In this document: positions 1 to 64,000 of the stretch, piece by piece
How positions within the stretch are numbered: position 1 is the stretch's first letter
Layout: every line of letters starts with the position of its first letter
DNA from: Sparassis latifolia
Taxonomy: Eukaryota; Basidiomycota; Agaricomycetes; Polyporales; Sparassidaceae
Assembly (NCBI GenBank): GCA_018466975.1
Contig: CM031556.1
Span: 1,364,001-1,428,000 of the forward strand
Length of the DNA stretch: 64,000 nt
Direction of reading: 5' to 3'
Made by a program: the position numbers and the translations under genes
The notes under the pieces: model-generated
The model's input: the letters and a program-made list of their open reading frames with translations, nothing else
The model's database searches: none
What the model was told of the DNA's origin: nothing

Positions 1-94
1 CGGGTTGAGCGCCAAGTAGCCAGCGGGAGGACGACCTAAAGCAATAAAGCAGATGGGACTAATAATAGCATTTCAAAAGAGGAAAGGGAGTGCA

Positions 95-98
95 CTTC
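95..98. repeat. Target site duplication, left copy (CTTC)
   Basis: CTTC abuts the left terminus and is repeated at 18661-18664 beside the right terminus. The same tetranucleotide on both sides, exactly where the inverted repeats start, supports one insertion event. Four bases alone could match by chance. Confidence 0.7.
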
Positions 99-130
99 CT
101 ATGGCGGCCGTTACTGGACAAAAATGAAAT
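99..130 (+). repeat. Left terminal inverted repeat
   Basis: This 32-bp segment matches the reverse complement of 18629-18660 except at one position (C here, T in the other copy). Similarity stops after ATGAAAT on both sides. Confidence 0.88.
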
Positions 131-160
131 TTCAGGTGTCAGGACCTTGTTTTGTACTTA

Positions 161-385
161 TGCATCGGTGTTCATTCCTGTGCATTGAGCACGTGACCTT
201 GCATGCGCATTCACCTCATGCATCGTGCATGCACAATGGTGCATGCACTGTTGGTCTCTGCAATATATGTGTTGTGCATTGTCATCTGTTTGTGCATGCA
301 TTGCTGTGCATTGCTGCACAGCTTTGATCTCGTCGCTTGTAGTTGACGATGCATGCATTGTCCTGCACTCCTCTGCATAATGTAC
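161..385. repeat. Left subterminal TGCAT-rich array
   Basis: TGCAT or ATGCA occurs more than ten times in about 220 bp, often as TGCATGCA or GTGCATTG. Short palindromic motifs repeated just inside a terminus are typical transposase-binding subterminal repeats. Open frames here are low-complexity products of the repeat, not genes. The transposase start lies downstream at 502. Confidence 0.75.
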
Positions 386-501
386 ACCCACAGTCCTGAG
401 CCTGTTGCAGTGTGGTAGCTTCGTTCCAGTCATTCCTCAGCCCTGAACTCCTGTCTTTATTCCCCATCTGGTGTGTGGATACTCTAAGGCTTCAATAACA
501 T

Positions 502-2318
502 ATGACAGATCGGCTGCACAATATCCGCTGGGCTTATTACACCCTCCATGACCGGGTGAATGTTGCTCTTAGAACGCAGGTGGGCGATGTACAGCGCTTG
601 AGCCATGTACGTTCTGAGGCTCTTGTACTGGCATCTGCAGCTGAAGTGGTCAGTTTACGTGCCTTCTACAGTCTTAGTGTTAAATTTTGATCTGTCTAGC
701 ACCGCACTGTACTCCCTCCTGCTGAATATACTCAGCTTCAATTCAACATCACTGCCATCATCGCTGACTTAGACACTGCTTCACACCTCTCATCTGATCC
801 TCCTGACCGTCCTTCTCTCATTGTTGTCCAAAAAGTTCACACGGGCAGGCGTGGCCGACCAAAGATCCTCATTGACCCCACATTCCTCAAGTTTGCGATG
901 GATCTCAGAAAGAACACAGAACTGGGCAACTTCTTCCATTGCTGTTCACGGACTGTTCGCCGTCGTGCTCTCGAGAATGAGCTGACTGTTCCAGGCTTTC
1001 CTGTGTATACAGAGGTTCAGGCTGCAGACGGTTCACTGTCACGTGAATACCACTCAAGCTCTGCCCCTACATCGACAATGTCCGATGTACAGTTAGATCG
1101 AGCTGTCGGTGACATCCTGCAGGTGTTTCCAGAGTTTGGAAGGAGGATGATTGATGGCCATCTCAAGTCTCAAGGCCATAATGTACCACGTAACCGCGTT
1201 GAGGATTCGTATGCCCGTGTACATGGCGCACCAGCAATTTTTGGATCACGTCGTCCCCTGGTTTGACGTAAGTACTCTGTACCTGGGCCACTGTCACTGG
1301 TGCATCATGATGGCCAACATGGTATGTATCACCGTCTTCTGGTTGTTGCCATACAAACTAAAGTCTGCCCAGGTCTCATACACTTCAAGCTCATCACACA
1401 CTGCTTCATTGATGGCTACTCACGCTTTGTCATTGGCATACGAGTGCACAACAATAATCGTGCTTCAACTGTACTCAATTTATTTCTGGATGCGATGGAT
1501 CGCTATGGGGTGCCCAGTCGTGTCCGTGGTGACCATGGTACGGAGAATCTTGGAGTAGCGCAGTGGATGGAGGACTGCAAGGGATTGGACAGAGGCTCAT
1601 ATATCTGGGGCCGGTGCGTCATTTCTGTGTTTTCAGAATGTACCAACACTGATGCATTTATCGTCTCAACTCCAGAAGTGTCCATAACACCCGCATTGAA
1701 CGCCTATGGGTTGATGTGACATCAGGATATGGCGAGAAGTGGCTGGTCTTCTTCTACCAGCTGGAGCTACACTGTGGCTGGGACGCTCACAATCCCGATC
1801 ATGTGTGGTTACTACACCATCTCTTTCTTCGTGCAATCAATGATGACGCACTTGAATGGGCACAGGCTTGGAACGCACACCGGATTTCATTGCAGGGCTC
1901 CCGTGCACGCAGTCCTCGTGATTTATTCATGTTCGGGATGATAGAAGAAGGCCCGCGCGGTCTGGAGCAGTTTCTGACTCCCACAGAGGATCTCGCTGGT
2001 GAATCATTGGATGAGTTTGGTATTGACTGGAGCAGTTACAGAGATGATCGGCTCATGTCTCACTTTTATGAGCACAATGCACGCGACAGCACCACCTTCA
2101 CTCCAAGCTCAGCACCTTCCCACCTTGCACAAGTGGTATGCGATGAGCCAAACTGTCCATTCACTGCTGAGGAGGTTCACGTCCTGGATGCAATCCTGGC
2201 CGACGAGTTTGACCTTAGCTCACGCAGTATGATCGTTCAGCGCTCAATTTGGGAGAGAGCGGTTGGTTTGTGTGAGGCTATAGGTCGTGGGGATCCTGTG
2301 GGCCATAGTGTTGATTAG
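502..2318 (+). pseudogene. Integrase-core (DDE, rve-like) transposase with one in-frame stop
   Basis: Probable transposase of the element, about 550 codons. Exons are 502-648, 700-1321, 1373-1613 and 1676-2318, and all junctions keep frame. The N-terminal part holds a basic GRRGRPK stretch and a helix-turn-helix-like segment (GRRMIDGHLKSQGHNV). The catalytic core follows the RNase-H integrase pattern: HHDGQHG, then D in CFIDGYSRFV, D in VRGDHGTEN, and E in VHNTRIERLW, followed by a conserved WLLHHLFL and HR region. This matches the integrase core domain family common in Agaricomycetes. TGA at 1264-1266 interrupts the frame between GSRRPLV and RKYSVPG, where relatives as I recall them have Arg; CGA to TGA would explain it. 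The copy is otherwise intact, so it may have been inactivated recently, or the stop could be a sequencing error. Confidence 0.82.
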
Positions 2319-2703
2319 ACACTACTGCTATATATCATTATCACTTGGTGATTCGTGCACCACACCGACTAAAACATGGGATGGCCCAGATTGACACATC
2401 GACATGAGGTTATCTGTCAATCATCCGGTCTGAGTATAGTAAGTTCATTGGTGCTTCCTTCAGAGAATACAAGTGTTCTCGATTCACCAAATATGTTTGG
2501 ACGATGGTTTATATTCTATATTCCTGTCTGCTATACTCACCATGAATAGAAGAGTATCCTTTTATTGGAATCAGTGGTTGAACTGATGCCGCATATTTTA
2601 CTCAGGCCTCGGCACCGCCACTCAGTTGGTCCTGTAACATCTTCACTCTTTTATCTGCCCATACTACTCTTCCCTCTTTTTCTGGCACTTTGTTCAACGG
2701 GTA
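2319..2703. other. Gap between transposase and second element gene
   Basis: About 385 bp, AT-richer than its neighbours, with no ORF of note. It probably holds the 3' end of the transposase transcript and the promoter of the gene starting at 2704. I see no repeat. Confidence 0.5.
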
Positions 2704-5595
2704 ATGGCACGCAGTGCCAGTGCGCGAGGTCGAACACAAGCTAAGGCCCCTCAGCATTGTTTAGATAGAGGTGAGCAAGCTGCTCACCGTGAGCAAGTGC
2801 GCCAGGCTGGCGCTGCTACAGTGCGACAAGGTGGAGGTGAGGTCGATTTCTCCTCATTATAGGAATCCTCATTAAGTGCTGCACTTATCCCTTTTTTTTT
2901 CCTGCTCGCTAGCTGTGACAAGGCAAAGGCAAACAAGAGCCTCCCGCGTCAATGTTGGACTTGCTGGACAATCTAGTGGGGAGGCCTTGGAACCTGGAGT
3001 AGATGAAAATTCATCAGGTATGTTATCATAATTTTTTGATGATTATCCACCTGCCTCTTTATGTACGGTGTACTAATATCCTGAGCCTCATGCAGAAAAG
3101 AATGTGAACCTTGTGATCACGGCAAGCTCTCCCTTAACAGAAGGTTAATATTGCCTTGACCTTAGTCTTATTCTGTCTCATTGTCTTTGTAGATATGGAG
3201 TCAGATGTGGAACTTGTTAATATGTCACGGGTGGAGGGGTCTCTTAGCACAGTGACCAAAATCCCAACTCCCGCTTGCCCATCGCAAAGGTCATCCACAC
3301 TGGATGATGAGAGAAGTTATGAAGGCTCACCGCCGGCAAGTCAAAGTGGGTTGGATGATAGTCGGCCGCCCTCTGAGCCTATAGTTTTTGGTCAATCTGG
3401 TTGGTCTTACATGACATGTTGCGACGTTTTACTTATCACTGCCCATAGAAACCACAGATGAATCAGAACAGATGCAGAGCATTGACACAGGACTGAATAG
3501 CCAATTGGCAGGTGCGTATGGTGATTGGTCCCTTCCCAATGACAGTTTGAGATTCAAGTGAACCTTATACTAGGCATTATAGATGTCTCGCATATGCGGA
3601 CAGCGATGTGGTTAGATGATGCGCAGCAGTTGAATCCCAACTCAGCCACCAGGATGACTACCTGGACATTTCCTCCCAATCTGTACACAGACATGACATC
3701 CGATGGGTCGCATGCAAGTAACATACTACCCGATGATATGCATGATCAGTTCTCTGTCAGTACGTTGATTCATGCCAATATGATGCTAACATATGCTGAC
3801 CAAGAGTATTGTTCTCTAGCCTCTGAAAGTGAACAGAATCCTTTTCTAATGGCCTTTGAGCAGGGTGATTCACTCGCCTTCATGGATTTGGAGTTATTTA
3901 CGGGCGCGATAGAGTCATCTTTGTTGCCTGTGGGCCATCGCCCAGATGTCGATCCTTCACTAGATCCCAAGGTTTTCAATAATCCTGCGGCAATTGAGAA
4001 CATCGCATCGACACTCACCAGTGACTTGCATTGGACAGCTACCTCTGTAAACTACCATGGGCCACCCTTCCTGCCTGCTTCTGTCCCTGCTTCTGTCGAG
4101 CAGACTGGGAGTACACTGGCCAAGGCCACTGATCAACGTTCATCCTCTGGCCTCATCGCTGCCAGTTTCAGTGAGACTGCATGCTTCTCTGATATGTCTG
4201 CCAATATTGACATCATTGATGCAACAGACAAAGCAGGACCTGTTTCAGTGCAACCTACATTCAAAATTCCACAAGTGGTTGCAAGGAACCTGTTGGCAGT
4301 TCGACCAAAATTCCATGTACCACGAGTTGGAAAAGTTCCACGCATGGGGTTTCAAGGGGACTCCGCACCCACTATGGCAAGTTTGGATTTTTTGGACCTA
4401 CTTTCACAGACGAATACAAACGAGGGTGCGAGCGGGTCTGTGCCATTACAGCATGGTGGTCAGTCAGTGGACGATAGTGGCTCCGCTAGAGCGAGAAGTC
4501 AAAGTGTCATGCTGATAGAAACACCTGGTAAGTTGGACTACGTGGTATTGTCAATGCTACATTGAAATTAAAACAGACACTCTAGATGTCGGTTGCACTC
4601 TACATTAGCATGCGATACGTGGATCCTAGCGATAAGAAGATGCCTCAGAAGACTTGGTCACATTGGCACTCCAATACCTATGTCTCATGAGGACTACGAC
4701 AGTCCTCTGACAGGATACCAGGAGTACGCACCTCTCAAGGAAGCGGTTCATGACAATGAAAGCACACTCAACCCTGTGGACCCAGGCTCAACAGATTACA
4801 GAGAGCTGTGTGAAAAGCAGCGCATCTCTCGGGGTACTCCTATCTTTGTGCTCTATATTTTTAATGACCAAGTGGGTGCTCGCATTCAGACGGATCTATT
4901 GCTGAGCCCTCATTTGCATATTTTCATTTTGTCCAGACTGCAGCATCCCCTGGCCAAAGTGGACTTGCGGTGACACCTCCTGTGCACATTGACAATTTCT
5001 TGTCTAAGTTGTACCCTGATGCCTCAGTCCGGTTACAGGCATTGGATCGATCTGAAATATTTGGAACTGCATACAAGCAGACCCAGCAAACCCTTATTCT
5101 CGCAAGGATTGCAAAAGGCCTGGGCGTGGTGCCAGGTCACAAGGAGGGAGCACAGACAAGTGAGGGTGGTTCAATTACATGGTCTGATGTAGTTGATTGG
5201 GCACCTGGGGTGGCACCATCATCAGAGAGGAATATTCGAGGTCAAGCGGTGAAGGTGCGCTCGAGAAACTGGCGCTAATATGACAGGACTGATGCAGTGT
5301 TTTGGATTAGGTTTTACAGTTCCGCGCGTGGATCCAAGCACATAGACGGTTATGGCAGCAGTCTCAGTCGGGGCCAGACAACTCTCCGCAAAATGATGAA
5401 GAGCTATTTGCATGGGTTCAATTCATAGGTCAGCCAGGTGGCCATGGGGCAGACGAGGTGCTGAATGGTTGGGGATTCCATGAACAGACTGCTGCGGGGA
5501 TGAAGGCAGCAGTCCTGCACAAACGCATTAATGCGTATTTAAAAAAGAATGCCATTAGGCTGCCTAGTATCAAGCTTACACAACTTGAATTGTAA
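2704..5595 (+). CDS. Uncharacterised element gene, many introns
   Basis: I do not recognise this protein. The reading begins MARSASARGRTQAKAP at 2704. It runs through short exons separated by typical introns (for example after GAATTCATCAG near 3017 and before ATATGGAGTCAG near 3193), then a long exon of about 3580-4520 rich in Ser, Asp and Thr. The C-terminal part is more ordered: HIDNFLSKLYPDASVR, SEIFGTAYKQTQQTLILAR, and a last exon from about 5311 with FRAWIQAHRRLW, FAWVQFIGQPGGHG and KLTQLEL, with stop TAA at 5593-5595. The low-complexity acidic N-terminus and a folded C-terminus suggest a DNA- or chromatin-related accessory protein, but that is inference. Exon edges in the middle are approximate. 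Confidence 0.6.
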
Positions 5596-5689
5596 TGCAC
5601 TCGCACAGTGCATGATGCAATAGACATTACTTTTTCGGGCACGCAGAAGTGATTGTCTGCGCCGAGGTCATCTACCGTCTACGGGTCGA

Positions 5690-7010
5690 GCTGCTGTCCC
5701 TCGGGAAGAGCGACGTGCGGCGGATGTTGTTGAGCCTGAGGAAGAGCATGAGCATGCGCTCGAGGCCGATGCTGCTGCCGACGTTTGGCGAGCAGCCCAT
5801 CTTGAACGCGTAGAGGTAGTAGCTTATCGATGCGGGGTCGAGGCCCCTCGAGCGCATCTTCTCCGTGAGCAGTGTCACATCGTGGATCCGCTGTGCCCCG
5901 GAGAGGATCTCCTCCCCGCGTATGAAGAAGTCGTACGAGTTCGAGAGCGTCTGGGCACGTCAGTTTAGCTGGGCGGTGAAAAGGTGAGAAGGAGAAAAGC
6001 ATACCGGGTCGTCGGGGTCAGGCATGATATAGAAGGGCCGGAGTGCCATGGAGAATTTAACTATGATGTAGTAGTCAGTGTCGTACTTCGCGCGGACGAT
6101 CCTTCCCAGGCGCTTCTCAATTTGGTGCTGGAAAGTGTAGACAGGTTAGCTAAGTTCAGCCGCGACCCGAAACACAACACACTTGATATCATCCAACGCG
6201 TCTCTTGGTACACCGTCCTCCACCAAGAGGTCGACCGCCTCCTTGAATGAGAGCCTGAGCATGCCCTCAGGGCCCTCGCGCCACTTGGACTCCCTCTGCG
6301 AGGATCTGCCGGTGGACCGCCGCGACCTCGGGCGCATACCGATGGCGCAGTGCGGAGAACATGTAGATTAACAGCCTGTCAAGCATCTCCATGACCTTGT
6401 GATAGTGCTCCTGGATGGCCATCTCGAGATCGAGTCCGGTGAATTCGGTCATGTGCCGGTGCGTGTTCGAGTCCTCCGCGCGGCAGATGGGCCCGATTTC
6501 GTACACATGCTCGAAGTCTGCCGTGATCGCCATCTGCTTCATGAGCTGCGGCCGTTGTGCGAGAAAGGCCATACCTGTGGACGGGCAAGAGAGAAGCGGA
6601 GATTGGTGTAGGCCGGCTGTCGGAGGGTGAGAGTAGGGCGACGGGGCGCGTACCTTTGAAGTCTCCCACCTCGAAGACCGTCGCATCGGATACCGTCGCC
6701 GTGCCCTGCAGTTTGGGACTGTGGATCTCGGTGAAGCCCCGCTCGTCGAGGTATTCGCGGAACAGGTGGCTGATGGCATGCCGCAGCTTGAATACGGCCT
6801 GGTTCGTTTGCATCTGCAAGGGGGTTCAGATGGAGTGTCAATTATTATTTGGGAAGGCTGACCCTCAAGTCGACGACACGGTTGTTCAGACATGTGTAGA
6901 GTAAAACATGCTTATACTGCACGTCATCGCTCACCTCTATCTCAGCGTCGGGGCACGTAGCATCCTCAACGCGGAAATCATTGTGAAAGGCGCACCGGAC
7001 TGGTCGAGGC
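5690..7010 (-). pseudogene. Aspartyl-tRNA synthetase fragment (cytosolic type)
   Basis: Reads as eukaryotic cytosolic AspRS, a class II synthetase that charges tRNA-Asp. Recognisable segments in order: [19 protein letters not shown] (motif 1), [31 protein letters not shown] (motif 2), [58 protein letters not shown] and [18 protein letters not shown] (motif 3) with a C-terminal FPRD. Three introns keep GT-AG ends. It is broken: the N-terminal anticodon-binding region is missing, there is a frameshift near 6300 (before KWREGPEG), and conserved glycines before motif 3 are changed (SSIGLER in place of GGIGLER). Not expected to work. Confidence 0.82.
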
Positions 7011-8275
7011 GTTGAACGCGAACCGCGGGGTGGCGGCGGCGGTGCATGAAAGCCGGCAGGCAATGGCAGCGACGATGGGCGAGAGTTAGAGGGGGAGGGG
7101 ACGCAGCGGCAGAGGACAGCGGGTGGTGAGGGATGCGCGAGCTTGAGAGCGAGCAGTTGGGGCAGGTCAAAGAAGTAGGAAGGCAATCGACGCGACTTGC
7201 CCAAATGGCTGCCACGTCACCCAAGGGAGTTCGTTTTCTGGAGCTCCAGAAAATGCATCCCTTGGTATTGCCGCCCGTGACACATTGAGCATCACTGTGA
7301 CAGCGGTCAATCACCTCGTTGTCTCCTGGCCCACTGCGGTCGCCATCCTTGCTGGCTTCGTCTCTCATGATCGACCTACTCGACCTTCTCCTTCTACCTT
7401 GTCCTGTTACCTTCTGCTCTGAGCGAAGGTAAGTTGGTGGCACGGCACAGATCGAGGTCACCTTCGCTGCCTCAATGCACTGGGCCACTTGTCCTCCTAG
7501 TAAGTCTTTCATCGGCAATCCAAATCTCGATGTAAACTAATGCACGCGCAAAATTCGACAGCTCACTCGGTGCTACAGCAGCCAATTAATGCGCGACTCG
7601 ACCTCGGGCACCTCCCTCCTCGAAATTGGCTGCCAGCGCGGCATCGTTACCGTCAGACGGAAACGCCGGCCTATGTCTTCTCCCACAACGACGTCTCTGC
7701 ACGGTAGACACTGCCTCTTTTCGCAATGCCGTGAGCTAATTTATACATCCAGCCGCTCTCTCCACGGCCGATGCCATCGCGCGCCAGCTCCTCGTGCGCA
7801 GAATTGGCCGAAACACGCACTGCAACGTGGTAGCAAACTGCTACCTTGCATGCTGTCACCCACCTCGACGTTTGAGCGTAACGCTGCCATTCCTCCCCAC
7901 TCGACACCGTCCCCGCCGTGCTGATTCTACATTACGCGATGCACCCACTTGAAAGATACCGCCCGTCACCTTCTCCGACAGTGCGCGCGTCCTGGGTGTG
8001 CAGCTCGTGCAGCTACACAATGCTTACGACGTCCGCCGTGCACCAACCATCTCTGTACAAGAAGAGTCAGTGTGGACTCAAAAAGGACGAGGACGTGATG
8101 TACGAAGGACACCGACTGGCAGCACAGGGTGCCACACGGAAGTTGCACACGACGACGGACGTCAGCATGCAAACTCACCGACGTCATCGACTCAAGTTCA
8201 GCTTCAGTGGTGGCGTCGTTGCTACCAGAGGTGGGGTCTGGCCACTTGCAGCGATACCAGTTAGGAGGAGATGAC
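7011..8275. other. Unassigned part of the captured block
   Basis: About 1.26 kb of GC-rich sequence between the AspRS and histidine kinase fragments. Open frames on both strands are short, rich in Arg, Pro and Ser, and match no family I recognise. It may be captured non-coding or heavily decayed DNA. Confidence 0.4.
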
Positions 8276-9530
8276 TGACGGACGTACAGGGCATGTGGAA
8301 GGTGCGTTCCGCCTCCTCTCGTCGACGCTCGCTGACGGCGTGCTGTAGGTGTTGGCGGACAACGTCATCTTGATGGCGATGAACTTGACGAACCGGGGGC
8401 ACTCGAGCGCGGAGGTGACCAAGCGCGCTCGCACCCCAGGTGGACAAACTGGGCCAATTCGCAAAGGAGGTCACTCGCGTCAGTCAGGAAGTCGGTACGG
8501 AAGGGTGCGCGCATCTCTGTCCTGCATCGTGTTTGTTCTCGTTGAGACTGATGTGCTTGCAGCAAACTGGGTGGTCAGGCACTCGTGCTCGACGCGGAAG
8601 GCACCTGGCGCGAGCTCATGGGCGTCGTCAACAAGCTCGCAGCGAACTTGACAAACCAGGTACGGTCCATCGCCAAGGTCACCAAGGCAGTCGCGTTGGG
8701 CGACTTGTCCAAGCAGATCGACATCGATGCACACGGCAGTTGAGCGCGTTCGCATCCGAGGTCACACGCGTCGCGTTGGAGGTAGGTACGCAGGGTATGT
8801 TGGGGGGCCAGGCACGCGTCGAGGGCGTGCAGGGTACGTGGGCGGATTTGACGAGGAACAACAACGTATATTGTTTGTTCTCCTGTTTGACGGGTTCCCT
8901 GGCTTACTGGTCCCCTCCGCCTCCCCCGGTCCATCGGGACCGACGCTGAACTGTGCAACCGCGATTTGATTGTAGAAAATGGCGACTAATTTGACGGACC
9001 AGGTGCGCTCGATATCCGAGGTCACAAAGGCCATCACGAATGGCGACCTGAGCCGGTCGGTCAACGTCGATGTGCAGGGCGAGATGCTGGATTTGAAGAT
9101 GACCGTGAACCAGATGGTTGCCCGCTTGTTGACGTTGGCGAGCGAGGTCACACGCGTATCGCTCGAGGTCGGGACCGAGGGTATCATGGGTGTCCGGCAC
9201 GGATGGCCAGGCATCCGTGCCGGATGTACAGGGCATGTGGAAGGTGCGTTCCCCCTCCTCTCGTCGACGCTCGCTGACGGCGTGCGGTAGGTGTTGGCGG
9301 ACAACGTCAACTTGATGGCGATGAACTTGACGAACCAGGTGCGCTCGATCGCGGAGGTGACCAAGGCCGTCGCCGGTGGAGACTTGATGAAGCGCATCAC
9401 GGTCGACGTGCGCGGCGAAATGCTCGACTTGAAGGTGACTGTGAACGGCATGACAGAAAGCTTGAGCGTCTTTGCTGACGAGGTCACCCGAGTCGGAAGG
9501 AGGTCAGCACGGAGGGTAAGTTGGGTGGCC
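8276..9530 (+). pseudogene. HAMP-repeat histidine kinase fragment (Nik1/Os-1 type), rearranged
   Basis: The sequence encodes repeated HAMP units typical of fungal group III hybrid histidine kinases, cytosolic osmosensing kinases upstream of the HOG pathway. Recognisable pieces: [11 protein letters not shown] (8370), FAKEVTRVSQEVGTEG (8465), [19 protein letters not shown] (8647), [16 protein letters not shown] (8750), NLTDQVRSISEVTKAI (8988), NVDVQGEMLDLKMTVNQM (9062), [15 protein letters not shown] (9305) and [17 protein letters not shown] (9401). Units are in wrong order or partly deleted, frames shift between them, and no kinase or receiver domain follows. Two copies of one unit, at about 8285 and 9235, share even the intron sequence, so part of the fragment was duplicated after capture or in the donor gene. 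Confidence 0.8.
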
Positions 9531-9559
9531 AGGCGCAGGTCATGAATGTCGGCAGCACT

Positions 9560-10513
9560 TGGAGGGTATGTAGTTCTCCACCACCGGAATGGGCACCATG
9601 CTGAACGCCGTCATCCGGCAGGATTTCCGCGTGCAAGGGAAGGAGGAGGGGCGACACGCACGAGGCGGTTGACACTCCGGTCCTCGGCGAGGACCTGGTC
9701 GAAGCACAAGATCGGCGCGAGGAAGATGATCGCTGCCCGCCGTCGGTGGATCAGCAAGCGCACACACTGGGGCAGGCGGCTTACTGTCGACTGCGGGCAC
9801 CGGAGCGGGGTCAGCAACCGCGGTTACAACGAGGACGTGAGAGCGGGCATGCACCGTCATCGAAGAACGGGACCCAGGTCTCCGCGCTGGGGGAAGACTG
9901 TGCCGGGGGAATAACGCGTCAGGTGCGGTGCGGGGAGGGAAGGAGGAGGGGGAACACTCATGGCACTGCACCGAAGGAAAAGGTGATGTGATGAACAGCA
10001 TTGAACGGCGGCGCACGAACGGGGCCCACCACGCACAGCAAGGAAATGCGGCGCATGTCGATCAGGCCCGCGGACACTACTCACCTGCGAACGCGAGCTG
10101 CCGACGTCGATGATCCGCCACTGCGTCCCGCTCTCCGAGCCGGCCTCCATCTCGAACTGGTACTCGAGGTCTTCAGCCGCGCGTTCAGCACGTCGTCTGC
10201 ACGGTCCGTCAGCGTGCAGGGCATCGCAGGCGGACGAACATGCACCGTTCGAGGGCAGGTACTGTGGTGTGGTGATGCGCTCCAGGTCGTCCAGGAAGCT
10301 GCAGCTGTCAGCACGCAGCGTCCGCGACGGAAGAAGCACAGAGAGACTCACAACCCCGAGCCGTCATCGACGCGGATCCGCTTCCATCTCAGAATCTCAC
10401 TTAGGACAGGGTCTCGCCAGAGCGCGAGCAGCTCCCCCGCGCAGGCGTGCAGCGCCGCCTGGGCGGCGTCGGCCTCGCCGCCCCCCCCGCGCTCCCGCTC
10501 CTTCTGCTTGTAG
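9560..10513 (-). pseudogene. G-protein alpha subunit fragment
   Basis: Minus-strand pieces of a heterotrimeric G-alpha of the kind expanded in Agaricomycetes: HACAGELLALWRDPVL and RWKRIRVDDGSG (helical domain, about 10360-10470), FLDDLERITTPQYLPSN (10250-10310), EYQFEMEAGSESGTQWRI followed by DVGSSRSQ (switch II region, 10090-10170; the family has DVGGxRSQR), and IIFLAPILCFDQVLAEDRS (9680-9740). The N-terminal P-loop exon is absent because the fragment is cut at about 10513, and the C-terminus decays into unreadable sequence. The switch II glycine is changed to serine. It cannot encode a working GTPase. Confidence 0.78.
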
Positions 10514-10711
10514 TTACCTATGTAAAATGTGTCTGTTTATCTCAATTAATGTACTTGAGAATTTAGTCCTTGAAAAGAGGGAGCCAATATTGTGTGAAGT
10601 ACTGACGGGTTACATGGGAATTGGATGTGCTCGCTCATGCTCGGTGGCCTCGTCACATTGTCTCCATTGTCAGATTCTGCGGCGAGAACCCTCTGAGCCT
10701 GGCAGCTCATC

Positions 10712-13700
10712 ATGACTGCCTTCAATATTTCCGACTCTGACCTGCTTGCTATTCTAGACTATGTCCGCACTCGCAAGGATGTCCCTCCTCACATTATGGC
10801 TATTCTTGAAAATGTGGACAAGGCTTCACTCCCTCCTGATGGTGTATATCCCACTCCCTCATCTTCGCACATACAGTCACCGTTCCCGATGCATGCTAGA
10901 CCATTGAACAGTCTCCCCTTACCAGTTGAGTACTCTGCTATTCATTTGACATTCTCTGACCTCTTCAGTAGGTACCGGCAGGCTCTTCAGCCCTCCCTTC
11001 TATCACGGAAGAGTCAAATGAGGGTGAAGTTGTCCTTGGTTTAATCACCATCCGGGGTGCACCCAGCCCAGGACGGGACTCACCTCCTGTTCAGCCAGGC
11101 CCCAGACTCTCACCACCTCCTCAGGCTGATGGACCTCCTGACGTTGAGAATGTCACTCAGCAAGATCAAGTGGATCAGTCTGAACGCTCGGACAACTCAG
11201 ATGGCTCGGACGACTCGATCAAGGAACCACTTGCTCAAGCTGTACGGTGTTTGGCTGGCGCCCTCCCACTTCCCAGAGATAATTGCCCACGTGGAGGGGT
11301 ACGTCCTCGCAAGCCTAGTCAACGGCGCAACCACCGACAGGGCCAACATGGTGAGCAGGATATGTTCGAGGACCATGATCTATTCGCAGGGGAGGGTGCA
11401 GAGGAAAATGAGAATGATGACGATGAGGAGCCTGGGGACCCGGCAGGATATGACAATTTGCCTAAAGGCTCACCGGCAAAGTGGGGTATTTCAGACCTTC
11501 CAGCTGCATTGAATGGGTGGCCAGGGAAGACTGCCACCAAATTCCTCTGTGACCTCATCAGTGGTGCTCATGGTAATTTCCAAGCACCGTCGGTCTCTAT
11601 GTACGTGTGCATGTTTCTGGACAAAGTAATTCACTTGAAATGATCTTACTCCTGAGTTCTAGATGGGTAGAATCAATGAAGGACCTTGTTGAAGGACGAT
11701 CATGGGATGCTCACGATGGCGCTTTCCGTACCAATGCCCTGTGGGCTCTGGTGAGCCGGGTCAGTCGTGCAGAGAAGGTTTTGTCTGGTGCAGAGTTTGT
11801 ATCGATGATGACGAAGATTCAGTTGGCGGCAAAGGTAGACAGGTATGTCATATAACCATGCTTTGGAACTTATTGCTGAGTGATTGCAGCATACAGAAAA
11901 CTCGAAACATGCAGGTCGCGAAGGGCGGGAAGATGACAATGGCACAAGTGTACAGTCTCATTTCCGAAGAACCTGATGCTCCCAAAGAGAAGACGTTCTC
12001 AGAATGGGTCGCGTTCGGTCATCGGTTTGCCGCTCTGGCAGGTGCAGGTGAGCTAAATATATTCAGACTCTACATCGCCCCACACTTGTTAAATTTGTCT
12101 CACAGGGTCGGTCTATCTACTTATGATCATCGCTGCACATGGCATGTACTCTCAGATTGGCAGGACCAAGCAGGCCACCATCTGGACCATGTGCAATTGC
12201 TTGCGATGGCCAAATCCTGGTAAGTAGTATCTTAATTGACACGACAATGCTAAAACTCCTGCAGACACTCTAATAGGCCAGCATATTCTTGGACGACTGA
12301 TTCCTCTAGTAAGCTATGTGCGCGCTCAGATCCCTCTTCGCATCTCGACCATCTTTTCGTCTCATTGGCTTCAGGCCAGTGGGCTGTCATCCAACATTGA
12401 TTGCCGGGATTTTGTATCCTCCGACAAGTTCTTTAGTATGTTCATAACCAAGTACGTCCTTCATCTATGTTGCACTGTTTTCTTTTCTACTGATATACTA
12501 TTCGATCCACAGCACTTTTCGCTCTGTGGATCGTCATTCAGAATCATGGGCGCCTTGTATGACACCCTTGACTTCTCCCTTAACTGAGCTGGAGCAAGGC
12601 ATGACTGGCGTAGACCTGATGGTGCAGAACATCCTAACGACAGCGTCCTCCACTTGTTCCACTCGACCACCGTCCACTCGAGCACCGTCACCTATGGATG
12701 ATTCCGACGATGAACATCACGCAACCACAATGGGTGTCTGCGAGAACTCTGATAATAATGATGATCTTTTTATGGTGGACGCTCAATCCAAAAAGTTCTA
12801 TACACCTGATTCCAGTTCACCTAACTACTTGGTATTTGACACTGATTTCCGTCCTCAAGCCAAAAAGAACAGAAAGGCTCCTTATCCCAAAACTGATCCC
12901 AAGGAGCGATTAGTTTGGACGGACGAGCAGCGACACTATGCAGGTGATGCATGGGTTGCCAAGACCTTAGAAAACTTTGAGGAGGGTGTATGTGATCTAG
13001 TACCATATGTTGCATCTCACGTTCACTAATCTTGGCTCAGATTCAAGAGCATTACAACAAGGACAGTGTCAAATTCGCGAACTCCTATATTTATCTAAGT
13101 CGCTCTGCCTTTGAGGGGTAAGTCTGCACGACTCATCTTGGAATAGTGGCTGATCATCCACATAGTAAGGAGATTCGTCTCAATTCTAAGGAGGGTGAGC
13201 TATTGGCCTTCATAGCCAGTGATATGTCGCAAGACATGAAGGACACCCTGGAGCGTGGTTTGCGCTCGGTCATTTTTTCAGACGGTTCTCCAGAGTATGA
13301 ACTTCAATCTATGGATTCCTCAGCTTCAACGGGGCAACACCAGTTTCCCTGTATTCATTTTTCAAGGTATGCTCGGCATATTACCCGTGTAAGTCATTTT
13401 GATATTTGTCCTTATTGTTCTTGATTTGATGATAGAAACACAGGGAGACGATGCACCTACCAATATTCATCCTTTGTTTCTATACAAGGTTGAGCGTGGA
13501 CACACAAATCATCATCAATTCACGCCGTACTTCTCCAAAGAATTGTGGGAGCATGAGGAAGAGTACGATAGCCTGAGTAAAGTCTTTGAAGAGTTTTGTG
13601 AATGGATGCAAGCTAAAGTGAGCTTCATTCTTCTTTGTTATATCGGCTTCTCTGAATGTTTTTACTTTATGAGATTCATCAGCGGCTGCCAGAAGTATAC

Positions 13701-14069
13701 AAAAGCCTTGAAATATTTGCTGAGGTGCTTCCTGGCAGAGAGGTCTCACCCTGTCATCCATTCACTAGCATGGTTCTTAACATGAACGTTGTTACGCATG
13801 TTCATCGTGATGTCAAGGACTTGAAGGCATGTTTAGTTTTGGTGCTTGGTGACCATACTGGTGGGGACCTGTGCTTGGTAGAGCCCGGTCTGGTCTTCCC
13901 ACTTCGTGCTGGGGACCTGGTGGTATTTCATTCTGGAGATGTCACTCACTTTAATCTTCACTACCGAGGAGAAAGGGCCTCTCTTGTCCTCCATTCAGAT
14001 GCTGAAGGAAAATATTGGCAGGAGGATCAGATGGGCTGGAAGGATAATGCTTATATGGCTGTAGCATAG
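10712..14069 (+). CDS. Multi-exon protein with C-terminal TET/JBP-like 2OG-Fe(II) dioxygenase domain
   Basis: The N-terminus (MTAFNISDSDLLAILDYV) is followed by a Pro/Ser/Asp-rich linker (about 11040-11450). Next come a folded region (WGISDLPAALNGWPGK, FSEWVAFGHRFAALAGAG), another acidic linker (12600-12900), and a region from WTDEQRHYAGDAW to FEEFCEWMQAK. The last exon (about 13682-14069) carries the double-stranded beta-helix: TSMVLNMNVVTHVHRDVKD with the iron ligands H and D, then GGDLCLVEPG, PLRAGDLVVFHSG, the distal ligand H in THFNLHY, and the 2OG-binding R in GERASLVLHSD. This pattern resembles the TET/JBP dioxygenases that oxidise 5-methylcytosine or thymine, a family expanded in Agaricomycetes and linked to transposons. 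Activity on DNA is inference. Several exon junctions, especially near 10930-11000, are uncertain. Confidence 0.75.
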
Positions 14070-14252
14070 GACTCAAATGTCTGACTTGGTTGTTTGCAAC
14101 TTGTTTAGCTGGTGATGCCATTAATATGATTGAATGCATGACATTTAACGCGATGGATGCTCAAGATAGGTAATGGTGAAGTCACGAATATCTATAATCC
14201 AATTTATTGAATCGCTCAGAGACAAACTGCTTCAATAGTAAGGTGCCCTAGA

Positions 14253-17200
14253 TTATATTTTATTGAAACCATCTCCCGCCATTAGTGGCCCGTGCATCCA
14301 TGCGTCAAAGTAGAGAGCATGATCAGGCCCATCAACCTCCTGAAGTAACAGGTTCTGCAAACCTACATCCATCGTGACCTTGCCCTGCATGAAGCACGCA
14401 GAATATAATATTGGTGTGATCTACGTAGTGGATTGTCAGGTAAACAGCCTGGACAAGACAACATTAATAATGCCAGCGCATACCTCCTCTGCATTATTCA
14501 GATGTGCCCCTCCATCTTGATATGACGAGGCATGGGTAAATGAGAACTGACAAAGAGAAACTGTAAGAAAATGTCATCTTGACTACGGAAGAGATAAGTA
14601 CTAACCTTCAGCTTCCAGTGTTCCCCCAGGGGCAGCAGGTCTGACCCCGTCATAACTTGGAGCAATAGGCGCACACGATGAACCACATTCTCGTGCTCCT
14701 TCATATACATATCTTCTGGTACAATTTCTCCGCGTATCCACTCATGGTCAGGGTGCCCTTTTCCATGCAAATATCGTATTAGTAGCTCTGCAAACCTGAG
14801 CTCATGTTGTCGCTCCACCTCGGTCTGTTGATCTTCCTTGTCGTTGCTAAATACCAGGTGAGTAATTACATCATTCACATGGATCACCCGACGATTATAC
14901 AGGGCCCCAAGCAAGGCTTTGGTACGCCCCTCCATTGTCTTCATCATAGACATTAGCATCAAGGCATGAGAGAGAACATTGGTAAGCATACCTTTCGTAT
15001 GTCCTGACTGGGACGTAGTTGAAAGTTAAGACCCTCCCTAAATGCCAACAAATCTGGGTGATGCGTGGGATCGATGTGACCCAAGAGGACACGCAACACA
15101 AGGGTACGCTCCACCCCATTTCGCTCTGCTTCATCCATACCCTCAAGGCTCAGTGCTTCAATCTGACAGAACGTATAAGTAATATCCAAGCACACTTGTT
15201 CCGAGAGAGGAACTGGACGCACCACAATATCAGCCTCTATCAGAAGTGCACCCAAGTCTGTTTTTGGGTCAGTCGTCAAAGGGGAGGTACCATTCCAGTC
15301 ATACCAAGGCTGAAGCACAGCAAATTGGCCAGGATCAAGAGAAAGTATGAATTCACGATCGATGAGAATGTTAGAGCGGCCATCAATGACTGCCTGAAGC
15401 AGAAAGGGAGAAACAGGTTCAGGCCCCTGACCTAGGTTGACAAGATGCATTAGACATAGGAACCCATATGCTTTGAGGATACAGTCGCGAGTCCTGAAAT
15501 GGTCTGTGGAGCTGTGGAACACAAGAGACTTATATACTCCCTTCTCCACCCAAAAGCGCACTTCAGATGTTATTTGCGCGATGGCATCACGAAGTACTGC
15601 TTTCTCGGGAGCTGCACCCACACCAACATTGCTATCAGCATGGATCAGAGCCAATAATAAGGGGCATAGTGATAGACTTACACCTCAAACACTCGCTTGG
15701 ACGACAGAAGAGCAGCAAGTGGAACAAAACTGCACACCACACCTGGCAGAGCCCTCTCCAGGGCCGCTTCGAATTGATGATAAGGAGCTGGTGGGCTCGC
15801 AAAGTGCCATAAGAGCAGGAACTGAAGTGCCCTGGCCGCCAGAGATGTTGTGGAGGCTTGGATGAATACTTCCGTAGACTCATCAATATTAATTGGCAAG
15901 TTTGCGCGCACAATATTCTGCCATTCCCCAATGTCTTCTGCTTCAGCAGGAATAAATGGAACAGAATCCCGAGAGATTGGCGGATAGACCTTGATAAACC
16001 GCAAACAGTCAATTCCTCTACCGCATATTCCATAGCACCTTGGAACGATTCCGATTAGATGCTGCTCACCTCAGTAGATGCACCTGTGCAAGCAGGTCCA
16101 CGATGTTGGCCAATGTCAGATGCCTGTCCAACAGACTATTATGATGAGTGCTCTTACAATAAATGGATGGTGCCCCTTACCTCTGTTTCGATAACATCCA
16201 TACCAGCATTGACATGTTCTAAGCGACGACGGGCACTTGGACGTGACTGCTGTGGTCCAACAATGAAAAAGCCTTGTGATTAACTGTACCCACTGTATTA
16301 ATGGATTGCACGAACCTCTGACTCATGTGAGCGTGTGCGTCTCCGAAGCTGGTGCTGAGGTGTAACTTCCGCAATGACAGCAGATCCTCTCTGGTCTGCA
16401 GCTGTCCTACGGTGGTGATTCTAGTTGTCGCTGATCAACTTCTGTTACTCTGTGAAGGATCAAGCCTTACCCTCTGACCATATGCCATGATGCCATCAAT
16501 GGTATCAGGAAGCTGCATGGGGATTGTGTCAATCATAATAGACCTTTGTGCGAGTTAAGGTGGTAGACATACACTCTCGTCAGAAGAAGACATAGAGTTG
16601 TCATCAATATTATCCTGAACAGCCCTCCGCGAAACATGGCTGTCAGGAACTGAGGCCATAGACTGGGAGACCAAATCGTGTGCACAGTCCTCCCGGCACT
16701 GAACAGGATCACCACGACTTCCCGCCAGGGACATGACACGTGAGGGAAAACATCGATGCGGACGATTGCAAAATTGAATTGTAGTGTCAACTGGATGTTC
16801 AGCCAGTAGACGTTCCAGTGGACTACGGAGGTTCCCATATCTTGGTGCTATCGTACAAATCAATAAGTTCAATAAATTGCATGCAGTAATTGTGCTCTCT
16901 CACCGATAAATAAGATGAGTTCAGGGCCATATTCACAGTGGTTCGGTATCGTTTGGCCAAATGGAGCTGACTTCAGCTTCGCAAGTGTGAAGTTGGTTGG
17001 GGTCATGTCAAGATAAGGCAGATAGTTCTTTTGACCTCGTCGTCCACCTGGGGTGATAAGCTGCCATGCGAGTGTTGAAGGAGCACGAGGAGTTCCGGAA
17101 GAACGCTGGGCAAGCGTAATCTCAAACAGCTCACAATGCTCAATTATCTGCTGGTCAAAGGCATCCCAGACAGGACCATCGACCACTCTAAAGTCAATTT

Positions 17201-18270
17201 GGAAGAGCAAATTAGCTTGACCAAGAGTGCGCTGAACAGCGGCAACTTGATCTCCATCCCACTTGTATTCGGAGATGCTTCATCCGGAGCAGAGTAAACA
17301 GATCCATGGGGCTATTGCACAAATATTAGAATTATCCTGACAGGCAGGCAGTCAAAAAGCTCACCACAAATGGCAGAAACCCCACCATAAAGCTCGTATG
17401 CATTTCATCCTGCCCGGTGCTACGAGGAGCTCCTGCACTGGTGCTTTGAGTGGTCGCAGCAGCACGAAAGCGCTGAGTCACAGTGGTAGATGTGCCACGG
17501 CGTACAGTCGCAGCATTGAGTTCCCCAGAGGCTCGTGCAGCCCGAGAGGATGGACGCTGGTGTCGTTGATAACTTTCGACACGACGATCATTTGCCGTGC
17601 CAGGATGCATTGTACGGAGGCCTGCATATGCAGCAATTGGAGGTATCGTGGAAACAGGCAGGGTCACTGCAGGAACAGGAATGCGTGCAACGCGTGCCAT
17701 ACTATGTGCTAGAGTTGGAGAATGCTCTAATCGGTGTACAGCAGAATGGACGTGGTTCCGCCTGCTCCAAGATTTTAGCATTAACAGAGTGATAAGAAGA
17801 AGAGAAGACGTACCTTGCCTTGGGAGTACTTAGACTTTGATGCATACGCCACGCAATGCCACACTCACACACAGTGGTTACGGACCAGCTCTCTTGCAAC
17901 TATTAATCAAGCATAAACCTTGGTAGACAAGTTGTAGACCAAAAGAACCACGCACCGAAAAGAAACCACCACAGCCTGTCTCCGATGAGCCGCCCTTTGC
18001 TAATTCCACTGCAGCACCATGACCAGAGGCCACAGCTCGAACAGTATGATAGATCCATCCGTGATCACATCCGGAGCACAGCTCCTGTGGATCCTTGGCT
18101 TCCTGGAATGACGTGATAAGAAGCATACACTAGAGCATGAGAGTACGTGAGCATACATATCGAGGGGGTTGTCCTGATAAAAGGACCACAAAGACAACAC
18201 AGCCTTGGCAGTTAGAGTGCACACAATCATCTCGCTTTGGTAGCTTAAGTCCATCAGCAGCGGTCGACAT
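14253..18270 (-). CDS. Large Cys-rich protein of an Agaricomycete family, function unknown
   Basis: Reads inward from the right end of the element. Start MSTAADGLKLPKRDD at 18270, with an intron after QPPRY. Exon 2 has a probable zinc-binding segment, LCSGCDHGWIYH, followed by a TGCGGFFS motif. A second Cys/His pair follows at VCECGIAWRMH (about 17830-17880). Further exons read FRVVDGPVWDAFDQQIIEHC, SPLERLLAEHPVDTT, CFPSRVMSLAG, FIPAEAEDIGEWQ, VYKSLVFHSSTDHFRTRD, LLGHIDPTHHPDLLAFREG, VRLLLQVMTGSDLLPLG and FSFTHASSYQDGGAHLNN. The last exon ends MHGPLMAGDGFNKI with stop at 14253-14255. The segment around TGSDLLP resembles a large uncharacterised Agaricomycete family that I know only by pattern. 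Cys clusters also accompany KDZ transposases, but I find no KDZ core here. Introns are many and some edges are approximate. Confidence 0.65.
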
Positions 18271-18344
18271 GTTAGACTCAACAATAGTGGTAGAAATCAA
18301 AAGCGTCAACGTACTCTCTTCTCTGGCACACTATGGATGCAGCC

Positions 18345-18625
18345 TGTGCATTTGATGCATACAGTGCATACAGTGCATGATGTGAATGAGGATGCACACA
18401 GTGAACATGCCAATTGGCATGTCTACCAAGGTGCATCCTGATTACTCCATGCTTCCGGACCCGGCCCAGGAATGCATACCTGTGCATGCATGCACAATGC
18501 ACAACTGTGAGCAGCAATGCACGCGTGATATATGATGCAGAGTTATGCGCACCTATGAACACCAATGAATGGCGATGAATGAGCGTGAATCTCGATGATG
18601 CACGGTGAATGCCGATGCAAACCCA
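18345..18625. repeat. Right subterminal TGCAT-rich array
   Basis: This is the counterpart of the left array: many TGCAT/ATGCA motifs, including GTGCATACAGTGCATGATG and TGCATGCATGCAC, just inside the right inverted repeat. Similar ATGCAT motifs continue for about 70 bp outside the element (18669-18740). The minus-strand gene starts just upstream at 18270, so the array may also hold its promoter. Confidence 0.75.
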
Positions 18626-18628
18626 AAC

Positions 18629-18660
18629 ATTTCATTTTTGTCCAATAACGGCCGCCATAG
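18629..18660 (-). repeat. Right terminal inverted repeat
   Basis: Inverted copy of 99-130 with one mismatch. It is followed directly by CTTC at 18661-18664, the second target duplication copy. Confidence 0.88.
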
Positions 18661-18664
18661 CTTC

Positions 18665-19312
18665 CTCCTATGCATACCGTGATGCATCCGCTATACATGA
18701 ATATGCATCCTGAATGCACAATCTAATGCACGTGTAGACTGTACTATGACTATAGGTGAGTGTGCATCACACTCGGCTTACAGTCTTAGGTATATTATGC
18801 AACAATATGGCATGTACGCCTGGACGTTCACCTGGGATCAACGCGGCACAGTGCTGTGGCCGTTGCAGCGCTGAGCGCTGACGCGTCTTATTCTGGTTTG
18901 GGAGGCGCACGCATTCGCTAGTTCTGCACTGCTGCTCTCTGCATGAGACTCGTTCTGCGGAAAAAGAAATCAGAGCGAAATCGGCCCGTTGAGCTTTTCA
19001 ATCGTTCCTGAAAAGTTCTCATGGAGTTCTGACGCCCATCACGAATATTAGTAGTTCGACTCGAGACTCGCGGCCATCTTGACCAAGGGGCGTGCGTCGC
19101 CCCAACATCAGACACCGTGTACTCAGTTAATCTCATCTGTTCGCCATCTGTCATTCGCGATGCAACTCAAGACAAGCTTTCAGATCCAGTGATATTTCGC
19201 AAGGAAAGATCACGTTTATCCAACAGAAAATTGTACATCTACCAGTAAGTAATGCGACTTCTACAGAACACACAAGGTATTTGCTGTATTTGCTGTAACG
19301 ACACCACAGCCT
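18665..19312. other. Intergenic sequence right of the transposon
   Basis: The first 75 bp carry several ATGCAT or TGCAC motifs like those of the subterminal arrays although they lie outside the inverted repeat. They could be the remnant of an older related element. The rest shows no gene. Confidence 0.5.
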
Positions 19313-22300
19313 TCACCATGCAAGTCTAGCAATAAGGCTCCTAGGATATGTCCGGACTACCAACTTGCGAATCTCATCAAGTCTTGATACCCCTTCGTCA
19401 GCGCCAAGTTTGAGACCATAACAGAACGAGAAACGCTTACATCAGAAGACCCAGGCCGAACGTAATAGGTATAAAGAAGAACTGGGCAGGAATTCCGCGG
19501 GTCTGGAAGACTCGTTGGCTGGAAGAAGAGGAAGCGAGGCGTCATTATGAGATGCGCATGTAGCTGAAGTGTGTCAACTTACAACCACGGAACATAACTG
19601 AAGAAGATTCCGATGCAAAGTGCCATCCCAGCGGCAGGGAAAAGGTACCAATTTGACGCAGGTGTGTGTTGGAAGATACTGAGCCTGCGCCCCCTAGTTG
19701 CGAAGAGATTGCTACAGAAGAACACCGTTAAGTCGCATCGTTCGAGAAGGTGCATAAGACTCACCCCCATTGCATGAGCACCAGAGTAAAGAAATAGACA
19801 CTCTGCGCCTTGAACAACTCTTCATTGTTTAACAGTGGCCAATTTCCAAAGCCAAGAACAAGGCTGGAGAAGGGGACACCACGGGTCTGCAGGTACCAAA
19901 AAGACCTACGGGCGGGTACTGTGAGCGGATGGTGTCACAAGGAAGACATATTACTCACATTGACATGGCGCAAAGTGACTCCAGCATGCCAAGGAAACCG
20001 TAAGCCTGGAGCATCAACCGCCAATTGGCGAGTCTCTCTGTCTTGACATTGCGAGGCTTCCTTTCCAATAGACCCATTTCAGGCTTCTCCATGCAGAGAC
20101 TCAACGCAGGAAGGACATCGGTCTGTATACGCATGGTCAAAATCACAGACAACAGAGACATCAGCAATGGAAACGCACGGCAACACAGATCAAGATCATC
20201 CTGTTCAATATTTAGACTTATTCAACGGTTCCTAATCGACGTACTCACTGAATATTGCTCAGCATCTGGGGCACGCCGATGAGGATGTTCAGGAGGATGG
20301 GCATCAGCTCGGAGAAACTGCCGAATCGTTCAGCGGGAGCACAAACCAGCATTCAGACATCTATCTCACCTCCCAGCAGGAAGCAGATATAGCACTGTCT
20401 TCTTCAAGTTGTCGAACACGAGGCGACCTATCCGACTTGTCAGATCGAAAATCTCCCATAGCGAAGACAAGGCAGGGAAAAAATGGTGAGATCGTTGTCA
20501 AACTCACCATATTCCAGAGCAATGACGATGGCAGAGAAGTCATCCAGCAAAATCATGTCGGCAGCTTCCTTCGCAACGTCGGAACCAGCGCCCATAGCAA
20601 TGCCACCTGTCTGATCATCAGCACCATTGGAACATCAGACTTCGCCTCAGAGAACTCACAATCAGCCGCTTTCAAAGACGGGGCATCATTGACACCATCG
20701 CCAGTCATAGCCACAACATTGTGTCTGTCTTTAAATTCGTGCACAATGCGCAGCTTCTGCTCCGGCGTGGTACGAGCGAACACGATCTCCTGATACTGGC
20801 ACAGCTGTTCGACCTGAGTCTTATTCAGACGCTCCAATTCCGGCCCTGTGATGACGATGCTCTTTCTTGTTGGATCCTCGCAGTCGGGGTTGTATGGCTC
20901 GATCGAGAGTGGATCCAGTTTCTCGTCCAGATTTGAGACACGGTGCACCACGTTTGCGTCAGTGATGATACCGGCCTCCTTCGCGATCGCCACAGAGGTA
21001 ATGGGATGGTCACCTACAATCCCAAAGGCAATGAGCTCTTCAACCTCATGGAAGAGCATAAGACGTACCCGTGACGACGAAAAACCGGATACCAGCCCGA
21101 CGACACGTACTGGAAGACGTTGTCAGGAAGTGAGAACAGCGGAGAACAATTTCGACTGACCTCACGGTGTGAACGATACTAGGCTTGAGAGGATCGATGA
21201 GACCGACCAGGCCTACAATTATCAAGTTACAGTTGAACCTCTCAATCAGATCCACATATTGCTCCGAACTAGGGTCGAGGTGCTTTGGAATCGCGTTCCC
21301 CTTGATGGCACGGCGAGCAAGCAAGAGAACCCGCTGACCATCTCTGGCCCACTTCTCCTGAACAGCGGTGATGCGTTCGAGAATTGGCTCCGACAACGCA
21401 ATAGGCTCTCCACCCGTGGGGTCGAGAACGAATTTGCAACGAGGTAATAGAATTTCCGGAGCGCCCTTGATGGTGAGAAGATAGTCGGCCGAGGTGAAGC
21501 TATCCCAGGATGCGATTGGGGCAACATTATTTGGAGCACTCGGAGCCAACTTCGAAAGCTTAAGCATAAACTTTGTCTAGTGAACAATAAATTAGACACT
21601 GTTTAGTACGACTTTTTGACATCCGTACCTTTGAGTTGAAGTTGATCTTGAAGACTTCCGTCCACCTGGCACGAGTGATATCCGCTGCTGCCACGGCGTC
21701 CGAAAACCGTAGAATGGCAACATCTAGTCGCACGTTCAGCATTCAAGAAGACCGTGTAAGAGTTATTAATACCTGTCGCGTCTCCGACAACCGGTCTCTC
21801 TCGCTCCTTTTCCAAAGGCGAAGAAGTACTTCCTCCAAAGGCGGCTGCATTGCAAATCGCCCCGACAGCAGATATTTGCGCCAAGTTGGCTGCAGTTGCC
21901 GAAGGTGAATCCCGGATGACAGAAGCATAACTAGCAGGGTCGAATAAATCATCGAGAACAGCGACATGTGTAACGTGCATCTTGTTCTGGGTCAATGTTC
22001 CGGTTTTATCCTTATAAGAACGTTAGCATGCGGCTCATTACTTTAATTAAAGTAACAGACTGACAGAACAAAGCACATTGACGGAACCCAGAGTCTCTAC
22101 GATGGATAAAGACCTGCGGGTGAAACCGTCGAAAAGATATTCCTGAGAATAAGCGAGTCAACGTACTTGCACAAAACCTTGTGGCTGCCCAAGGTGCTCG
22201 CGATTTTTGCCAGAGATAGAGTTACTGCAACAGGTCTTAACATAGAGCCACATCAGACGATCCTCTTCAAAATAGTAGAACGAACATACAGCCCCTCGGG

Positions 22301-23857
22301 AATAAACGCCACTTAATCCGCGAACAGATATAAGTTGTGCATATAAGCCGTGGAAAGGACTGACTCACCCATCACTGAGACGATATCAATTAGCAGACCA
22401 GAGACATTGATGTAGTTGGGGTAATCGCGACGGAGCCTAGGTTATAGATTGAGGACAACGATCATTCGTCCTATAGGCTGTCTACTCACCAGGCCGCCCA
22501 CAGGATGACAATAATGATAGCCACGAGAGTAGCAAGACTGGCTATAATTAAGACGACATGGAGAATCTCGCGTTGGAGAGTCGTAAGTCTCGCGGGTTCG
22601 ATGGACGACAGTTTGGCAATACGACCGCTGCGCGAGTATCGCTCAGAAACAAGAAGGCAACTTCAGAAGTGAAACACACAAAACCGTGTTATCGCCGGTC
22701 TGAATAACGAGGCCAAGGCCAGAACCGCTGACACAATGAGTGCCTTGCAAGGCGATGTTCTTGGTCTTTAGAAGAGAGGAATCAGACTCGTCATATGTCA
22801 TGCATCATTCGTAATCGCTTACCTCCAGGAAGTTCTCGTCCGTCTTGTCCACACGTCCTGTGATGGGTTCACTCTAGGCAAAACCACAATGAGCAACGTC
22901 AACGGCAAAGGGGAATCGAACAACCTCGCCAGTGAGGATGCTTCTGTCGAAGCGTAGATCTCCGCTGACTTCGATGAGCCTCAGATCGGCGGGTACCTTC
23001 TCACCCATAGAGAGGTAAACAAGATCACCTGTAACAAGATCGGCGGCGGCAAGCGTGATTTGGGTACTATCACGCAGAACGAGGACATCGGACGGCAGCA
23101 TGCCCTTGATGGACGACATGACTTTAGATGTAGAAAAGTCCTGCCAGGCATTGAAAAATGCTTGAACAAACAACACAATCAAAAGCACGACGGCCAGTGC
23201 CAGATTCGATGCCTGAGGATTAGGATTGCCCAGGGGCTTCCTGTGTAATGCACGATCAGAAATTAGCAGGACGTCAGACTCGAAGGAAAATATCAAAATC
23301 ACCATGCGATAAAGCAGACGATACTAGCCGCGAGAAGGAGACTACCAAATCCGCCGAAAAACCATTCGATCAACTTGCGAATCGTATTCCTCTTTGGCGG
23401 GGAGATGACGTTCTTCCCATTCGTTTGGAGGCGGCGCTGAGCCTGCACACTCTCCAGCCCTGTCTTGGGAGAGACGCTTAAGCGTTGCAACGCTTCATCG
23501 CTTGAGATCTTATGCCAATCGAGAGATACGATCTCTGCATGAAGCTAATTAGTACCTATATTTCTGGGAAAGGGGAAACGTACCTCTCACGGCGACCCTA
23601 CGTGTAGCACCTGCCTTGCCGTCGTCGCTGCTCCTCCTCGTTTCAACATGTATACTGAGCGTGCGGAACTCAGCAGGCAACCGAGCACCCGCTTCCACGG
23701 CAGATCGAGAGAGCGTGCGGCGAAACTGACTGGTGATAATGAAGTCGTCGTTGCCACTCCCATGTCGAACGTCTTCGATCGTGACCGTACGAGGGTAGAA
23801 GTCCTTCTGCGCTTCAAGGTCGACATGCGGGTGAGGAGACTCGGACATGGCGCTCAA
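19313..23857 (-). CDS. P-type ATPase, type IIC (Na+/K+- or H+/K+-ATPase-like)
   Basis: A membrane cation pump of the group related to animal Na+/K+-ATPase alpha that occurs sporadically in fungi. Start [17 protein letters not shown] at 23857 (MSES at 23848 is an alternative). N-terminal segments include [30 protein letters not shown] and [14 protein letters not shown], then the actuator loop with [12 protein letters not shown] and RSILTGE. The phosphorylation motif is split by an intron: VNVLCS then [11 protein letters not shown] (about 22000-22090). The nucleotide-binding loop has [15 protein letters not shown], and the hinge is [17 protein letters not shown] followed by [17 protein letters not shown]. 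The last exon gives [15 protein letters not shown] and stop at 19313-19315, matching the family's C-terminal pattern. About fifteen introns. All key motifs are present, so it is probably functional. The ion transported cannot be read with certainty. Confidence 0.88.
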
Positions 23858-24052
23858 GGGTGGGAGAATGCTGGTTCGTCTTTTTTATATTCCCTGAGCA
23901 AAATCAACAGATCCACAACAGTGCCATCAGCGTATGTTTGGCCATTGGGCGAGACACCGCCTGAGGTACTTCAGCCATAGGAGATGAGCAAGCCGATGGA
24001 ATGATTCCGCAATCTGAGATTTAATCTCCGCATACAAATGTCCGGGTTTGAT

Positions 24053-24808
24053 CAGGACCCCCGACAATTGGGGAGGATCCCTGAGCCGATTTCGGACAAA
24101 ATTTGGACTTTTGAGAGCGCCATCCCTGATTTTTCACGGACAAATCAGGGGGTCAACCCGTGGACGGCCTGAGGTTTTTCACGGACAGACGTACCGGAAA
24201 TCATTGATGCCTGATCCCCCTCCGGACAAAGTTCGACCCCGGCCGAACCTATCTATGTATGAGGCCGGCACCGGGGCGGAAGGGGGCTCTCGGACAGGCT
24301 CAGACTTACTACTGTCTTCAAAGGCTCTCTAGGTGCTGTCTGGTCGCACAGACACGCCGCTTCGAAGTTTGTAGTTGATATCTCAGCGGCCTCACATAAG
24401 TGTCTTCCTGAAGATGGAAACTTACTAAGAACAGTAGAAGGTACTTACCTTACGATGTCACTATCGTAGTAGCCTTGAATTCCATCTCAAGTAATAGATA
24501 GAATGTGTTACACAAGGGGGCATGCTCATTCCTTCATTCTTGCAGCTCGGAAAGCAGTTCTGAAAATTGGAGCCTCCCGAGGCCTGATTCGTGAATACGG
24601 ACAAAAATTGGAGCCTCCTGAGGCCTGATCTGGGAGCCCGGACATTTCTGTGCTGAACCGATGCCTGGTCCAAAACCCGGACAAATTTGACCTCCGAGGG
24701 CCGGAGGCCTGGTTTTTTGCGGACATTTCAGGCCAGAAATCGGCTTCTGGTAACGGACATTTTGGGCTTCTCAGGATCAGGCATTTCCGCCAATTGTCGG
24801 GGGTCCTG
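24053..24808. mobile_element. 756-bp non-autonomous TIR element (MITE-like)
   Basis: The ends are a perfect 19-bp inverted repeat, CAGGACCCCCGACAATTGG at 24053-24071 and its complement at 24790-24808. TTTGAT flanks both sides (24047-24052 and 24809-24814) as a 6-bp target duplication. No coding capacity is visible. Inside, the hexamer CGGACA occurs about ten times in the same orientation, in two clusters (24090-24295 and 24597-24757), often as CGGACAAA, between repeated AGGCCTGAT-like words. The autonomous partner is not in the window. Confidence 0.8.
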
Positions 24809-24814
24809 TTTGAT

Positions 24815-25398
24815 CTCGGAGCTCCATAACAGGCCTAACGGGCCAGGGCTACCTGTCACTCTGTAAGTGGTTACAGGTTCTGGTGCAGAGGCTTCAGCAA
24901 ATGTCATGCAAGCAGCGGGATATCGATGTCTGCAGTTTATCTCCATTGGGCTACCCATACTCGAGCGCCAAGTTCATTAGTCCGTGGGGTCGGTGTCAGG
25001 CGATGTCTCTTCTTCAATCGATAGAATATAGACGTATTGTCGAGCCAACACTAACTTGAATACCGATCTTCTAGCGGATGTGTACTGGGCTCGGTAAAGG
25101 GATTGCCATTTTTAGGGTCGGTGCTTGTACATTCTATTACAACGACTCTTTTGTGAAGAAAACCATGGGACTGGCGGAAGGATATGATCGAGATCAGACA
25201 CGTTGGCAGATGGTGTTGAAAGCCATGTTTGCGATCTCCGAGAAACTGGGATACAACGAATCCTATCGGAGAACATGCGCTGGGAGTTAGACACCAGTAG
25301 GACGGCCGAGCGTTCTGAACTGACCTGGAAATCATTATTATACATACATCTTACTCGGATGGAATTGTTACCTTATCGTGAAGTGGGGCAGGATGAAT
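24815..25398. other. Gap between the small TIR element and the next gene
   Basis: About 580 bp. A short plus-strand frame at 25078-25290 has no recognisable feature and no gene-like context. I see no repeat or RNA gene. Confidence 0.4.
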
Positions 25399-28300
25399 CT
25401 AACAGCTGACACAAAAAATACCCAGGAAACTCACGAGGATAAGGCGAGGTACGGAGTCTATTCTACACGCGATCAAGCATGATCCTGTTCGACTCTGTTT
25501 ATCTGAATTGCGGACCATGGTCTGATTTCATGCAGTGGTCAGTCATCACATGAGACTCGGATAATGCTCTGATAATCACTCACCTCTGTTCTGCAGACGC
25601 CAGAAGGCAGAATATCAGTAATCTAGATAAATGTTTAAATTACACGCAGCGGCAATCGGGCGCATTGATATACTTACGTGGAATAACAAAACCTCCGCAA
25701 ACGGCAAAGTTCTGTCTCGCAGGACACTCGTATACGTGCTGTCATCAGAGCTACTCGCATTCGCGAGTTGTTGCAACTCTGCGCAAAGGTTCATGGTCCA
25801 CGGAGAAGACAGGATATACTGCACTGCTAACAAATCATCATGGGAGTACCACTGAACAATAAGGACCACGCACATGTTGCGCTAATTGCGGAATAAATCA
25901 AGGAGGACAGAGCTTGACAAACCATCGGACACACAAGTAATGCCAGAGGCTCCTCGTCGCCTAAAAATTGGTGAGATAAGACGAGCAAGAGAACGTCGCG
26001 CAGATAGTCCCAAGCTTCGGAGCAAGCCAACACGTCTTGATTCCGTGAGGGGGCTGTAGTCACCACATATGCAGCAAACGAGGCTGTGCAGGTCCGTGAA
26101 CTTCTGGAGGCTCGAGGTAGCGATGCACTTACATGCCACGAGCAGGTTTGTGGGGGGACTTTCCATGGCCATTTGCCAGACGACATCAGTGTCCCAGAGT
26201 CTATCAACGCCATCCTGGGACAAAAGAGGTTCCACAACCGTCAAGCTAGTGAGGAGACTGTCTCGTAGCATCACTGAGCAGTCGGCACCGGGAGATTGAG
26301 AAACCAGCCAATTAACTAGGGCATTTATGAATGGTAATGTGATCTCTCGACGGAAGGCTGTCTTGACGTTGCCATGCCACAGGATCGTGATAAAGTGTAG
26401 CAACTGTCCGAAAGAAGCTATCTCGTTGCTTCTGAGACTTGACCGCTTATCTTCATCAAGAGCCAGACTACAGCCATGATTTATGAAGCGATGTTTATCG
26501 TAGAAGCTTGCTCACCACTCCAAACCTGAGATCTCTGACGAGAAGACTGTTAGTCCTATGGGTAATACTCGTTACACGTACACTCACTCTCCTCCATCCT
26601 GAGAGTCAAACTGAGCTTGGTGTCATCCAAGATACTGCTCATCACTGAAAACAGATTATCTCGGGATGCAAACGTTAAGCACTCGATTATCCAGTCTTTG
26701 ACTGCAATCCCAATCAAGACACTGGTATGGAGGAATCTCAACAAACATACCCGCGAGATCCTCTTCGCCGTCACGCAGCAGCACAAATAGTCTGCACATC
26801 GCGGCATACAGTGACGATACGTCCAAGTCTCCAAGCTGAGATGAACGCAACAGCTGCGCAGCTGCCCAACAACTCTTTCTAAGAGCATCAAGCGAAGACA
26901 ACGTGAGGTGGCCGGGTGGAACCGTCAACAGCACAGAGACGGCGTGGTGGAGTATCCGCTAGGATAAATGTGAGAAATACTCATGGCATATCGACGAGGG
27001 AAATAATGTACGTTCACGAAAACGATTGCAGCCTTTGGATTTGTAGCGATCACAGAAGCCACCTCTTCGTGCCAAGGTTCAACATATTCTGCGCATTTGT
27101 CCGTGTCTTTATCGGAATTATCCAGATGATGGAGCCAATTGATAATCTCAACGAAGACCATCAATATGGAAATAGTGGCCGAGTCAAAAGAGAGGCGCAC
27201 CACGTAGTCAATGACCTCTGAGTTGAATATACGAGGATCATCGCACAGAAACCAACACCATGGGACAACGTGTCCCCACTTGAGCAAGATAGTCTGTGCA
27301 ACATTAAGAGCAGCACATGGAGAGACAAGATCGTGAACTGAAGCACAGAAATTGTCGGGATACATGATAGTAGTCATATAGTGCAATAGAGCGGCTTGAG
27401 TATGAGGTCGGAAAGGGGTGCGATCTTCATCAAGTTGTACTGAATCCATGGCCTACATAATGAGTGCATAGCTTCAAACTCTGCAGCATGCAGGTCGCTT
27501 ACTGCAAACAGAGACAACGTCATGGCATTTCGCACTTTCTCTGTCTCTGCATGTTCTGTCGATTGTAGATCTGCATATGACTGCCCAGATGCACGGTCTG
27601 ACATGGATGAACGATTCATGTAGAGTTGAAGAACGTCCAAAACATCGTTTCTGCGAGTCCTACATCAGCTGTGATGGTTAATTATCATCCCGACTGACTC
27701 TGCCGTGCTCACTCTTGGTCACTCGTCGTACCAGCATCTTCCAGCTGGGGCCCCACCACATAAACTGCGAATGTTAGCTGTAAGGCAAGCCGTTTAGCAG
27801 CAGGTGAGGCATGCTCCGCATTGATCACGTTCGGTACATCAGCCCATTCGTCTGGGGCACGTTATGTTCTATCTTCCTCTACGGAACGACAGTGCGTCTC
27901 ACCTGGGAGTTGCACAGCGGCATAGAGCGAATCGGTCTCCCTCTGCTGCTTCAGCGTCGAGAATGACCACTCCAGTGTCTCGACATCAGTGCAATGTCTA
28001 CCGATCAGCGAAATGACAGCGTCACCCAACTTCGACAAGACAACATCTACCCAGCAGACGACAGTGGAGGGTGCACTGGTGTGACTGGTGTCACGAGCAG
28101 CAATTCTGTGAAACAGTTTCCGGTAATCGAATAGTAGGGACATGAAGGAAAATTGGACTATAGACAGCCATGTCAGAGTCAGTTCTCCGGTGACTACAAA
28201 ACTCACGAAGTTGGCCCATCGCAATATAAACATCGTGTTCCCCGTCATCACTGAAAACCGGCGTAGAAGACTCTAGTATCCCTTCCAAGAAACATAGCAT

Positions 28301-28593
28301 AGTGCTGGAAACGCGTGAAATGACTACGTGCAATGTGGCGTCCTATATTGACAGACTAGTCAGTACAGTTCCGGAAAATCTCGAAAAGAACTCACATGCT
28401 CCGCAGCAGCGAGGTCAATCGCACGCAAGTTGTTGACAGCAAGCTGAAGCTCTCGAGGAGAAAATCGCGTTTCTTCAGCAGTTCCCTGGCTTGAGCCTAC
28501 ATGCTGAGTTGAAGAGACGTGTGCAAAATCAGTCGCCTGCCACTCAAACACTGAGGGTTGAGACTCTGATTCAGTATCGCTATCGCTAACCAT
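25399..28593 (-). CDS. Large uncharacterised protein, many introns
   Basis: I do not recognise this protein. The start MVSDSDTESESQPSVFEW at 28593 gives an acidic Ser-rich N-terminus, followed by mostly helical, Leu-rich exons: LQLAVNNLRAIDLAAAEH, MGQLREF, SFMSLLFDYRKLFHRIA, WVDVVLSKLGDAVISLIG, LCRPWIQYNLMKI, DLVSPCAALNVAQTILLKWG, VVRLSFDSATISILMVFVEI, LDALRKSCWAAAQLLRSS and LREITLPFINALVNWLVSQS-like segments. This resembles an alpha-solenoid (HEAT/ARM-like) scaffold, which is inference from composition only. Two or three last exons (25399-25610) are tentative. It follows RPC37 on the same strand after 218 bp. Confidence 0.6.
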
Positions 28594-28811
28594 GACTGAC
28601 AGAGCTGAGGATGGTTAAGAGCGATGAGCTCGACGTCGTGCAGGGCAATATTAATGATCGCGAGCGCTCAGCTGTCACCGAAAGCAGAAGTGTGCGCACT
28701 CGAAGGAGTTCGGCGACAGGCTGACAGCGCCCCAAACATATGTGCTACATTTGCAATCAATCGGGAGGGACATACACGAACCAACAGACTAACCTACGAG
28801 CATGGTATAAG

Positions 28812-29782
28812 CTACAAACCACGTATATCTTTTAGCACATTCGTGATATCCGTTTTGCACTCCAAGCGCTCGACATTCCGAGAAAACACAGCCTCGAAGG
28901 CATTATTGGACTCAGCTGCCTGTAAGATCGGACGGAGGTCAGCGGAACGTCCAAAGCGCGAAGCTACAAACACCCACTTCACCGTCGCAATATTCATAAT
29001 CATCCCACTTCTCATCCTCCTCCGCATGCATAATCGTGAGCATCTCTCTCCGAACAGTTGTCAGGCCGCCCTGGAAGTGCATGCCCTTGTCGTCGCTGGT
29101 CTTGCGCACTGATACCTGGACTTCCTTCGCGTCCACGGCGGGTTTCTTCTCCTTCTTCGGTGCAGGAGCCGGCGCAGGTTCGTCAGGGTCCGGGGGTGGA
29201 CCGTCGTCAGAATCATCATCGGACCCCTCTCCTCCTCGACCGCGCTTGTTTTTCCGCGTCAGAATATCCATGTAAGTCAGCGTCGGTCGAAGCTGGTGCG
29301 TCTCGCTGATTGGATGCAAGTGCAACTGGCCTGCGCAAGCCAGTCAGCTTCCGGAAACACGCATAACACATCAACGCACCATCCCGCACGATACCCAGGA
29401 CATATGCGCCCACCTGCGGCACCTGTTCGCTACGCATGCGCACCTCGCTCAAGCGCGGCTCTTCCTCCTCCCTCTGCTTCACCTTTGCGAGCTCCTGGTT
29501 CTTCTCCTTGTCATCTTCCACGCGCGCCTTTCCAAGCTCTTTTGAGCGTTCGGTATTCCAGACCTCTGAACGCGTATCTACAGGCACATGCACTTCCAGT
29601 CGGCGGACGCCAGGCTTAAGCCGCGCACGGATATGTTTCCCGCTTGCTGCTGCTGACGGCGGGACCTGGAGCGGTCGCGTGAGCAGCGGGAATTGGTGTA
29701 TGTGGACATTCGGCGCGAGGGTATTCGAGAAGTGGATGGGCAGCACGTTAACGAGCTGGTCGTCCTCTGCGTCCATGGTCAC
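28812..29782 (-). CDS. RPC37: RNA polymerase III subunit RPC37/RPC5 (Sin-like)
   Basis: Subunit of the Pol III TFIIF-like Rpc37/Rpc53 dimer, acting in termination and reinitiation on tRNA and 5S genes in the nucleus. The N-terminus shows the family signature: NVLPIHFSNTLAPNVHIHQF, PLLTRPLQVPP, IRARLKPGVRRLEVHVPVDT. It is followed by a charged linker, then VGAYVLGIVRDGALHLHPI, where an intron near 29330 is removed, and LRPTLTYMDILTRK. An acidic Pro-rich linker and EDEKWDDYEYCDG precede a last exon with NAFEAVFSRNVERLECK and stop at 28812-28814. The reading in which that last intron is retained gives an early stop, so splicing is assumed. Length of about 280 residues suits a fungal Rpc37. Confidence 0.85.
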
Positions 29783-29973
29783 AGGCTAAGCGTGGGAAAT
29801 CCGGCGGAATGCGCATCTAATGATTTTATTTTCACCTTGCTCTATCAGCATCGAGCCGTTTTCTGCGGATCCGAGGCAACTACTGTACTAAGTACTAGGT
29901 ACAACATACAAATTGCCATATGATACAGTGCGCAAGAGAGACCTAGCGGAATTATGAGTCGAGTCAAACATAG

Positions 29974-32266
29974 TTAGCAATTATAGTCTGGCAGTTTCGA
30001 ATCACTACCAGGCTCTCGCGGCGCCGGCCTCGAGTCGTCGGTGTCCGTAAACTCCGGCTGCAAAACAACCGTTCGTGGTTCAAGGAAGGGTGAACTTATC
30101 CTGAATGGCCCGTCTCCAGGAGAAGGACGATCTCCCAGGTCAGAAGAAACCGGCATGGTCGGTGGAGAACTCCAAACGTACGACTTGTCGATATCTGAAG
30201 GCGACAGCCCGCAGAGTGTCGATGGTGATATTGACAGGTCATGGGACGACTGTGTCCCGAACAACGGATCCAGACGTAGAGGGTCAACGAATGTCGGCAG
30301 GTCAAACGTTTCCGATGATCTGTCGAAGCTGGTACGGATGCTCGCCGGAGTAGATACCGAGAGCACATCTCTCCGGCGCGGTCGAAACTGGGTAACACCA
30401 ACAGGGGAACGCGCATGATTCCTGCGTGATGCAGATGAAGCTTCGAGATAAGGGGAGGTCCATGCGGAGGGTTCTGTATCGCGGCGTCGTACTCGTGTCG
30501 GCGAATGACTCGTGAGAAGCTGTGCATTGTGAGGGCGGAAATGAGGACCCCTGGCAATGGCATAAGCGGCGATATGTATTCTGCCAAAGATGCAACGTAC
30601 AATCCACTGTTATCCATACATCCACACCTGCCACCGCATCTGCAGTCACTCCAACTGTCAGCATAATAGCAATACCAAGGAATGCTGCGGCGAGTAACGT
30701 CGTGTATAGGAGCTGAACGTAGGGGAGAATTAGCATGACGATGAAGCTGCACGATGGAAAGCTTGCCTCGTTTCTCAGCATCTGCAAAAGGAGCTCTCCA
30801 CGAGGAAGATTCTTGAGGAAACGGTCAATGGCAGCCAGGGTTGGTCGAGCTTGAGCGGGATGCGACTGCTCGGGGCGACGCAGGTCGTCCCTCCTCGGCT
30901 GCGCCGACATAGCGTTGGGACCCGCGTTCTGGCAACGGCGAGGCTGAGGGATCGGATATTCACCAGGGAGAGATGACTTTCGATGGAAGGCGCTTGGCGG
31001 CGGAATTTCGTGGCGATGAAACAATCGACGCGAGACGGCCGAAACACCACGGACAAGAGTTTTCCATACTGACCGAGTTTGTTCGGCTTCTGCTGGAGAT
31101 AATCCGAGCTGCGCATCGGGAACGTAGTCCCACCAGCCTCGAGCCGAGTTGGTGGACCTATTGGTATGATGTGCATCTCGTCCTAGATCCTCTGTAGCAT
31201 CCGCAGAAATTCGGATTGACAACCGCTGATCAACTGTTGTTCGGGTGGACTTCCAGACGGCAAAGAGGACTACAGGAGTGATAGGTCAGTATATCAGAGT
31301 CGTCGGAAAGCTGTGGATGCATACTCACAACACCCACAAAGGAACAGTGCCTCGGCAAATTGGAGGAGCATTATGTATCGTAACAGTGACGAGTCGAACC
31401 ACCCCCCAGCGCAAGTTCCTACTGTAGCAAATTCAGAATCGTCGCTGTGAAACCGCAGTCTATAGAGAATGGCATACATGCGTCAGATCGAGAACTGTGA
31501 ATATGTGGGATTTCGATGCCAAGAAGCACAAGCATCGCGCCACGAATGCAGACCAAGACCACGACAACAAGAGGAGAATTGCCGAGGCAACGGTATGCTT
31601 TAATCCCCATGATGCCTGTGAACTGCCGAGAGGTAACGATAAGGGATTTCATTTCACCAATTGTAGTACGCACCATGAGAGCGTGAGCTACCTGTATGCA
31701 TATGGCGGTCAGGATACCAATACTAACAGTACGGCATGAGCGCTTGAACATTCACATATCCCTGGTCAACCATTAGCTCACAGAGTACAGTCCACCGTCT
31801 GGACAAATTCAGCGATGATCGCAGCCGTGACCCCCACTACTCCAGGAAGCTGACTGCCAAGGAGCAAATAGAACAGTATGTTGTTCTTGGCTCTGCTCCT
31901 CCGGATGAAAGAGATCGCGGTGAAAGTGTTCCAGACAAAGAACGACAGCAGTGCACCAGAGCCAACCAAGTAAGCCTTGGCTACCTCAAGTTTTGTAGAG
32001 GAGCCGCCGAGAGCTATAGCGGCAGAGTGCGGCGGAGCGGGAGTTGGACACGACGACGCGAAAGGCTGCGGAGAATCAATGATCTGACGACTACTGTGAA
32101 ATGCTGAGATCAAGGGAAGGACGATGTCCGAGGTCGCAGAAGGAAAGGGAATAACATTAGGCAGACTATGGGCTGAGGTCACCGAGAGCGAGGGTGAGGG
32201 GGTAGAGAAAAAAGCGGGGGACGACAAGAGCGGGCTCGGAGTGGCCGTGGCAAAGCCGATGATCAT
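29974..32266 (-). CDS. Multi-pass membrane protein, function unknown
   Basis: Start MIIGFATATPSPLLSS at 32266, followed by a Ser/Pro-rich region of about 85 residues. Hydrophobic segments then include YLVGSGALLSFFVWNTF, LLGSQLPGVVGVTAAIIAEF, VSIGILTAICIQVAHALMV, LVVVVLVCIRGAMLVLLGI, SFIVMLILPYVQLLYTTLLA and AFLGIAIMLTVGVTADAV. A long hydrophilic stretch (about 30800-31240) with SVWKTLVRGVSAVSRR lies between membrane groups. The cytosolic C-terminal tail is Ser/Pro/Asp-rich and ends GSDSKLPDYNC. The arrangement suggests five to seven membrane spans. I know no family name. The adjacent AK6 gene starts 480 bp away on the other strand. Confidence 0.65.
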
Positions 32267-32746
32267 TCCCGAGGGCGTCGTCAGTGGCGAAAACGGAGAG
32301 GCGAAGGTGTCGGTGCGCTGGTATTATTCCTCAGACATTTGAGGTGTGCAGGAAGAGGAGGGAGGAGAGGGACGCCTGTTGGGGTTAATTAGCGACGGGC
32401 ATGAGCAGGGATGCGGGACTCGGAGAGCAGGCTGAGGGCGTTCGGCAGGTTGACTGACAGAATGCAATTGGGATGTGACGGCAGGTCCTGAATACTGCCT
32501 GATATGTCCCCCGAGCACGCGTCTCTCTGTGCACTTGACCAAACATAGTCTGATGATATCGCCATAAACACTCGCGCAGATGCCATGCGCCCGCGTGAAT
32601 GGAAGACGACGCTCCAGCCGGAGTTCATGTCGTCCACACCACCCGCGCGATACACGACTCAGCTCGGGTCCTTCCGAGCTCGCGCCTTTTCCATTGTTTT
32701 CCATCTGCAGAATTTGTGCGCTTAATCCTCCGTCCGAAGCCACTCC

Positions 32747-33411
32747 ATGTCAGACGAAAGGAGTGCTCCTGTCATTATCATCACAGGCACCCCCGGCACT
32801 GGGAAATCGACACATGCACAACTCTTAGTCGACGAGTCACCCATCCCGCTGCAACATATCAACGTGGGTGATTGGGTCAAAGAAAAGGGACTCTACGAGG
32901 CCTACGACGAGGAATGGCAGAGCTATACTGTGGACGAGGACAGAGTGCGCAACCTTTCTTGAGCATCGCTTTCCAAGTCTCATAGGCTTTACTCCACCAG
33001 CTCCTCGACGAGCTAGAACCTCTTGCATCGACAGGCGGAATTATTCTCGACTGGCATACAAGCGAGGTCTTTCCAGAGCGGTGGGCAGACCTAGTAGTCG
33101 TACTTCGATGTAATCACACCCTGCTTTGGGACCGTCTCGAGAAAAGGCGAGCAACATCGTCCAGGTCTCGTCCCCATCTCTCGGCTGACCCCCGCTACCA
33201 CCGTAGAGGATACTCTCTGAAAAAGATCCAAGAGAACAACGAGGCCGAGATCATGGAGGTTGTCCTTGATGAAGCACGTTCGTCTTACCCTGCAGAAATC
33301 GTAGTCGAGCTCCGAAGTGAAAGTACAGAGGATCTTGAGTCCAACGTCGCCCGCATCGTGCAGTGGATCGAGGCATGGAGAAGAGATCATGGACAATCAA
33401 CTGAAACATAG
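32747..33411 (+). CDS. FAP7: Adenylate kinase isoenzyme 6 (FAP7/CINAP)
   Basis: A small nuclear NMP kinase needed for 18S rRNA maturation with Rps14. Start MSDERSAPVIIITGTP at 32747. The P-loop GTPGTGKST is at residues 14-22, followed by INVGDWVKEKGLYEAYDEE. The first exon ends at VDEDR; a GT-AG intron of about 55 bp leads to LLDELEPLASTGGIILDWH. The FPERWADLVVVLRC segment and the lid (LWDRLEKR) follow the AK6 pattern, and NNEAEIMEVVLDEARSSYP plus VARIVQWIEAW complete the family's C-terminus. Stop TAG 33409-33411. About 200 residues, normal for fungi. Confidence 0.92.
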
Positions 33412-33496
33412 CTGAGCACAACATTACAACCGGTTGCTCTATTACTGTATCCTGTACTGTACTCCTCGAGCCTCAAATGATTATTAGCTGAATGGT

Positions 33497-34255
33497 TCAC
33501 GCAGGCCCGAAGACCCAAACGCGACTGCGGTCCTCCTGGGGAAGACCACCGGCGTATTCGCCCTCGTTTCGAAGACGCTTAGCTGTCTTCTTCTTGCCTT
33601 CCAAAATGCGGACCTTCTCGAAGTAGATATAGCTATGATTTCTTAAGGTGAGCGACCTTCAGCAGCATACGGGCGGCCAATACTTACGCAGCGTAGTACG
33701 TGCTGTTGCCTGCTCCCCCGTGTGGGCCAGATGCCTTCACTGTACACAAACAATAGCGTGAACAACGAGAGTATGTGCGAGCTTAGTTAGAACCGCTTAC
33801 TGAATCGACCATAAGAGTTGCTGTTGACGTTGCCGATATCTCTCAACCATTGAGTAACCTGCAACAGTATTGCCTGAGCGGTGACAGGGAGAGAATACTG
33901 GTTCAGACTGACCTTCCATCCGGGGGTTTTCTGCAGAAGGCGAATCTTCCTCCTGATCTCATTGCAATCGTCGCTACAGATGATGTGAGCTACTGGACGA
34001 CAACGGGTTACGACTGCTCAGTGTCACTCACTATATTGCCAAATCACCCTGAAAAAGACAGGCGATGAGCAAGCATGGTCTTCGAAAAAGCTATTACACG
34101 TTCATACATCTTGTCGACGCCTCAACTGCATCTGGCCCCGACAAACGCGCCTTCTTGGAATCGGTCACATTCTCCTTGTAGGGTAGAGTCGACTGGCCGG
34201 CGACTGGCGCGTCCTCTGAAATGTCGATGACATCGGATTTACGCTTGGGTGCCAT
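33497..34255 (-). CDS. DUF7726 domain protein
   Basis: Start MAPKRKSDVIDISEDAPV at 34255. A basic-acidic N-terminal part of about 50 residues is followed by the domain: CSDDCNEIRRKIR-like reading in the middle exon (about 33880-34000), then GWKVTQWLRDIGNVNSNSYG, RFMKASGPHGGAGNSTYYAA and YIYFEKVRILEGKKKTAKR. The C-terminus reads SRVWVFGPA, with stop at 33497-33499. The domain is common in Agaricomycetes and other fungi and its role is unknown; a helical, homeodomain-like DNA-binding fold has been suggested by its composition only. Three or four introns are present. Confidence 0.78.
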
Positions 34256-35030
34256 GATTATGCTGGAAGGAAGGAACGGTTGTGTTCTAATCCCCAGGCT
34301 TAGCGGGGAGCTGCGATGATGGTGGTTGGAGAAGCAGAGGAGTCGTCGGGCTAGTCTGTTATATATTGATGCAAGCGACCTGGCGACGCGCAGAGTGGTC
34401 CCACCACGCGTTACGGTAAGCATACGTTGTTGCCCGTTATTTGTTCCCCTCGTGATCGCGACGCGTTGCGTGACGTGACGCGTCCAGTATGCACACCTTC
34501 ATCGGGATGGTTTCCACTTTCTCACGGGTATTTTCGCATTTGTTTGAATGCTTCTCTCCTCTCTCCAGCCGTTCAACTACGATGAGAACTAATATGTCGG
34601 AGATCAAAAAACCATTGGTAGAACGCAATGGTTTTTTCGATGTCCGATATATTGGCTTTCGGCAGCCTCCGAGGCGGAGCCGAGGAACGGCCGCACAGCA
34701 CGATCGTCTGGCTTGCAAGACTAGAATTCTTTCTCGTGCGGCTGAAAACAGTACGCTTCTTCCGATTGGCAGAGGTTACTCCAGACTCTGGTAGCAAATC
34801 TTTATACGCTCGTCGGTGCAGAAGAGAAAGTGGTGTTGGTTATATTGACACAAAAACGCGGCCTTGGGGAACTTGCAGCAATTCTGCCCGAGCCACCCGG
34901 AGAGTCGGAAGTTGATCGGAAGACTTGAAGACTACACCCACATAAACTGAAGCGCTTGGCGCGCGGCTCCCAAGTAGAGCCCCTTCGAATCGGAAGCCGA
35001 GAATTCAAAACCGGCAACTCCAATTCTTCC
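34256..35030. promoter_or_regulatory. Divergent intergenic region with one long hairpin
   Basis: 775 bp between the divergent DUF7726 and IES2 genes, with no supported gene. An imperfect inverted repeat at about 34592-34651 (arms around ATCAAAAAACCATTG and CAATGGTTTTTTCGAT, loop of about 8 bases) stands out. It could be a small decayed TIR element. Confidence 0.4.
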
Positions 35031-36558
35031 ATGGCGCCACGGATGTCACAGGAAGAACGCGATGATGAGTCCGACGCGGGCAGCGGTGTGTATCCTCGCT
35101 TGTTGCATCATATAAATATCGCAACTGCTGCCGCGCAGATATGCAGATGTCCCAATCCGATACCGAGCCCGCAGACATGGACCCAGAGGACGAAGAGAAC
35201 CCCCAGGAGGAGGGCGATGACATGGATGTGGATGTAGACGCGGACGAGGATCCTGCGTCGGGCGCAGATGAGCCTGCTCGAGACGACGAAGGGGTGGACG
35301 ACAAAGACGTGGAAGCAGAGGAGGAAGATGAAGAGGAGCAGGCGGTACGCCATCCTTCGTCTTTCACTCTCGATTGTTCCGGTTAAACTGCAGAGCTCTC
35401 TAGAATACTGACGTCGATGCACTCTCATCGTCGCCGCCCCCGGTGCAACGCCCTGATCCCGCTTTGCAACCTCGGCTCAAGATCAAACTCAAATTCTCGC
35501 GATTCAACAGCGCTGTGCCTACTGCAACCACCACGCCAGACGAGTCTGTCGTACCCTCTCGCCGTGGAGCATCTCGGGGTACGGTGGTGTTTCACACTGC
35601 ACCTTTTGTCTCGCATTAACGTCCGTCGTTTTAGATATTGACATCGAGTCCGAGGATACTGACGAAGATGAGCTCGGGTCAACTCGTTCTGCCTCAGTTG
35701 CAACTACAGGTACTGCGGGAAGGCCCTTGACTGCCCGACAAGCCGTCCTCGCCAATGTAGTGGACCCGTCGCATGTATCCTTAGGTGTGCAAACTCTCAT
35801 TCCCCAGTATCCTTGAAAGTCATCGTTGAACGTTGCTGACTTGCACCCTGGCTGACAGTGGAGCCGCCAAATCCACGGAAGAAGAAACCTTTGACCGAGG
35901 GGGAGATCGCTCTGAAGCGCGAAGAGACAGCCCGAAAACGCAAAAACCTAACAGAGAAGAAGCTTGCGGATGAGAAGGTAGGCGCACCAGGTCACCTTGA
36001 TGGAGTGCTCAACACCGCTCATGTCCCACACTCGTACAGGCTGAAACCATCAATCGCCTGTTGAAGAAGCAGACCAGAAAGGGGAAGCGCAATGCGTTGT
36101 CCACCGCAGACGATCGACCGACGCCGGGTTCGGCCCCACATGACGCTAAGGCCCAAGCTCCCGTGCCCACCATGTACAGGTGGATCTCAAGCTCGCGACC
36201 CCAGCCGCAACCTGGGGAAGAGGTGAAGGTGAAAAATGTGGGGATGGACGTGGAGGGAGAGGGGGAGGGAGAGGAATCGAAAGAGAGAGAGAACGACGAG
36301 GAGAGGGAGGGGCAGGGGCAGGCTGAGAAAGCGGAGCCGACCATGTACTTGTCCTTCTCCGTCCCCATTGCTGCCCTCCCTCCCGCTGCAGCTCAGCCCA
36401 CTGGTACCATGGACGTGGATGCCGCAGCGGCACGAACGCCGCCACGCTGCGACGTGCGTGGCTGCACACAGAGGAGGAAGTATCGTCTGGTGAAGGACTG
36501 GCAGAGGGGTGCCTGTGGGTTGGGGCATCTGAAGTTACTCGAGGCGCAACTTGCGTAG
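35031..36558 (+). CDS. IES2: INO80 complex subunit B / IES2 (PAPA-1 plus HIT zinc finger)
   Basis: Nuclear subunit that stimulates the INO80 chromatin remodeller. Start MAPRMSQEERDDESDAG. A very acidic second exon (MDVDVDADEDP, EAEEEDEEEQA) leads to LKIKLKFSRFNSAVP, the conserved patch preceding PAPA-1. The PAPA-1 region reads EIALKREETARKRKNLTEKK, followed after an intron by ETINRLLKKQTRKGKRN. At the C-terminus is a HIT-type zinc finger: C-DVRG-C, then KYRLVKDW and ACGLGHLKLLE. Five introns. The linker between the two domains is unusually rich in Glu and Gly (GEGEGEE) and in Met-Tyr repeats (TMYRWISS and TMYLSFSV). Identification is firm because both domains are in the expected order. Confidence 0.88.
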
Positions 36559-36918
36559 GTCTGTTACTGGATGTATTGGTATCTCTGGCTTGCCTGCATT
36601 GTTGTACAACTTTGTACCGTTCATGCTCCCTTCTATACTAGTTAGATAAGCTCCCGTGTATATTTAGCTTTTGCTTATCCTGTATGGGGTGTTGAGAGGA
36701 TATCGAAGTATCGTTCCGCTACACGCTTCAAGCTCCCCAACAACGTACAGGAGACCGTCTACGAGATGGAGTAGAGTACCTCGAAGTACATCATTCTAAC
36801 GAACGAGTATGATGTCACTGTTACCAAGGGAAATGCGGAGGGATATATGGTCCTGGTGATATTGAAGCGTCCAAAGACAAGGTATCCTGAAAACTACGGG
36901 CGGCAACATAGAGATCCA
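36559..36918. other. Convergent 3' region
   Basis: 360 bp between the 3' ends of two convergent genes. No gene or repeat is visible. Confidence 0.5.
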
Positions 36919-37754
36919 TCAATAAATTATCATAGCTAGGGCAGGTGCAGCGCAAAGCATGATAGAGAGAAATACGGAGGAACGCGGTAGGCTATGGTCG
37001 GCTGCATCGACGGGGAGGTACCCCGCCGGTAAAGAGCTTGCAGGTTGTTGTGTCGAGGATACATCAACGGTCGACCACAGGGTCTCTTCTTGGCTGTCGA
37101 AGAAATCAAACGTCAGAACAAGCGAATCGCATCTACACAACATCATTCATCAATATCGATGAGACTCACGTCGTAGTATATGCAACTGTTGATCCGGGTG
37201 CTGTTACTGTGCTGATGACCGTCTCCACTGAGACCATGACCACGGTGACAGACTGTGCTGTCGGAATCACCGTCACGGTGACGACATCGCTAGTCCCGCT
37301 TGGCTGCGTCTGGAAGTTCGTGGTGGAAGCGGCGGAAGAGTAGTTTCCTGAAAACCTTGTCGGAAGAGCAGTGGAAGGTTCGGTGACAGCGGTCGCAGGA
37401 AGACTGGATGGTACGATGGTCAAGGCAGACGTTCCACTTCCTGTGACAGTGCTGCTCGCGGAGCTGGGCGCATCATCCGCAGGTCCCTCACGAATAAAGA
37501 GTGACATATTGCTGAAGCTGCACGAAGACAGTCATCAGAACACAATAGAGCATGTAGGAAACAGAAAAGTACCTCTCATATGCGGACAGTCTTTCTCTCG
37601 CGACACCATTGACGAAATTGATATCCTTCAGCTTCACGAGAGCTCGAGCTTCTGTGTGAACGACCTCCACGCAAAGGGTACAGCAGATAAAAAGATGAAG
37701 AAGTTGAAACAATTTTAGCAGATGGACAATGGCGAAGCGATGTCTAGAGGCCAT
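36919..37754 (-). CDS. Ser/Thr-rich secreted or GPI-anchored surface protein
   Basis: Start MASRHRFAIVHLLKLFQ at 37754, with a hydrophobic leader (LLHLFICCTLCVEV). The first intron follows SAYE, and the next exon continues FSNMSLFIREGPADDAPS. The body is almost only Ser, Thr, Val and Pro (TVTVIPTAQSVTVVMV, TVTAPGSTVAYTT) and is likely O-glycosylated. After a second intron comes SLPAGYLPVDAADHSLPRS and a hydrophobic C-terminus (VFLSIMLCAAPALAMIIY), as in GPI-anchor signals or a membrane anchor. It lies tail to tail with IES2 and head to head with cyclin H (304 bp between starts). Function unknown. Confidence 0.6.
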
Positions 37755-38058
37755 AGTCTCAGCGTGGCCGTGCCCTGCCACGGATTGAAGTTGCAGCGCC
37801 TGCGCGAGATGATGGATATCCTGCGGCCTGCGCAATGCCAACGACCGCAAAACCCGAATGCATTTTCCTGCTGCGGATACTCGGGAGTTGTCAAGCGAGC
37901 ATGGCCAGATTATCGGAAATGGTCGTCATGAGCATGGGAAGCAGACAACGAAGACGCAACTTGAACAGATTCCCGTTTCGGACACGTTCGTCCTCGATCG
38001 AGATTCCAGATCGAGATCTCCCTGTAAACTTGCTCATCTGTTCTCAGCGCACTGTAAC

Positions 38059-39274
38059 ATGACCGCCATGACTGCACCAACGACAGCATCAACTAGCGAA
38101 GCATCTTCCTCCAAACACTCTCTATACGAAGGTAGCACCCAGTACCGTCATTGGCGCTACTCCCCCGAACAGCTCGCACAAGCACGAACCACCCTTAACG
38201 CCGCTGCAGTCAAGGCTATCCGCGACGCTTTCGAGACAGACGAGGCACGCCCGGTGCAACGCGCTATCATTCTCTGCTCTCTGATTAGTTTCGCTTTAGC
38301 TAGGCTCCTCTTCCAGTGTATCTTTCCTGAATGCAGACGAGGAGCTTCTGCTCGTGAAGCTGTATGTAGGCAAGATCTCACAACTATGTGGTCACTTCCG
38401 CTTCCCAGAAGAAGTGGAAGCAACCGCAGTAACATACCTCAAGAGATTCTACCTCAAGAATACGGTGATGGATTGGCATCCAAAAAATGTCATGTACGTT
38501 TCCATACTTGTCGAAGTTCCCGCGAGCTACTAAAGGACGAGTGCTAGGTTGACTGCCCTTTTCCTTGCGACGAAGACGACGAACCATCCGATAGCCCTTG
38601 AGGCCTATACTTCACATATTCCCAAGACTACACCCTCAGATGTGCTAGACCTCGAATTTCTGGTGGCGCAGAGTCTAGGTTTCGACTTCGCCGTTTGGCA
38701 TGCACATAGGGCATTGTGGGGTCTCTACCTCGACATACAGGTACGTATCATATATTGTATGCTACTCAATGGTCTTAAGCGGAGACAGAGTCTACCCGAT
38801 TTCTCGATAGAGGAGCTCAGAACAGCATACGAGGCTGCATTGAAGCACGTCCGGGCATCCAGACTGTCGGATGCCGAGCTAGTCTACACGCCTTCACAAA
38901 TAGCCCTCGCCTGTCTTGCGCTGGCATCTCCTTCCCTCGCATATTCTTGGGCGCGGTCAAAATATTCTGATGGTCATGATCCACCGGTGTTGATGCTCCT
39001 GGAACCACTGAAGGCCATGATCCTAACACAGGGTGCTCCACCGGAAGTGGAAGCCGTTCGGGAGGTTGACCGGCGACTGAAGCTGTGCAAAAACCCACAG
39101 AAAGTGGTTGGCAGCAAAGCATATTTGAAGAAGCAAGAAGAGACGGTGCGAAAGGCTGAAGAGAAGAGGAAGAGGAAGGCGGCAGAAGTGAAGAAGGCTA
39201 TGGAGGACGGCGACCCGTTCGGATGCGAACTGGCGGACGGTGGTGACTTGGACGATGATGACGACGATGATTAG
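38059..39274 (+). CDS. CCL1: Cyclin H (TFIIH/CAK subunit)
   Basis: Cyclin partner of the CDK7 kinase in TFIIH, acting in RNA polymerase II CTD phosphorylation. Start MTAMTAPTTASTSEASS at 38059. The N-terminal helix region reads YEGSTQYRHWRYSPEQLA, as in cyclin H and Ccl1. After an intron (acceptor near 38337) comes the cyclin box: DEELLLVKLYVGKISQLC, FPEEVEATAVTYLKRFYLKN, MDWHPKNVM, then LTALFLATKTTNHPIALE and LDLEFLVAQSLGFDFAVWHA. The second cyclin fold follows (SQIALACLALASPSLAYSW). The C-terminal tail is Lys/Glu-rich and ends in an Asp run. Intact. Domain order and length (about 340 residues) match fungal Ccl1. Confidence 0.92.
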
Positions 39275-39800
39275 TTGGTGATTGACGCGGATTGATGGAT
39301 GTCGTGGCGTTACCCATATTCATGTTCGTCCCGGGACAGTCTCGACGATGTTCACAGCAAGTGTCAGCTTGAATCCGAGCACGGTCGTGGATGAGCATGG
39401 AACAATCTGTCACTAAATTATTTTTTTGGCCACTTGCTGGTTGTCATGTTGCTCTCTGGAAGGAGTTGACAGCCTAATTTGAATGATCAATGTTGTGTCC
39501 GAGCGTGAGGATGTTGACTGTGCCCGAAGTCAGAGAATCGCGATTCCGGCCATGTCAGCGCGCGCGTGACACCTTGCATTCGTCTGCCAGACTGCCACCA
39601 CGGTACCACCACGGTACTTGAAAGCTTGACTACGTATACCCACTCCAGTCCTTCCTTCCTCGCCTTGTCTCCCGTCCTTTCCTCGGGAAGGTTGGTTCCT
39701 TCTCAAAAGGCCCAGAACTTTTCAGTGTTTCGCGGATCGCTTTGATATCCTTGATTCCCGGCCTTACTGGAACCGGACTGTCGCTTCTCGTCCTCCACCC
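39275..39800. other. Intergenic sequence between CCL1 and the CNH/GYF gene
   Basis: 526 bp holding the 3' end of one gene and the promoter of the next. A short direct duplication of CCACCACGGTA occurs near 39597. No gene is visible. Confidence 0.5.
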
Positions 39801-42800
39801 ATGTCCCTGTATCCCGCTGGTCTTACCCCAGACAGTATCGACGTCAACTTTGCTTCGTCGAGCTCTCCACCGCCTATGCAGTACGATCAATGGAGCGCGG
39901 CCGACACGGATGACGAGGCAGACATCCAAGAGGTTACTCAACAGGATGAGGATCTGACCGTCACAGCCGACAAGATTGCTGCCCCAGACAAGACGCTTCA
40001 CATTCAGACCGACTCGCCTGCCAATCTCAACCCCCCTGCTGTCCCAGAGAATGGCTTTGAGCAGGATGCGTCGAGCGTGCACAGCATGCCTGTCGTCCAA
40101 GTCACCGAGCCTACAAGTCCTACGCCCATGTCAGCACGAAACTCGACCTCGAGGTTTGGCAGTACGCCGGGCTCCAACCTGGCACCTCCATCTCCTGCTA
40201 CCGCGCAGGTGAGGCGAAACAACCGCCTTTCTATGCTTGATGTGTGTATTTCACTCGTTCTTTCTGGGTGAGTCTGCTGACTGCAGCAGGCTCGGGCGTC
40301 AAATCGACTGTCTGGTTTCTTTTCTTCCCTCATACACCGCCGAGATCCTGCGCTCGCCCCTTCTTCAGAAGCATCTACTCCGACAACTCCAAAGGCAGCC
40401 TCGTCATCGCGCGCGTCGTCTCCGGTTCCTTCCCGCCCAACCACTCCTCCACCTCAATTGCCAGCTCCATCTCTCATAGATCTTGGGTTGACTCTGTCTT
40501 CGCTCACTGCTCATCTTTCTCCGTCGAGTTCCAGTCACCCTCCTTCTAGCGGAGCTTTTCTTGGACCTCACTACTTGCTGTTATGTCACGTTCAGGGACT
40601 TGATGTTCTGCCGCTCATAGGTCCGCCTTCACCACAGCCTTACGCGCTGATCCGACGGGTACCCTTTAAGAGTGTCGTCGTCATGGAGCACCGCGGAGTA
40701 CTTGTTGCTATTGCAGGCCGGAGAGACGGTGTGAGGGTGTACGCGTTGGAGGAAATCAAACGAGCTGTCGAATGGAGAATGGAGGCGGAGGTGAGGAGGG
40801 AGCAGGAACGCGCACGGAGAGAGTTGGTAAAACGTTCGCAAGTCACGTACTCGGGCCTAGGTCATCACGATGGCGAAAAACGGGGATCGACTGAGAAGGA
40901 TATGCGCGGGAAGACACCCGTAACTCCGGTGTCGGGGAAGAACTCTGCTCCTTGGACATCTGGGTCTGTTCCTCCTGTACCTCATCTTGGTCGGCCAAAG
41001 CCTCCTGCACGAACTGCAACCGTGAAGGCGCCCAAGGCCAAGCCGAAGACGCCAGCACGCCCAACTACCCCTACAGGACCACCGCCTGCGTATAACACTC
41101 CCGCAACGCCTCGCGCTCGCGATCCGCCCGTTGCGCCTGTTACACGCTCTCGCGCGACTTCCATCAGCGAGGTCATGGCTGGCACGGTGAATCGGCACCA
41201 TACGCTGGATAATCCGATTCAGGTAGACGAGGATGCGAAGGCGGATTGGGCATCAAGCGATGACGAGGCTATTAATGTGGTTGCGGCACCTAGCGGCAGC
41301 CAAATGCTAGACGAACGAACAAGCTCAATGGCCGCTACTACCGCGTCCACCGCTGGCTCTCGCCCCACGCTGGATATGGGCCGTGTACAGAGCGCGCCCA
41401 GCATACAGACTCGAACGACACGGAGAAGTCGCCCGTCGAACCTGGATCTCACCATCACGCGTACAAACACCGTCACCAACGTGGTACCGGTCCCTCCCCC
41501 ATCTCCTACGCCAACACTTCTTTCATTACAGCAAGCGTTGACGCTTCCGCCTAGCATGGGGACGCTGTCGACGTTAAGCTCAGTTGGCAATACAGCACCC
41601 AATGCGGATGCGGATGTGGATGCGGACATTGAAGCAGACGAGGACGATGACGGCGACATGGAGCCTGCCTCTCCCTCGACTCCTACCCGAGAGCGTATCA
41701 GTCTGGCGGAGGCTCTTCTGGAGAGTCGCTTACCTGACTTACCGCCTGTCGGCACACGTCGTCCACAACAGCCCATCCTCCTCGATGCTCGTGAGGACGA
41801 GGTACCTGCCAGTCCGCGGACTTCCGAGTCTACTTACACGGGGCAGAGTTTGGGAGAACAGCCGACCGGGCGAAGGCGTAGGCGATGGTCTGTGTTGGGC
41901 GGAGTGTTCACACACATCCCAGGGAACTCGCAGTCATCTATCCCATCTCTCCCAGAGAGCACAGCCCTCGGTGGAAGCTCTTCAGTGGCGGAGGACCAAC
42001 CGACAGAAATGCGGGAACGGACTACCTCTCAGTTGACGCGCTCAAACTCTACGCGTATCGTGCAGTCGAGTTCTACGGTGAGTGTGCGCCCTCCGAGCAG
42101 ACCATCGACGTCGCCCGGACCATCGGGTACATCGGAGAGATCTGCAGCTGCTCTTGTTGGCGACCTCCCACCTCTCCCATCTGCCCGGATACCTAGTGCA
42201 TCCACCCGGTTCCTTCCTAGGATCATCACCAATGCGTTCCAGGCTCGTCGGTCAGATGATACACCCATTCTGCCCAGGGCATCAGAGGGCGATGTCAAGC
42301 GGACAGTAGCGGGACCTATCCCACCACACGCACCGGCGCCGAAGTTGGAGTATGTCAAGCTTCCTGGCACAAAGGGTGCTGTTATGGTTAAAGCGGTAGA
42401 GACTGCGAAGAAAAGGTTTGTGCTCGTGCTCTTTCAGTGTCATCATCTTATGACGTCTTTATGTTCCATTTCCAGTTTCCTTGCCATCCTCTGCGGAGAA
42501 AACGGGGAGAAGGTGGAGCTGTTCGCGGGAACGTACCGCACTGCTCTTGGACTCTCTCGGACGTTCATTCTTCCAGACTCACCTCGGTCACTTGAGTTGC
42601 AGCTGCAGGGCGACGATCTGGTGGAGGTATTCCTCGTATTCTCACAGAATGTCTTCGGCTTGGAACCAGCCACCGTACGGGTAAGAGAGGTCAGGATAGG
42701 GCGTGCTGAGCGTAGGGCCGCACGACGCCGAGCTCGTGAAAACAGGATCGACCAGGCTGATCAAAATCTGGATGCCGATGCAGAGGGATCTGGTGCTGGC

Positions 42801-44143
42801 GATGATGATACCGCGGTCAACGTCACCATCGTTGCACCATCCACCCCAGTTACTGAAGAAGGGGTGGTGGGAGGGCCACCACAAATTCCGTCTACCCCTA
42901 CATCGGCGCACCCCTCGAACACGTCACAACATCAGCTTGATAGCTCAAGTACCGCCTGCAACTCAACAGATGAACTGACTGCCGTCGCCGCCGCACAGTC
43001 CAGCCCCTACACCACCTTCCAGCAGCTGTCCTTTGCACCTAAGTTCCCACTGGCCACAATAGCGGATGACTATGTGATCCCACCCACTTATCCCTCCTTC
43101 TTAGAGTACAGGAGCGAGTATGAGCCTGAAGTCAACGGTAGCTCAAATGTGGATCTGTCTCAAGTGCAGTTCTCTCCTCCTGGTCTTCCTGTACCGATAC
43201 CGGCTCCGCCGTCAAAATGGTTCTATCGAGATCCGAAAGGTGTGGTCCACGGTGAGTTGATAATTTTTCCTGTAGGCGATTTTCTGACTACGTTTCACTA
43301 GGCCCGTGGAAGTCAACGCTTATGCAAGCGTGGTACAAGGACGGTTTACTTCCGCCGGATCTACCTGTGAGACGTGAGGAGGACACGGAATATATGTTGC
43401 TCAAGGATTTGCGGTTACAATGTGTGGACCCCTCGCATCCTTTCCGCTCCTCTCCCCCATTACCCAGCCCTTCTCAGTCAGTCTTAGTACCAGATGCTGC
43501 CAAGCCTCTTCTCTCCCCGATTTCCTTGTTGTCGCAACCGAAGCACTTCGGCCCTCCTGCTCTCTTCTACTCGTCACGCGGTGGACATAGTACTACCATT
43601 GTCGATGCTCGAGGCAGATCCGTTCTCAAGGGACGGTTCCTGTGGAGTCCGGACGACAGCGAAGAGCAACATGCATGGATCGCCAAGCTGGGCGATGTGA
43701 AGCGTCTAGAGGCCTTCGACGTGCGGGATCGTGCTGTTCTCGTGGCTATGCGACAGGGCGGTCTCGAGGCGGTCGACTTCGGCGACGCGCTGCTCCGGCC
43801 AGCTGACCACTCGCGTACAGTATACCCTCATTTCCAGCCCGCTTCCTCCAGCATCAATCGACGTGAGCCGTTCGTGTGGAAGATCGGGTCGCCGTTGTCA
43901 TCGCAGTCCTCGTCTTCATCGTTGTCGTCTCTACCTGCACTCACGAAACCTTCACACCGGAAGAAGCAGAGCACGGGTCCAGCCAAGCCACCGGGAAGAT
44001 CTGACTTTTCGCATTCGGCCGATGTGGATTCTTTCTTGCAAGATGAGGTGCTCTTCCTAGGGAGGAAGAACGACGAGCTGTACATATGCGAGAGGAGGAC
44101 TGGTTCCTTTCGGATACTGAGATTATCGGTGAACCCGTCTTGA
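39801..44143 (+). CDS. CNH-like protein with GYF domain
   Basis: Large protein of about 1380 residues. Exon 1 (39801-40239) encodes MSLYPAGLTPDSIDVNF and a Ser/Pro-rich region. After an intron the reading continues ARASNRLSGFFSSLIH. A citron-homology-like part starts with HYLLLCHVQGLDVLPL and FKSVVVMEHRGVLVAIAGRR then DGVRVYALEEIKRAVEWR (about 40570-40780). Over 500 low-complexity residues follow, then a second beta-propeller-like piece: FLAILCGENGEKVELF and SLELQLQGDDLVEVFLVF (42475-42650). A GYF domain, which binds Pro-rich peptides, is split by an intron at about 43251-43301: KWFYRDPKGVVHG then PWKSTLMQAWYKDGLLPPDL and VRREEDTEYMLLKDL. Near the C-terminus is VAMRQGGLEAVDFGDALL. Split CNH plus GYF is an odd architecture. 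A Rho-signalling or vesicle-tethering role is possible but unproven. Confidence 0.72.
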
Positions 44144-44446
44144 TGACCTTTTACATACCTGCTTTATTTTATTCGTGGAGGCGACCTGTCGTTTAGGATA
44201 GGCTTCGCCACTTGTGCGTTAATGTGCTATGTCAACTTAGTTATATGCATCTTCCGTGTATGTTGCAGTCGTTTTCCCCCTCATCAGCAGGCATCGGCCC
44301 ATTGTGATGTAGCAAAGTACATTAGATGAAGAACATTGAAAGCATGTATGTGCACATCCGATTAGAGGCGGCAAACTGTGCAGGGTCGCCGCAGGCCAAG
44401 CCAGCAAGATATCGTGAGCGTTGGGGCATGGTACGGATAAAACGGG
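44144..44446. other. Convergent 3' region
   Basis: About 300 bp between convergent stop codons. No gene or repeat is visible. Confidence 0.5.
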
Positions 44447-46222
44447 TCAGTTGGGACTGCGAACTGAAGTAGCTTTGGCTTCCTTCTGCTCTTTCACCCA
44501 CTCGTCGACTATTTCTTTTTCTACTTCAATCCCATGCTCTACCCGCATGTGGCGTCGGAAGTCATATGCGCGGCTGAAAACGTACTGGCATAGACCGGTA
44601 TGACTAGATGATTCAGGCTGACGCGAGCCCGAGCCTGAAGGAGCGAGTGTATCATCGACTACGAAGATCGCAGGTAGGTGGGGATGCGGACATTTAAGGA
44701 CCTTGAGGCAGTTCATCTGTTCCCGCGAGTGCGTGGCGTACGCTTGTCCAGTGATGAAGTCTATAGCCAACGATTCTTCCGGGCGTGGCTGCTCCTGAGC
44801 TTGTATACCACTGGCCTCGGCCTCATCCGAAGCTTCGTGGTCCTCTTCAGAGTCAGAATTCAGGGGATCATTCGAATGGACCTTGGCAACATGACGTTGG
44901 AGGAGATGCTTCCAGCCAAACGCGCGTCCGCAGTCCGAGTGTGAACAGACGAAATCGCGGCGGCCGAGATGAGACACATTTGTATGCGTCGTCAGCGCGT
45001 GTTTCTGCAACCAGATGCCAACAATCAGCACACCCGAGGATGTGAGACAGGACACGACGTACAGATTTGAAGTCTTTTCCGCATCCGGGTATCTCACAGA
45101 TCCAGTCTCTGCCAAGTTCCCCGCCTCTGCGTCGCTTGCGCGGCTTTTCGTCCTCACATTCGTCGGCAGAACCATTTCCCATTTTGTCCAAGTCGGCCTC
45201 GGCATCACGTTGTGCGTGTATCTTGAGATGAGCACGGAGACCCGCTTGCGCGCTGAAAGTCTTCCCATTGCAAGATGGGTAGGGGCACGTTGGCCGATGG
45301 GCACTGCGCATATGTTGCTGTAGGGAAGACCAAGTGGGGTAGTAGGTAGGCAATGCACCTTCAGCAGGCAAGCAGGACTCGTGAACGCAGGTGTAGCGCT
45401 TATCTAATACAAGATGACCGACAGACGCTGCAGAATAGCTGACTTCGACTCACTGTCGTGGGTCTTCATGTGTGCACGTAGCTTCTGATTGTTCGGGAAC
45501 GATTTTGTGCATCCGGCATGTTCGCAGCGATACGGTTTTGTCCCAGGAGGACGATGAGCGGAACAGATGTGTTCGCGTAATTGATGATGTTTCGAAAATG
45601 CTGCATCGCAGCAGGTTTCTGCGCACTGCATCCGCTGTCAGGGAATAGAGCACACAAATAATGGAATGCTCACTTTGAATGGTTTCTCTCCCGTATGGAC
45701 TTTACTATGCGCGAGGAGGTGCGGGGCGGTCCAGAAGCGTTTGCCGCACCCAGGCTCTTCGCAAGCAAACGGCCTTTCCGACCCTGGGAGGTGCGCTCGT
45801 GCATGCACTTGGAGGTGACACTCGCGGAGAAACGACTTATCGCACGTTGTACATACGAACGGCCGCTGAACTGACAGTCAACGATCAGCACACCTTGCAT
45901 TTGGTAACGCACGCACATCTCCTGTATGCGACCTCTCGTGCTCGGCGAGACGTGACGGTTTTGAATAGGCCTTCGTGCATCCATCAAAAGTGCACTTGTA
46001 ACGCCTTTTCGGATCGTGGTTCTCGCCCTTCCAGGATGCGACTTCACCAGAATCAGAATCTATGCGAATGACGGCAGAGCTAGGCTCATACTCTGACTCA
46101 GAAGCAGAGAGGACGTCACAACCTGGCGGTGGAGAAGCAAGATGAAGAACCAGTGGTTCTGTCGTCCTCTTCCGTTTCTGAAGCACTACTGTACTGGCCG
46201 ACAGCACAGGAGAGCCCGCCAT
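44447..46222 (-). CDS. Transcription factor IIIA-like multi-C2H2 zinc finger protein
   Basis: Start MAGSPVLSASTVVLQKRK at 46222. At least nine C2H2 fingers in a row can be read through short introns: YKCTFDGCTKAYSKPSRL, FVCTTCDKSFLRECHL, FACEEPGCGKRFWTAPHL, CAETCCDAAFSKHHQL, YRCEHAGCTKSFPNNQKL, a divergent finger ending WSSLQQHMRSAH, CPYPSCNGKTFSAQAGL, WICEIPGCGKDFKS plus KHALTTHTNVSH, and FVCSHSDCGRAFGWKHLL. A tenth (FSRAYDFRRHMRVEH) lies near the C-terminus. Finger number, the TFIIIA-like THTGEKPF linkers in the first fingers and the long spacer between the eighth and ninth regions fit fungal TFIIIA, which binds the 5S rRNA gene and 5S RNA. The name rests on architecture, so another poly-finger regulator is possible. 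Confidence 0.82.
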
Positions 46223-46524
46223 AGCACAGTCCGAGGCGCAGAGAACAAAATTTTACCCGCGTTCAGCACTATTGTAGCACGTGGCCGCGTCTCGATCAGA
46301 TGCAAAACACGATCTCCTCTTCAAATTGGCTGATTTGGCTGGGAGTTCAAAAAGTACTTCTCCGGCAGACAGATGGGATGCGGGGGAACCAAAAGGGCAA
46401 CGAATAACATAATTGAAGCAGGGAATACTACTATTTGAGCTGATCAAGAAGTTACGCCAAATCTCACATCGCGCCGGTGCTATAACCGAGTTAATACTCG
46501 GATGTCTACATGCTACTCTATAGT
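46223..46524. other. Intergenic sequence between TFIIIA-like gene and MFS gene
   Basis: About 300 bp upstream of the TFIIIA-like start and downstream of the MFS stop. No gene or repeat is visible. Confidence 0.5.
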
Positions 46525-49071
46525 CTACAAAAAGTGACGGAAAGACGGATTCTTCGGACCCTCGAAAAGGACGGCAGTGGGAACATCCTTGGTTGTCCAG
46601 ATGACTCCCTGCGCTCTGTTCCTTCTCCGGTTGTCGAACCACATATAAGTCCCTGGAGTTGAAAACACATAAAATGCATGAGCGGAAGGCATGCCAGCAG
46701 TGAAGCAGACGGCGTACTAAGACAGATCAAGATGCAGATTCCACACCCCTCCATTGCAGCACTGACGATCAGTGCGCGAGTGTACTTAGGAGCATCGCTC
46801 TGTAGAAAGATGTTGGCTTAATACACGGCCAATGGTGAGCCAAGACCATGAAGAAGGTACTATGAGGCTGTTGCGTACAGCTGACAATGCCTCCGGCGTT
46901 GGCAGCGAAAGTCATGACACCTGTTCGGAACGCACGACCGTTCTCGTTCGGATCGTTGTTATTGTGCCTGAGACACATAACGTTCGTCCAACAGACAGTA
47001 TACAGGCACTGTACGGACGTACCAGGTGTGGAACAGACACGTAGGCGTGAAGGCACCCATGGAAATGAGGAAGCACATAGCGTAGCCCGCGTGGTCACTA
47101 CTGACAGGAAGACATGCGAGACCGAGCTGATTGTGGCGAGCGCACACCGCGTGAGTTCAAACGCCGTAGCCATTAGGTGTGGTACTTACGCATCCTGCGA
47201 ATGTGAGAGCTGTGGGATAATATTTGTTAAATATCGAAGATATTGTGTAAACGGCAACGGCACACACCATTGGCAGTCATCAGATGGATGGACCGCTCTC
47301 TGAAGAAATCAGAAGAAAGAACGGTGATCCCTGCGACGTGAACGGTATGCTTAATGATTCACTAAATCAGTCCAACCAACAGAGTACGCACAGAGTGTGA
47401 CTGCGGAGACAATGTTGGGAGCCACGGTATACCTGAGATGAACTCCGTGTGAGTACTAATGAGCCAACCTCCCCGGGACTATAAAACGCACAAGTTGGTC
47501 TTGACAGTGCTATAGTGCTGGAAGGCGTAGTTGAGATTTCAGGCAGTATGGAGGTAAGCCGACTCACGAAACGACCCAGGATCTGCGGAAGGAAGGTACC
47601 GGCGGTAGACGAGGCTGTTCCATAGCACTGGAACGTTGAATTAGGATAGAGTTCAATAACGGAATTTCCAGAGTAACTGACCAGAGCATAAACCATCCAC
47701 ACATAGAACTTCCACTCCTTCAGCGGAGCCATAATCTCCTTCCAGTCCCAAGGAGCGTTGACTCGGTGACTCGCATCTTTCAACAAACGCATGACGGCGG
47801 CCTTCTTCTCTTCCTTGGTTAAAAAGGAGCATCGAGTTGGATGCGGTGGCAAAACAAATCTGCACAGTGACGTGAGTTCGACTATACCAGAGCTCAGAGC
47901 ACCACGCACGTAGAAATGAAGGCGGTAAGGAGCGTCAGACCACCTTCGAGCAGGAAGAGGATCTGCCAACCGTGCAGGCGTGACCTGATCTGGAAGAGAC
48001 CGTAACTGAGAAGCCCCGAGAAAGCGCCTACAGCGGGTGGAAAGGCGTGCACGTCAGAGGATCGTTCTGCCCGAAATTAGGTCTCACTAGCCGGAAATGG
48101 CGCTTGAAGAGTACCAGGCAGCCATCCGTTTGCCCATCTCTGTATATAAGGTTGAGAGTGATTTGCATGCGCTTTAGACCAATGATCCCAACGGACGGGT
48201 ACTGACCAGCTCGAGTATAGTACAACGAAAGGAAAACAGCGAGGGAAGGACCGAACAGACCCTCGAACTATTTACTAAATGAGCTATGAAAGACGAAACA
48301 ATACAGTTCAAATCGAACTGACCACGCCGAGGATCATTCGAACGGCAACTACACCACCATAACTGAAGGGTAATGATGTGTTTGCTCAAATTGAGTGCTC
48401 CAGGGCAGGAAGGAGAGACATGCGTACTTCTTACATGCCGCGTTCAACATAGCCATCGCTCCCCAGCCCATCTAGATGCAAACAACCAATCAGTTTAAGC
48501 ACATAGTAGCACCTCGAGAGAGTCGCACCATGTAGAGCGGAAGCATCCGATGCGGTCCAAATCTCTTGGTCAAGAGCGCACCTGGAATCGTCATGATACA
48601 GAATCTGCACTTTGTCGGTATTCGATTAGAGACGCGAGGGACAAGAACGCGCACGGAATGTAGAAGACAGTAAGCATGATATTGTACTGATTCCCGACGA
48701 AGTGAAGCTGCTTCGTCATGCCATCAGTCACTGCGTTTCCCAGATTGCCCTGCGCAGGAAAAGTACAAAACTGAGCGCATTTCGCGATGGATCACGATGC
48801 GAAGACGTACTCGGTCAAGCGCAGAGAACAAATACATGAAGAAGATGAGCACGAGAATTCTGGTGTCCAACTTGCGGAGGATGCGTCTGTTCATCTCCGG
48901 ATCGACCTCGTAATTGTTGATCTCTTCTGCGGTGAACTGCCATTCGCCATCTCCGCCCTCCAGAGAAGTGATGGTGACAAGAGCATCCCCTTGAGACTTC
49001 TCGGCTTTCTCTTGACTGTCGCGCTCGTCGGACACTTTGCGGAGGGAAGGAGAAGGCATGCTGGCTGGCAA
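46525..49071 (-). CDS. MFS transporter, allantoate permease (DAL5) family
   Basis: A plasma-membrane anion:cation symporter family for allantoate, nicotinate, pantothenate and similar acids. Start MPASMPSPSLRKVSDERD at 49071. The family N-terminus is clear: NYEVDPEMNRRILRKLDTRI, then LVLIFFMYLFSALDR joined across an intron to GNLGNAVTDGMTKQLHFVG. Later exons give FGPSLAVFLSLYYTRA, LLEGGLTLLTAF, TKEEKKAAVMRLLKD, APLKEWKFYVWMVYALV and the C-terminal region NRRRNRAQGVIWTTKDVPT ending KNPSFRHFL with stop at 46525-46527. About twelve or more introns are needed and small exons were not all placed. The substrate cannot be read from the sequence. Confidence 0.85.
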
Positions 49072-50638
49072 CAGAGGGTCCTACCCCGTAAGCGAGAGAC
49101 CTCGAGTGGCTTTATCCTCATATTGGAGTGATGATAAGAACTTAGCCTTTGGAATTCTGAACAGGTACCAGCTGCCTTATCGAGAAGCCTAATATATCTC
49201 AGATACAGGTTCGCCATCTTATGTTACGCGAATATTTGCGAGTTATTGTGACGGGATGAAGTTCAAGTTCGGCCTTGCCATTTGTGGAAGGAGACGCTCC
49301 ATACGCGGCAAGCGTCGGTCGCAGCCATGTCACACATTTCTTTGGCCCGAGTTTCAATACGCTGTTGGAAGAGAGTGGCAGGCTCACAAACGTTCCGGCC
49401 GAGCTATCAAGTAGTTCAGCTTCCGTTGATGCGGGGTCACACTTATAAGGTTTAGCTTCTTCTCCGGAAATTCCGGAGGGGCCCGCCGGACTGACCAGGA
49501 AATACTGTCCCCATCCACGTAGTCGTATCACGCGCTCCAGGACGCAGCGATGCACTCAGCATCCATCGCCATAAGTCGCCATTTTGGTGGGTGCGACCGA
49601 CACATTGGAGAATGAAACTTCTCGCACCATCGCACGTCGGTCGGTCCTGCGGACTTGAGGCCTACGAGAAGAACATTAATATTACGAAGGAAATATTACT
49701 GCTCACCTGAGTTCATCAAACTTAGGGACGTTCCCTTCTGTGTATGTATTGCATCATTTTCATCTTGGTAGCAATGGCATCCGCAGCTGACAGCTAGCTT
49801 CCTAGACTGGTGTAATTGCGTGCGATTGCAGTCAAGAATTTTTGGCAAATGACGTACACGCCATCCTCCACCTCGTTCATGCATCTACGCATGAAGCGCG
49901 ATAGAGGTGCACCAGGCATTGCCGAAGACTTTATGGATTCCCCAATTTTGCGGGCACCAACCGCAGCGGTTACCGAATTAGGCACGCGGTGTTGGGCGCT
50001 TGCTATTCACCTTACCCGATCGAGTAAGTGCAATCAGAAAAACCGCGAGCTCTCGCGACAAGTACGCTCAACGTACGTAACGATGAGCAAACAGACACAA
50101 CACTGCAAGCGAACAACATGCTCTGACGCTACATAATCATTCCTTATCTTCGTCCACTTGTACTTGCCAATTGTGAGGAACTTCATTCATTGGATGCTAC
50201 TCTCATGATGATAATTTGCCTGCTATAGTCGGACTAACTAACTGTCTCACAGAAGGAGCCGAAGCCACCGGGTCACTCAGTGCTCATGCCTTATGCGAAC
50301 ACGTACCTCCCACTAGGAATGCCCAGCCTGCAACAGACACGCCGTGTTGATATTCCTTTGAACCACTACATGCCCGGTGCGTCATCAAACACATTCGTTG
50401 TGTTTCTGACTGCGCACAGGCAAGGCGTGCATTGGTCTGGGTTGAAACTCGTGAATCGCTCCACAAGTGTTGATGCCTCTGTCAGCCTAACAGCTCCTGG
50501 ACTCTGTTTTTCTCGTTGTCTCCTAGTCTGGTGCTTAATTGTGGAAGCTGGTCTTCGTTACTTGCAACCTCTGGCAGGTTTGAATTCTTCGTCGCTGCTA
50601 AATTTTGTCTCTGTGCTCTTTTTGGTATCTTGCGAAAC
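49072..50638. promoter_or_regulatory. Long divergent intergenic region
   Basis: 1.57 kb between the divergent MFS and alginate-lyase-like genes, the longest gene-free stretch outside the transposon. Short frames on both strands look random. A GC-rich inverted sequence lies at about 49463-49490 (TCCGGAAATTCCGGA). No RNA gene was recognised. Confidence 0.45.
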
Positions 50639-52978
50639 ATGAGGAGAATTCTTGCCTATTTGTCTCTGTCGGCAGCAGTCGGTTTTGCTATTAGTGAGTC
50701 TATCTTCAAGCTACGGCCAGTTGTGCGTCCATGGTACTCAGCCGATATCTCCAGGTCCAAACAATGAGTGGGTGAACATTGACTACCTACTTAAGCAAGC
50801 AGGCGGAAGTGGATCCAGTGATACCTCCGGTGCTCGACAACAGATCGTTAGTAGTGCAGGTAGCACGGCAAAGGCCGGACCTTGGGGTAAGCCTCCTACG
50901 TCGAAATATTTGCTGTTACGCTAGACCCAACCTTAAGGTATCACAACCAAAAATCCTGTGCTACCGCCAAGTGGTAACTCTCATGACTACCTCAGCTGGG
51001 CCCCATAGTGAGTTACATCCAGGAAGTTTCGATCGTATGCCGTCGTTTGACGGTGCATCTATATACTTACAGTCATTGGCCGGATTGTAACTGGTGCTCG
51101 AAAGGTGCAACCCACCTGATGAACCCTAGTTCCGGTGGCGATGAGCCCGGAAGCCCTAGTGGCGGCCCTGATAGCTCAGACCCTGGTGACGACGGTAACT
51201 CGGACGATCCCAACGATCCAGACGGAGACGACGAGGACATCCTCATTGTACCTCGCGAAGCTGGCGATTTCTCTGCAGCGAGGGGAGACGTCTTTCACCC
51301 TCGTCACCGTATGAAACATGTCAGACGAGCAACGAATTACACAACCTCAGGTGTCGCTGACCCACCCCGCATACGATACTTGGCATTCCGCTCTCCTGAT
51401 GACACGACATCGCCGCTAGACGTATATGCTGCTGCTGATCTTGACTCTCTGCCAACAACGGGCACGTTGAGTGCTGCAGCCTTACCTACCCAACTGCCTA
51501 CACTTGGCGTGACTCCTGCCTTCACGGATGGAAGCAGTCAGACCTCAATTGGTACTGTGAATAGGACGCCTGCGCCTGCGCAAGCCCCCGCCCAGACGCA
51601 ACACAGCTCGTGTACTCCTTCGCCTACGAAGAGTCTGTCTCCAAGCGCGAGTTTGTGCCCATCCTTCGCTTCTTCGTGCGATTATACTGATTACGTTTGA
51701 AGCATGGACGACCTGTCCCTACCAGGTGCGTGATGGCAAGCTCAATCCAGACGTACGCTCGTTGCCCGATTCTCCCGCGGTCATCGATATGACAGAGTCT
51801 GTCTTCTACAATTGCGTGGCTTATGTCCTCCAGAAGACTAGCACCTTCTCCAAGAATGCCGCCAGCTTCATCGATGCGTTCTTCCTGTCTCCATCAACCG
51901 CCATGAATCCAAATCTCAACTTCGGTCAGCTGGTCCGGGGACCGGGCCAAGATCATCAGATTGGCACGTTCACGGGAGTCTTGGACTTACGGGGCATGGT
52001 CAAGGTGATCAATGGTATTCAGATGCTCAAGGCTGCTCGGAGTCCGGACTGGACGTCGGCTAGAGACAAGGGTATGCTTGCCTGGACGAACCAGTACGTC
52101 TCGTGGCTACAGACAAGTGACATCGGGAAGCAGACCGCTGCAGCACCCAAGTGAGTTGAATACTTTCATTGCATCTCATGACCGTTATTTAGTTGAATCG
52201 TCGTGTTCATATTACAGCAATCACTTCTCGTTCTATGTGAATCAACTGACTGCTACGAAGATGTATGTTGGGGACACCAGCGGCGCCATATCTACTCTCC
52301 AGAGCTACTTCTCCAAGCAATACCTGGACCAAGTCGCGGCTTCGGGAGAGCAACCGTTCGAAGCGGTTCGGACGCGCCCATACCATTACCGCTGTTTCAA
52401 TCTGGAGGCTATGATTGTAGGTTCCCCCTGCGCTCTGTGATCGACAATATGACGATTCAGCGCTATATGTCCAGGCAAACGCCAAGATGGGCGACCAACT
52501 AGGCCTCAACCTCTGGACGTCCAAGTCGAAGTACGGCGCGACCATTCAGACTGCCCTCGACTACACTATGGGCCTCGATCCGAAGGACGAGGACGTCTCG
52601 GACATCTTCCCTCATGTCGCTGCGGTTGCTGCTGCGTATGGAGATCCGAAGGGGAAGTATGCCGCCTTCTTGCAAAAGCAGGTTAGCGACTACAAGAGCA
52701 TGCCGTTCTGGTTCTACGACCAAAACAGTGCACTACCGAACGCCCCTGCCTCCCATACTGCGCGAGACCTAGGAGAACTTGAGCATTCGTCAACAGCAGC
52801 GGGCACCGAGAGAGCAATCCTCGACACAATCACTCCCAGCGCAACGATACCCTTCCAGTGTCCTGCGGTCTTCGCGACCGCTACCGAGGTGGCGATTGAC
52901 GATGGAATCTATGTGACTTGCGATGAGCTGAAGCCATTCTACGAGATCGTTATGCCTCTGGAATCGAATGCACCGTAG
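50639..52978 (+). CDS. Secreted alginate-lyase-like polysaccharide lyase with internal linker
   Basis: Start MRRILAYLSLSAAVGFAI at 50639 is a signal peptide. After an intron comes NEWVNIDYLLKQAGG, then ITTKNPVLPPSGNSHDYLSW and, across an intron that splits the Tyr codon, APYHWPDCNWCSKG. About 190 Ser/Pro/Asp-rich residues intervene before VRDGKLNPDVRSLPD. The catalytic part reads FVINSVFYNCVAYVL-like helices, SPSTAMNPNLNFGQ, then NNHFSFYVNQLTATKMYVGD, where N, H and Y form the usual catalytic set of the alginate lyase fold. TRPYHYRCFNLEAM, an intron, and YDYTMGLDP-like repeats (LDYTMGLDPKDED) close the toroid. Family is Pfam alginate lyase (PF05426). Substrate is unknown; fungal members may cut glucuronan or mannuronate-containing polymers. 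Confidence 0.82.
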
Positions 52979-53256
52979 ATTACCGTTGTAGGCTATTTCG
53001 TCTCCACACTGTGTGTTTGTTCTCAAATGGAGCATTACCTGACGTTCGAGAGCTTGATCCTGACTCGGCCTGATGGTTGCGACAAATATTGGGCGGCGTT
53101 AAAGTGAAGTTCCAGGTTCGACATATTTGGCTGTGCGACAAACAGCAGACAAACAGTATCGGGAGCGTGCGCCACCGTGACTGTGCCCGCCTGTTACGCC
53201 ATCACCTACTTATCGTCATCGAATATTCCTCCCAATCCTTCGTCAATTAACAAGTC

Positions 53257-54372
53257 ATGGCCGATAATGCTTCTGGCTCAGCGGAGAGGTCTGTCCAGGT
53301 GAAATTGGTTCTACTCGGTGAGGCTTATTCCTACTGTCCAATCTCTCCGTAATGTTGCTGGTATGGGCTCTGCAGTGCAGACTCGAGATGCCTTGCTTGC
53401 CGTCCATAAGGCGTCAATAAGCTCATTGTGGAGAGGGCCGAGTGTATACAGTCTTGTGCTCACAGGTGGTTTCGTACTCAGGCGAGGCTGCTGTCGGAAA
53501 GTCATCTATAGTTCTCCGATTTGTGAGTGTTCTCAGGGATCAGGGAGACTATTGTGTTCATTCTCGACTCAGGTCTCAAACGAATTTCAAGCCAACAAGG
53601 AACCTACCATCGGCGCTGCATTCCTGACGCAGAAATGCCGACTCGAAGACCGTGTTCTGCGATATGAAATCTGGGATACCGCTGGCCAGGAACGTTTCCA
53701 TTCACTCGCAGTGCGCAATCTTATTCATCAGCAATCGCTATTCTCATATTCTTATGTCTCCGATTTGCTAGCCTATGTACTACCGCAATGCTCAAGCTGC
53801 AGTAGTCGTGTATGATGTAACGAAGGCGTCTAGTCTCGAGAAGGCGAAGACATGGGTGAAGGAGTTGCAAAGACAGGCGAACCCCAACATCGTCATCGCT
53901 CTCGCTGGAAATAAGCTCGACCTCGTCCAATCGCCATCATCGCCATCTGCAGAAGTAACTACCCCGGAGACCGAAGACGAGGCCGACGATGCGACTGCTA
54001 CGCCTGGGGAGAACGCCGGCGCTAGCGGCGAACCGGAGAGCCTGAGACAAGTGCCTCGAGAGGAGGCTGAGGCGTATGCACAGGAGGCTGGGTTACTCTT
54101 CTTCGAGACGAGTGCCAAGACTGGGGAAGGTGTTGTGGAGATCTTCACCGAAATTGGTACGCACACGTTGTTCCACTTACAGTACAGACTGCTCATACTA
54201 GTCTCTCGTGGTGTCGACAGCCAAGAAGATTCCAATCGAACAGATTCTGGCATCGTCCCGCGGGGGTGCAGGTCGTGCCGGTGCCACGGGAGGGCGCGCT
54301 GGTGCCGCACAGGAAAGAGGTGTGAACCTTGAGGAGAACGCCGCGAAGGGCAAAGAGGCTTGCAATTGCTAA
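53257..54372 (+). CDS. Rab5-type small GTPase (YPT5/VPS21 family)
   Basis: Early-endosome GTPase. Start [19 protein letters not shown] at 53257. The P-loop GEAAVGKSS follows removal of an intron that begins after CTCGGTG near 53318. Switch I is [19 protein letters not shown], the Rab5-typical APTIGAAF region. Switch II is [19 protein letters not shown], again across an intron. Guanine specificity motifs are NKLDL and ETSAKTGEG. The C-terminus CNC carries the prenylated cysteines. Between NKLDL and [12 protein letters not shown] is an acidic Ser/Thr-rich insert of about 40 residues ([15 protein letters not shown]) not found in animal Rab5. Five introns. Identity is firm. Confidence 0.93.
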
Positions 54373-54614
54373 ATGTGTGACATCAAGCGGCATATATATG
54401 TGCGGAACCGTCCCCTTTTCATGAAGCTCACGCCTGATACGTTCGTATCTTCTCTTCTGGTTACGTCTCCGATCTATATGGTATCGTTTTCTAGTACATG
54501 TATTTGCTTTTTCTTCGGTCATTACAGGCGGACATGAGATTACGAATTTTGCTATCAAGGCACAGATGCAACATGCGGTCCGGGATACAACGAGGGATGA
54601 AGGATGTTGGGAAG

Positions 54615-56683
54615 CTATGCGTGGTGAGGATGCGGTATTAGGTCAACGTATGGAGGGGGTCGAACAACATGCTCGTGCTCGTGATCAACTCCATTATCAG
54701 GTGTGCGGTAAGGAGGTGGGGCATGTCCATGCGATTCTGTTTGAGCATCGGAAGGTGAGGAATGCGCCGCATCGTCGGTCACCCGAGACGTAGTGAGGAC
54801 AAGAGGCTGAGTTAGAGGATGAGGGGGCGGTCCTTGACGAGTGTCTCCCGGAGACCTGAAGGCGGAGTCAATACATGGCGGAGGATCTGAAGGATCATCC
54901 ATTGGCGGTGGTGGAGGGGGAAATTGACTTCCTGTCGCATCATCATGCTGCTCAAGGGCGAGTCCCAACGCCTGAATCGTGACGCCGTCATCGTAATGAG
55001 CCAACCCGGTCACATTAGCATCCCTCGAAGCCATTTCGAGGGTTGGGGGCGGAGTATATGAGCGATTTAAATCTTCTGCATAGCCGTCGAACTGCTCCGA
55101 GACTGCGAAGCCGAAAAGCGTCCCTTCGCCTTCGATTTCCAGCTCGGGGATGTGCGGTGGTGGAGGGGCAATTGAGGGATCCTCACTTGAAGGAACATAT
55201 ATATCCGTCTCGGATTCTAAGAAGGTGGGCAATCTGGATGACGTCGAGGCTTCAGGTCCTGCAGAGGAAAATGGTGGGGGTGCTTCCCGTTCTTCAAACG
55301 GAGGAGGCGCACCACCTAAGAAACTAGGTCCTGCCTCCGTGTCGTCATAGTGTGGCGCATCCGTGTCTTCCATCCTAACGGTCCTAGCAGGCGGTCGATC
55401 GTGTTTCTTGTGGTAAGCAGCATCCATCGACTGCTCGACCTCGGGAAGGGGAGCAGCGGGAGGAAGCATTATGATGGGAATAGACACAATGGAGACACGT
55501 TCTGTGTGGTTGGCCATGTTCATGAAGGTGACACGAGCACGCAGCATGAACGATACTCGGTGTAGTATGGTGGTCTGCGAAATAGAAGCGCAGTCCAGCG
55601 CGGTATCCGCAGTGTATTGATCTGCTGCTGGCAAATTCTCACTTGACAGGGCGATAGGTGAATCCGATGGCCTATGGAGAACTAGGCGAATGCGTATGGG
55701 ACGAGTTGGATGTAACCGACAGGATGCACCGGATAAAGCTACCACCTTCTTCTCTCCATGCACTCCTGTGAACGTCCTGAAGTCCACGCCTTCCCCGGAG
55801 GATGAAGGGTCAGACCCCTTTTGCGCAGGGAGAGATGGGGAAGGTCCAGCGTCGTCCGCCTCGTCACTGGCTGGAACAGACAGTAGTTCAAAGTCGTAGT
55901 CGGAACTGATCTCAATATCATCGTCTTGACCATCGCTTCTGTCGACCTTGATGAGTCGAACTAGTTCCGCCCGGATGTTACGGAGCCGCAGCCCTTGCTC
56001 GACGACCAGTTCCCTGTCGGGTGCAGGTACGGTGATATAGATAGGTATGGGCTCGCCGACCGTGAACGTCGTCCGAGGAACCTGGACTTCAATACGAGTG
56101 GGATCTTCCAGTACTCTTGTCTCAGGAGCGCTATCCAAGGTATATGGATGGGCGGTGTATTGTCGGGTATGGACGGTGAGAGATCTGGAGAGGATGGGAG
56201 AGTCGCCGAGAGATACCACCGCAGACAGGGTATGGGTGACTGAAGAGTAGGTTGCGTGTATGCACTGAGGAGTATCTGGGGGCAGAGGGATAGAGAACGG
56301 AAAGCTCGAGCGGGAGGCGTGTTCTCTGGATCCAGGGAAAAGCACGACCTCGGTATTAGCCAGCTCGATGTCCGCGCCATAAGCCGATTCCACGGTACGT
56401 AGAGACATGGTCCTTAAGAAGTGGTCGCATTAGCTACAGCCGTGAAGCACCACCGGGCAACCCACACTTTGTCCCATTCGAAGTTGTCGGCGCATTTCAG
56501 CTGCAACTCTCCTTCGATCGCCGCGCGCTCTCCCTCCGCGCCCAGATATCCTGTCTGGAAGCTGATCGCATTCGCCGTCGGGACGATCAGAATTTGGGCC
56601 TCGATGGCTCGGGTTCCATCGTCAGGTGGACCGTCGAGACCGGGCACTTGTTGCGAGTAGGTCGGTGGCGGCTCCAAGGTCAT
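54615..56683 (-). CDS. Arrestin-like adaptor with PY motifs (ART family)
   Basis: Cytosolic alpha-arrestin-type adaptor expected to recruit an Rsp5/Nedd4 ubiquitin ligase to membrane transporters. Exon 1 (from 56683) reads MTLEPPPTYSQQVPGLDG, with a PPxY motif, then the first arrestin strands (ISFQTGYLGAEGERAAIEGE, LQLKCADNFEWDKVW). A 5' intron of about 50 bp ends at 56414. Exon 2 continues with MSLRTVESAYGADIELANTE, FPFSIPLPPDTPQCIHATY, VPRTTFTVGEPIPIYITVPA and TILHRVSFMLRARVTFMN. The second half is disordered, with further PY motifs HAPPPYRTPDN and RPPPYVDL and several APPPFEE-like repeats. Length about 670 residues. Regulation by ubiquitination is inferred from the motifs. Confidence 0.82.
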
Positions 56684-57146
56684 GGCTGGGCAGAAGTAAG
56701 CGTGCTTAAGACGAAGTAGGCGGCTTCGAGGTTAGGTGAGAGGCTGAGATGTGTATTGTCCATGGGCACGAATGCTTTTAGGCAATGATCCCGGCGGCAT
56801 CAGCAGGATCGCGCAGTGGGAGTCTGTCTTACCAACCTTGTCAGAGCGCACAGCATTATACGTCAACGTTAACAGACACATGTGTAATCGACGTTATTTT
56901 GCATTCAACCATCTCCACGAAATTGTTTCATTGTACGCGGGCGTACGTATAATCTTATAATTTGGAAAGACAGATGGATAGAATCACATTACTACCGATA
57001 CATACAGCACTTTAACTCTGAATCCAACAAGGTCAGGATGGGGAGAGAACTTTCAAGGCCGCACCAGAAAATTTGGTGTCCTCAGCCCACACATTCACGT
57101 GTAGAGGGTATCACCAAGGGCGTCCGCCAACACATCGAAGGGGGGC
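56684..57146. other. Intergenic sequence
   Basis: About 460 bp upstream of the arrestin-like gene. No gene or repeat is visible. Confidence 0.45.
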
Positions 57147-58950
57147 TCATGGCTGCGCGCCACCGCCAATGAAGCAGTGGAGGTTGTGATACTCGATGAG
57201 GCCGATGTCAAAACGGCAGAAGAGAGCAAGGGAGGGTATATTTCCTTGATCCATGATTGTCTCCTTGACTATCATGGCATTGTAAGTATTGAGCACGAAC
57301 TTTCGAAATTCGGCCTTGCCCTTTTCCTGAATTTCCACCGTGCCTTGATTTCGACAATGAAAGTCAGTGGCCGAACGGAGACGACCTTCACGATACATAG
57401 CACGGGACAGCAGCCTGATTGGTGTCATTTCACCAGGTAAGTATGGATACGTACCTAAGGGTATCAAGTGGATAATGACCGGTGACGTTGCAGCATTTCC
57501 AGATTTTCTCGGAAGGAGGGACATATGTCCGAGAAATCCAGACGTCGCTTTTGTAATCAGTATAACACTCTAAATAGTTCCAGTGGCGATTAACACTCCT
57601 AAGCATCAGGACGTGAGTCCCACAACTGCCGAAAGTTCGTTTCAGGACGGTATCGTCAGGGATAAGTTCGCCTCGTTCGAGGACAGTGGACCGGGGTCGA
57701 GGTGTCTTTGTAACTCTGTCCGCAATGTCGTCGAGCATACGTATCACGTTCACTTTGTTCCCCGAGCGCAGCAGCTCGTCGGTGTTGCTTTTCGATAGCC
57801 CTTGATATTATGCTTCTTAAGGCCATATGCCGAATCCCTGAATGAAAGGCAGACATGAGGAAGGGAGACAGGGGATTTGATGGAATGATGACACTTGCAC
57901 GTACTTCAGAGAGTAATCAGCTGGCCCGATGATCATATCGTGGCTTGCAAGCGACATGTCATCTTCCTCGTGTACCAGGATGCGGAAGAAGGTTTCCCAG
58001 TTCATGTGGGAGACCTTGAAGCGACGCCCCTTCTGGAGCGCGGCAAAGCGCAGCATGATCCTTAGCTGTGGGCGGCAATTCAGAAAATGGATGCACGATA
58101 GGATCAATGTTCGAAAGACTCACCCATTCTGGCACGTACACACTTACTCCAGAATTCCCTCTGCTCTTGATGGTGGTCTTGTGGACACCGTTCACAGAGG
58201 CGATGGGCTCGTATGCACGAAGAGAGATATGAAACTACAGGTATGAGGGATCCAACTTGGCTTCCTCCAGAGATCTCGACCATACACGTAGGACGAAATA
58301 TTCGTGCACAAGAGATCCTTTGGGCGCTCCGCGATTTCTTCGAAGCTGAGTTGCAGCAGTGTTTTGCTGCATGGAACTTGACAGCATTCACGTCGGCACC
58401 TCCATAAGCGCAATCGTTCAGTCCGACAGGGCACAGGCATGACGTGGACGTGGTACATGTTGAAGCAATGCAAGCGGAAGGGAAGACGGAAAGTGGTGAG
58501 TGTCAAGCGGAGAAGATTGAGACTAAAGCGGAGGATAAAATGACGGACGGTGGAAATTTTAAAGATGCAGTAGTTGAATGTGCCCTTGGAGCCAACTACG
58601 TACCGACGTGTCCACTTGCCGGTACACAGAAGAGGCGACCATGGACGGTAAACCTCGTCTTTTGGCTACGATTTGACCTCGACGAGCCGTAGGTATGCGT
58701 CTCGGGAGGGTACCTTAGTAGCCGGCGAAGGTGTAAGTCAGTGTCACGATCTTTGCGAGACTCCATGACAAGTGAGATCTGACCAAACAGTACTGCATGG
58801 TTGAGTGGGTTTGGGATGTAGAGCTTGAGCGATACAATTTGTATTGTCGGGACAACTAGCGTACCTCGGAAGAGGGTGATAAGCACACGAAGTCGCGGTC
58901 GAAAGCACACTGGGTCCCGTTAAACATCGACCCATGGGAGATCAAACGAT
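57147..58950 (-). pseudogene. Uncharacterised Agaricomycete gene, possibly decayed
   Basis: Minus-strand exon-like pieces in several frames: KTRFTVHGRLFCVPASGHVG, LPFEEIAERPKD-like reading (LSFEEIAERPKDLLCTNISS), VYVPEWVSLSNIDP, FKVSHMNWETFFRILVHE, DDTVLKRTFGSCGTHVLML, RHWNYLECYTDYKSD, YPYLPGEMTPIRLLSRAMYR and FVLNTYNAMIVKETIMDQGN, with CRFDIGLIEYHNLHCFI near the 3' end. Motifs such as LKRT-CG-HV and RFDIGLI recall a lineage-specific family that may have an ATP-grasp-like fold. That is my pattern memory, not a firm assignment. The C-terminus is cut short after the DIGLI motif, and frames do not join cleanly throughout, so decay is likely. It could still be a real gene with small exons. Confidence 0.4.
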
Positions 58951-59401
58951 GAAGCATACCTTCAGGTTGGCTGCAAATTGAGGGCGCACGACCAGGATTT
59001 AGACAGACGAGGCTTAACGGTCAAAAATATCGCGTTTTAAGAGATGGCCTGCTTATGCATTTAACGGGTACAGAATAAGTAAAATACACTCTAGAAACGA
59101 CGTGAATAGAACATTTTGGACTTTATTCATCAAGACTCACCGTAAGGAAGAAACCAGGAATTGGAATCTGAATGTACCCCAGTAATAGATTATACACGTT
59201 CCTCGTCAGGTAGCACAAGATCCCAAGCAAGAAAAATGGAAAGGGACGAAAAGGTCATCGATATTGGCTACACATTGACCTCGTGAAACCATCATGAACA
59301 CGGTAGCCGAGGCTTCGATAGAGCCGATGAGCAGCCATCAAGAGAAGGAAAACGGGATCCGAGTTGATGGTGATTTAAGGGGACAAAAGGCTACGCTATA
59401 A
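58951..59401. other. Intergenic sequence
   Basis: 450 bp, AT-richer than neighbouring genes, with no ORF of note. Confidence 0.45.
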
Positions 59402-60030
59402 TTAAAAGCCTGGACGGACAATGAGTTCAGGAGGCATAAGCTGATAGATGACGACTTACAACACTGGCAATCAAACGGACACAACGGCGTATCTGTATGG
59501 ATTAGAGGAAGAAGTCGACAAGACGAAATTGGTGAGACAAAAATTTCACTCACTTCCACCCTGTTCTGTGATCCCGAGCTCGCTCTCCTTGTATATCGCG
59601 AACCCTTCCTCCGTTGTGCGTCCTGAATACTGTGAATTCCGAACAAATAGAGGGTCAGTAGCGAGGACATACTCGATCCCGTGCCCCTTGAATCTTTGAA
59701 GCGATCCTCGACCTCTATGGCCTTTTTACTCTTTTTCTTTGCGGCACTGTCGCTGGCAATATTTTGCAGCTTTGTTGACTTATTGCTAGTGGCAGGAGCA
59801 GCTATGCGAGCGGAAGGATCGAGGACGGTTTCAGGGACTCGACGTTTGGTAGATTTTTTGCTCTCCGATTCGTCCCTGACTTCAGTCTCGCCTTTGGCTT
59901 CCCGCTTCCTCTTTCCGCTCTTCTTCGTCTTCTTTGGTGGTGTATCTGTAGATGGAGCTGAAGAAGAGGGCTTGGGAGCAGAGGATTTGCCTTTGGAAGC
60001 AAAAATCTCGTCGATCTCTGAGGCAGGCAT
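59402..60030 (-). CDS. DUF1764 family protein
   Basis: Start MPASEIDEIFASKGKSS at 60030 has the family's opening motif (EIDDIFA in relatives). A Lys/Ser/Pro-rich linker (KKTKKSGKRKREAKGE) follows, then VEDRFKDSRGTG, the second family motif. After an intron the reading is RTTEEGFAIYKESELGI and, after another, DTPLCPFDCQCC. Splicing the last intron (GTAAGTCG to CCAG) adds only GC-TTT-TAA, giving the canonical end CCF and stop at 59402-59404. DUF1764 proteins are small, conserved eukaryotic nuclear or nucleolar candidates of unknown function. It is divergent from SWI1 with only about 150 bp between the start codons. Confidence 0.85.
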
Positions 60031-60178
60031 GAGCGTTGAGAAAGGGACGAGTCACGCGGTTGGAAGCCCGCGCGTTTGCAAGCAGCGGCACGGCGCTCAG
60101 CAAGCACCACGCGGTAGAGGCAGCAGCGACGCTGAAGGAGGGCTGGAACAAAAGGACAAATAACTGCCCGGGACCACG

Positions 60179-63100
60179 ATGTGAGTTCGCCTGTTCACCG
60201 TCTTCCGATCTCTCACTCCTTCCGGCTTCCGGCTTCGTAGGCAACAAAATTTCGGCAACCCTGGTCAATCACAGCCGTTCCCCGCCCTACACAATAATGC
60301 TGCAGACGGCTCCATGTCCTTCGGGCTCGATCAATACACCGCTAAGCAGATGGCGGCGCTCCAGGCGACTAGCCTTGCGAAAGCGGGAAATCGCTCTGCG
60401 CCAGGCGGAACTTCGGTGCCTTATTTCGGAGGAATGCAATCCAGTGCCCATCCCCGCCCTGATGCTCCTCAGGACCCTCGCCATTCACTCGGCGCCTTGT
60501 CTGACTTCCAACAGCCCGGCCATCATCCTAATGTCAGTCCATCTACTCCTGCCTCTCCTGTCTCCCATGCCGACGCTGTCATGACCCAGCCCAATAACAT
60601 GCAAGCTAGCAATGCAGCAATGCAGCACATGCTCCAAATGCAGAAGAAGCGGCAGTGGTTGCAAGGCCTTGCCAATGTCATGAACCAGCGCAACGCGCCT
60701 CTCCCCCCTCCTCTGACCGGCGTTCCATATCCCGCCACATTCGACCCAACTCACTCCCTCTGGAAGAACCTTGACATAGTCGACATTGGCGTAGTACGCT
60801 TGGCGAGCAAGGAGGTTGACCTGTACAAACTATGGGCGGTCGTGCTGCAGGCTGGTGGAGGCTCCAAGGTCCGTTGAACTATCCGATGCACGCGTCGCAT
60901 GTGCTCACCAAATTAATTGAACCCAGCTCACCCAGCAGAATATGTGGTCGGCTGTTTTGCCTTATTTTGACCTGCCTGAACAGTTTCCAGTACCGCAGTC
61001 GAACGGACAACAGTCCGTCGCGATTGTTCTGTCCAACTACTATGTGACAATCCTGGGACCGTTTGAAGAAGCATATCGCAGGAATATAATGCGGGAACAG
61101 CAACAGCGAGGCTTAATGCATGGCCGCATGCCTTCTGGTGGGCAACAACATGCACCAGGGAGCTCTCAAGTACGACCTGGAGCGCCCAACACGCCGCCAC
61201 AAATGGCTAGCATATCAGGACTCGCTGGAAACTCAATGAACTCGAACTTCATGGGGTTGAATCAAGCGAGCTCTTCGCAGGCTGTTGATTCATCTGTTCA
61301 AAGTGCCAGTGGCGGCCAGTTTTCCACTCCAGCTATTCCTCCTACACCCCGGCTTCCGTCCCATCCACCATCGACTGGTTTGTCTGGCGCTGCTGCAAGT
61401 CTTGGACTTCCTTCGACAGACTCATTAATGAGCAATCCCGCCATACCACAGCACGGACCGCAATCAAATGTCTCCTTTGCAAACGGCCTCGACGTCGCTA
61501 CTTCTGCTCTGGAGCATGGCATAGATCGGAAGAGAAAGATGAGGGAGTCTGAAGAGGCTGACGCAAAGCGGCAGAAGACTGGTAAGCTCCATATCGTCAT
61601 AGTTGCTTCTGACATCTGAATTGTCCGTTTACGAGGTTCAGAAGGTCCGGAAGCAGGTCCTGTGAGTACCTCTCGGCTGCCAACTAGCTTACCCTGCTGA
61701 CCTACGTTGGGCTATAATCAGTCTGTTGGTCTTGAGCGAGGTTCCGCGCCACCTATCCCTGCTCTCAGCAGTCACGTTGCTCCAACAGCACCACCTACTA
61801 CCACGCGCGTACCTCGACAGCCTCAAAGGCGGAAAATTGAATACGTCCCACTTGCTCGCGAAATCGAGACCGCAGGAGGTCGTGATTTGGACATGATTCA
61901 GCACGAATACGTCCGTGCTTCTCACCGGCCACTCAAGGACTTCAATGAATGGGGCCAAGTCGACATCGAGGCCTTGACAATGTCTCTGCGATCCCGAATA
62001 TCGACCGAGCTATCCTACGCGTTAACAACCTTCACGATGCTAACGCTCATGCGGAGCTCGCAAAAGGACGGCTTTCCTGTTTCGCACACGCCGGATCTCT
62101 TTGAGGAAGTGCTAGACCTGCTGGAAGACGTCGCGTTTGACGGTGCGGACGATGAGGACGACGTCTTAGATGGACCCGCCCCATCGTCAATCAGGACACA
62201 TCGGGAGCTTGTGAACATGCTGTTTGAGGATAGCACGCGACCTTTCGCTGGATTGGATCCGAGGCAGGGCATGAAGGACCCTAATATAGGTCTGCGGCAG
62301 CGCCCCGGGGACATTGTGCTTTCTGTCGTGAACATTCTTCGTAACCTTTCGATGACTCCAGAAAACCAGGATTTCCTGGCAAAACATGACAGGCTCCTCA
62401 CGATCGTCTTCCGTCTGTGTAACTTAGCTCCTGCCAAGCCGGATGTATTGCCGACCGCGGCATCACCCGCACTCACACTGTCTGACCTGATCACCGTCAG
62501 GAAAGACGTCGTCTATACGCTCATGAACATTGCAGGCTTCGTTGACTTGTCCAAGACTTCTTCGCATCGACCACAAGTTCTACGCAACGTACGGAGAGCG
62601 TTCGAGCTTCTTTCATCATATCTGTCGGATCAGGTTGAAGCGGTTTCGCCCTTCGCCTGTATGCTCCAGTCTGGCATCCCACCAGCAATGCACCAGCCGA
62701 AACCTCCTTCTCTGGCCGACAACGCGCTGGAGGCGTTCACGCGACTCATTCAGCCCGACGATAACCGTCACGTACTCGCTCAATCTGTGCCTTCTGAGTG
62801 GCTGTGGACGCTCATGGAAGCGCTGGTGCACCGGCTGCCGGTGTCTGACAGCGACTTCCAGGTGGTGATGCGCGACGTGTGGCTGAGCTATATTGAGAAG
62901 TTGGTCATGGCGATCTACTGCATCGCGTTCCTCGCGCCGCCACAGCTGAAGAAGCGCATCAAGACGGACCGGACGTTGGGCTTCACGAAGATCATGCTGC
63001 GTTTAGTGAAGAAATTCACGATCTACTCGCCGCCCGACGTCCGAGTGTACTTCGTCATCTCGGTGCGGCGAGCAATCGAGTCGATGAAGCTCATCGACGA

Positions 63101-63308
63101 CGCGGAGGACTCGTTCGATACGTCGCAGTCGGCGATGCCATCTCTCAGCTTTGGTATGGGGTATGGCGAGCACGGGGAGAGCCGGGTGGAGAAGGGGATG
63201 GGGCTGCTGAGTGGATACCAGGAGGAGATCACCTGGGGACTGATGATGCAGCGGGATGTTGACGAAACGATGTTCTCCGAACTGGAGAGCCTCGTGAGGG
63301 TGGGTTAA
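60179..63308 (+). CDS. SWI1: SWI1/ARID1-type SWI/SNF subunit
   Basis: ARID subunit of the SWI/SNF chromatin remodeller. The start codon appears split: AT at 60179-60180, a 60-bp GT-AG intron (60181-60240), then G at 60241, giving MQQNFGNPGQSQPFPA. MSFGLDQYTAKQM at 60314 is the downstream alternative. A Gln/Pro/Ser-rich part precedes the ARID domain: KKRQWLQGLANVMNQRNA, VDIGVVRLASKEVDLYKLW, AVVLQAGGGSK, an intron, LTQQNMWSAVLPYFDL and QSVAIVLSNYYVTILGPFEE. A second low-complexity stretch ends at RKRKMRESEEADAKRQKT. The last long exon carries RKIEYVPLAREIETAGG and a helical repeat region (DLFEEVLDLLEDVAFDG, VVNILRNLSMTPENQDF) like the BAF250 C-terminal domain. About 950 residues. Confidence 0.88.
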
Positions 63309-63608
63309 GTCGCTTGACTGGTGAATTGTTCTGTGAATTATGGCCGCGTTGGTTTGTTATACCAGTACATCGTTATGTATTAACATGTTTAGTGTATTCG
63401 CGCCTTGCTCTATACATGCCTCCGCTATGCTTCGGAAACTACTAGTTGGTATTGTTGCACTGAACACAAGTCACCGCCGCACTGTCCCCGCATCGTCCCC
63501 GCATCGGTGATGCGATCGAGAGGCATCACGTGGGATCGACTACTTACCCCACGCCAGGACTCGAGTGCATCCCGGAGCCTGCGGTGCTGCAGGAGGTCGT
63601 CGTCCAGC
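63309..63608. other. Intergenic sequence between SWI1 and the oxidase gene
   Basis: 300 bp with the 3' end of SWI1 and the promoter of the next gene. ATCGTCCCCGCATCG contains a short tandem duplication (CCCCGCATCG) near 63489. No gene is visible. Confidence 0.45.
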
Positions 63609-64000
63609 ATGCTCTCCACCCGCTACCTCGCCCGGCGCATCTCCTCTCGTCCTGTCAGACGGTTCACACACTCGCTTTCTCGCTATCACTCCGTCTCCGA
63701 GAATGACTTGGCCCACTTTTCCAAAATCCTGCCCTCCTCGGCCATCCTCTCCACCCTCTCCCCCTCGTCAACGGCTGCTTCAGAACTCGCGCCGTTCAAT
63801 AATGACTGGATGAACAAGTACCACGGAAAGGCCACGACCGTGCTGAAACCACGCAACACGAAGGAGGTCAGCGAGATCGTCAAGTGGTGCAATGACCACC
63901 GGATAGCCATCGTACCTCAGGGAGGTAACACCGGTCTCGTCGGCGGCAGTGTTCCTATCGGGGATGAGTTGATTATCAGTCTCGCAAATATGTCGAGTAT
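63609..64000 (+). CDS. D-2-hydroxyglutarate dehydrogenase / D-lactate dehydrogenase, 5' part
   Basis: Partial gene, cut by the window end. Start MLSTRYLARRISSRPVRR at 63609 looks like a mitochondrial targeting peptide, Arg- and Ser-rich without acidic residues. The FAD-binding domain follows: FNNDWMNKYHGKATTVLKP, NTKEVSEIVKWCNDHRIA and the flavin-binding PQGGNTGLVGGSVP, then ELIISLANMSS. The DWMNKY segment and the GGNTG motif match the D2HGDH/DLD2-DLD3 group, which oxidises D-2-hydroxyglutarate or D-lactate in mitochondria. No intron lies in the visible 392 bp. The C-terminal metal-binding domain is not in the window, so the exact substrate class is open. Confidence 0.85.
   Translation, partial: MLSTRYLARRISSRPVRRFTHSLSRYHSVSENDLAHFSKILPSSAILSTLSPSSTAASELAPFNNDWMNKYHGKATTVLKPRNTKEVSEIVKWCNDHRIAIVPQGGNTGLVGGSVPIGDELIISLANMSS

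Follow-up and report, generated by a model that had tools for sequence, protein, structure and literature searches.

The element described here, 18.6 kb long and located on C5 in the 64,000-nucleotide stretch of DNA that was analysed (the window), very probably belongs to the IS3EU class of cut-and-paste DNA transposons. The transposon class itself is known; what is unusual is the presence, in an element of IS3EU type, of a TET/JBP-like gene, of a second conserved gene, here called gene B, and of pieces of three host genes. The original prediction had recognised the inverted termini, the subterminal arrays and the transposase, all of which stand, but the TET/JBP-like gene, the second gene, the captured fragments and a marked decay of CpG had gone unmentioned. 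The coordinates of the features are collected in Table 1.

Table 1. Features of the element, in positions of the window.
Feature	Position	Strand	Remarks
Transposon, very probably IS3EU-type	100..18659	+	termini TATGG..CCATA; 8 genomic termini, second large copy on C7
Left target-site duplication, ACTTCC	94..99	.	5/6 match to the right one; read from the flanks
Right target-site duplication, GCTTCC	18660..18665	.	read from the flanks
Left terminal inverted repeat	100..130	+	
Right terminal inverted repeat	18629..18659	-	
Left subterminal TGCAT/TGCATGCA array	133..500	.	TGCAT n=20 in 368 bp, both strands counted
Right subterminal TGCAT/TGCATGCA array	18360..18628	.	TGCAT n=15 in 269 bp
Transposase gene	502..2318	+	PF24764 rva_4, DD34E; exons drawn by eye
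340-aa open frame	3543..4565	+	only in C5 and C7; C7 version has a stop
Aspartyl-tRNA synthetase piece	5671..6976	-	parent C5:1508887-1510196, 91%; PF00152 match
HAMP-repeat histidine-kinase-type piece, rearranged	8276..9626	+	parent C3:1354228-1355805, 94-97%, three blocks; HAMP matches
G-protein alpha subunit piece	9645..10509	-	parent C10:4077778-4078631, 84%
TET/JBP-like 2OG-Fe(II) dioxygenase gene (putative)	11693..14069	+	PF12851; exons and 5' limit drawn by eye
Gene B, conserved second gene	14501..17279	-	inward from the right end; exons drawn by eye

A TIR transposon with 32-bp inverted termini and one mismatch had been proposed at 99-18660, and the two arms (99-130 and 18629-18660) are indeed 97% complementary, at 31 of 32 positions. 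When the 41.4-Mb host genome was searched for the terminus with up to 3 mismatches, it was found at 8 places, which form four facing pairs of 18.6, 20.2, 1.7 and 1.3 kb; the reversed pattern, used as control, was found at 0 places. The 20.2-kb copy, on C7, is 98-99% identical to the window copy across three long blocks and carries the same transposase, and the 1.7- and 1.3-kb copies are internally deleted and lie at unlinked sites with duplications. A sister family (family 2), with a related transposase and the same layout, is represented by two copies of 17.5 kb (C2:1422028-1439487 and C10:1491781-1509263). The terminal repeats measure 31-32 bp in the window's family, and just inside them TGCAT reaches 54 and 56 per kb, compared with 3.75 per kb in the interior of the element and 2.67 per kb in its right flank, both strands being counted.

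The CTTC on both sides had been taken as a 4-bp duplication. We read the duplication as 6 bp, because the outermost base of each arm as first drawn belongs to the target site: with the flanks read in register, duplications of 6 bp are exact in the copies on C7 (GCATGT), C11 (GCGACC) and C12 (GTCATG) and in both sister elements (CTTCTC on C2, GTATAG on C10), that is, in 5 of the 8 terminus-paired elements examined, and the window copy agrees at 5 of 6 bases. In the two others, one of 7.1 kb on C8 and one of 21 kb on C11, a clear 6-bp duplication is absent. The ends TATGG..CCATA are found in the window copy, in the copies on C7, C11 and C12 and in both sister elements, and are missing at one end each in the C8 element (CATGG) and in the 21-kb C11 element (TTTGAGG). 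A Ginger-like element, or a new superfamily with 4-bp duplications, would suit the CTTC beside both arms as first drawn and the integrase-like transposase, but the one-base shift that restores 6-bp duplications and the TA..TA ends make it very improbable. Even less credible, and with no observation in its favour, is that two inverted repeats face each other by chance in ordinary host DNA; against this stand the second large copy and the two short ones, at unlinked sites with duplications, as well as the CpG content, whose observed/expected ratio is 0.59 for the element with the captured block left out, versus 0.98 in the right flank.

The transposase reads inward from the left end, as predicted, and its RNase-H-fold integrase type agrees with the matches of two open frames to PF24764 (rva_4), at E 7.3e-29 and 1.4e-18. 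In 32 relatives, hand-picked among the 120 matches listed and aligned, the motifs H-H-D, G-D-H-G and R-I-E-R are invariant or at least 90% conserved, and the spacing from the second D to the E, measured on the family-2 protein of C10, is 34 residues. At E 0.1 rva_4 matches 32 of the 32 relatives and rve 31, and no integrase zinc-domain family is among the 19 families matched; at E 1 the NCBIfam profiles IS481 and IS3 match 29 (best 2.2e-14) and 28 (best 1.5e-9), respectively. Several weak HTH matches were also seen among these relatives. No solved relative was found by sequence in the PDB, either with the query or with the profile at E 0.01, and monoglyceride lipases, suggested by the query at E 0.5 and not returned by the profile at E 0.01, were rejected. 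The reading frames are damaged in both large copies, the window copy having an in-frame stop ahead of the catalytic core.

The integrase-core element had been thought to be undefined, but its features correspond to IS3EU, listed in Repbase since 2013 (PMC10045372), for which the published descriptions give a 6-bp TSD, TIRs over 30 bp, TAYGG..CCRTA and TA..TA ends (PMC12730594, PMC10045372). The window element fits this class because of its termini, its duplication length and its IS3/IS481-like DD34E transposase of rva_4 type; the membership, still a probable one, is judged from published hallmarks and from IS3/IS481 profile matches. The first catalytic D, at residue 257 in the family-2 protein, falls in the range of 100-300 reported for IS3EU/GingerRoot elements, which share with those found here the TA..TA termini, the 6-bp duplications and an IS3/IS481-related DDE core (PMC10045372). 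Compared with the published description, the present elements appear to differ in being multi-gene and 17-21 kb long.

Gene B occurs at the same position and on the same strand in both 17.5-kb sister elements, with 45-58% amino acid identity by piece, and a relative (P0121) was found in S. crispa. The transposase and gene B are conserved between the two families: transposase exon 2 has dN 0.21 and dS 2.42, the core of gene B dN 0.21 and dS 3.77, and exon 4 of gene B dN 0.13, a dS value being unobtainable for this exon. No Pfam family matches gene B at E 1, and its AlphaFold model (mean pLDDT 37) was unusable. An alpha-kinase was rejected on this ground and because PF02816 matches at two places in the genome, neither of them in an element found; a HECT-like protein, an impression gained by eye, was likewise discarded, a PDB hit at E 0.58 being taken as chance. 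The 340-aa open frame had no Pfam match at E 0.1.

Between the transposase and the opposing gene B, and in the orientation of the former, lies the putative dioxygenase. Its catalytic core (13656-14069) holds the motif HRD..H..R and matches PF12851 (Tet_JBP) at E 7.8e-7 with 28.9 bits, below the Pfam cut-off of 34.9. Relatives occur in Ganoderma and Suillus, the HxD..H..R motif lines up in those covering that region (P0122-P0125), and the exon at about 12778-12987 also adjoins dioxygenase relatives on C9 and C6. The C7 copy has an insertion upstream of the core. To judge from the HRD in the window exon, the protein is not a PE-type TET (HxE). It is probably not of the AG type (CcTET-like) either, given that no match to CcTET was detected at E 1, by sequence or by profile; another TET of the same genome, from its abundant TET family, matches CcTet at 4.5e-22, and the dioxygenase profile finds the CcTet-like TETs of this genome only weakly (E 0.004, probability 8%). 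The host genome as a whole contains 44 PF12851 matches, 32 of them above the cut-off. No TET structure in the PDB was matched by sequence or profile, and the AlphaFold model of the relative P0124 (mean pLDDT 40) was unusable. Bromodomain hits of the query (best E 0.0018), which rest partly on its tag-like start, and a ribosomal-protein hit of the profile (E 0.46) were judged to be chance.

The three captured fragments are DNA-level copies with unlinked parents. They are broken and incomplete, and are best seen as passengers. Intron-like stretches, judged by eye, are retained in the aspartyl-tRNA synthetase piece; the parent of the HAMP-repeat piece is presumably a histidine kinase; and the G-alpha parent, once its frames are joined by eye, gives a PF00503 match at 1.7e-25.

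The large copies on C5 and C7 differ at 214 positions (1.2%), of which 204 are transitions and 162 CpG transitions, while 20% of C+G lie in CpG. The C-to-T or G-to-A changes at CpG affect both copies, 73 in C5 and 89 in C7. They lie most densely in the captured block, which is rich in CpG, and avoid TCG (0.036 per site, versus 0.08-0.13). This CpG-dominated divergence is a methylation-type scar. The exons compared differ by 8 synonymous changes, 21 non-synonymous ones and 4 that involve a stop, and 5 codons are gapped, a picture that resembles neutral decay. Active RIP-like hypermutation, instead of slow deamination of 5-methylcytosine, might be suspected from the excess of transitions and of CpG changes, but we regard it as unlikely, since the changes are spread over both copies, these diverge so little, and the avoidance of TCG is unlike the TCG pattern cited for Pucciniomycotina (PMC12730594). 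A more serious alternative is that the only working parts are the transposase and gene B, everything else (dioxygenase, 340-aa frame and host fragments) having come along by accident or being left over from nested insertions. The broken state of the host fragments, the sub-threshold dioxygenase match and the lack of any PF12851 match in the family-2 elements of C2 and C10, searched exon by exon, are in its favour. On the other hand, the frame of the dioxygenase core is open and free of stops in both C5 and C7, which differ there by 3 non-synonymous changes and 1 synonymous one, it has relatives in Ganoderma and Suillus, and published IS3EU families are described as holding TET genes at the same place (PMC12730594); on balance we give this alternative a substantial but minor chance.

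Fungal IS3EU elements with a TET gene were described in December 2025 in rusts and Tuber, where the gene that opposes the transposase encodes an alpha-kinase (Kojima 2025, PMC12730594). The window element resembles those of Pucciniales and Tuber indicum, as presented there, in the 6-bp TSD, in the TIRs over 30 bp with TAYGG..CCRTA ends (a trait given there for the Pucciniales families), in the transposase at one end, faced by a second gene at the other, and, as in three published families, in the middle TET gene oriented like the transposase. It differs in belonging to a Polyporales-like genome, in having gene B in the place of the alpha-kinase and in holding captured host gene fragments. The same survey reports Polyporales TET genes in Kyakuja only (PMC12730594). 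The TET-bearing Kyakuja (KDZ) elements are likewise DNA transposons of Agaricomycetes that carry a TET/JBP gene, but the families described lack TIRs and have 7-bp TSDs (PMC12730594), and it is the abundant-family TET of this genome, not the dioxygenase of the window element, that matches CcTet. Pack-MULEs are Pack-type gene-capturing transposons. They too hold unlinked host gene pieces, apparently with introns, in a TIR element, but belong to a different superfamily, and the captured pieces seen here sit inside a large element that has genes of its own. Our literature search found no paper on integrase-core Agaricomycete transposons, nor on HECT plus integrase.

Taking the element as an IS3EU transposon, its transposase would bind the TIRs, and probably also the TGCATGCA subterminal arrays, excise the element and join it to a target cut with a 6-bp stagger, with gene B as a needed partner. 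The putative dioxygenase may oxidise 5-methylcytosine made by the host on the element, which would delay silencing and CpG loss, and the host fragments may have entered through template copying during gap repair. Because its transposase frame carries a stop, the window copy can probably no longer move without help. We also suggest, tentatively and with less than even confidence, that these elements form an Agaricomycete branch of IS3EU of their own, large, with the transposase facing gene B rather than an alpha-kinase, in which some members carry a further TET/JBP-like type that shields them from CpG methylation and host genes are copied at the DNA level, the long-lived parts being CpG-poor and the captured DNA CpG-normal but losing CpG.

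With these data, the rva_4 integrase-core proteins of Agaricomycetes can be tied, in one genome, to elements whose boundaries, copies and target duplications are defined. The range of dioxygenase-bearing IS3EU-type elements is extended to mushrooms, in which the partner gene is another one. The CpG-poor DNA of the element beside its CpG-rich captured DNA, which is measurably losing CpG relative to its parents, offers a natural test of the use of demethylation-type enzymes by transposons.

The inverted terminal arms claimed for the window element are present. The host genome (41.4 Mb in 22 contigs, designated C2, C5 and so on) was searched with the 32-base terminus pattern, allowing up to 3 mismatches, and the 8 matches obtained formed 4 facing pairs, against none for the reversed pattern used as a control. 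The original prediction had expected further pairs of termini flanked by 4-bp duplications, and had read CTTC on both sides of the window copy: a second large pair was indeed found on C7, 20,191 bp in length, but the duplication is of 6 bp, since the flanks of the four copies place the outer base of each arm in the duplicated target, and the true ends read TATGG..CCATA. An exact 6-bp duplication was found in five of the eight elements examined, 5 of 6 bases matched in one, and two had none. The window and C7 copies are 98–99% identical across three long blocks; the likeness of the short C11 and C12 copies to them is confined to near the ends, and the interiors are DNA of their own.

PF24764 gave 21 exon matches in the host genome, at about ten loci. 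The left TIR, TATGGCGGCCTGTTCTGGACAAAAT, lies ~1.2 kb upstream of the transposase core at C2, C10 and C13 (1.28 kb in the window), and a looser terminus pattern gave 28 matches genome-wide, with none for its control. These relatives include a sister family, family 2; at the C13 locus, the terminus patterns found the left end and no right end. A terminus-like sequence, TATGAGGGACCGTACTGGACAAAA, occurs seven times in the genome, at C9:568192 and six further sites, and one of the seven lies 3.6 kb away from an rva_4 gene; these repeats suggest a third family.

Copies, relatives and captured pieces of the element (lengths of the first four follow the convention of the original prediction)
Feature	Location	Length	Remarks
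Window copy	C5, within the window (C5:1364001-1428000)	18,562 bp	target duplication ACTTCC/GCTTCC
C7 copy	C7:1657220-1677410	20,191 bp	target duplication GCATGT, exact
C11 short copy	C11	1,678 bp	target duplication GCGACC, exact
C12 short copy	C12	1,293 bp	target duplication GTCATG, exact
Family-2 element	C2:1422028-1439487	~17.5 kb	right end via looser pattern; exact duplication CTTCTC
Family-2 element	C10:1491781-1509263	~17.5 kb	right end via looser pattern; exact duplication GTATAG
Pair of family-2 ends	C8:383100-390204	7.1 kb	one end altered to CATGG; no target duplication in flanks
Relative	C11:492540-513579	21 kb	termini alike at 26/32; rva_4 transposase; gene-B relative; no clear 6-bp duplication in flanks
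Aspartyl-tRNA synthetase piece	window element		parent on same contig, ~126 kb past element; 91%
HAMP-repeat histidine-kinase-type piece	window element		parent on another contig; 94-97%, rearranged, one 148-bp piece twice
G-alpha piece	window element		parent on another contig; 84%

The window transposase carries an in-frame stop upstream of the catalytic core, and that of C7 two 1-bp deletions; the frame of the C10 family-2 element, judged by eye, is without lesion. The joined C10 protein matched rva_4 at 4.4e-56 and, directly before the core, HTH_21 weakly (E 0.054, under the cut-off), with 34 residues between the second D and the E. Among the protein matches listed, the nearest named ones come from Sparassis crispa, a member of the Polyporales, and the host is probably a Sparassis; one S. 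crispa transposase shares 88% identity with the family-2 protein across 88% of the latter. The protein search returned at least 348 transposase relatives among 7,993 scored candidates; in profile scans of 32 relatives, hand-picked from the best 120 of the 348, rva_4 matched all 32 and rve 31 (E 0.1), IS481 29 and IS3 28 (E 1).

The second gene, gene B, lies at the right end and is oriented towards the transposase. Its counterparts in the C2 and C10 elements have the same place and strand, with 45–58% identity by piece, and weaker ones occur on C11, in the same layout, and on C9, in a different one. Gene B gave no Pfam match at E 1 and no convincing PDB match; the protein search had one relative among the matches listed, P0121 from S. 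crispa, which is identical or nearly so to the window exons where aligned, and 71–90% identical to whole gene-B frames, intron letters included. Comparison of the families gives, for exon 2 of the transposase and for the core of gene B, a dN of 0.21 against a dS >2 (in gene-B exon 4 dN is 0.13 and dS not computable), and the two genes therefore have a long history of purifying selection. The 340-aa frame at 3543–4565 found matches in the two large copies only.

The frame at 13656–14069 matched Tet_JBP with an E-value of 7.8e-7, which falls short of the curated cut-off. Protein searching gave four relatives, one each in S. crispa, Ganoderma sinense and Suillus subluteus, plus an unnamed JGI protein; three match Tet_JBP, all under the cut-off, and the S. 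crispa one gave no Tet_JBP match in the scan. HRD, THFN and RAS are aligned among the relatives covering that region. The product is here called TET/JBP-like, with predicted dioxygenase activity. In the C7 copy, the gene as drawn holds a 1.4-kb insertion (window site about 13399–13408); it shows a 9-bp duplication, TGATATTTG, and its termini, read by eye, are inverted.

Tet_JBP matches occur at 44 places in the host genome, 32 of them over the cut-off. One TET of this abundant kind matched CcTet in the PDB at 4.5e-22; the element's dioxygenase, as protein and as profile, matched no TET there, and its profile placed HRD on HRD in six abundant-kind TETs, but at low probability. When six frames were aligned, the other five were 86–92% identical to the first, and this identity, together with the CcTet-like one, suggests a multi-copy TET-bearing transposon, possibly Kyakuja.

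Three stretches of the element have unlinked host parents, of which the HAMP-repeat gene is presumably a histidine kinase. All captured pieces are incomplete; the synthetase alignment, by eye, continues across intron-like stretches, and the pieces were therefore copied as DNA. Weaker, shorter matches elsewhere in the genome were also seen, two of them being short matches of window 8175–8275 at C8:1201984–1202169 (81 and 93%); this stretch may be a fourth captured piece. The DNA search for parents was confined to sequence outside window 401–5599 and 7401–7899; with 10400–18350 it returned no additional host parent, and all it matched was the margin of the G-alpha parent and, on C9 and C6, diverged relatives of the dioxygenase.

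The two large copies differ by 214 substitutions in 18,540 aligned bases, 204 of which are transitions and 162 in CpG, which holds 20% of C+G; this is a scar of the kind that methylation leaves. For CpG observed/expected, the captured block stands at 1.08, the remainder of the element at 0.59 and the right flank at 0.98; CpG losses in the captured pieces far outnumber those in their parents, 40 to 7 for the synthetase, 21 to 1 for the kinase and 20 to 2 for G-alpha. The 5 kb to the left of the window (C5:1359001–1364000), at 0.59, resemble old transposon DNA, and therefore low CpG is not unique to the element. Between C5 and C7, CpG transitions are rarest at TCG (0.036 per site vs 0.08–0.13); in Pucciniomycotina the pattern, as cited in PMC12730594, is the opposite. 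The exon differences, with exons drawn by eye (8 synonymous, 21 non-synonymous, 4 stop and 5 gapped codons), look neutral, as expected for silenced copies.

The original prediction knew of no defined element for the Agaricomycete integrase-core family; the window element fits a class that is already known, IS3EU. The traits of this superfamily are described in PMC10045372, and it has been reported in Ganoderma leucocontextum (PMC8955403). According to the main text of PMC12730594, which makes no mention of Sparassis, IS3EU elements with TET genes occur in seven Pucciniales species and Tuber indicum, all with the TET between the transposase and an opposing alpha-kinase, and Polyporales TET genes are reported in Kyakuja only. 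Our literature search found no description of the element or of gene B; since paper supplements and Repbase fall outside its scope, an unnamed entry may exist. The window element is well supported as one of IS3EU type, probably decayed, and it is a variant of this known class, from which the gene paired with the transposase, the lineages of host and dioxygenase, and the captured cargo set it apart.
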